Source: an uncultured Bacilli bacterium (GTDB taxonomy: Bacteria; Bacillota_I; Bacilli_A; RF39; UBA660). From it: a stretch of DNA of 33,718 nt. The translations under genes and the position numbers were made by a program. Positions 1 through 33,718 of the stretch are shown one piece after another; within the stretch, counting starts at the first letter, position 1; each line of letters opens with the position of its first letter. The notes under the pieces are model-generated. The model saw only the letters and a program-made list of their open reading frames with translations. It was not told where the DNA came from and made no database searches. The stretch covers positions 1-33,718 of the forward strand of contig CALVQR010000008.1 of the NCBI GenBank assembly GCA_944358265.1, in the 5' to 3' direction.

Positions 1-238
1 TTTTTTGATTATGCTCTTTAATAAAAAATGGTTTATTAGATATTTCGTTAACTTTATATTCAAGAATTGTAAGAGTAATAGGATATGTAATCAGATATTC
101 AGTGGGTTCTATAACTTGTAAATTGGTGTGTAGTAGATTTTTAACCTTACCGTTTTTAATTTTGTATTTATAATCCTTAATCACTTCAAGTATTTCCGTA
201 TTCGGCTTTAAAGTCTGAATAGTCTTAAATTCAAGCAT
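1..238 (-). CDS. hypothetical protein, 3' end outside the window
   Basis: An open frame of 79 codons runs off the left edge without a stop. It begins with ATG at 236-238, preceded by a near-perfect ribosome binding site (AAGGAGG, about nine bases upstream), which makes it a credible gene start. The visible protein begins MLEFKTIQTLKPNTE and is a mix of charged and beta-branched residues, with no signal peptide, membrane segment or motif I recognise. It lies just downstream of the tRNA-Gly terminator and uses AAG, CCG and ACG codons a little more freely than its neighbours. tRNA 3' flanks are common landing sites for mobile DNA, so it could be the first gene of an island, but only the edge is visible. 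Function unknown. Confidence 0.6.
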   Translation of the reverse strand, partial: MLEFKTIQTLKPNTEILEVIKDYKYKIKNGKVKNLLHTNLQVIEPTEYLITYPITLTILEYKVNEISNKPFFIKEHNQK

Positions 239-280
239 AAAAAATGTCCTCCTTCCTAGAAAGAGAACAATGCTTTTATA

Positions 281-318
281 TAAAATAAAAACTCACGAAC
301 TTTTTACAGTCCGTAAGT
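281..318 (-). terminator. rho-independent terminator of the tRNA-Gly unit
   Basis: On the minus strand ACTTACGGAC pairs with GTTCGTGAGT (10 bp, two G-U pairs) around an eight-base loop and is followed by TTTTTATTTT. It starts 11 bases after the tRNA 3' end and closes a single-gene tRNA transcript. Confidence 0.85.
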
Positions 319-328
319 TGTATTCAAA

Positions 329-402
329 TGGAGCAGGTGAGGAGAATCGAACTCCCGTATACAGCTTGGAAGGCTGTGGTTCTACCATTAAACTACACCT
401 GC
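329..402 (-). tRNA. tRNA-Gly (anticodon TCC)
   Basis: The minus strand folds into a full cloverleaf. The acceptor stem is GCAGGTG with CACCTGC, the discriminator base is T, and CCA is encoded. The D arm contains TAATGGTAGA, the anticodon arm ACAGC-CTTCCAA-GCTGT carries anticodon TCC, and the T arm GGGAG-TTCGATT-CTCCT has one G-U pair. Anticodon TCC reads GGA and, by wobble, GGG. The gene has its own consensus promoter and its own terminator, so it is expressed alone. Confidence 0.97.
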
Positions 403-422
403 ATCAAAATAAGTACTACTTA

Positions 423-451
423 AGTATACTTATTTTATTGCTTTTTGTCAA
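423..451 (-). promoter_or_regulatory. sigma-A promoter of tRNA-Gly
   Basis: On the minus strand the -35 element TTGACA (446-451) is separated by exactly 17 bases from the -10 element TATACT (423-428). The tRNA 5' end lies 20 bases downstream of the -10 box. It is one of the two promoters in the window with a perfect -35 hexamer, as expected for a stable RNA gene. Confidence 0.88.
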
Positions 452-462
452 TACTTTTTGCT

Positions 463-1077
463 TTACTTTTTGTTTTTTGTATTTTTTAGTTGCAAACTAT
501 GTTTATTATCTTTTTTCTCAGATTTTTTTATTTTCTTTAACCAAGAATCTCTTTCAGAAATATAGCCTCTTAAAATAGAATTTTGTTGTTTTAAGTTTCT
601 TCTTACTTCTTCATTTTCTATTTTTGAAAAATCACTAGATTGAAATTCTAAAAATCTAAGATAAGCTAAAGGATCATTTTTTATTAATTCTATTTTCTTT
701 AAATATTCATTTTTTTCTTCTATAAGATCCATTTCTATTGTTCTTAGCATTTCAGTTTTTTTCTCTTTATACTCTTCTTCTGATAAATCTTTACCTTCTA
801 AGTTTTTAACAATTAAATTACTGAACATTTGTAAATTTGATAATTTTTTATCTATTTTTTTCACTTCCAATTTAAGTAATTTTATTTCATATGTTATTCT
901 TTCAAAATCACTATATCCCTTTGTCGAAATAACTGGTGGAACAATTTCTTCTTTTAAACTTGTATTAACATTTTCAAAAAAAGCTGTTCTCATATGAGAT
1001 TCTATCCTATATATTTTTTTATTTAAATCATTTATATGACTAAATATTTCTAATTTTATTGCATCTTTATTTTCCAT
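463..1077 (-). CDS. coiled-coil protein of unknown function
   Basis: This 204-residue protein starts MENKDAIKLEIFSHIND after AAAGGAGAT at a good distance from the ATG. It is almost entirely predicted helix: charged heptad-like stretches run from about residue 60 to 140 (KLLKLEVKKIDKKLSNL, KEKKTEMLRTIEMDLIEEKNE) and the last 25 residues are a lysine-rich tail. There is no signal peptide or membrane segment, so it should be cytoplasmic. It sits 36 bases downstream of tex on the same strand and may be co-transcribed with it; I see no terminator hairpin between them. I do not recognise a family. The fold suggests a structural or nucleic-acid-associated protein, but that is a guess. Confidence 0.75.
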   Translation of the reverse strand: MENKDAIKLEIFSHINDLNKKIYRIESHMRTAFFENVNTSLKEEIVPPVISTKGYSDFERITYEIKLLKLEVKKIDKKLSNLQMFSNLIVKNLEGKDLSEEEYKEKKTEMLRTIEMDLIEEKNEYLKKIELIKNDPLAYLRFLEFQSSDFSKIENEEVRRNLKQQNSILRGYISERDSWLKKIKKSEKKDNKHSLQLKNTKNKK

Positions 1078-1113
1078 TATTCTTTATCTCCTTTCATAAT
1101 TAAAAAATTAAAT

Positions 1114-3258
1114 TTAAACATCTGTTTTTATTAGTGTTAATGCAACTTTACCTTTATCCAAAAAAACATCTTCAACATAACAAGTTACAATATCTCCAAC
1201 ACTCAATACATCTGATGGATGCTTTATATATTTATCTGTTATTTTAGATATATGGACAAGTCCATCATTTTTTATTCCAATATCTATAAAAGCTCCAAAA
1301 TCAACCACGTTTCTAACAGTACCTTCTAACTTCATACCCTTTTCTAAATCTTCAATATGAAGAACATCACTTTTAAGTATAGGTTTATCAAATCCATCCC
1401 TTGGATCTCTATTAGGTTTCTTTAATGATTCAACTATATCCTCTAATGTATAAATATCTATTTTTAATTTTTCTGAATATTTTGATATATCTATAGAATT
1501 TAGTTTTTCTATTAATTCTTCCTTTCCTAAATCATTAACACTAAAACCTATTTCTTTTAAAAATTCTAATGTTTTATCATAACTCTCTGGATGTATACTT
1601 GTTTTGTCTAGTGGATTTGATCCATCTAAAACTCTCATAAAACCTATTGATTGTTCATAAATTTTATCGCTTAGAATTTTATTTTTTTTAAGTTCATTTC
1701 TAGAATTAAATTTACCATTTTTATCTCTAAACTCAATTATTTTTTCAATAGACTTTTTAGTTAATCCTGATACATATCTAAGTATAGAAGAACTCGCTGT
1801 ATTAATATTAACCCCAACATTATTAACAGCTTTACTAACTACGAAATCAAGTGCTTCATTTAAATTTTTTTCTTTTACATCATGTTGATATTGTCCTACC
1901 CCTATTGATTTTGAATCAATTTTTACAAGTTCACTAAGTGGATCTTGAAGTCTTCTAGCAATTGATATGGCGCTTCTTTCTTCTACATGTAAATTTGGAA
2001 ATTCTTCTATTGCAAGCTTACTTGCAGAATAAACACTAGCACCCGCCTCATTAACTATAATATAATTTACTTTTCTTTTTGCTTCTTTTATTGTATCTGC
2101 TATAAAAGTTTCACTTTCTCTTGATGCCGTACCATTACCTATTGCAATTATATCTATATCATATTTATTAATTAAATCCAAAACTATTTTCTTACTCTTT
2201 TCATACTCATTTCTTGGTTCATGTGGATATATTACTTTTATATCTAGCATCTTGCCTGTTTCATCAATAACTGCAAGTTTACATCCAGTTCTATACGCAG
2301 GATCAAGACCTAGTATCATTTTATCTTTCATTGGAGGCGTAAGTAAATATTTTTCTAAATTTTTAGAAAATACTCCTATTGCTGCCTCTTCACTTTTATC
2401 AGTAAGTTCACTTCTAATTTCTCTTTCTACACTAGGTGCTATTAATCTTTTAAAAGAATCTATAATTGAATCTTTTACTAATTCGACACATATTGATTTT
2501 TTATTTTTTATAATTTTACTTTCTAAATACTCTAGTATATCCTCTTTATTATATTCCAAAGATACACTAAGTATTCCTTCTTTTTCTCCTCTATTAATTG
2601 CTAAAACTCTATGCATTTTAATATATTTTACATCTTCAGAATAATCATAGTACATTTCATATACTTTCTTTTCATCATTTGCATCTTTTTTTATTTTTGT
2701 CTTTATTTTTGAGTTATTGTATATATAATTTCTAATCCACTTTCTATAATAGGCATTATCACTAATATATTCGGCAATTATATACTTAGCTCCTGTTATT
2801 GCATCTTCTTTTGTTTTAATGTTTTTATTTAGAAATTTTTCAATATTATATAATTCTTTTGGAAAACTTAATATTATCTTTGCAAGAGGTTCTAGTCCAT
2901 TTTTTATTGCTTCTGTTGCTTTAGTTTTTTTCTTTTCTTTATAAGGTCTATATAAATCTTCTACTTCAACTAATTTCTGTGCTTTTAATATTTCATTTTT
3001 TAACTCTTCAGTTAAAAGTCCTTTTTCATCTATTAACCTTATTACATCTTCTTTTCTTTTATATAAATTTACTTGATATTCATAAATTTCACTTATTTTT
3101 CTTATTTCTTCTTCATTAAGATTATTTGTAGCTTCTTTTCTATATCTTGCGATAAATGGTATTGTATTACCTTCTTCAAGCATTTTTAATGTTACTATTA
3201 CTTGATCTTTTTTTATATTTAAATCTATTGCTATTTGATTAATTATTTCGTCATTCAT
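1114..3258 (-). CDS. tex: Tex-family RNA-binding transcription accessory protein
   Basis: This 714-residue protein has the usual Tex length and order. An N-terminal helical Tex domain (about 1-190) carries the NTIPFIARYRKEAT motif (31-44). A YqgF/RuvC-like nuclease-fold domain begins near residue 315 (MILGLDPAYRTGCKLAVID). Next come the GVGQYQHD motif and a helix-hairpin-helix segment (NTASSSILRYVSGL). A C-terminal S1 domain spans about 640-712 (GTVRNVVDFGAFIDIG, DGLVHIS). Family members bind nucleic acid and have been linked to transcription and stress tolerance; the exact role here is inferred. It starts with ATG after a GC-rich GAAGGCGGG binding site and has its own extended -10 promoter. 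Confidence 0.95.
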   Translation of the reverse strand: MNDEIINQIAIDLNIKKDQVIVTLKMLEEGNTIPFIARYRKEATNNLNEEEIRKISEIYEYQVNLYKRKEDVIRLIDEKGLLTEELKNEILKAQKLVEVEDLYRPYKEKKKTKATEAIKNGLEPLAKIILSFPKELYNIEKFLNKNIKTKEDAITGAKYIIAEYISDNAYYRKWIRNYIYNNSKIKTKIKKDANDEKKVYEMYYDYSEDVKYIKMHRVLAINRGEKEGILSVSLEYNKEDILEYLESKIIKNKKSICVELVKDSIIDSFKRLIAPSVEREIRSELTDKSEEAAIGVFSKNLEKYLLTPPMKDKMILGLDPAYRTGCKLAVIDETGKMLDIKVIYPHEPRNEYEKSKKIVLDLINKYDIDIIAIGNGTASRESETFIADTIKEAKRKVNYIIVNEAGASVYSASKLAIEEFPNLHVEERSAISIARRLQDPLSELVKIDSKSIGVGQYQHDVKEKNLNEALDFVVSKAVNNVGVNINTASSSILRYVSGLTKKSIEKIIEFRDKNGKFNSRNELKKNKILSDKIYEQSIGFMRVLDGSNPLDKTSIHPESYDKTLEFLKEIGFSVNDLGKEELIEKLNSIDISKYSEKLKIDIYTLEDIVESLKKPNRDPRDGFDKPILKSDVLHIEDLEKGMKLEGTVRNVVDFGAFIDIGIKNDGLVHISKITDKYIKHPSDVLSVGDIVTCYVEDVFLDKGKVALTLIKTDV

Positions 3259-3282
3259 TTTATGTTACCCGCCTTCACATTA

Positions 3283-3291
3283 ATTATAACA
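3283..3291 (-). promoter_or_regulatory. extended -10 promoter of tex
   Basis: On the minus strand TGTTATAAT gives a perfect -10 hexamer with the extended TGn element, about 25 bases upstream of the tex ATG. The -35 region is only T-rich, which is tolerated for extended -10 promoters. Confidence 0.6.
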
Positions 3292-3328
3292 TAAAATTAA
3301 AAAAGTAAAAAGAATGTTTATCTTCATA

Positions 3329-4525
3329 TTAATTATTATTAGTTTTTTTATTTCCTCTATTAATTATTTCTTTTCCATAATTATTATTTATCTTATCAAT
3401 TATATTTTGGATTTTTTCTTCTTCTACATTATCTGTTATTTCATCAAATATTGATAATTGAAAATGATTTGAATCGCTTAGCTCTGATACTCTAAGTCCT
3501 ATTAATCTAATTGGTTCTTTATTCCAAGTTTGATTAAACAATTCTTTTGCTTTTTCATATATATCATTTGCTAAATTAATTCCATTAAGATATTTTTGCT
3601 GATGATTATAAGTTTTAAATTCATTATTTCTAATTGTTATAACTAACGTTGATGCGTAAATGTTTTTTTCTCTTAATTCTTTAGATATATCTTTTGAAAA
3701 ATAATATAAATATTTATATATTTCATCTTTATCATCCATATCGTATTCTAATGTTCTAGAAAATCCTATTCCTTTTTTATCTTCATAACTTGAAGAGTTT
3801 ATTTCACTATTATCAATCCCATTCGCATATTCGTATAATAATTTACCTTGAGATTTTAAATTTCTAATTAACATGTTTAAATCTGCGGAAGCGAGTTCAC
3901 CTATTTTATTAATATTTAATTCTCTTAATTTTTTACAAGATGCCTTTCCTGCCATAAATAAATTTGATATATCCATACCCCAAACTTTTTCTTTAAATTC
4001 ATTTAAATATAGTGTATGTACTTTATTTGGTTTTTCAAAATCTGATGCCATTTTAGCAGATAATTTATTATTACCTATTCCAATATTTACAGTAAATTTA
4101 AATCTTTTATATATTTCATCTTTTAATTTATATGCAAAATCAACTTCATTACCATACAACTTTCTAAATCCTGTATAATCCACAAAACATTCATCTACGG
4201 AATACTGTTCTACATCAGAAAACAAAGATTTTAAAAAACACATTAATTCTTTAGATTTTTTTGAATAAAAGTTATAATCTGGAGATACTACTATTAAGTT
4301 TTTGCACTTTTTTTTGGCTTCAAATAGGTTAATTGGAGGTTTTATTCCAATCTTTTTCGCAGGTATACTAGCAGCTACTATTACTCCATGCCTTTTTTTT
4401 GGATCTCCTGCGATTACTGATATTTCATCTCTTATATCTTTACTATATCCCTCTTCTAATAATTTTATAGCAGACCATGATAAAAAAGCACTATTGACAT
4501 CTATATGTAATATTATTCTTTTCAT
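3329..4525 (-). CDS. dinB: Y-family DNA polymerase (DinB/Pol IV type)
   Basis: The product is a 398-residue translesion polymerase that copies damaged or mismatched DNA. The catalytic acids are visible: D9 in ILHIDVNSAF, and D111/E112 in YSVDECFVDYTG. F14 sits at the steric-gate position that excludes ribonucleotides. The thumb and little-finger regions follow, with KGIGFSRTLEYDM near the middle. Residues 356-360 (QLSIF) match the sliding-clamp binding motif QLxLF near the C-terminus. The start has an AGAGGTGA site. The promoter is strong and holds a LexA-box-like palindrome, so damage induction is plausible. Distinction from other Y-family subgroups (Pol V-like) is not certain from sequence alone. 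Confidence 0.93.
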   Translation of the reverse strand: MKRIILHIDVNSAFLSWSAIKLLEEGYSKDIRDEISVIAGDPKKRHGVIVAASIPAKKIGIKPPINLFEAKKKCKNLIVVSPDYNFYSKKSKELMCFLKSLFSDVEQYSVDECFVDYTGFRKLYGNEVDFAYKLKDEIYKRFKFTVNIGIGNNKLSAKMASDFEKPNKVHTLYLNEFKEKVWGMDISNLFMAGKASCKKLRELNINKIGELASADLNMLIRNLKSQGKLLYEYANGIDNSEINSSSYEDKKGIGFSRTLEYDMDDKDEIYKYLYYFSKDISKELREKNIYASTLVITIRNNEFKTYNHQQKYLNGINLANDIYEKAKELFNQTWNKEPIRLIGLRVSELSDSNHFQLSIFDEITDNVEEEKIQNIIDKINNNYGKEIINRGNKKTNNN

Positions 4526-4543
4526 AGCCTCACCTCTGTAGCA

Positions 4544-4572
4544 ATTATATCAAACATTTGTTTTATTTTCAA
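4544..4572 (-). promoter_or_regulatory. sigma-A promoter of the Y-family polymerase gene
   Basis: On the minus strand TTGAAA (4567-4572), a 17-base spacer, and TATAAT (4544-4549) with an extended TGA just upstream. It lies about 20 bases before the start codon. Confidence 0.78.
4551..4564. promoter_or_regulatory. possible LexA (SOS) operator
   Basis: CAAACATTTGTTTT is an imperfect palindrome with 5-bp arms AAACA/TGTTT. Compared with the Gram-positive LexA box CGAACRNRYGTTYC it differs mainly by A for G and T for C in the outer positions. It fills the spacer between the -35 and -10 boxes of the polymerase promoter, where a repressor would act. Match by eye only. Confidence 0.4.
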
Positions 4573-4594
4573 TATAGACTTATGCACATACATA
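4558..4594 (+). promoter_or_regulatory. candidate promoter region of the cotJ operon
   Basis: Two readings are possible. TTGTTT (4558-4563) with TATGCA (4581-4586) at 17 bases is a weak sigma-A promoter. CATACATA (4587-4594) resembles the -10 element of sporulation sigma-E (CATACAnT), the factor that drives cotJ in Bacillus, but I could not find a convincing matching -35 at normal spacing. Confidence 0.28.
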
Positions 4595-4639
4595 AACTAA
4601 ACAAATAACATATTATAAAAACTGAAAGGATGATAAGTT

Positions 4640-5011
4640 ATGAATAACAATTCTATTGAATCAAAAGAATTATATAGTATTGTAGAACCAAAAGAAGCTC
4701 TTAATAGAGGAAATTTGTTTGATTATTTTTTCTGGCCATATAAATATGTTGCAAATCTTAAACCTAATAATGAAAGAGAAGCACTGATGCAAAATATTCA
4801 AATGTACGCATTTGCTGCACACGAATTAAATTTATATCTAGATATTTACCCAAATGATAAACAAGCAATTGGTTTATATAATCAATATAGTGAAATAGCT
4901 GAAAGATTTACAAATGAGTATGAAAATAAATTTGGTAAAATAATTTTAAATTCAAATGAAAAATATCCATGGCAATGGATTAATAGTCCATGGCCTTGGG
5001 AAAGATTTTAG
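4640..5011 (+). CDS. cotJB: CotJA-CotJB fusion spore coat protein
   Basis: This 123-residue protein has two recognisable parts. Residues 14-36 (IVEPKEALNRGNLFDYFFWPYKY) keep the core of the small coat protein CotJA (PEEALxRGTLFPxLYxPY). Residues 45-120 match CotJB: REALMQNIQMYAFAAHELNLYLD, PNDKQAIGLYNQYSE, and the tryptophan-rich ending YPWQWINSPWPWE. CotJB is normally only about 85-90 residues and CotJA is a separate gene, so this looks like a natural fusion of the two. The proteins belong to the inner spore coat and associate with CotJC. ATG is preceded by GAAAGGATGATAAGTT. cotJC follows after nine bases, with its ribosome site overlapping this stop codon, so translation is coupled. Confidence 0.88.
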   Translation: MNNNSIESKELYSIVEPKEALNRGNLFDYFFWPYKYVANLKPNNEREALMQNIQMYAFAAHELNLYLDIYPNDKQAIGLYNQYSEIAERFTNEYENKFGKIILNSNEKYPWQWINSPWPWERF

Positions 5012-5020
5012 GAGGTTAAT

Positions 5021-5599
5021 ATGTGGAAATATGAAAAAAAATTACAGTTCCCTGTAAATATAAAAAAGAAAAATGTAGAAATGGCTAAATATATTATTAC
5101 ACAAAATGGTGGATATGCAGGTGAACTTGGTGCAACACTTAGATATTTAAATCAAAGATATACTATGCCTGATGAAAAAGGTAAAGCTATTTTATCAGAT
5201 ATAGCTACTGAAGAAATGGCTCATATGGAAATAGTTAGTGCAATGGTATATCAACTTCTTGATGGCGCAACTCCTGAAGAATTAAAAAATGCTGGTTTAG
5301 GTAGTCAATATACCGAACATAAAAATGCGGTTTTCCCTCAAGATGCAAACGGGATTCCATTTACTGCTGCATATTTTGCTGTAACGGGTGATCCACTTAC
5401 TGATTTAGCAGAAGATATGGCTGCAGAACAAAAAGCTCGTACTGTATATGAAAATTTAATGGATTTAACTGATGATGAAGATATTCTTGCTCCTCTTTCT
5501 TTCTTAAGAGAAAGAGAAGTAATTCATTATGAAAGATTTAAAGCTTTATATGAAGAATATGCTGAAAAAATGTTGGGCGATAAGAGTTATTTATTATAG
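5021..5599 (+). CDS. cotJC: CotJC, manganese-catalase-like spore coat protein
   Basis: The 192-residue product is full length for CotJC, a ferritin-like four-helix protein related to di-manganese catalases. Candidate metal-ligand segments are spread over the helices as expected: GELGATLRYLNQRY (about 34-47), IATEEMAHMEIV (EExxH), AAEQKARTVYENLM, and LREREVIHYERF (ExxxH). It may remove hydrogen peroxide in the spore or mother cell and is deposited in the coat with CotJA/CotJB. AGGAGG sits six bases before the ATG and overlaps the upstream stop. A strong terminator follows the stop codon directly. It is the last gene of a two-gene operon. Confidence 0.95.
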   Translation: MWKYEKKLQFPVNIKKKNVEMAKYIITQNGGYAGELGATLRYLNQRYTMPDEKGKAILSDIATEEMAHMEIVSAMVYQLLDGATPEELKNAGLGSQYTEHKNAVFPQDANGIPFTAAYFAVTGDPLTDLAEDMAAEQKARTVYENLMDLTDDEDILAPLSFLREREVIHYERFKALYEEYAEKMLGDKSYLL

Positions 5600-5600
5600 T

Positions 5601-5627
5601 AAAAGATCTCACTAAAGAGATCTTTTT
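5601..5627 (+). terminator. rho-independent terminator after cotJC
   Basis: AAAAGATCTC pairs perfectly with GAGATCTTTT around a six-base loop and runs into a T tract. It begins one base after the cotJC stop codon. Confidence 0.9.
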
Positions 5628-5650
5628 AAATTATTTACAAAGAATTTTAA

Positions 5651-5760
5651 TTACATAAATTCATGTTCGTGTTCCATTATATTATATCCCCTTTTATATA
5701 ATAAATATACCTCACACTACAGAGTATTTTTGCCAAGGAGATTTTTGAGTATCTTTATAC
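5651..5760 (-). other. possible decayed gene start or insertion-element relic
   Basis: This spacer between convergent genes is not plain AT-rich filler. On the minus strand it holds two related segments (GATACTCAAAAATC and GGCAAAAATACTC), then TATAAT-like boxes, a GGGG ribosome-site-like run and an eight-codon frame, MEHEHEFM then stop (5651-5677). The arrangement (terminal sequence, promoter, start of a His/Glu-rich frame) resembles the left end of an insertion element whose transposase has been lost. There is no transposase sequence and no matching right end in the window, so this is only a suggestion. Confidence 0.2.
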
Positions 5761-5775
5761 AATTTTTATTAAAGA

Positions 5776-5800
5776 TCAGAAAATTTTTTTATTTTTCTGA
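5776..5800 (-). terminator. weak terminator-like hairpin at the end of gap
   Basis: TCAGAAAA and TTTTCTGA form an 8-bp stem around an A-rich loop on the minus strand and overlap the gap stop codon. The following tract (TCTTTAATAAAAATT) is a poor T-run, so efficiency is doubtful. Confidence 0.4.
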
Positions 5801-6802
5801 AATTAATTCTATTAAATATTTAGCAGTTCTTATCATTTGAGTTGTATAGCTCATTTCATTATCATACCAAGAAGCAACTTTTACAAGTTTTACACCATTT
5901 GCTTCTATTACTTTAGTTTGAGTTGCATCGAATAACGAACCATATTTCATGCCTATTACATCACTAGAAACTATTTCATCTTCTGTATATCCTAAAGTTT
6001 CATTAGACGCATGTTTCATAGCTCTATTTATATCTTCTTTAGTTACATCTTCTTCTAATAGGCAAGTAAGTTCAACAATAGAACCAGATGCGACTGGGAC
6101 TCTTTGTGCAGTTCCATCAAGTTTTCCTTTAAGTTCAGGAATAACAAGTCCAATTGCTTTAGCGGCTCCTGTAGAATTTGGAATAATATTCTCAGCTGCT
6201 GCTCTTGCTCTTCTTAAATCTCCTTTTCTATGTGGTGCATCTAATGTATTTTGATCATTAGTATAGGCATGAATAGTACTCATAAAACCTACTTTTATTT
6301 TAAAATTATCATTCAATACTTTTGCAATAGGAGCCAAACAATTTGTTGTGCAACTTGCTGCAGATATAATTTCTTCTGTCCCATCTAGATTTTCATGATT
6401 AACATTATAAACTATTGTTTCAACATCATCTCCTGCAGGTGCAGATATTATTACTCTTTTTGCCCCAGCATGTATATGTTTCATTGCTTTATCTTTACTT
6501 GTAAAAAATCCTGTACATTCAAATACAACATCAACATTTAACTCTCTCCAAGGCAAATTACTTGGATCATTTTCTTTATAAACCCTTATTTTTTTATCAT
6601 CTACTACTATGTCATCTTCAGTATATGATATTTTATCTTTCATAAATCCACCTTGCGCAGTATCATATTTAAGTAAATGTGAAAGAGTTTTTGTATCTGT
6701 TAAATCATTTATTGCAACAACTTCAACATCATTATCATTATATATTTGTCTAAAAGCAAGTCTTCCTATTCTTCCAAAACCATTAATTGCTATTCTTATC
6801 AT
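5789..6802 (-). CDS. gap: glyceraldehyde-3-phosphate dehydrogenase, NAD-type
   Basis: This 337-residue enzyme oxidises glyceraldehyde-3-phosphate to 1,3-bisphosphoglycerate in glycolysis. The Rossmann motif [13 protein letters not shown] is at 7-19. D33 (INDLTD) is the acidic residue that favours NAD over NADP. C151 in [12 protein letters not shown] is the catalytic thiol and H178 in [10 protein letters not shown] is its partner. The C-terminal [11 protein letters not shown] motif is present. AGGAGG lies eight bases before the ATG, inside the 12-base gap to the upstream nucleoside kinase gene, so the two are probably one operon. It appears to be the catabolic (GapA-like) enzyme; length and motifs are complete. 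Confidence 0.98.
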
Positions 6803-6814
6803 ATTTTTAACCTC

Positions 6815-8461
6815 CTAATCTAAAAAATATCCTCCACCTATAAATTCTCTAATTATTGAATCTTTTGGTATAAAATCATTTGATATTGGTAATACATTTT
6901 TAAGTAAATTTAATAATCTAACTGCTTCTTTATAATTTTGATCATCTTCTTCTACCGAATAAAGAAGTGGTTCAACATATGTTTTTAGCACACCAAGCTC
7001 ATATATAAGTGATGTATTAAATATAACATCTGCTTCATCTTGAAAAGGAAATACATTCATTTCTTCTCCTTTTCTTACTTTCTGCCATGAGTTTAAGGTT
7101 TCACTTGCCGTATACCCTCTTGTTCTACTATCGCGTGCCATTCTTCTAAGAAGTCTATTATCAGTAGTTCTAATTCTATTATGATTGTCTAAACTAAGTA
7201 CTGTTAAAGGACATAAATAAATCTTAAATTTATTTTTTCTATCAATAGAATATGTTAATTCCTCATTTAATGCATGAAGTCCTTCAATAATTAGTATTTC
7301 ATTTTCATTAAGTTTCATACTATCATTTATATATTCCCTTTTACCAGTAACAAAATTATATGTAGGTATTACTACTTCTTTTCCATCTAATAAATCTTTT
7401 AAATCTTTATTAAATGATTTAGTATCAATTGCTCTAATAGATTCAAAATCATATGTTCCATCTTTTAATTTTGGAGTTTTATCCCTATCTAAGAAATAAT
7501 CATCAATAGAAATTGATTTAGGAATAATTCCATATCCTTTTAAAAACAATTCTAATTTTTTACTAGTTGTTGTTTTACCAGAAGATGATGGCCCCGCGAT
7601 TAAAATAACCCTTATTTTATTATTATTTTTAATAGTATCAGCAATTTTAAATAAAGAATTATTTTGAACATTTTCAGTTAGTAAAATTAAATCATTAATA
7701 CTCCCTTTAGACACCCTATTATTAAGCTCACTTACATTTTCTACTCCTAGTTTTTTACACCATTCATCATATTCTTTAAATTTATTAAATAATTTTTCAT
7801 GATGCTTATATACAGGTATCTTATTATCATAATAAATATTTGGATATCTAAGTACAAAACTATTTTCGTCAATATAAGTTAATCTGTATTCTTTAAGTAC
7901 TCCTGTACTAACGGGTAAATATGAAAAGAAATAATCATAGTTATCATTTAATCTATATAAATTTACATTAGTATTAACTGAATATTTTAATACATTAACT
8001 TTATCGTAATTTTTAATACTTTTATAATAATTAATTGCTTCCATTCTACTTACTAAATTTTTACTAATTGGTAAATCTTTTTTAACTATAGATTTCATCT
8101 CATCATAAACTTTATCTAAAGATTCTTTTGTTATTTTTTTCTTTGTCTGTACATATATTCCCTTATCTATTGAATATTTAATCTCTACTTCTGAATTTAA
8201 TACATTTTCAAATGCTTCAACAAGAACAAATATTAATCCACTTTCATAAACTCTATTCCCTATTGGAGATGTTGTATCAAAAAAATCAATATTACAATTT
8301 GTCATAACTTTAAAATTTAATTCACAAGGTCTACCATTTACTGAACCTATAATTATGCTCTCTTTAAAATCATCTACAAAATCTTTAGAAATATCTAACA
8401 GAGTTACACCTTTCGGGTATGTATAACTTTTTAAGTTATATTTTATTTTTATTGAATCCAT
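6815..8461 (-). CDS. nucleoside (uridine) kinase-like protein with ThrRS-type N-terminal region
   Basis: The 548-residue protein has two parts. The N-terminal 60 residues look like a TGS-type domain (YPKGVTLLDISKDFV) and the next 150 or so resemble the second domain of threonyl-tRNA synthetase. From about 280 a P-loop kinase of the uridine kinase/phosphoribulokinase family begins: Walker A GPSSSGKTT (290-298), then ISIDDYFLDR, GTYDFESIRAID and IIEGLHALNE. This architecture is a known Bacillota family annotated as nucleoside or uridine kinase; its substrate is not settled. ATG follows AGGAAGGCAAGG. It has its own promoter and is co-transcribed with gap 12 bases downstream. Confidence 0.85.
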   Translation of the reverse strand: MDSIKIKYNLKSYTYPKGVTLLDISKDFVDDFKESIIIGSVNGRPCELNFKVMTNCNIDFFDTTSPIGNRVYESGLIFVLVEAFENVLNSEVEIKYSIDKGIYVQTKKKITKESLDKVYDEMKSIVKKDLPISKNLVSRMEAINYYKSIKNYDKVNVLKYSVNTNVNLYRLNDNYDYFFSYLPVSTGVLKEYRLTYIDENSFVLRYPNIYYDNKIPVYKHHEKLFNKFKEYDEWCKKLGVENVSELNNRVSKGSINDLILLTENVQNNSLFKIADTIKNNNKIRVILIAGPSSSGKTTTSKKLELFLKGYGIIPKSISIDDYFLDRDKTPKLKDGTYDFESIRAIDTKSFNKDLKDLLDGKEVVIPTYNFVTGKREYINDSMKLNENEILIIEGLHALNEELTYSIDRKNKFKIYLCPLTVLSLDNHNRIRTTDNRLLRRMARDSRTRGYTASETLNSWQKVRKGEEMNVFPFQDEADVIFNTSLIYELGVLKTYVEPLLYSVEEDDQNYKEAVRLLNLLKNVLPISNDFIPKDSIIREFIGGGYFLD

Positions 8462-8497
8462 ATTACCTTGCCTTCCTATCTTTTTATTCTATAATTA

Positions 8498-8527
8498 ATT
8501 TTATCATATATTTGAGCAATTTGTCAC
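8498..8527 (-). promoter_or_regulatory. promoter of the nucleoside kinase-gap operon
   Basis: On the minus strand GTGACA (8522-8527), an 18-base spacer, and TAAAAT (8498-8503) with a TGA extension. It lies in the divergent spacer shared with clpP. I did not find an equally clear clpP promoter on the other strand. Confidence 0.55.
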
Positions 8528-8571
8528 TAAATAAGATGAATATTTATCTAAATAATTGATAACATATTAAT

Positions 8572-8577
8572 GGGTGA
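8572..8577 (+). promoter_or_regulatory. ribosome binding site that decides the clpP start
   Basis: GGGTGA lies five bases before the TTG at 8583. The upstream in-frame GTG at 8574 falls inside this site and has no ribosome site of its own, so TTG is the more likely start. Confidence 0.7.
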
Positions 8578-8582
8578 TAAAA

Positions 8583-9170
8583 TTGAACTTAATTCCAAAT
8601 GTACTTGAAAAAACTAGTAATGGAGAAAGAGTATATGATTTATATTCAAGATTACTAAAAGATAGAATTATTATTTTGTCTGACGAAATAAACGATAATA
8701 CTGCGAACATTGTAGTATCAGAACTTCTTTATTTAGATTCAATTAATCATAGTGATATAAGTATATATATTAATTCCCCAGGAGGGAGTATAACTAGTGG
8801 TATGGCTATATATGATACAATAAATTATATAAAAAGCGATGTATCTACAATATGTATTGGTATGGCCGCGTCTATGGCTGCATTTCTTTTATCCAGTGGT
8901 ACAAAAGGGAAAAGATACATTCTTCCTAATAGTGAAGTTATGATTCATCAGCCTTTAGGTGGTGCTCAAGGTCAAGCAACTGAAATTAAAATCGCAGCGA
9001 CTAGAATATTAAAATTAAAAGATAAATTAAATAAAATATTATCAGATAATACTGGTAAAGATTTAAAAACAATTGAAAAAGATACTGAGAGAGACTATTT
9101 TATGGATTCATATGAAGCTTTAGAATATGGTATTGTTGATAAAATATTAACAAAAGAAAAGGATATTTAA
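8583..9170 (+). CDS. clpP: ATP-dependent Clp protease proteolytic subunit
   Basis: ClpP is the serine protease core that degrades unfolded or tagged proteins delivered by AAA+ partners such as the ClpC encoded at 11784-14033. Starting from the TTG at 8583 the protein is 195 residues and begins [19 protein letters not shown], like typical ClpP. With this start the catalytic triad falls at the familiar numbers S97 (GMAASMA), H122 (MIHQPLGG) and D171, which supports the choice. The GTG nine bases upstream would add only three residues not seen in the family. A hairpin terminator overlaps the 3' end. The gene stands alone on the plus strand between minus-strand units. Confidence 0.96.
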
Positions 9171-9183
9171 GTATATCCTTTTT
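9157..9183 (+). terminator. bidirectional terminator between clpP and the XRE gene
   Basis: AAAAGGATAT pairs with ATATCCTTTT around a six-base loop containing the clpP stop. The left arm lies in the last clpP codons. On the other strand the same stem is followed by TTTTCTTTTG, so it can also end the convergent regulator transcript. Confidence 0.82.
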
Positions 9184-9556
9184 AATCTATAAAATAAGTT
9201 CTATTATTATCCCTAATTAGTTTTATTCTTCTTTCGGGATTCTCTCTTAAAAATTTAAGTAATTTTTCATTTTCAGGTTTATGTAATTCATATATTATTT
9301 CTAAATCTATATTAGGTACTACTTTTATATATTCTTCATCATCTTCAGAGATTAACCGTACATCTCTTCCAAATAAATAATCAATACTTACATCGAATGC
9401 ATTTGCAATTTTCTCAATATTTTCAGCAGATGGACTATTATGTCCGTTTTCATATTTTGAAATTGTACCTTTTTGTATATCAGTTATTTCTTCTAATTTT
9501 TCTTGTGTATAACCATTTTGTTCTCGTAAAAATTTTATTCTTTCACCTATATACAT
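9182..9556 (-). CDS. XRE-family helix-turn-helix transcriptional regulator
   Basis: This 124-residue DNA-binding protein has an N-terminal Cro/cI-type helix-turn-helix at about residues 5-62: IKFLREQNGYTQEKLEEITDIQ, then GTISKYENGHNSPSAENIEKIA and FDVSIDYLFGR. The C-terminal half (about 65-124) is acidic then basic and shows no known sensor or peptidase domain, so the signal it answers to is unknown. AGGAG lies six bases before the ATG. The promoter overlaps a set of TTAACT/AGTTAA repeats that are likely its own operator, suggesting autoregulation. It stands between clpP and the metalloprotease but on its own promoter. Confidence 0.9.
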   Translation of the reverse strand: MYIGERIKFLREQNGYTQEKLEEITDIQKGTISKYENGHNSPSAENIEKIANAFDVSIDYLFGRDVRLISEDDEEYIKVVPNIDLEIIYELHKPENEKLLKFLRENPERRIKLIRDNNRTYFID

Positions 9557-9577
9557 ACTACACTCCTAACTAAATAA

Positions 9578-9592
9578 TTAACTTATAGTTAA
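9578..9592. promoter_or_regulatory. operator-like palindrome upstream of the XRE regulator
   Basis: TTAACTTATAGTTAA is a perfect inverted repeat (6-bp arms, 3-base centre) lying just downstream of the predicted transcription start. The 9-mer TAACTAAAT occurs on both sides of it (9567-9575 and 9628-9636), and a second palindrome AGTTAACT (9625-9632) overlaps the -35 box. Confidence 0.6.
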
Positions 9593-9601
9593 AGTATAGA
9601 A

Positions 9602-9630
9602 AATATATAAATACATTTGTTTAAAGTTAA
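9602..9630 (-). promoter_or_regulatory. promoter of the XRE regulator gene
   Basis: On the minus strand TTAACT (9625-9630), 17 bases, TATATT (9602-9607). The -35 box is part of an AGTTAACT palindrome, fitting repression by the gene's own product. Confidence 0.55.
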
Positions 9631-9645
9631 CTAAATCGAAACATT

Positions 9646-9669
9646 AAAAAAGAACTATTTCTAGTTCTT
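9646..9669 (-). terminator. terminator of the cysS-metalloprotease unit
   Basis: AAGAACTA pairs with TAGTTCTT around GAAA on the minus strand and is followed by a T run. The stem begins within the metalloprotease stop codon. Confidence 0.88.
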
Positions 9670-10342
9670 AATCTCTATTTCTATTTCCCGTGAAAATATA
9701 TACTAATCTAAGTATTTGCATTATTGATGATATTAATCCTGCGACATAAGTAAATGCGGCAGCTTTAAGCATTTTTTTAGTACCTTCTTGTTCTTCTTTT
9801 GTAATAATTCCCATCTCGAGTAATATTTTATTTGCTCTTCTGCTTGCATCAAATTCTACAGGAAGTGTAATTAACTGAAATATAAGCGCAAAAGATATAA
9901 GTATTATTCCTATTATAAAAAGTTTAGTTAAAGATGCGGCTAGACTAATTATTATTACTATATAGCCTAAACTATTACCAAAATTAACAAAAGGAACTAA
10001 TATATTTCTAATTTTTATTGGAGTATATCCTTCCTTATATTGAAGTGCATGCCCACATTCATGTGCAGCTACTGCGCATGATGCGATTGTTTTTCCATTA
10101 TATATATCACTAGATAAATTTATTATTTTTTTACTATTATTATAGTGATCTGATAAATCACCAGATACCTCGCCAACTTTTATATTATCTAAATTATTTT
10201 CAGATAATATTTTTTTTGCGACTTCATAACCTGTCATATTAGAATCCACTAATATTTTTTTATATTTTGAATAAGTAAAACTTAGTGCTTGCTGTGCAAT
10301 TAATACTATTAAAAATGCTCCCAAGATAAATATTAATTCCAT
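9668..10342 (-). CDS. YugP-like membrane zinc metallopeptidase
   Basis: The 224-residue protein carries the zinc-protease motif HECGH at residues 94-98 (AAHECGHALQY), preceded by a cytoplasmic or surface loop with IINLSSDIYNGKTIASCAVAA. A hydrophobic segment spans residues 3-20 and three more follow the motif (about 112-132, 138-160 and 190-212), so it is an integral membrane enzyme. This matches the YugP/zinc-metallopeptidase family, whose substrates are unknown. A glutamate or histidine third ligand is not obvious to me. The start overlaps the end of cysS by ten bases, so it is translated from the same transcript. A hairpin terminator ends the unit. Confidence 0.88.
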   Translation of the reverse strand: MELIFILGAFLIVLIAQQALSFTYSKYKKILVDSNMTGYEVAKKILSENNLDNIKVGEVSGDLSDHYNNSKKIINLSSDIYNGKTIASCAVAAHECGHALQYKEGYTPIKIRNILVPFVNFGNSLGYIVIIISLAASLTKLFIIGIILISFALIFQLITLPVEFDASRRANKILLEMGIITKEEQEGTKKMLKAAAFTYVAGLISSIMQILRLVYIFTGNRNRD

Positions 10343-11724
10343 AGTATTTTCGTCCCCTCTCTTGTATCTTTTATATTTACCCCTAATTTTATTATCTCAT
10401 CTCTTATTTTATCTGCTTCAATATAGTTTTTTTCTTTTTTATATTTATTTCTCTTTTCAATTAAAGCATTTACTTTTTCTTCTAATTTTTTATCTATTTC
10501 ATTACTTTTAAGTAAATCTAGCGATAATACTAAATCAAATTTCTCTATTAAATTTTTTTTAGTTAGATCATTTAATTCTTTATCTTTCAAAACTTCATAT
10601 AAAATAGTTAAACACATTGATGTATTTAAATTATTATTTAATTCTTCTTTAAATTTTTCACTATAATATTTTACTTTTTCTTCATCAATAAAACCATCAT
10701 CAGTTAGAGAAAGTGCCTTATTTTTTAATTTTTTGTATTCTCTTTGTGCCCCATCAAGTATTTCATAACTAAATGTTAGTTCATTATGGTAATATGAATT
10801 TAAACATAAATACCTATATGATAAAGGATCATATCCTTTTTCTTTAAGTACATCTACTGTTAGAAATTCACCCTTACTTTTACTCATTTTACCATCTTTA
10901 TCATTCAAAAATCCAAAATGTATCCAATAATTACACCATTTATGACCTAAATATGCTTCGCTTTGTGCTATTTCATTTGTATGATGTGGAAAAACTGCAT
11001 CTTCTGCCCCACAATGTATATCTAAATATTCACCTAAATATTTTATTGATATCCCAGTACATTCTATATGCCAACCAGGATAACCTCTTCCCCATGGAGA
11101 ATCCCACTGCATTTCTTGATTATTGAATTTTGAATTAGTAAACCAAAGTCCAAAATCAAAAGGATTTCTCTTAGCTGTATCTTCTTTTATATCCTCTCTA
11201 ACTGCGACCATTAAATCATCAGAATTTCTTCCTGATAATTCATAATATTTACTATATTTAGTAGTATCAAAATATACATTGCCATCACTTATATAAGCAT
11301 AATTATCTTCAAGTAATTTAGAAATTATTTTAATATATTCATCAATATTATCAGTCGCAGGGCTTACAACGTCTGGCCATCTAATATTAAGCTTTTTACA
11401 ATCATTTTTAAAACATTCCGTATAGTATTTTGCAATTTCATAAGAGGTTTTGTGTTCTCTTTTACTTGCAACAAGCATCTTATCTTCACCAGAATCTCCA
11501 TCTCCAACCATATGTCCAACATCAGTAATGTTCATAACTCTATCAACTTTATATCCTAAATATTTTAAACTTTTTTCTAAAATATCTTCTGATATATACG
11601 TTCTAAGATTACCTATGTGTGCATAATGGTATACAGTAGGACCACATGTATATAATTTTACTTCACCTTTTTTATTAGGTATAAACTCTTCAATTTGTCT
11701 TGTCAATGTATTATATAATTTCAT
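10333..11724 (-). CDS. cysS: cysteinyl-tRNA synthetase
   Basis: This class I synthetase of 463 residues charges tRNA-Cys. The zinc/cysteine-binding CGPTVY begins at C27, the HIGH-type signature is HIGN (36-39), and KMSKS appears in DKDGKMSKSKGEF. Further zinc-site residues lie in WHIECTGIS and the HHTNEIAQSEA motif. The C-terminal DALR-like helical region and the ending NIKDTREGTKILW are normal. ATG follows AAAGGAGATAAAA. No T-box leader is visible: only about 40 bases separate the start from the clpC terminator. The yugP-like gene overlaps its 3' end. Confidence 0.97.
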   Translation of the reverse strand: MKLYNTLTRQIEEFIPNKKGEVKLYTCGPTVYHYAHIGNLRTYISEDILEKSLKYLGYKVDRVMNITDVGHMVGDGDSGEDKMLVASKREHKTSYEIAKYYTECFKNDCKKLNIRWPDVVSPATDNIDEYIKIISKLLEDNYAYISDGNVYFDTTKYSKYYELSGRNSDDLMVAVREDIKEDTAKRNPFDFGLWFTNSKFNNQEMQWDSPWGRGYPGWHIECTGISIKYLGEYLDIHCGAEDAVFPHHTNEIAQSEAYLGHKWCNYWIHFGFLNDKDGKMSKSKGEFLTVDVLKEKGYDPLSYRYLCLNSYYHNELTFSYEILDGAQREYKKLKNKALSLTDDGFIDEEKVKYYSEKFKEELNNNLNTSMCLTILYEVLKDKELNDLTKKNLIEKFDLVLSLDLLKSNEIDKKLEEKVNALIEKRNKYKKEKNYIEADKIRDEIIKLGVNIKDTREGTKILWN

Positions 11725-11761
11725 TTTTATCTCCTTTGTATTTCTATTTTACCATAGTTAT

Positions 11762-11785
11762 AAAAAAAAGACTATAATAGTCTTT
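11762..11785 (-). terminator. terminator of clpC
   Basis: On the minus strand AAAGACTAT pairs with ATAGTCTTT with almost no loop beyond one or two bases plus breathing, followed by eight T residues. It overlaps the clpC stop codon. Confidence 0.8.
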
Positions 11786-14033
11786 ATGAAAATACTTCAC
11801 AAATTATTTCATTTTCTATTTCTTTTCTTACTATCTTACATAACTTTCTAACACCATATTCTTGATATTTTGAATCTTTTTTTATTTTATTTATCATATC
11901 TAAATTAATTATATTATTTCTATTAAATTTTTTATAACATTTTTCTGCTTCTTTCATAATTATTTTATTTATATCTTCTTCAGTAAATTTATTAAACATA
12001 ATTATTTCGTCAATTCTATTAATAAATTCTTTTGAAAAAAACTCAGTTAAAGTATCATTTTGAATATTTTTATTAAATCCCATTAACTCTTTATTTGTAT
12101 AAGCATTGCTTGTCATTATAATAACAACATTATCAAATCTTATTATTCTACCATTAGAATCTTTGCAATTTCCTTCATCAAGTATATTTAAAAAGAAATT
12201 AATAACAGTTTTATGTGCTTTTTCTATTTCGTCTAATATAAGTACAGAATATGGCTTATTTCTAATTTGTTCAAGTATGTTTTTATTATCTTCATACCCT
12301 ACATACCCAGCGGGAGATCCAATAAGTTTATTTATACTTATACTTTCTGAATATTCACTCATATCAAGTTTAATGACATTATTATTTCCTACAAGTGCTT
12401 TACCAAATATTTTAGATAAATATGTTTTGCCAGTACCTGTCGGACCACAAAAAAGCAAAGAATAACTTTTGTTTTTATCTTTAATACCTAATTTTATTTT
12501 TTTAGTTATTTCTAAAAGCTTATCTACTGCATTATCTTGGCCTATAATATTATCTTTTAATTTCTGCTCTATAGTTTTCACTTGATGCTCGACATCTTGA
12601 TTTAACTCATATATAGGAATTTTAGTTTTTATACTTACTATATTTATTACATCCTTTAAGCTTACCTTTTTAGTATTTTTTTTCCTTATAATTTTCAATT
12701 GAATATTATTTATTTTATCTGTTATAATTCCTTCTTTTTCTTTCAAAGTGTATGCTTTATCATAATTCTGATTAATTATGCATCTATTTTTTTCTTTTTT
12801 TATTTTTGTTAAATCATTATTTAATTTAATAAGTTCTATTTCATCTTTATCTTCTTTTAATGATACTTTAGTACATACTTCATCTAAAACATCAATAGAA
12901 CGATCTGGTTCGTGCCTATCATATATATATCTATCTGATAGTATTATAATTTTATCTATTATATCTTCAGATATTTTTACTCCATGATAAGCTTCATAAA
13001 TACCTTTCAAATTCATTAAAATATTTTTTAAACTATCTTTGTCTGGTTCTTCAATAAATACCTTTTGAAATCTTCTATCTAATGCATTATCTTTTTCTAT
13101 AAATTTTTTATATTCTTCTGTAGTAGTTGCACCAATGCATCTCATTTTTCCTCTAGCAAGAGCAGGCTTAAATATATTTGATGCATCAATCGCACCTTCT
13201 GCGCCTCCTGCGCCCACTAATGTATGTATCTCATCTATAAAAATAATAATATCATCATTTTCTTCTAATTCTTTTACTATTTTCTTTGTTCTTTCTTCAA
13301 ATTCACCTCTATATTTTGTTCCTGCGACTGCACAAGCCATATCTAAACATAATATTCTTTTATTTCTTAAATTTAATGGTACGTTCCCGTTTTCTATTCT
13401 TCTTGCAAGCTCTTCTGCAATTGCAGTTTTTCCTACACCAGCATCTCCAATTAGTATTGGATTATTTTTGCCTCTTCTTGATAATATTTCTATTACTCTT
13501 TGTATTTCCTTCTCTCTTCCAATTACGGGGTCGAGTTCATTATTTTTTGCCATTTTTGTCAAATCAGTCGCAAGTTCCTCTATTATTAATTTTTTAGTTT
13601 TTTTATGTTTTACATTTCTTTTTTCACTAATATCATAATATAGTTTATTTATATCTACTCCTAGTGATATTAATAGTCTAATACCTGTTCCTTCTCCTTC
13701 ATTTAATATTGCTAAAACAAGTGAAGTCCCTGTTATTTCTTCACCTGTTTCTTTAGATTCTAATATTAAATTTTCAAGTATTCTTTTTACTAAAGGAGAG
13801 TATATAAGTAAATTATTTTCATTATCACCAATACCAATTGTATTTATAATTTCTTCTTTATATTTTTTATATGTTACTTTATATTTTTTTAATTTTTCAG
13901 ATATTTCTATATTATTTTTAAGTACTGCGAGTAATAAATGTTCACTGCCTATATTTTGATGTTTAAGTTCAGACATTTCTTTTTTTGCTGATACTAAAAT
14001 TTTTTGTGTTTCTTCACTGAATTTTCCAAACAT
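11784..14033 (-). CDS. clpC: Clp protease ATP-binding subunit ClpC
   Basis: This 749-residue Hsp100 unfoldase feeds proteins to ClpP. An N-terminal double-repeat domain (1-140) precedes AAA+ module 1 with Walker A GDAGVGKT (196-203), Walker B IIFIDEIH (D267/E268) and pore loop GTKYRGEF. The middle region (about 405-440, KIKKEKNRCIINQNYDKAYTLKEKE) resembles the UVR-type middle domain of ClpC, not the long coiled coil of ClpB. Module 2 has Walker A GPTGTGKT (530-537). MGF at 651-653 occupies the place of the ClpP-docking tripeptide. It is shorter than typical ClpC (about 810). No CtsR or CIRCE operator is visible upstream, and mcsA/mcsB are not adjacent. Confidence 0.93.
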   Translation of the reverse strand: MFGKFSEETQKILVSAKKEMSELKHQNIGSEHLLLAVLKNNIEISEKLKKYKVTYKKYKEEIINTIGIGDNENNLLIYSPLVKRILENLILESKETGEEITGTSLVLAILNEGEGTGIRLLISLGVDINKLYYDISEKRNVKHKKTKKLIIEELATDLTKMAKNNELDPVIGREKEIQRVIEILSRRGKNNPILIGDAGVGKTAIAEELARRIENGNVPLNLRNKRILCLDMACAVAGTKYRGEFEERTKKIVKELEENDDIIIFIDEIHTLVGAGGAEGAIDASNIFKPALARGKMRCIGATTTEEYKKFIEKDNALDRRFQKVFIEEPDKDSLKNILMNLKGIYEAYHGVKISEDIIDKIIILSDRYIYDRHEPDRSIDVLDEVCTKVSLKEDKDEIELIKLNNDLTKIKKEKNRCIINQNYDKAYTLKEKEGIITDKINNIQLKIIRKKNTKKVSLKDVINIVSIKTKIPIYELNQDVEHQVKTIEQKLKDNIIGQDNAVDKLLEITKKIKLGIKDKNKSYSLLFCGPTGTGKTYLSKIFGKALVGNNNVIKLDMSEYSESISINKLIGSPAGYVGYEDNKNILEQIRNKPYSVLILDEIEKAHKTVINFFLNILDEGNCKDSNGRIIRFDNVVIIMTSNAYTNKELMGFNKNIQNDTLTEFFSKEFINRIDEIIMFNKFTEEDINKIIMKEAEKCYKKFNRNNIINLDMINKIKKDSKYQEYGVRKLCKIVRKEIENEIICEVFS

Positions 14034-14091
14034 AAATATCCTCCTCTTATTAATTCTATGATACTTATGGTGGATTTAATAAAATTTATAC

Positions 14092-14121
14092 AAAAAAAGA
14101 AATATAATTTCATATATTTCT
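14092..14121 (-). terminator. terminator of the lysS-transporter operon
   Basis: On the minus strand AGAAATATA pairs with TATATTTCT around a short loop and is followed by seven T residues. It overlaps the transporter stop codon and separates the operon from clpC. Confidence 0.83.
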
Positions 14122-15697
14122 ATTTTTTCTTACTTGTACTTTTAGTTGTAGTTTTTTTAGAAGTGCTTTTAGTTTGTGAATTTTTTTTAGTAGTTGTAGT
14201 TTTCTTTACTGCTTCTCTTTTAGTTTCTTCTTTTACTTCTGGTTTTTCTATCATTTTAATTTCTTCTTTTTTATTTTTACATAATACTATAAATAGTACT
14301 AATATTACTACTAAAATGGCTAAAACTATATAAGAAATTGCTGAAATATAGCTTCTTCCTACAATCATCAATATTATAAATAACACAATCAATAATCCTA
14401 AGAAATATTTATAAATATATTTAATCCATTCCTTATAGCTTACTAATTCATATTGTAATCCCATTAATACTAACACACTTGTTGGTGATACTAATAAGAA
14501 TAATGAATAAATTGCTTGGAATATAACAGCAATTACTACATAAATTGCAGTATTTGTAATTGCATATGTTATTGTAGATAATGTAAATTGTGCTGCATAT
14601 GTATAATCTGGATATACTATAGATGATAATGCAGACAATGTTGTGCTTGCAAGCACAGAGTCTTTCATATCTGATATGCTAGATATTACAGTTATAAAGA
14701 AACCAGAATTGTAAATACCTACTAATACCATATTTGCTACTACGATAATTAATGCAAATGGAAGAGCGACTCTAATACCTTTTGAAATTGACTCAAGCAT
14801 ACCATCTACTTTAATTTTATATATTAAAGCAAGAACTACAGATGTAATTATTAATACTATAGAGATTGTATATATTGTCCATTCTCCAAATGAACTTAGA
14901 GTTGATCCTATAATTGCATTAAACAAAGATATATCATAAACAGTAAATTCAGTTATAGTATTATGAAAATTAATAAATCCTTCAAACCCAAAATATCCAT
15001 TCCATGGTACCATTCCAAGAACTATTAATAATAATACTACATCAAAAGCAATTGATATTGGAAGTGCTTTTTTGTCATTCATTGATTCAAGAGTTACATC
15101 TTCTGCTTTTTTACCAAGAAGTACAAACGCGATTAATGATCCAAGTGAAATAACCAATATTATAACTTTAGCTATTATACTTGTAGATACAGTTACTTGA
15201 AGAATTTGATTTACATAATTTGTATATAATGAACCTGCATTACCAAGAATTATTGCGCCAATTGTTGATACAATTGCTTTTTTACTATCATAACCTAATT
15301 TTTTAGCAATATCAATAAATGCTGGGACTAATATAAGCATTGGAAATATATCTCCAATAACCGCAGTTAAAAGTCCTAAAGTTAATATACTTATTACTAA
15401 AAATAATCCTTTATTATTTTTAAATTTACATGCTGTATTATTAATTATAACTTCATATTTTCCTGATTTTTTTAATACTGCATAAAATACACCTATACAT
15501 AATATATATATAAATGCACTTATAAATACACTAAATGATGTTAATCCATTTGAAACTGAATCAACAAAATTTATTGGATTTATATTTCCTTTTTCAATTC
15601 CAGTATAATCTATTATTGAAGAAGGGATTAAAAAACTTACAACTATTGTTGCTAAAATAGCAATTAATAGTACTTTAAATACATTATATTTTTTCAT
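14120..15697 (-). CDS. YfcC/DcuC-like membrane transporter with Lys/Thr/Ser tail
   Basis: The 525-residue protein has about twelve hydrophobic segments between residues 8 and 473. GDIFPMLILVPAFIDIAKKLGYD and SPTSVLVLMGLQYELVSYKEWIKYI resemble the paired re-entrant signatures of the YfcC/C4-dicarboxylate and basic-amino-acid carriers of the ion-transporter superfamily. Substrate is not predictable; an organic or amino acid anion is a reasonable guess. The last 52 residues (474-525) are cytoplasmic and unusual: an acidic/basic linker then a low-complexity K/T/S tail (KKTTTTKK, KSTSKKTTTK). The gene follows lysS after eight bases, so it is in its operon; a terminator follows. The pairing with lysS might hint at an amino acid substrate, but that is weak. 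Confidence 0.7.
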   Translation of the reverse strand: MKKYNVFKVLLIAILATIVVSFLIPSSIIDYTGIEKGNINPINFVDSVSNGLTSFSVFISAFIYILCIGVFYAVLKKSGKYEVIINNTACKFKNNKGLFLVISILTLGLLTAVIGDIFPMLILVPAFIDIAKKLGYDSKKAIVSTIGAIILGNAGSLYTNYVNQILQVTVSTSIIAKVIILVISLGSLIAFVLLGKKAEDVTLESMNDKKALPISIAFDVVLLLIVLGMVPWNGYFGFEGFINFHNTITEFTVYDISLFNAIIGSTLSSFGEWTIYTISIVLIITSVVLALIYKIKVDGMLESISKGIRVALPFALIIVVANMVLVGIYNSGFFITVISSISDMKDSVLASTTLSALSSIVYPDYTYAAQFTLSTITYAITNTAIYVVIAVIFQAIYSLFLLVSPTSVLVLMGLQYELVSYKEWIKYIYKYFLGLLIVLFIILMIVGRSYISAISYIVLAILVVILVLFIVLCKNKKEEIKMIEKPEVKEETKREAVKKTTTTKKNSQTKSTSKKTTTKSTSKKK

Positions 15698-15705
15698 TTT
15701 TCCTC

Positions 15706-17187
15706 CTAATTTTCATTACCACTTAATGGTTTCATAAGTGGATACATTACAACATCTTTAATATTATCACTGTTTGTAAGAAGTTGAATCATTCTATCGA
15801 CACCCATACCCCAACCTGATATTGGTGGCATACCATATTCCATAGCGCTTATATAATCATAGTCCATATCCATAGCTTCTTCATCTCCACCTGCTTTTAA
15901 TTTAGCTTGTTCAAGGAATCTATTTTCTTGTTCAATTGGATCTACAAGTTCTGAATAACCATTTAGTATCTCTGCGCCATTTATAACAAGTTGAAACCTA
16001 TCTGTTATTTCTTTATTGTTATCATTACTTCTTGCAAGTGGTGATAAACTTAATGGATGTTCAGTTAAATAAACTGGGCCAATCATATGTGGTCTCGCTA
16101 CTTTTTTATATAGATAATCAACTAAATTACCATATCCTAAATTTTCTATTGGAGTATCACTATCAAGCTCTATATTATCTTCTTTGATTTTGCTTAATAG
16201 CTTATCTTTAGTATTATATTCTTTAATATCAATATTAGAATACTTGATAATTAATTCTCTAAATGATATCCTTGGCCATTCGCCTGATAAATCTACTATT
16301 TTATCTCCAACTTGGATATTAAGAGTCCCAAATACATTCTTTATTATTGTTTGAAGCATTTCACGAATAAATTTCATATTATCTTCATAATTATAATATG
16401 CTTGATATGCTTCAATCATAGTGAAATCTTGTAAGTGTGTTGCATCTATACCTTCATTTCTAAAACATCTTGCTATTTCATATACTTTTGGAATGCCTGC
16501 GATTATAGATCTTTTCATATATGTTTCTGGTGCTATTCTTAAATATACATCCATATCAAGCGCATTATGATGAGATTTAAATGGCTTTGCAACCGCGCCA
16601 CTTGCTTTATTATTTAAAATAGGTGTTTCTACTTCATAATAACCTTTACTATCTAAAAATTTTCTTAACTCTTTAATAAAATTCATTCTAATTAAGAATC
16701 TTTTTCTAGTATCTTCGTTCATTATCATATCAACATACCTATTTCTATAACAAAGCTCTACATCGGTAAGACCATGAAACTTTTCAGGCAGTGGTTTTAA
16801 TGCTTTCCCTAGAAATTCAAAGCTGGCTGCTCTTAAAGTTTTTTCACCAGTATGAGTTGTAAATATTTCTCCAGTTGCACCTATGAAATCTCCAATATCT
16901 ATATTAGATTTAAAGAATTCATATTTATCTTCACCAACAAGATCAACTTTAATAGAAATTTGTAAATCACTTTCAATATCGCGAAGTTTTAAGAAACTCA
17001 TTTTTCCCATTTTACGCATAAACACTATTCTACCAGCAACACTAACGTTATTAGTTCCATCAGGTAAAAGTGATGCTTCTTTTAAAGAATGAGTTACTTC
17101 ATATCTTTCAGGATATGGATTACAAGTTTTTCTTATTTCATTTAGTTTTTCTCTTCTTACGATTTCTTGCTCTGATAACTCTCTCAC
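15706..17187 (-). CDS. lysS: lysyl-tRNA synthetase, class II
   Basis: The best start is GTG at 17185-17187, giving 493 residues (VRELSEQEIVRREKLNEIRK), because GGAGGTGA lies just upstream; the open frame extends 18 codons further but these would cover the ribosome site and the promoter. An N-terminal OB-fold anticodon domain (about 35-150, VSVAGRIVFMRKMGKMSFL) precedes the class II catalytic core: motif 1 near NNKASGAVAKPF, motif 2 FRNEGIDATHLQDFTMIEAY, and motif 3 GWGMGVDRMIQLL. It charges tRNA-Lys. It has its own extended -10 promoter and a very short leader, and is followed by the transporter gene eight bases away. Confidence 0.97.
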   Translation of the reverse strand: MRELSEQEIVRREKLNEIRKTCNPYPERYEVTHSLKEASLLPDGTNNVSVAGRIVFMRKMGKMSFLKLRDIESDLQISIKVDLVGEDKYEFFKSNIDIGDFIGATGEIFTTHTGEKTLRAASFEFLGKALKPLPEKFHGLTDVELCYRNRYVDMIMNEDTRKRFLIRMNFIKELRKFLDSKGYYEVETPILNNKASGAVAKPFKSHHNALDMDVYLRIAPETYMKRSIIAGIPKVYEIARCFRNEGIDATHLQDFTMIEAYQAYYNYEDNMKFIREMLQTIIKNVFGTLNIQVGDKIVDLSGEWPRISFRELIIKYSNIDIKEYNTKDKLLSKIKEDNIELDSDTPIENLGYGNLVDYLYKKVARPHMIGPVYLTEHPLSLSPLARSNDNNKEITDRFQLVINGAEILNGYSELVDPIEQENRFLEQAKLKAGGDEEAMDMDYDYISAMEYGMPPISGWGMGVDRMIQLLTNSDNIKDVVMYPLMKPLSGNEN

Positions 17188-17209
17188 TTTTTCACCTCCA
17201 CTATAGATA

Positions 17210-17218
17210 ATTATATCA
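17210..17218 (-). promoter_or_regulatory. extended -10 promoter of lysS
   Basis: TGATATAAT on the minus strand is a perfect extended -10 element. It sits between the dusB terminator and the lysS ribosome site, leaving a 5' leader of only about 15-20 bases, so no T-box can be present. Confidence 0.68.
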
Positions 17219-17254
17219 TAAAAAAACAGCAACACATACATTTATTGCTATTTT
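17219..17254 (-). terminator. terminator of the zinc-ribbon/dusB unit
   Basis: On the minus strand AAAATAGCAA pairs with TTGCTGTTTT (one G-U) around a 12-base loop and is followed by a T run. It lies a few bases past the dusB stop. Confidence 0.78.
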
Positions 17255-17262
17255 TTCCCAAA

Positions 17263-18240
17263 TTATAATACATTTTTATAATCATTTAATATTTTTATTA
17301 ATTCTTCTTTTGTCTCACATTTAAATATTGCGTTTTTTACCACACTTGAGTTTTTTAAACCTTTTATATACCATGCAGCATGTGTTCTCATTTCAAGTAC
17401 TGCAACTTTTTCATTTTTTATCTCAAGTAAATAATTAAAATGTTTTAAACAAATATCTATTTTTTCTTTATCAGTTTGTGGTTTTAATCTTTCTTTAGTA
17501 TTTAAATAGTGCACTATCTCTTTAAATAAATATGGATTACCTAAAGATGCTCTTCCTATCATAATTGCATCACATCCAGTATCATTAAACATTTTAATAG
17601 CATCATCTACTTTTTTTATATCACCGTTACCTATTACTGGAATGCTTACACTTTCTTTAACCTTTTTAATAATACTCCAGTCTGCTTTTCCTTCATATCC
17701 TTGTGCTCTCGTTCTTGGATGAACAGTAATTGCACTTGCACCTGCTTCTTCACAAATTTTAGCTACTTCGATCGCATTGATGCTATTTTTATCCCATCCA
17801 CTTCTTATTTTTACAGTTACAGGGCATGGCACCGCATTTACTACTGCTTCTACTATTTCTCTTATTTTTTCAGGATTTTTAAGTAATGCTGCACCTGCTT
17901 GTGATTTAATAGCCACTTTTGGAACAGGACATCCCATATTAATATCAATGATATCCGGTTTCATTATGTCATACACTTTTTTTGCTGCAATTACAAAACT
18001 TTCTTTATCACTACCAAAAATTTGTTGAGCAATAGGTCTCTCATATTCAGTCATATAAAGCATATTTTTTGTTTTTTCGCTATCATAACAAAGGGCTTTG
18101 TCACTCACCATTTCAGCAAAAACAAGCCCTACTCCATATTCTTTAACTATTCTTCTATATGCACTATTACATATACCTGCCATTGGAGCTAAACATACAT
18201 TGTTTTTTATTTCAATATTACCAATTTTAAACATTATCAT
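17263..18240 (-). CDS. dusB: tRNA-dihydrouridine synthase (DusB-like)
   Basis: This 325-residue flavoenzyme reduces specific uridines in the tRNA D-loop to dihydrouridine. The FMN-binding TIM barrel begins with [13 protein letters not shown] (13-25). The catalytic cysteine is C104 in [10 protein letters not shown], followed by [20 protein letters not shown] and [18 protein letters not shown] are typical, as is VIGNGDIKK and [13 protein letters not shown]. The helical C-terminal domain is complete. The start ATG overlaps the stop of the upstream zinc-ribbon gene by four bases; a second ATG two codons later is equally possible. The bacterial DusB subgroup is chosen from overall pattern; another Dus subtype is possible. 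Confidence 0.95.
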
Positions 18241-18914
18241 TTTCTTTCACAATAATATTTAAATGAATTTTCTGATGTAATAGTTGCACTTGTTTGATCA
18301 AAATCAATATCCATAATCATTGATTTTGGATAATCATCACTTTCTATTCCATTAGATATATAATAATTAGGAGTAAATTTTATTTCGTATTCACTTGTAC
18401 CATCATCATATTCTCTACTTAATATATAATAATTTCCTCTTAATTGATTTTCTTCTTCATCGCCATATTTTGCCCATAAAAAATCTTTTTCATTAAATTG
18501 AACAGTTAATACATAATTTCCAAAATATGAATTAGTTCTACAATTCCATGTTGATTTTAAAATTTTATCATTACTATTAAATATAGAAAATACTGAAGCA
18601 AATACTAATATTATAAGTATTATTATAAAAGATATAAATATAGAAACTATAATACCTACAATATTAAACGGCAAATAACTTACATTTTTATTTGTTTCCT
18701 TTTTATATTTATTACATTTTACAAGCCCAATTATTGATAAAACTAATCCTACTGGTGGCAATATAATACTAAATATAAAAGCTATAACAGATATTGTTTT
18801 AATACTTTTTACTTTCTTATCTTCTTGATCTACAACTTGATTTAAAGAATTCCCACACTGTATACAAAATTTACTATTTAATTCATTTTGTGCACCACAT
18901 TTTGAACAATACAT
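18237..18914 (-). CDS. zinc-ribbon membrane protein of unknown function
   Basis: Using the ATG at 18912-18914 (nine bases after AAGGGAG) the protein has 225 residues and begins [10 protein letters not shown]. Two cysteine pairs, C3/C6 and C17/C20, form a zinc ribbon. Two hydrophobic segments follow (about 38-65 and 80-113), and the remainder (about 115-225) is a soluble domain with [18 protein letters not shown] and [13 protein letters not shown], probably extracellular. Proteins of this type are common in Bacillota but not functionally defined. Its stop overlaps the dusB start (ATGA), so they share a transcript driven by a clear promoter upstream. In-frame alternative starts (18920 ATG, 18923 TTG) lie too close to the ribosome site. 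Confidence 0.82.
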
Positions 18915-18938
18915 ATTCATCAACTCCCTTATAAATAA

Positions 18939-18967
18939 ATTATATCACGTATAATGTAGAAAGTAAA
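18939..18967 (-). promoter_or_regulatory. promoter of the zinc-ribbon/dusB unit
   Basis: On the minus strand TTTACT (18962-18967), 17 bases, TATAAT (18939-18944) with an extended TGA. It lies 25 bases before the start codon. Confidence 0.75.
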
Positions 18968-19069
18968 TTAATAAAATTATAAACTTCCCTCTATTTATAA
19001 TTTTTTAAATAAACATTGATTAAAAATATATTATCGAATATTTTTCTTTTTAAATGAACTTCTCTTACA

Positions 19070-19108
19070 TAAAAAAAGGAATTAATTATTATTTTATTTA
19101 ATTCCTTT
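19070..19108 (-). terminator. terminator of the efflux/two-component operon
   Basis: On the minus strand AAAGGAATTAA pairs with TTAATTCCTTT around a 12-base loop and is followed by seven T residues. It overlaps the last codons of the kinase gene. The roughly 100 bases between it and the next promoter hold nothing I can identify. Confidence 0.88.
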
Positions 19109-20371
19109 ATTTATTATAAACTCAACACCATTTTTTTTATTTTTAGCTATAATACTATAGCCAATCAAGTCGCAGTTGCCCTTTACGATTGAAAGTCCAA
19201 GACCATTTTCACCTTTTTTACCTTTTTTATAAGGCTCAAAAATGTTATTTATTAATGTTTTTTCTATATTTTCACCATCATTAAAGAATATAATTTGTTT
19301 TTCTTTTATTGTTATCATAATATCTTTTTTAGCATATCTAACAGCGTTATTTATGATATTGGTTATTATTGATTCCCAAATATCTTCCGTTCCATCATAT
19401 AAAACATTTTTTTTATCACATTTGATTTCATAATTTAGATTGTTGTTTATAATTTTATATTTTTCAATTATATTTTCTACTATAGGTAGAATTTTTATTT
19501 TTTTATCGTTTTTATAGGAGTTTTGTAAATATGTAATTTTATTTAATTCTAATAGGGTTTTTACTTTATTTTCTAACTTTTTAATTTGTTCATCGCTCAC
19601 TTTAATAACATTATCGTAGGGTTCAATGCCATCATTGTAAGCTTCAATATAGGATTTTATTACTGTAATAGGTGTTTTAAAATCATGTGATATATTTTGA
19701 TACATTTCAGTTTTATATTTTTCTCTTGATAAAATTATTTCTTTCATTTGATCAATAGTATTATCTAAAAGCATTATTTCATCATCAAATTCATATTTAC
19801 TTTTTACTACATCATAGTTTTCATTATTCATATTATTTACTTTTAATTTTAATCTTTGAAGTCTATTTACTATAAATTTAGACCAAAGTATTAAAAGTAC
19901 TAATATTATTCCAAATGTTATAACTATTATTGGTATTACTATTCCAAGAGAACTTCTTCGAAGTATTTTAATATACCTATCTGTAGTAATTGCAATTGTT
20001 TTACTATCATCTTCTACTTTCACCGAGTAATAATATGTTCTTGTTTTATAAATGAATTTCCCATGACTTCCATTTATATATTTTAGGAGTTTTGAATAAT
20101 CATCTACTTTTAGTATACTTTTATAATTATTGCTTATAAAAGTACCATTTATATTGTATATTATATATGCTATATTCTGATATTTTTTGTTTAATGATTC
20201 TTTATCATCAAACATTTCAAGGGGTTGTTCTAAATAATTATATACAGTTTCTTCAAAAAATGGTTCCATTGACTTTGGTAATATTATATTTATCGAAAAA
20301 ATCATTATAAGTAGTGATATTAATGTTATTACAACTAATTGTTTAGATAAATTTATTTTTATATTTTTCAT
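19094..20371 (-). CDS. sensor histidine kinase
   Basis: This 425-residue membrane kinase has a transmembrane segment at 11-31, an extracellular sensor of about 110 residues (32-140), and a second segment at 142-164. It then has a HAMP-like linker, the dimerisation/phosphoacceptor box NISHDFKTPI with H229, an N box (NNAVRYAKKD), and a GLGLSIV G box. The sensor contains aromatic repeats (YKTRTYYYSV) but no family I recognise; its size sets it apart from the very short BceS-type sensors. Its ATG overlaps the response regulator stop by four bases, so the pair is translationally coupled. It is last in the permease-ATPase-regulator-kinase operon, and likely senses the compound that the transporter handles. 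Confidence 0.93.
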   Translation of the reverse strand: MKNIKINLSKQLVVITLISLLIMIFSINIILPKSMEPFFEETVYNYLEQPLEMFDDKESLNKKYQNIAYIIYNINGTFISNNYKSILKVDDYSKLLKYINGSHGKFIYKTRTYYYSVKVEDDSKTIAITTDRYIKILRRSSLGIVIPIIVITFGIILVLLILWSKFIVNRLQRLKLKVNNMNNENYDVVKSKYEFDDEIMLLDNTIDQMKEIILSREKYKTEMYQNISHDFKTPITVIKSYIEAYNDGIEPYDNVIKVSDEQIKKLENKVKTLLELNKITYLQNSYKNDKKIKILPIVENIIEKYKIINNNLNYEIKCDKKNVLYDGTEDIWESIITNIINNAVRYAKKDIMITIKEKQIIFFNDGENIEKTLINNIFEPYKKGKKGENGLGLSIVKGNCDLIGYSIIAKNKKNGVEFIINKGIK

Positions 20372-21030
20372 GACAATCTATATCCAAATCCATATACTGT
20401 ATTTATATTTAGATTTTTCATTTTCTTTCTAAGTCTTCTGATTGAATCATCTACTACTCTATCACTACCATAATAATCAGTTCCCCAAACCTCACTTAGT
20501 ATCATTTCTCTTGTTAAAGATTTATTTTTATTATTTAGTAAATAAATTAATAATTCAAATTCTAATGTTGTTAATACTACCCTTTCGTCCTTATTATAAA
20601 CTGTCCTTTCTTCGGTGTTGATATCATAATCATTGTATTTTATTTTATGAAAGTCTTTACTATATACTCTTTTAATTATATTTTTAACTCTTAATACTAG
20701 TTCTTTAGGAGAATAAGGCTTTGCAATATAATCATCACATCCTAATTCTAGTCCCATTATTTTATCAATTGATTCATCTCTTGCAGATGAAAATATGACC
20801 GGAACTTCTTCATTTTTTTGTCTTATTTCCTTTATAATATCGTAACCTGTGATATCGTCTTCTAGCATTATATCAAGCATCCATAATTGGACACTACTAT
20901 CACTATTTATATAATCTATGGCATCTTGTCCTTTAGTAAAAGATATTATTTCAAAATCTTCTTTTTCTAAATAATTTTTAATTAATTTATTTAAAGATTC
21001 TTCATCTTCTACTAGTCCAATTTTATACAT
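20368..21030 (-). CDS. OmpR-family response regulator
   Basis: From the ATG at 21028-21030 (after GGTGGTGA) the protein has 220 residues. The receiver domain (1-115) shows acidic residues VEDEES, phosphoacceptor D53 in WMLDIMLED, the S/T switch in IFSSARDE and K104 in AKPYSP. The winged-helix output domain (about 130-220) has TTLEFELLIYLLNNKNKSLTRE, DRVVDDSIRRLRKKM and YGFGYRLS. It should activate or repress genes on phosphorylation by the adjoining kinase. Two 10-bp direct repeats upstream of the permease gene (23258-23277) are a plausible target, as OmpR-type proteins bind head-to-tail repeats at about this spacing. A GTG four codons upstream is less likely since it lies in the ribosome site. 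Confidence 0.93.
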   Translation of the reverse strand: MYKIGLVEDEESLNKLIKNYLEKEDFEIISFTKGQDAIDYINSDSSVQLWMLDIMLEDDITGYDIIKEIRQKNEEVPVIFSSARDESIDKIMGLELGCDDYIAKPYSPKELVLRVKNIIKRVYSKDFHKIKYNDYDINTEERTVYNKDERVVLTTLEFELLIYLLNNKNKSLTREMILSEVWGTDYYGSDRVVDDSIRRLRKKMKNLNINTVYGFGYRLS

Positions 21031-21065
21031 ATTACTCACCACCGACTATATTATAACATATTTTT

Positions 21066-21737
21066 TTATATTCTTGTAACACCACCTCCTTTGATGATAT
21101 AAACTATATCAGCACTGTTTGCGACTGCTTTTGAGTGCGTTACTACTATTACACCTTTACCTTGTTTTGCAAGATCTCTAAATATATCAATTATTTTCTT
21201 TTCTGTTTCTTCATCTAAATTACCAGTTGGTTCATCAGCAAAAACAAAAGGTATATCGGTAGATAAACATCTAGCGATCGCAACTCTTTGTTGTTCTCCG
21301 CCTGATAATTTTAAAACAGTTCTTGATGCAGTATCTTCATCAATGCCTAAATTACTTAATATTTCTAATATCTTTTTTCTTTTTTCTTTTTTATTTAATT
21401 TTCTTCCTGCGATATCCATTGCCACTTCAACATTTTCTATCGCAGTCATATAAGGGATTAGATTATATGATTGAAATATTATATTTACATACTTATTTCT
21501 GTAATTGTTATAACCTATCTCTTTTATACTTTTTCCATTATATAATATTTCTCCTTCTTTAAAAGTATCAAGACCTGATAATAAGGATAATAGTGTTGTT
21601 TTACCACTTCCGCTTTCTCCAAGTATTGCATAAAATTTGCCACTTTCAAATGTACATGATGCATTATTCAATACTTTTTTCAGCTTAATACCATCTTGAT
21701 AATAATGAGTTATATTTTTTGCTTCAATTTTATTCAT
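21066..21737 (-). CDS. ABC transporter ATP-binding protein (MacB/LolD type)
   Basis: Starting at the ATG preceded by AGAAGGGAG the protein has 223 residues. Walker A is GESGSGKT (40-47), the signature is LSGGEQQRVAIARCL, Walker B is FVFADEPTGNLD, and the H-loop is IVVTHS. The sequence belongs to the ATPase group that works with FtsX/MacB-type permeases in efflux, lipoprotein release or peptide sensing. The open frame extends 13 codons upstream into the permease gene, but the ribosome site makes 21737 the better start, leaving a four-base gap. It powers the adjacent permease. Confidence 0.94.
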   Translation of the reverse strand: MNKIEAKNITHYYQDGIKLKKVLNNASCTFESGKFYAILGESGSGKTTLLSLLSGLDTFKEGEILYNGKSIKEIGYNNYRNKYVNIIFQSYNLIPYMTAIENVEVAMDIAGRKLNKKEKRKKILEILSNLGIDEDTASRTVLKLSGGEQQRVAIARCLSTDIPFVFADEPTGNLDEETEKKIIDIFRDLAKQGKGVIVVTHSKAVANSADIVYIIKGGGVTRI

Positions 21738-21741
21738 ATAT

Positions 21742-23202
21742 CTACTCCCTTCTTGATAATATGTCTTTAGGATCACTATTTAATATTTTTATTGAAGGTA
21801 TTATCATTGAAATAAATATTATTACATACCCAATCATAAATAATAATCCAACATCTTTTAGTGTAACACTTACATCTATTTCATCAATTGTATCTATGTT
21901 ATTTAATCCCATAATAGATCCAATTGATTTGTCCTTTCTTTCTTCGAAATTTCCATTTTGGGCAAAAGAGCTTCCTCTTCCTCCCATTGGACTGTTATTG
22001 CTTATCATTGTACTTTGATTTTGATTATCTATAAGTATGTCTGCAAATTTTTGACTTGTAAATAGTGATGTACCTATTGATAAAATAAATGATATACTTG
22101 CAATTATTATAAGCTCTACAATAAATTGTCCAATTATTTTTTTCTTTTTTTCGCCTAATGATAAAAGTACCCCAATTTCATAATTTCTATCTTTTAGCGA
22201 ATTTATTACCATTAAACTTATTACAACAATAGCTGCAATTACTACTATTACAAGTATAGTTCTTGAGAATTTTGCAACACCTTCAATAGATGATATCATT
22301 TGTTCATATGTTTGATTATCTATATCAAGAGTTAAATATCTATCAGATAAATCTGTTATTAATTTATTTGCCTCTTTTTTAAACTCATCAGCATTTTCTG
22401 GATCATTTAAATAAAATACTGCTTTTGTAATATTATAATTTCCGTTATTATATTCTTCGTCAGTTAAGAATTTTTCACCAGTTTCTGTATTGATATATAT
22501 TAAATTGTAGCTATTATTAAATTCTTCTTTATTTTGATATATACCAGTTACAGTTAATGTATGACTTTCTCCATCTGAATCCTTTATCTTTATTTCACTG
22601 CCTATTTCTAAGTTGTTATAACTAGCAAGTTCATATGAAATAATAACTGCATCCTCATCATCCTCTTCAAATGCTTCTCCCTCAACTAATTCTATTTGAC
22701 CGTCTACATATTTATCTTCTAATTTAAATGTATTTATTGCTTCAATTTGAAGAGAATTATTCATCATTCTACCTTTGTTTTCTGATTCATTAATAGATTC
22801 TTCATATAAATTAAATGATTCTTCCTCACCTTTAACTGTAAAATAATATTTTACATCAGATACATAATTAATTTCTTTTAATATATTAACATCGTTAATT
22901 GTAGCATTGCTCTGATTCATAGCTTCATGCATATCTTGCATTTGCTCTTTCCTGTTTTGCAGTTCTTCATTATCAGTTTGTGCTTCATTATCATTCATAA
23001 AATCTTCTCTTAATTTTTCCATATCAGTAGAAAGAATCACTTCACTCCCAAGCGATTTTCTAGCTATATTCATAGATTCTTCAGTAGCATTCTTAATAGA
23101 TATTGATGATAGTACTAAGTTTGCTACTATAAATAGGAATAGAAAAAATATTACTGTTTTTGATTTTCTTCTTGTTACACTAAGTTTAGCTCTCTTAAAC
23201 AT
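21742..23202 (-). CDS. ABC transporter permease, FtsX/MacB type
   Basis: The 486-residue protein has the MacB-like layout: one transmembrane segment near the N-terminus (about 14-34), a large extracellular domain (about 35-310), then three segments (about 315-335, 358-378 and 451-470). The extracellular domain opens with a Gln/Asn/Met/Glu-rich stretch (about 65-100) and contains the usual LEIGSEIKIKDSDGESHTL core. A second extracellular loop between the last two segments is rich in Gly, Asn and Ser (SPMGGRGSSFAQNGNF). It pairs with the ATPase four bases downstream. ATG follows AAGGAGGAAATAA. With the two-component genes it forms a module ordered like the pneumococcal vex-vnc locus; whether it exports a peptide or antibiotic is inference. 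Confidence 0.9.
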   Translation of the reverse strand: MFKRAKLSVTRRKSKTVIFFLFLFIVANLVLSSISIKNATEESMNIARKSLGSEVILSTDMEKLREDFMNDNEAQTDNEELQNRKEQMQDMHEAMNQSNATINDVNILKEINYVSDVKYYFTVKGEEESFNLYEESINESENKGRMMNNSLQIEAINTFKLEDKYVDGQIELVEGEAFEEDDEDAVIISYELASYNNLEIGSEIKIKDSDGESHTLTVTGIYQNKEEFNNSYNLIYINTETGEKFLTDEEYNNGNYNITKAVFYLNDPENADEFKKEANKLITDLSDRYLTLDIDNQTYEQMISSIEGVAKFSRTILVIVVIAAIVVISLMVINSLKDRNYEIGVLLSLGEKKKKIIGQFIVELIIIASISFILSIGTSLFTSQKFADILIDNQNQSTMISNNSPMGGRGSSFAQNGNFEERKDKSIGSIMGLNNIDTIDEIDVSVTLKDVGLLFMIGYVIIFISMIIPSIKILNSDPKDILSRRE

Positions 23203-23255
23203 TTATTTCCTCCTTACAACTTAATGATAAGAAAATAATATGTAAAAAAGATATA

Positions 23256-23783
23256 TTAATTGTGTGAAATTGTGTGATTATATTTTGCTTTTACTACATA
23301 CCTTATTTGATTATTAAATGTGCATGTTATTAATGTTAATATCTTTTTATTGTATACATTGTCTAGTACTGTTTTATCTTTAATGTTTATATATTGTAAA
23401 GAATCCACAGTATAAAGATATTCATCTTTAAAATTACTTATAATTATTTCATCATTTAATTTTAATTTATAAAGCTTTGAAAAAACATATTTATTATTAT
23501 GACCTGCGAGTATAATATTTCCATATTCACTTGAAATTAAGTTTTTATTGCTTATCATTAGAATTAAATTAGAATCTAATATTTCATTATATTCTCCCTT
23601 TTTTATTAAACCTTTATAATTTAATTTTTCAATTACTAAATATGCATCATATTTTCTATCAATATTATTATTTCTTATAACTTCATCTATTTTAAGTTCT
23701 TCGTTTATATCTTTATTATAATTATAAAATAGTATAAAAACAGCTATAAAAATAAAAACAATACTAATTATTTTTCTTAACAA
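23256..23783 (-). CDS. sortase, class D-like
   Basis: From the TTG at 23781-23783 (nine bases after AGGTG) the enzyme has 175 residues. A membrane anchor spans about 5-21 (ISIVFIFIAVFILFY). The sortase core follows, with catalytic H95 in ILAGHNNKYVFSKL, catalytic C154 in TLITCTFNNQ (TLxTC), and R161 seven residues later. It is a transpeptidase that cleaves a sorting motif and attaches surface proteins to the cell wall or to each other. It overlaps the 3' end of the adhesin gene by about 20 bases, so that protein is its likely substrate. An upstream GTG at 23795 is the alternative start. Class assignment from short sequence features is tentative. Confidence 0.88.
   Translation of the reverse strand: MLRKIISIVFIFIAVFILFYNYNKDINEELKIDEVIRNNNIDRKYDAYLVIEKLNYKGLIKKGEYNEILDSNLILMISNKNLISSEYGNIILAGHNNKYVFSKLYKLKLNDEIIISNFKDEYLYTVDSLQYINIKDKTVLDNVYNKKILTLITCTFNNQIRYVVKAKYNHTISHN
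23258..23277. repeat. two 10-bp tandem direct repeats upstream of the efflux operon
   Basis: AATTGTGTGA is repeated exactly, head to tail. The repeats overlap the last codons of the sortase gene and lie about 55-75 bases before the permease start codon, next to the probable -35 region. Their period matches the spacing preferred by OmpR-family regulators such as the one encoded in this operon. Confidence 0.6.
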
Positions 23784-25494
23784 AATTGTATACACCTAAA
23801 CTTGAAAATATAAGAAATAAAAGCATATATTTATTGATACTCATACTAGTTACTGGCATAATTGTTTTTTCATTTGTTACATCTATTTTACCTATACATG
23901 TACTATCATTAACATAAAATTCATATTTTTCTTCATTTAATATATATCCACTTGGTACTTTTATTTGTTTAATATAATATTTCCCATAAGGTAAATCAGT
24001 AATAATAACTTCTCCATTTTCATCTGTTTTTCCACTAAACACTAAATTATCATTTTCATCATATACATTTATTTCTACATCTTTTAATTTTTTATCTTCT
24101 TTTGATGATATATATACAATATCACACAGCACTTTATTATTTATAATTTCTATATTTTCATTAATTATATATGTTTTGTCATCTTTATATTTTAAATCTA
24201 CTTTGTAAAATTTATCATCTAACTTATACCCTTCAAGTGTATTTAATTCTTTTATGTAATAAATCCCTAAAGGTAAATTATCAAAATAATTATCACTTCC
24301 GTTTGTAATTAATGTATCTATTTGTTTATAATCTTTATTAAATAAACCTATTTCGACACTATTTAAATTATTACCTTCTTCATCTGTTTTTTTTATAGAT
24401 ATCTTCCCTTTTGGAACATCATTAAATATGTCTACATCATAGTATGGCCCATTCATTTTAATATTATCGTCAATCTTAATTGTTTTATTTTCCTTATTTA
24501 CCACATATCCATTTGATGCACTTACCTCTTCAATTATATAATTACCTTTATTTAATTTTACAGAAGCATATCCATTTTTATCTACTTTAATATTGTCATA
24601 TACATATGAATCAGATGAAATATCTTTTATCTTAAATACTGTCCCTTCTTCTTTTATTAATTCGTTAGTATTTTTATCTCTTTTATTTATTCTTACATTA
24701 ACTTTGTCTGCGACTATAGTAAATTCAGATTCCTTTTTATCACTAAATCCAAATAATGCCATTTTTTGACTATTACTATTAGGTACATAGTATACTTTTG
24801 TTTTTTCATTACTTAAATTTTTAGAAACTAATTTTACTTTGAATGTACCAAATTTATTTAAATCAAAAGTAATCAAGGATCCATTTTTTGTATATTTTAA
24901 ATCTGTAACAATATCAAAGTTATTAATTACATTATTTGTATCGTTAATAATTACCTTATCATTAAAATATTGAACATAGGTTCTTCCTGAAAATGATGGT
25001 AAAGTATTATGTAAATTTACAAGTCTAAGTATTTCATTTTTTTCTTTTTCCACATTTATTTCATTACCATTTTCATTATATTCTGTAGTCCATTTAACAT
25101 AATCATCTTTAAATAACCAAATAAGTTCTTGAGTAGCAAGATAATAATTTAATGTATTATGATTTTCATATCCGTATCCATAGTGTACAATTAATTCCAT
25201 TTTATTTTTTTCTTCCATAGTATAACCTGATACACTAAAATCTTCTGTGGAACTATATATATTGCTACCTATCACTCTCCATGGTTCTATACAATATACT
25301 AACTTATTATTTTGATACCTATACGGAAGTTTCCCATACGACATTAATACTCCGTTTTTATAGTGATATGCATATACATTATCAATATAATTTGTAGTTA
25401 AAGTAGAATCATTTTCAAGTGCATATGCTTTGTTCACATTAAATATTCCCCCTAATAATATTCCTATCAGTACTACTAAAAAAATTCTTTTCAT
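23764..25494 (-). CDS. sortase-anchored surface protein with thioester and Cna-B domains
   Basis: This 576-residue protein has a signal peptide (1-26). A thioester domain covers about 35-170: C68 in LVYCIEPW and Q122 in ATQELIWLF are the residues that would form the internal Cys-Gln bond used for covalent adhesion to host surfaces. Three Cna-B/SpaA-type beta domains follow at about 265-357, 362-455 and 456-542, with lysines RINKRD, ISIKKTD and ISSKEDKK at their starts. The glutamate needed for isopeptide formation is seen in the first (YIIEEV) and second (YYIKEL, E416) but is Q510 in the third. The C-terminus has a sorting signal: MPVTS (546-550), a hydrophobic segment and VKKNN. MPVTS departs from LPXTG. 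ATG follows GAGGTGATAGA. The sortase gene overlaps downstream. Confidence 0.9.
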   Translation of the reverse strand: MKRIFLVVLIGILLGGIFNVNKAYALENDSTLTTNYIDNVYAYHYKNGVLMSYGKLPYRYQNNKLVYCIEPWRVIGSNIYSSTEDFSVSGYTMEEKNKMELIVHYGYGYENHNTLNYYLATQELIWLFKDDYVKWTTEYNENGNEINVEKEKNEILRLVNLHNTLPSFSGRTYVQYFNDKVIINDTNNVINNFDIVTDLKYTKNGSLITFDLNKFGTFKVKLVSKNLSNEKTKVYYVPNSNSQKMALFGFSDKKESEFTIVADKVNVRINKRDKNTNELIKEEGTVFKIKDISSDSYVYDNIKVDKNGYASVKLNKGNYIIEEVSASNGYVVNKENKTIKIDDNIKMNGPYYDVDIFNDVPKGKISIKKTDEEGNNLNSVEIGLFNKDYKQIDTLITNGSDNYFDNLPLGIYYIKELNTLEGYKLDDKFYKVDLKYKDDKTYIINENIEIINNKVLCDIVYISSKEDKKLKDVEINVYDENDNLVFSGKTDENGEVIITDLPYGKYYIKQIKVPSGYILNEEKYEFYVNDSTCIGKIDVTNEKTIMPVTSMSINKYMLLFLIFSSLGVYNFVKKNN

Positions 25495-25541
25495 TCTATC
25501 ACCTCAATATAATTATTCCCCGTAAATTTTTTAATTCCACT

Positions 25542-25571
25542 AAAAAAGAAGAAAAATTTTGTTTTTCTTCT
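25542..25571 (-). terminator. terminator of the cation exporter gene
   Basis: On the minus strand AGAAGAAAAA pairs with TTTTTCTTCT around a short loop, followed by a T run. It lies just after the stop codon of the exporter. Confidence 0.82.
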
Positions 25572-25590
25572 AATTAAAATTTTATATATT

Positions 25591-26472
25591 TTAATGATGA
25601 TGATTGTGGGATTTTGTCTGTTTTATTTCACAATTTTTCTCAGTACAGTTTTCTTCCTTTTCCTCTATTTCTATAGTTACATGGCCTATATTATGTTCTT
25701 TTAATTCTTTTTTTATTTTTTCTTTTATATTTTTTGAATTTTTTTCTATTACTACATGCATTGTTGCATAATTATTATATCCATCTATACTCCAAACATG
25801 AATATGGTGCACATCTAAAACTTCTTTTATTTCAAGTAAATGTTTTTTTATCTCTTCAATAGAAATGTTATTTGGAATTTTTTCTAAAAATAAATCTAAT
25901 ATTGTTTTAAAATTTTTAAGGGCACTTGTAAGTATAAATATTGCGACTAATATTGATAATATTGGATCAATAACAGATATATCTGTAAACTTCATTATAA
26001 GTCCACCAGTTAATACTACAATCCATCCTAATACATCTTCAAGCATATGTAAATTTACTGATTTTTGATTTAATGAATCCCCATCTTTTGTAAAATAAGC
26101 TGCTAAAAAATTAATAATTACACCAAAAATTGATAATAAAATCATTCCATTATAATTTATTTCTACAGGATTTATTATTCTTTTAATTGAATTATATATA
26201 ACTAATGTAGAACCTATTATTAATATTGTTGTAGTTATTATGCTTGCTAAAACTGAATATCTCACATATCCAAATGTATATTTACTATCAGGCTTTCTTT
26301 TACTTTTTTTCTCTAGGAAAAAAGATATTCCTATGCTAGTTGCATCTGCCATATCATGAACTGAATCTGACATTATAGCGACACTATTAGTAATTAATCC
26401 TCCTATAAATTCAAAGATTGAAAAACTTAAATTTAAAATAAATGCGACTAATATATTTCTTTCTGTTTTCAT
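25591..26472 (-). CDS. czcD: cation diffusion facilitator (zinc-type) exporter
   Basis: The 293-residue protein belongs to the cation diffusion facilitator family, which exports divalent metals in exchange for protons. Six hydrophobic segments occupy about 8-190. The metal site is formed by D36 and D40 in SDSVHDMADA and the HxxxD in VNLHMLEDVLGW. The cytoplasmic C-terminal domain (about 200-280) has VHHIHVWSIDGYNNYATMHVVI, and the tail is His/Cys-bearing (CTEKNCE, SHNHHH), suitable for binding zinc, cadmium or cobalt. The promoter is consensus and carries two sites like those of ArsR/SmtB zinc repressors, supporting zinc export. No ArsR-type regulator gene is in the window. The symbol follows the family and does not prove substrate. 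Confidence 0.93.
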   Translation of the reverse strand: MKTERNILVAFILNLSFSIFEFIGGLITNSVAIMSDSVHDMADATSIGISFFLEKKSKRKPDSKYTFGYVRYSVLASIITTTILIIGSTLVIYNSIKRIINPVEINYNGMILLSIFGVIINFLAAYFTKDGDSLNQKSVNLHMLEDVLGWIVVLTGGLIMKFTDISVIDPILSILVAIFILTSALKNFKTILDLFLEKIPNNISIEEIKKHLLEIKEVLDVHHIHVWSIDGYNNYATMHVVIEKNSKNIKEKIKKELKEHNIGHVTIEIEEKEENCTEKNCEIKQTKSHNHHH

Positions 26473-26519
26473 TTTTTTACCTTCTTTCTTACATTTCTTA
26501 ATGTATTATATTCAACAAT

Positions 26520-26533
26520 TGAATAATTGTTCA
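26520..26533. promoter_or_regulatory. ArsR/SmtB-type metal operator, site 1
   Basis: On the minus strand this reads TGAACAATTATTCA, an exact match to the TGAACA-N2-TATTCA core recognised by SmtB/CzrA-type zinc repressors. It lies just downstream of the -10 box of the exporter promoter. A wider inverted repeat, AACAATT-N4-AATTGTT (26514-26531), overlaps it. Confidence 0.7.
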
Positions 26534-26543
26534 ACTATTCTAT

Positions 26544-26573
26544 ATTATAGTTGAATTACCATTCATATGTCAA
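26544..26573 (-). promoter_or_regulatory. promoter of the cation exporter with operator site 2
   Basis: TTGACA (26568-26573), 18 bases, TATAAT (26544-26549) on the minus strand: both boxes are perfect. The spacer holds a degenerate second operator, TGAATGGTAATTCA (26552-26565). TTCAACTAT-N8-ATAGTTGAA (26530-26555) is a further 9-bp inverted repeat across the -10 box. Confidence 0.8.
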
Positions 26574-26576
26574 TAT

Positions 26577-26602
26577 AAAAAAAACAAATTATAAAAATTT
26601 GT
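26577..26602 (-). terminator. terminator of guanine deaminase gene
   Basis: ACAAATT pairs with AATTTGT around five bases on the minus strand and is followed by eight T residues, six bases past the stop codon. Confidence 0.8.
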
Positions 26603-26607
26603 CTATT

Positions 26608-27084
26608 TTAATATATTTTCTTATTATTATTTTTTTTAAATTCTTCAAATACTTTAATTGCTTCATCTCTTTTAATATTACATAATTTAATTAAATCTTG
26701 ATTCTCACCCTTTAAATATTCATAAATAATATCATCTCTAAAACCTATATTACCTGAATCTTCTTTTGTATTTGCATAATAAACTTTCTTTATATTTGCC
26801 CAAATAATTGCAGATAAACACATAGGACATGGTTCTGCACTTGTATATAAAATACATCCAGATAAATCGTGCGTCCCCAATATTTCGGATGCTTTTCTAA
26901 TAGCATTTATTTCCGCATGTGCAGTTGCATCTTTACTTTTGATTACAGTATTATGGGCTTTACTTATTATTTTCCCATTTTTTACTATAACTGCACCAAA
27001 AGGGCCGCCATCAATATAACTATTAGCATTATTTACTTTTGATTCTTCAATTGCAATACTTATTGCTTCTTCATTTGTTAACAC
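26608..27084 (-). CDS. guaD: guanine deaminase
   Basis: This 158-residue cytidine-deaminase-fold enzyme probably converts guanine to xanthine in purine salvage. The zinc site is H56 with catalytic E58 (TAHAEINAIRKA) and C86/C89 (EPCPMCLSAI). GGPFGAVIVKNGKII near the start, GFRDDIIYEYL, and a C-terminus ending KKIY follow Bacillus guanine deaminase more closely than the tRNA adenosine deaminase TadA, which shares the core. The start is GTG, eight bases after AAAGGAG. It is a single-gene unit with its own terminator. A 13-bp palindrome sits about 30 bases upstream. No other purine gene is nearby, so TadA-like activity cannot be wholly excluded. Confidence 0.85.
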   Translation of the reverse strand: MLTNEEAISIAIEESKVNNANSYIDGGPFGAVIVKNGKIISKAHNTVIKSKDATAHAEINAIRKASEILGTHDLSGCILYTSAEPCPMCLSAIIWANIKKVYYANTKEDSGNIGFRDDIIYEYLKGENQDLIKLCNIKRDEAIKVFEEFKKNNNKKIY

Positions 27085-27114
27085 TTTTAATTCTCCTTTA
27101 AATATACTTTTTTA

Positions 27115-27127
27115 TATAGTTACTATA
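27115..27127. promoter_or_regulatory. palindrome upstream of guanine deaminase
   Basis: TATAGTTACTATA is a perfect 13-bp palindrome with a central T, about 30 bases before the GTG start and near where the -10 region should be. It could be an operator or a chance AT-rich palindrome. Confidence 0.3.
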
Positions 27128-27226
27128 ATTTCTTGAGTAGTTGATTTTTCTTCTAATTTTTAGTGTTTAACTTCCCATATTCTTAATCACTAATTGTAAA
27201 TTTCTCTTCCCATAGAAGTTTGATTT

Positions 27227-27310
27227 CTATTTATTTCTAGTTCTATAAATTATTAAATTAAGAATAACTCCTAATAATATTAAAATTGTCTTCGTAATTA
27301 TTTCTAACAA
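27227..27310 (-). CDS. possible 27-residue hydrophobic peptide
   Basis: After the stop of the small membrane protein (27319) a TTG-started frame encodes 27 residues with a single hydrophobic stretch (TKTILILLGVILNLIIY) and a basic end (RTRNK). No ribosome site precedes it, so expression would depend on coupling to the upstream small gene. It may also be the frameshifted remainder of a longer membrane protein. The rest of 27085-27226 holds only the guanine deaminase leader and palindrome. Confidence 0.25.
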   Translation of the reverse strand: MLEIITKTILILLGVILNLIIYRTRNK

Positions 27311-27318
27311 AAAATTTA

Positions 27319-27462
27319 CTATTTTACTATAAATCTATAAATTGCGTATACTACCCATATAAGCCAAGAATAAATCCAAACATCAAATATAATACTTATC
27401 GTTAAATAAATTATTGCGACTATAATTGCTATAATCCAATTCATTAACTTTTTCTTATTCAT
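27319..27462 (-). CDS. small two-segment membrane protein
   Basis: This frame of 47 residues lies in the 416-base gap between queH and the guanine deaminase gene. It starts ATG with AGAGAGG about ten bases upstream. The protein begins MNKKKLMNW and contains two hydrophobic, Ile/Trp/Tyr-rich stretches (about 9-26 and 28-42) separated by an aspartate, ending in basic residues (YRFIVK). That is a typical small inner-membrane protein with a positive-inside start. It lies about 40 bases after the queH stop on the same strand, with no clear terminator between, so the two may be co-transcribed. No function can be assigned. Confidence 0.6.
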   Translation of the reverse strand: MNKKKLMNWIIAIIVAIIYLTISIIFDVWIYSWLIWVVYAIYRFIVK

Positions 27463-27500
27463 AGTTATTTTTCCTCTCTTATCTTATTATTATCAATTTT

Positions 27501-28064
27501 TTAAGCAGAACAGCTTTTTTCCTTATCCTTTTGAATCTTTTTCTGATATCTATCTTCTTCACTAAATATACAACCACAATATTTTTGCATATATAAACTT
27601 ATTTCTCTTGCTTTTTCTTGTCCTTGTTTAAAATATGGTCTAAAATCATAATAATAGAATTTAATACTATATTTTTCTGCAATTTTGTTTGCTATTTCTA
27701 CCATTTTTTCATGATTTTGATATGGACTAATTAACAACGTTGTACAAAATGCATCATACCCATTTTCTTTTGCATATTTTGCAGTTTCATTTAATCTAAC
27801 AGTATAACAATATGTACATCTGTTATCTATATTATTAATTACATTTTTAGTAAATTCTCTAAGTCCATACTCTTCCTTATATATTACATTTAAATCAATC
27901 ATTGAACTATATTCTTTTAGAGTATCTCTTCTGTTTTTATATTCTGTATATGGGTGAATATTTGGATTATACCAAAATCCAGTTATATCAATATTTTCTT
28001 CTCTTAATTTTTCTATACACATTATACTACAAGGTGCACAACATATATGTAATAATAACTTCAT
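27501..28064 (-). CDS. queH: epoxyqueuosine reductase QueH
   Basis: The 187-residue enzyme performs the last step of queuosine synthesis on tRNA, reducing epoxyqueuosine to queuosine. The family's cysteines are present: C8, C9 and C12 in HICCAPC, C83 and C86 in NRCTYCYTVRL, and the CGC pair in MQKYCGCIFSEEDRYQ. TTLLISPYQNHE and FYYYDFRPYFKQGQEKAREISLYMQ are characteristic. QueH is unrelated in sequence to the cobalamin-dependent QueG that does the same job elsewhere. ATG follows GAGGAAGAAAGT. No other queuosine genes are in the window, consistent with salvage of precursor or genes elsewhere. A TATAAT box lies about 25 bases upstream. Confidence 0.95.
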   Translation of the reverse strand: MKLLLHICCAPCSIMCIEKLREENIDITGFWYNPNIHPYTEYKNRRDTLKEYSSMIDLNVIYKEEYGLREFTKNVINNIDNRCTYCYTVRLNETAKYAKENGYDAFCTTLLISPYQNHEKMVEIANKIAEKYSIKFYYYDFRPYFKQGQEKAREISLYMQKYCGCIFSEEDRYQKKIQKDKEKSCSA

Positions 28065-28088
28065 ACTTTCTTCCTCTTTTCAAAAACT

Positions 28089-28094
28089 ATTATA
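28089..28094 (-). promoter_or_regulatory. -10 box of queH
   Basis: TATAAT on the minus strand, about 25 bases before the queH start. The -35 region is poor. Confidence 0.5.
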
Positions 28095-28116
28095 CAATAA
28101 AAATAGTAAAATTGCA

Positions 28117-28142
28117 TAAAAAAAGGGAAATTTAATTCCCTT
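28117..28142 (-). terminator. terminator of the dacF unit
   Basis: AAGGGAA pairs with TTTCCCTT around a short AT loop on the minus strand, followed by a T run. It lies seven bases after the stop of the small frame at 28149-28277, not directly after dacF, which suggests that frame is part of the transcript. Confidence 0.85.
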
Positions 28143-28148
28143 ATGAAT

Positions 28149-28277
28149 TTAAAGATTCAGTTTCATATAATTTTTTATAGATTTTATTAATTCTTCATTT
28201 CCCCACTCTTTTCTCTTTAAATTCGTTAAAATATTATTAATTGTATTGTTTGTCAACCAAAAATCGGTATACTTCAA
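28149..28277 (-). CDS. small downstream frame, possible gene or gene remnant
   Basis: Between the dacF stop and the terminator lies a 42-codon frame with composition like real protein: LKYTDFWLTNNT, then KRKEWGNEELIKSIKN, ending MKLNL. The only plausible start is TTG at 28277; the nearest GGAG lies 16 bases upstream inside dacF, which is far. There is no ATG until near the end. It therefore could be a short coupled gene, or the surviving C-terminal piece of a lost gene. The terminator sits immediately after it. Hydrophilic, no membrane segment; not recognised. Confidence 0.35.
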   Translation of the reverse strand: MKYTDFWLTNNTINNILTNLKRKEWGNEELIKSIKNYMKLNL

Positions 28278-28279
28278 TA

Positions 28280-29431
28280 TTATAAAATATTTTCTCCTGT
28301 TATTACATCTTCGATATTTCTAAGAAGTAATTCAAGAACATTTGCTTTTTTTATATCCTCTTTTACAGTTACTTTTATCTTATATAATTCCTTATTATTT
28401 TCATAAATACTTATGTTGCCAACAACATCACCTTTTTTTATAGGTAACTCTTCATTAGTTATATTTAATTTATAACTTACTTTTCTATCATCATTACCTT
28501 TTCTATTTAATATATTAATATCTTGCATAGGTACTATTTTTACTTTTGATTTACTAGCTTTATCTATATTTAATTCTCCAACCTTAGAATTTGTAGTTAA
28601 ATAATTTTTTACTGTGTACATATTAAATCCATAATCAAGCATCTTAGTCATTTCTTCATTTCTTTTTGAATTTGTTTCTTCACCCATTATTACTCCAATT
28701 AAACGCATGTTATTTCTTTTTGCAGTCGCAGTTAAACAATATCCGGCATCTTTTGTATATCCTGTTTTAAGACCATCCATCCCATCATATGTTTTTATTA
28801 ATTTATTTGTATTTACAAGCCAAAATTTATTATTTGTATTTTGTCTTAAATATGTTTCGTAAATACCTGAGTACTCAAGAATTTTATCATGTCTTACAAG
28901 TTCTCTAGCCATTTGAGCCATATCATAGGCAGAGGAATAATGGTTTTCTGTATCAAGACCAGTTGAATTTTCAAAATTAGTATCTTTTAGTCCTAGTTTT
29001 TTTACTTCTTCGTTCATTCTAAATACAAATGCTTCTTCAGTACCTGATATTCTTTCAGCAAGTGCGACAACTGCATCATTCGCAGAACCAACACATATTG
29101 CTTTTAACAAGTCATTTACACTCATTTTTTCTCCAGGTTCTAAATATATTTGTGATCCCCCCATTTTTGAAGCATTTTCTGATACTGTTATTACTTCATC
29201 AAGTGTAATACTCTTCTTTTCTATTTCTTCCATAATAATTATCAAGCTCATTATTTTTGTCATTGAAGCTGGTGCAAGTCTTTCATGTGCATTACTATCA
29301 TGAATTATTTCCCCAGTAGATGCTTCAATTAATATTGAACTTTTGGCAGATTCAGTTAATTTTAAATCTTCTGCCTTTACATTTGTTAAAAATATAAAAG
29401 ACATAATAAATATAAATAAAAATTTCTTCAT
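28280..29431 (-). CDS. dacF: D-alanyl-D-alanine carboxypeptidase (PBP5/DacF type)
   Basis: This 383-residue penicillin-binding protein trims the terminal D-Ala from peptidoglycan stem peptides. A signal peptide covers 1-20 (cleavage near VKA-ED). The three active-site motifs are intact: S56-M-T-K59, S116-A-N118, and K222-T-G224. A C-terminal beta domain (about 285-360) precedes an amphipathic end (NVLELLLRNIEDVI) that anchors such proteins to the outer face of the membrane. ATG follows AGAGGTGTTAT. It is divergent from the M15B carboxypeptidase gene 102 bases away. In spore formers, enzymes of this class adjust cross-linking of vegetative or spore wall; the symbol reflects class only. Confidence 0.94.
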   Translation of the reverse strand: MKKFLFIFIMSFIFLTNVKAEDLKLTESAKSSILIEASTGEIIHDSNAHERLAPASMTKIMSLIIIMEEIEKKSITLDEVITVSENASKMGGSQIYLEPGEKMSVNDLLKAICVGSANDAVVALAERISGTEEAFVFRMNEEVKKLGLKDTNFENSTGLDTENHYSSAYDMAQMARELVRHDKILEYSGIYETYLRQNTNNKFWLVNTNKLIKTYDGMDGLKTGYTKDAGYCLTATAKRNNMRLIGVIMGEETNSKRNEEMTKMLDYGFNMYTVKNYLTTNSKVGELNIDKASKSKVKIVPMQDINILNRKGNDDRKVSYKLNITNEELPIKKGDVVGNISIYENNKELYKIKVTVKEDIKKANVLELLLRNIEDVITGENIL

Positions 29432-29483
29432 ATAACACCTCTAATAAAAAATATGTAAAAAATAATTATTTATGAAATTTTTA

Positions 29484-29511
29484 TGGACAAATTTTATCAT
29501 TTTGATATAAT
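29484..29511 (+). promoter_or_regulatory. promoter of the M15B carboxypeptidase gene
   Basis: TGGACA (29484-29489), 16 bases, TATAAT (29506-29511) with an extended TGA. It lies about 22 bases before the GTG start in the spacer shared with dacF. Confidence 0.75.
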
Positions 29512-29533
29512 TAACTTAAAGTAGGTGATGTAA

Positions 29534-30616
29534 GTGATAAAAAAGAAAAAACCTAACTATAAACTTAGAAGAAAAATTGCAAAAATTACGTTAATATTAT
29601 TAATTGTTGTTCCTATATTTTTAATCAATCAAACAAAAATATTAAATTTTCCACTGTATATAACTAATATAAAATATACTGGAATTATTGATTCTTTATT
29701 TGAAGTAGATTTTACTAAAAAAGAAGTAAAAGATACTTTAAAATATCTAAAAGAAAATGAAAGAATTAATGATAATACCAAAAATTACATATTGGAATTA
29801 GATAGTATGGGATATAATAAAAACACTATTGAATATGTAATTAAGAATCTTAATAAAGAACAAATAACTGAATTTTTATCTAAAAAATATAATAAAGATT
29901 ATGAAAAATACATTGAAAATGATTTGTTTGTATTTTCCAAATTAGAAAGATACTTGAATTATCAAAACGAGCATAAAGATTTAAGCATAGATGAAATAGT
30001 TTATAGAATTGAATTAAACCTAGATAAAACTTATTATGAAGATAGTGAATTTGTAAAAAACCCAGATGATATTACAGTTTTAACAAACAAATATTTAGAA
30101 ATACCTGAAGATTATGAACCAGAAGATTTAGTAGATATGGACGATAATTACGCAAATAATTCTTATAGGCAACTAAAACTTAGAAAAGAAGCATATGAAA
30201 AATTTGTAGAAATGTGTGATGATTCTAGGGAAGATGGTGTTAATTTTTATGCAGAAAGTGCATATAGAAGTTATGAATATCAAGATATATTGTATAAAAA
30301 TTATGTATATAATAATGGTCAAGAAGAAGCAAATAAATATGCAGCTAAACCAGGATTTTCAGAACATGAACTTGGTCTTGCGATAGATCTTGCTAATATA
30401 TGGACTATAACTACTAAAGGAGAAGAATATGCATGGCTTTCTAAAAATGCATATAAGTATGGTTATATAATTAGATATAAAGAAGAATGGGAAGATATAA
30501 CAGGATATGCGGCTGAAAGTTGGCATATAAGATATGTAGGGGTTGAGACTGCAACTAAAGTTTATAAAAAAGGTATGTCTTATGAAGAATACTATATAAA
30601 ATATATTGCAAATTAA
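29534..30616 (+). CDS. VanY-like M15B D-Ala-D-Ala carboxypeptidase, membrane-anchored
   Basis: The 360-residue protein starts with GTG after AGGTGAT. It has one membrane anchor (about 16-33) and an extracellular region. Residues 60-200 are a helical, charged extension without a known domain (KEVKDTLKYLKENERIND, NLNKEQITEFLSKKY). The catalytic M15B domain occupies about 210-350: SAYRSYEYQ, zinc ligands H278 and D285 in FSEHELGLAIDLA, catalytic E328 and zinc ligand H331 in ESWHIRYVG. Such enzymes cleave the terminal D-Ala from peptidoglycan peptides. VanY proteins are usually shorter, so the N-terminal extension is notable. It is divergent from the serine-type dacF. No other van genes are present, so vancomycin resistance is not implied. 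Confidence 0.92.
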   Translation: MIKKKKPNYKLRRKIAKITLILLIVVPIFLINQTKILNFPLYITNIKYTGIIDSLFEVDFTKKEVKDTLKYLKENERINDNTKNYILELDSMGYNKNTIEYVIKNLNKEQITEFLSKKYNKDYEKYIENDLFVFSKLERYLNYQNEHKDLSIDEIVYRIELNLDKTYYEDSEFVKNPDDITVLTNKYLEIPEDYEPEDLVDMDDNYANNSYRQLKLRKEAYEKFVEMCDDSREDGVNFYAESAYRSYEYQDILYKNYVYNNGQEEANKYAAKPGFSEHELGLAIDLANIWTITTKGEEYAWLSKNAYKYGYIIRYKEEWEDITGYAAESWHIRYVGVETATKVYKKGMSYEEYYIKYIAN

Positions 30617-30645
30617 AAGAGTTCACATTTTGAACTCTTTTAATT
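30615..30645 (+). terminator. bidirectional terminator
   Basis: AAAAGAGTTCA pairs with TGAACTCTTTT around five bases, followed by T-rich sequence on both strands. It separates the convergent carboxypeptidase and ABC exporter genes and overlaps both gene ends. Confidence 0.9.
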
Positions 30646-32367
30646 TTCTTTTTTTAGTTCTGATTCGTATAGTATTTTATATCCAGGAGATTTTTTAATT
30701 AATTCTTCATGTGTACCTTCCGCTGCAATTTTACCATTATCTATAAACATAATTTTATCACTATTAAGAATAGTAGAAAATCTATGTGCAATAATTAAAA
30801 TAGTATACTCTCCCTTCATATTATTAATAGCTTCTTGTATTTCTTTTTGGGTTTCATTATCAAGTGCACTTGTCGCTTCGTCAAACAAGATTATTTCTGT
30901 TTTTTGAGCTAGTGCTCTTGCTATTGCTAATCTTTGTTTTTGCCCACCTGATAAATTTACTCCACCTTCTCCTACTATAGTATCATATTTATCTGGAAGT
31001 GACATAATGAAATCATGAAGGCAAGCAGTTTTACAAACTTTTTTTATTTCTCTATCTGTAATATTAGGTTTTACTAATCTTAAGTTATCCTTAATACTTA
31101 AATTAAAAATATATGGACTTTGATTAATAATTGTAATATTCCCTCTTATAGATTCTTTATCAAGTTCATTAATATTAATCCCATCAATTAATATTTCTCC
31201 ATCATCTACGTCATAAAATTTACATAGTAAACTAAACACTGTTGATTTCCCCGCACCACTCTTACCAACAAAAGCAACTGTTTTATTAGCATTTATTTTA
31301 AAACTCATATCATTTAATATTTTATTTTTATCATACGAAAATGAAACATTTCTAAATTCAAAATCACCATTTATTTTATCTAAATGTCTAATGCCAAATT
31401 TTTCTTTAGTATACTCACTTCCATACATTATTTCTCTAATTCTATCAACAGATAAACTAAAATCTTTAGTTCTCTCAAGTAAATCTCCAATCCATGAAAC
31501 AACATTTGTCACTCCTTTAGAATAGTTATTAATTACTAAAGCACTTGTTATAGTTAAAAATTTATTATAAATAAGAAAAACTAGTAATAATATAAGTAAC
31601 AGATCATTTAAATCTAAACAAAATCCTCCATATAACGTATAATTTCTATCAACTTTATTCATTTTATATCTTTCAGTATTTAAATTTAATACTTTTTTAT
31701 GGAGTTCATTACTAAAACTTTCTTCAGAGTTAAGCATTTTTATATCTCTAATTCCTCTTATCATTTCTCCAACAAAACTAGATGCTCTTTCACTTAATTT
31801 TCTATACCTTTTATCATTTTCATTTCGTAATTTTACTCTTTTTCTTTCAATCAAATACATAATTGATGTTGAAAAAATTAAATATATAAATACCGGTTTA
31901 CTAATAATAAATATAGCACCAAAAATTCCTATATCAGTTATTATATTAGTTATATAACCTATAAGCATAGGAAAAATATCTGATAGTTTACTTGTATCAT
32001 TTGTAAGTCTTTGAATAAATACACCTGTGCCATTATTATCAATTACTTTATTTTCAAGTTTTAATATTTCTTTACCTAATTCAGTTTGAAGATTTATATA
32101 TGTTTCCCTAAATAAAATATTACTATTATGCCTTTGAAAATAGTGTACTATATTACGTATATTTTCAACAATAAATATTACTATTGTAATTAAAATCAGT
32201 TGTTTAAATTCATTATTTGTTAAATTAACTATTATTTTTGCACTTAATATAGGAATCAATATACTTATAATTATAGATATAATTGAACATATTATATACA
32301 TAACTAAATACTTTTTAGAGTTTTTTGCAAATTTCCATGTAAACTTTAAGTCCTTTAAGAATACCAT
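30640..32367 (-). CDS. ABC exporter with fused permease and ATPase
   Basis: The 575-residue half-transporter has six hydrophobic segments in about 18-300 and an ATPase from about 335. Walker A is VGKSGAGKST, the Q-loop is INQSPYIF, the signature is LSGGQKQRLAIARAL, Walker B is IILFDEATSALD, and the H-loop is IIAHRFS. It works as a dimer, homo- or hetero-. No second half-transporter gene is adjacent, so a homodimer is more likely. Substrate is unknown: lipid, peptide or drug export are all possible. ATG follows AGGAGTGGTAGT. It has its own extended -10 promoter, so it need not be co-transcribed with the phosphorylase gene upstream. Confidence 0.93.
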   Translation of the reverse strand: MVFLKDLKFTWKFAKNSKKYLVMYIICSIISIIISILIPILSAKIIVNLTNNEFKQLILITIVIFIVENIRNIVHYFQRHNSNILFRETYINLQTELGKEILKLENKVIDNNGTGVFIQRLTNDTSKLSDIFPMLIGYITNIITDIGIFGAIFIISKPVFIYLIFSTSIMYLIERKRVKLRNENDKRYRKLSERASSFVGEMIRGIRDIKMLNSEESFSNELHKKVLNLNTERYKMNKVDRNYTLYGGFCLDLNDLLLILLLVFLIYNKFLTITSALVINNYSKGVTNVVSWIGDLLERTKDFSLSVDRIREIMYGSEYTKEKFGIRHLDKINGDFEFRNVSFSYDKNKILNDMSFKINANKTVAFVGKSGAGKSTVFSLLCKFYDVDDGEILIDGININELDKESIRGNITIINQSPYIFNLSIKDNLRLVKPNITDREIKKVCKTACLHDFIMSLPDKYDTIVGEGGVNLSGGQKQRLAIARALAQKTEIILFDEATSALDNETQKEIQEAINNMKGEYTILIIAHRFSTILNSDKIMFIDNGKIAAEGTHEELIKKSPGYKILYESELKKEN

Positions 32368-32389
32368 ACTACCACTCCTATTTTATATA

Positions 32390-32408
32390 ATTATATCATG
32401 CGCACATG
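32390..32408 (-). promoter_or_regulatory. promoter of the ABC exporter with GC-rich flank
   Basis: TATAAT (32390-32395) with extended TGA on the minus strand. Immediately upstream is CATGTGCGCATG (32397-32408), an unusually GC-rich, near-palindromic stretch for this genome and a possible regulator site. The -35 is weak. Confidence 0.45.
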
Positions 32409-32423
32409 TATTACAAATCCTAT

Positions 32424-33704
32424 TTACTTTATAATATCGTATACTATTTTTACTTCTTCTATATTTTTATTACTAATAGTAAACGCATCATATAACTTAT
32501 CAATATCTATATCATTATCACATACTACATACAAAAGAGTATCATCAATTCTTACTTCATCATTGACTTTTTTATTTAATATGATTCCAACTTTATGATT
32601 TATAATATCATCTTTTTTATTTCTTCCTGCGCCTAGCGAATTTGCAAATTTAGCAAGTTTAATTACATCTATATCAGTTATATATCCATTATTTTTAGAT
32701 TTTAAAGCTATTTTTTTATTTGCTATTTCAATATTATTAACATCTCCACCTTGTGCTTTTATAAGTTCAAAGAATTTTTTTAAACCTTCTTTATTATTAA
32801 GTTTTTCTACTACCATATCAAGTGAATCTTCTAAAGATATACCTTTTCCTAAAGAAACCATATATGATGCAAGTGTTAAACATAATTTAGTAAATCTTTC
32901 TTCACCATTACCATTTAGTGTATCAATCGCTTCTTTTACCTCTAAGGCATTACCTATTGTATAACCAAGTGGATAATTCATATTTGTTATTAGTGCGACT
33001 ATTTCTTTATTAAATTTTTTACCTATACTAATCATAGTTTTTGATAATTTTCTAGCATCAGTAATATTTTTCATAAATGCACCCTTACCAACTTTTACAT
33101 CTAAAACTATTTTATCCGCACCTGATGCAAGTTTTTTACTCATTATACTAGAGGCAATCAGTGGAATTGATTCAGTTGTACCAGTTACATCTCTTAATGC
33201 ATATATTTTTTTATCTGCAGGTACTAAATTACCTGTTTGAGATACAAGTGCAATACCTATATCATTAACCTCTTTAATAAATTCTTCTTCAGTAATACTT
33301 GTATTAAATCCCGATATAGATTCAAGTTTATCAATTGTTCCACCTGTATAGCCAAGACCTCTTCCACTCATTTTAGCAATTGGTACACCACATGCTGCTA
33401 CTAAAGGTGCAACTACCAAAGTTGTTTTATCTCCAACTCCACCAGTCGAATGTTTATCGACTTTTATTCCATTTATATTTGATAAATCAAGTTTATCACC
33501 GCTATCTAACATTATTTTTGTTAGATTAAATGTTTCTTCATCAGTCATACCATTCAATACTATTGCCATTAGAAGTGAACTCATTTGATAATCTTTAACT
33601 TCTCCACCTATAAAATTATCCACAGTATATTTTATTTCATCATATGTTAACTCCCCTTTATTTTTTTTCTTTATTATTATATTTATAATATTTTTATTAA
33701 TCAC
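32424..33704 (-). CDS. pdp: pyrimidine-nucleoside phosphorylase
   Basis: This 426-residue enzyme splits uridine, thymidine or deoxyuridine with phosphate, releasing the base and ribose-1-phosphate or its deoxy form. The helical N-terminal domain is followed by the phosphate-binding signature KHSTGGVGDKT (84-94) and SGRGLGYTGGTIDKLES, then GNLVPADKKIYALRDVTGT. The C-terminal domain (about 345-426) is complete. Length fits the Bacillus Pdp group rather than the longer DeoA enzymes, but the two cannot be fully separated by eye. The apparent start is GTG, 14 bases from the window edge, with no good ribosome site in those bases, so a coupled start after an upstream gene is likely. Confidence 0.93.
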   Translation of the reverse strand: MINKNIINIIIKKKNKGELTYDEIKYTVDNFIGGEVKDYQMSSLLMAIVLNGMTDEETFNLTKIMLDSGDKLDLSNINGIKVDKHSTGGVGDKTTLVVAPLVAACGVPIAKMSGRGLGYTGGTIDKLESISGFNTSITEEEFIKEVNDIGIALVSQTGNLVPADKKIYALRDVTGTTESIPLIASSIMSKKLASGADKIVLDVKVGKGAFMKNITDARKLSKTMISIGKKFNKEIVALITNMNYPLGYTIGNALEVKEAIDTLNGNGEERFTKLCLTLASYMVSLGKGISLEDSLDMVVEKLNNKEGLKKFFELIKAQGGDVNNIEIANKKIALKSKNNGYITDIDVIKLAKFANSLGAGRNKKDDIINHKVGIILNKKVNDEVRIDDTLLYVVCDNDIDIDKLYDAFTISNKNIEEVKIVYDIIK

Positions 33705-33718
33705 TTACTATAAAAATT

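Follow-up and report, generated by a model that had tools for sequence, protein, structure and literature searches.

A class II thioester adhesin of an uncultured Bacilli bacterium with an overlapping sortase gene and an MPVTS sorting motif, and a related group of sortases carrying glutamine at the arginine position

The closest described systems are the adhesins BaTIE, SaTIE and EfmTIE86 (PDB 6FWV, 6FX6; PMC6194298), with which the protein analysed here shares a class II thioester domain (TED), the [YFL]C and TQxxPhiW motifs, a distal Gln and three Cna-B domains. BaTIE also resembles it in having a sortase sorting signal, which is LPATG in BaTIE. In SaTIE, Cys296 and Gln467 have been shown to make the thioester bond, and the Gln of the TQxxPhiW motif is not needed for bond formation (PMC6194298). 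The thioester protein SfbI reacts with fibrinogen (PMC4450167), while p34, the TIE protein of pLS20, which likewise consists of a class II TED and a Cna-B stalk, is required for conjugation and loses its function upon the C68S exchange (PMC8092201). pLS20 lacks a sortase gene and p34 lacks a sorting signal, whereas the unit described below has both. Among sortases of solved structure, Sortase D of C. perfringens (PDB 4D70) is the best match to the family of the enzyme encoded here and has the TxTC and R motifs in common with it. The present enzyme differs from Sortase D in scoring under all NCBIfam cut-offs, in its MPxT[ST] substrate and in the overlap of its gene with the substrate gene. In sortase B and pilin sortase C clusters the sortase gene also lies beside the substrate gene; the locus described here differs from these in serving a single adhesin instead of pilin or haem proteins, in the gene overlap and, among relatives, in the fusion of enzyme and substrate.

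We analysed a stretch of 33,718 nucleotides from an uncultured Bacilli bacterium, hereafter the window, in which an adhesin gene and a sortase gene form an overlapping cassette (Table 1). We read this cassette, with a probability of about 0.85, as a self-contained display unit in which a thioester TED adhesin on a SpaA stalk would be anchored to the wall by the sortase of the overlapping gene and would bond covalently to a partner. As a class II TIE adhesin the cassette is already known in kind; the variant with an overlapping sortase and a non-LPXTG motif is new. In comparison to BaTIE, SaTIE and EfmTIE86, the window has MPVTS, a sortase of its own encoded in overlap and, in the third SpaA domain, a cysteine pair that likely replaces the isopeptide.

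Table 1. Positions of the features in the window, followed by features at other loci (locus handle, then position).
Feature	Position	Strand	Evidence or remark
Class II TED/SpaA adhesin CDS, 576 aa	23764..25494	(-)	ATG 25494
Adhesin ribosome-binding site GAGGTGAT	about 25498-25505	(-)	strong
Thioester domain, about residues 25-265	24700..25422	(-)	VIA Z 20.0 to 6fx6; profile E 1.4e-16 to 6fx6
Cys68, predicted thioester cysteine, YCIE motif	25291..25293	(-)	invariant in 30 homologues; aligned with SaTIE Cys296
Gln122 of TQxxPhiW motif, not the bond-forming Gln	25129..25131	(-)	SaTIE alignment; motif definitions in the literature
Gln243, predicted thioester partner of Cys68	24766..24768	(-)	aligned with SaTIE Gln467; invariant in 30 homologues
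SpaA/Cna-B domain 1, isopeptide triad K271/E323/N358	24421..24708	(-)	Pfam, model, alignment
SpaA/Cna-B domain 2, isopeptide triad K369/E416/N452	24127..24414	(-)	Pfam, model, alignment
SpaA/Cna-B domain 3, without isopeptide Lys/Glu; Cys457/Cys533	23860..24126	(-)	alignment
Cys457 codon	24124-24126	(-)	
Cys533 codon	23896-23898	(-)	
Sorting motif MPVTS, residues 546-550	23845..23859	(-)	M546, P547, T549 invariant in 8 congeners
Sorting signal: C-terminal TM helix (555-573) with KK tail	23764..23832	(-)	AF2 helix 555-573
Dedicated sortase CDS, TTG start 23783, H95/C154/R161	23256..23783	(-)	PF04203 E 1e-20
Adhesin/sortase overlap, 20 nt	23764..23783	(-)	conserved in congeners
Downstream same-strand neighbour block	19094..23202	(-)	
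ABC permease, downstream of cassette	21742-23202	(-)	
ATPase, downstream of cassette	21066-21776	(-)	
Response regulator, downstream of cassette	20368-21042	(-)	
Histidine kinase, downstream of cassette	19094-20371	(-)	
Second TED adhesin of the window's genome, contig 1	L043 4922-7708		motif VPNTE
Q-type sortase overlapping second TED adhesin	L043 4333-4962		Arg position = Gln
Further Q-type sortases	L094 7754-8374; L101-L130, L189-L217 and others		
Adhesin-sortase fusion	L074 3574-6282		
Adhesin-sortase fusion	L084 5986-8898		
Adhesin-sortase fusion	L088 6013-8943		
Adhesin-sortase fusion	L092 4287-7286		
Adhesin-sortase fusion	L205 2014-4968		

A Pfam scan of the adhesin identified the thioester domain at 28.2 bits (against a cut-off of 22) and, with E 4.9e-40, three SpaA stretches, in agreement with the stalk of three Cna-B domains described in an initial annotation of this DNA. 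The AlphaFold2 model of the protein (pLDDT 88.5) has the class II fold, its best structural match being the TED of SaTIE (6fx6; Z 20.0, with 227 residues aligned at rmsd 4.3, against Z 16.6 for 6fwv); the thioester fold expected from the annotation is thus borne out by structure prediction. A profile built from the eight congeneric orthologues matches the class II TEDs of the same two proteins, SaTIE of S. aureus and BaTIE. The YCIE motif at residues 67-70 corresponds to [YFL]C, TQELIW at residues 121-126, within the helix 115-126, corresponds to TQxxPhiW, and Gln243 is the late-strand Gln that follows the beta-sandwich insert in class II TEDs. Cys68, Gln122 and MPVTS are all present where the annotation had placed them, and Cys68, Gln122 and Gln243 are all invariant in the 30 aligned homologues. 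The proposed reactive pair of Cys68 and Gln122 is nevertheless retained only for its cysteine, since the alignment to SaTIE together with the published motif definitions assigns Gln122 to the TQxxPhiW motif and rules it out as the partner. The SaTIE alignment, the invariant residues and the fold match therefore support a thioester head with Gln243, and we predict a Cys68-Gln243 bond in it. Upstream, an AT-rich hairpin-like stretch precedes the adhesin gene; a promoter scan gave results no better than those for shuffled sequences, and no terminator was found.

The Lys-Glu-Asn set of the isopeptide typical of TIE stalks is present in SpaA domains 1 and 2 and absent from domain 3, where V460, Q510 and N541 occupy its positions. 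Cys457 is located in the first strand and Cys533 in a late strand of domain 3, where the isopeptide would sit. Each of the 20 sequences aligned from the MP-type clade has both residues, and none of the other 10 rows has the two together. A Cys457-Cys533 disulfide likely substitutes for the isopeptide in this domain. It is also conceivable, though we consider it unlikely, that domain 3 is degenerate and uncrosslinked with both cysteines reduced. Low-GC Firmicutes have few exported disulfides, which would suit such a domain, but the strict co-occurrence of the two cysteines and their placement at the isopeptide site both point away from it and towards the disulfide.

The adhesin ends in a signal of the general LPXTG type, having xPxT, a hydrophobic helix and a basic tail with KK at residues 573-574, while the pentapeptide itself is MPVTS and not LPXTG, as had been annotated. 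Among the window and seven congeners MPVTS occurs five times, MPITS once and MPITT twice. On the tree of relatives the residue after Thr (P1') changes 16 times, and spySrtA of S. pyogenes is reported to tolerate LPATS and LPATA (PMC9520033). Ser at the fifth position is therefore unremarkable, and its value as a sign of altered specificity is weakened. The first motif residue (M/L/Y against V/I), on the other hand, tracks the type of sortase. Altered sortase specificity, which had been suggested in the annotation, is only partly supported by the sequences.

In the sortase, H95, C154 and R161 make up the His-Cys-Arg of the C60 family and are invariant in 22 window-type enzymes. The closest relative with a solved structure is SrtD of C. 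perfringens (4d70, E 1.1e-19), but the sortase reaches only 51.1 bits with the NCBIfam class D model NF033746, the cut-off of which is 165, and we therefore term it class-D-like and no more. A role in building pili, as for class C sortases, is not favoured, given an NCBIfam class C score far under the cut-off and a single adhesin. Alignment places the start of the gene at the conserved TTG 23783 behind a conserved AGG, confirming the overlap with the adhesin gene noted earlier; the alternative start GTG 23795 would lengthen this overlap to 32 nt.

A dedicated adhesin-sortase pair is well supported by comparison of sequences. In 51 of the 52 pairs whose upstream gene could be read, the sortase overlaps an adhesin directly upstream, by 4 to 50 nt, and five loci encode adhesin and sortase in a single reading frame (Table 1). 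These fusion frames join a SpaA adhesin, a sorting motif, two membrane segments and a sortase domain, and a TED was found in the scanned ones except L205. The fusion arose at least twice, since L074 stands apart from the group of L084, L088 and L092 on the sortase tree. A search of the window's genome and four congeners (G001, G004, G005 and G007; two congener sites unread) for MPxT[ST] followed by a C-terminal TM segment, as had been proposed for like-ended proteins, found the cassette adhesin and no other protein; the pattern is blind to other motif variants such as LPxTG-type substrates of the same enzyme. As the window's genome is 64% complete, further substrates of this sortase could be absent from the data. 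The other sortase substrates that we encountered in the genus do not all carry LPXTG under another enzyme, since VPNTE is found with a Q-type sortase of its own (described below) and NPKT[SGF] with class B sortases.

It could be argued that the sortase serves the cell as a general enzyme, that MPVTS is an LPXTG motif that has drifted and that the overlap merely reflects a compact genome. The lability of P1' and the acceptance of LPATS by spySrtA would agree with this, and operon linkage by itself yields co-inheritance; since co-inherited gene pairs stay matched by linkage, exclusive specificity does not follow from pairing alone. We find this explanation rather improbable in view of the near-universal overlap, the recurrent fusions and the confinement of the motif to one protein in the five genomes searched. 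Furthermore, near-complete congeners have at least two further sortases, the class B ones adjoining NPKT-type substrates. No housekeeping LPXTG system of the genus was found among the loci inspected, PF04203 searches being able to miss sortases. The contig-1 sortase, which reaches 54.8 bits in a direct scan, escaped the whole-genome PF04203 search, whose sortase counts are therefore lower bounds. The matched enzyme-substrate pair of the initial annotation is accordingly upheld by the overlap, the natural fusions and a motif that no other protein was seen to carry in the genomes searched.

The second TED adhesin of the window's genome, on contig 1, is overlapped by a sortase with Gln at the position of the catalytic Arg, and we refer to such enzymes as Q-type. 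Profile matches to them are present in 134 of 193 genomes of the family. In an alignment of 69 copies the His and Cys are 100% conserved, as is the newly invariant Lys of a K-x-G motif in the beta6/beta7 region, while the Arg column holds Gln in 68 copies and Tyr in one. HMMER places this Gln opposite the Arg of SrtA from B. anthracis (2kw8), and a Q-type enzyme modelled at pLDDT 88.8 folds clearly as a sortase (Z 16-19). Among 296 sampled genomes of the class, hits at E 1e-18 lie only inside the family; of the weaker hits outside it, the three readable ones all carry Arg. No close Q-type sortase was found in plasmid records. Gln readings for class C sortases of other families (L222 and L223) were discarded as misaligned, their aligned stretch ending soon after the Cys.

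Q-type sortases are paired with V/IPxT adhesins. The change from Arg to Gln and that from L/M/Y to V/I at the first motif position each require a single change on the tree and define the same groups; as this coincidence is a single event, we make no statistical claim from it. Most TED adhesin cassettes of the family appear to use a sortase without Arg, the window's own enzyme, which keeps it, being the conventional sister form. This clade is the surprising part of the analysis, and together with the fusions it raises interest beyond the window cassette. All sortases have been said to have His-Cys-Arg (PMC13257024). In spySrtA the R216A exchange abolishes activity, although R216 faces away from the scissile carbonyl and makes hydrogen bonds to the P4/P3 carbonyls (PMC9520033). 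The kept His and Cys and the pairing with substrates argue that Q-type enzymes are active, and we lean towards the view that they work without the catalytic Arg and anchor most TED adhesins of the family. If they are active, a side chain capable of hydrogen bonding can stand in for the Arg, and a role in substrate positioning would be favoured over oxyanion stabilisation. The clade thus bears on an open question of sortase catalysis, and its natural Gln variant allows a direct test of the role of the Arg. On this reading, the adhesin-sortase fusions in the Q-type clade would be self-anchoring surface proteins. We found nothing relevant on naturally Arg-less sortases or on sortase-adhesin fusions in the open-licence literature. 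The natural sortase-motif pairs MPxT[ST], YPNTx and V/IPxTx may be useful for orthogonal protein ligation.

An orthologue with an overlapping sortase is present in all seven other genomes of the genus (eight of eight with the window), and since the whole arrangement recurs in every one of them, it is not due to chance. The order queH-adhesin-sortase is common to congeners and further genera and is followed in several genomes by (permease-ATPase-)response regulator-histidine kinase, the last two genes succeeding the cassette in several congeners. This shared order indicates a chromosomal, settled and old locus. The link of the cassette to the two-component system is positional, and any functional connection would be conjectural. 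An adhesin match is found in 35 of 60 sampled genomes, mostly of the same family. Most of the named relatives were recovered from the gut or rumen of rabbit, deer, sheep, goat, cattle and buffalo, and one is assigned to Candidatus Pelethosoma. The cassette illustrates how largely uncultured gut and rumen Bacilli may display adhesins that are potentially covalent and that each come with an anchoring enzyme of their own.

In the mechanism that we propose, the adhesin would leave the cell via Sec and present the Cys68-Gln243 thioester at the tip of the three-domain SpaA stalk, with isopeptide triads in domains 1 and 2 and with domain 3 probably locked by the disulfide. The MPVTS-TM-KK tail would be cut after Thr (MPVT|S) and the adhesin transferred to peptidoglycan by the sortase, the translation of enzyme and substrate being possibly coupled. 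The exposed thioester would then react with an amine on a partner, either the host or another bacterium, giving covalent attachment, which is the most likely role of the adhesin. The initial annotation had envisaged attachment to the host, but because the class II TED protein of pLS20 acts in mating, a bacterial target is as open as a host target.

That the adhesin acts between bacteria, in mating or aggregation, and not on host tissue is possible, and we hold this idea tentatively. Besides the pLS20 precedent, plasmid-borne relatives in Enterococcus and others would suit it, as would the paralogous cassette on contig 1 of the same genome (L043 1210-11011), which lies among genes for relaxase, MobC, ParA, ParB and SSB, named by eye from their sequences. 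That cassette appears to reside on a mobilisable or integrative element and recalls the mating role of the pLS20 TED protein. The window cassette, however, occupies a conserved chromosomal site without transfer genes.

Other surface systems were seen in the genus and its relatives. TED adhesins with Arg-type sortases (L090 and L099) have tails without xPxT, carrying LPSLY or LPQLY before the membrane segment. Large SpaA-repeat proteins (L044 685-5865, L054 3564-6176, L055 3865-8001) end in [IL][SN]xxTGQ, without the proline of the usual sorting motif, and a membrane segment. In the congeners, class B-like sortases (L146, L147, L150) adjoin proteins ending in NPKTSD, NPKTGD or NPKTFD and a membrane segment. 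A further class B-like sortase, on contig 43 of the window's genome (L045 1064-5122), lies by genes for a LytTR-type regulator, a histidine kinase and an AgrB-like protein, with a transposase-like gene on the opposite flank; this neighbourhood suggests quorum sensing.
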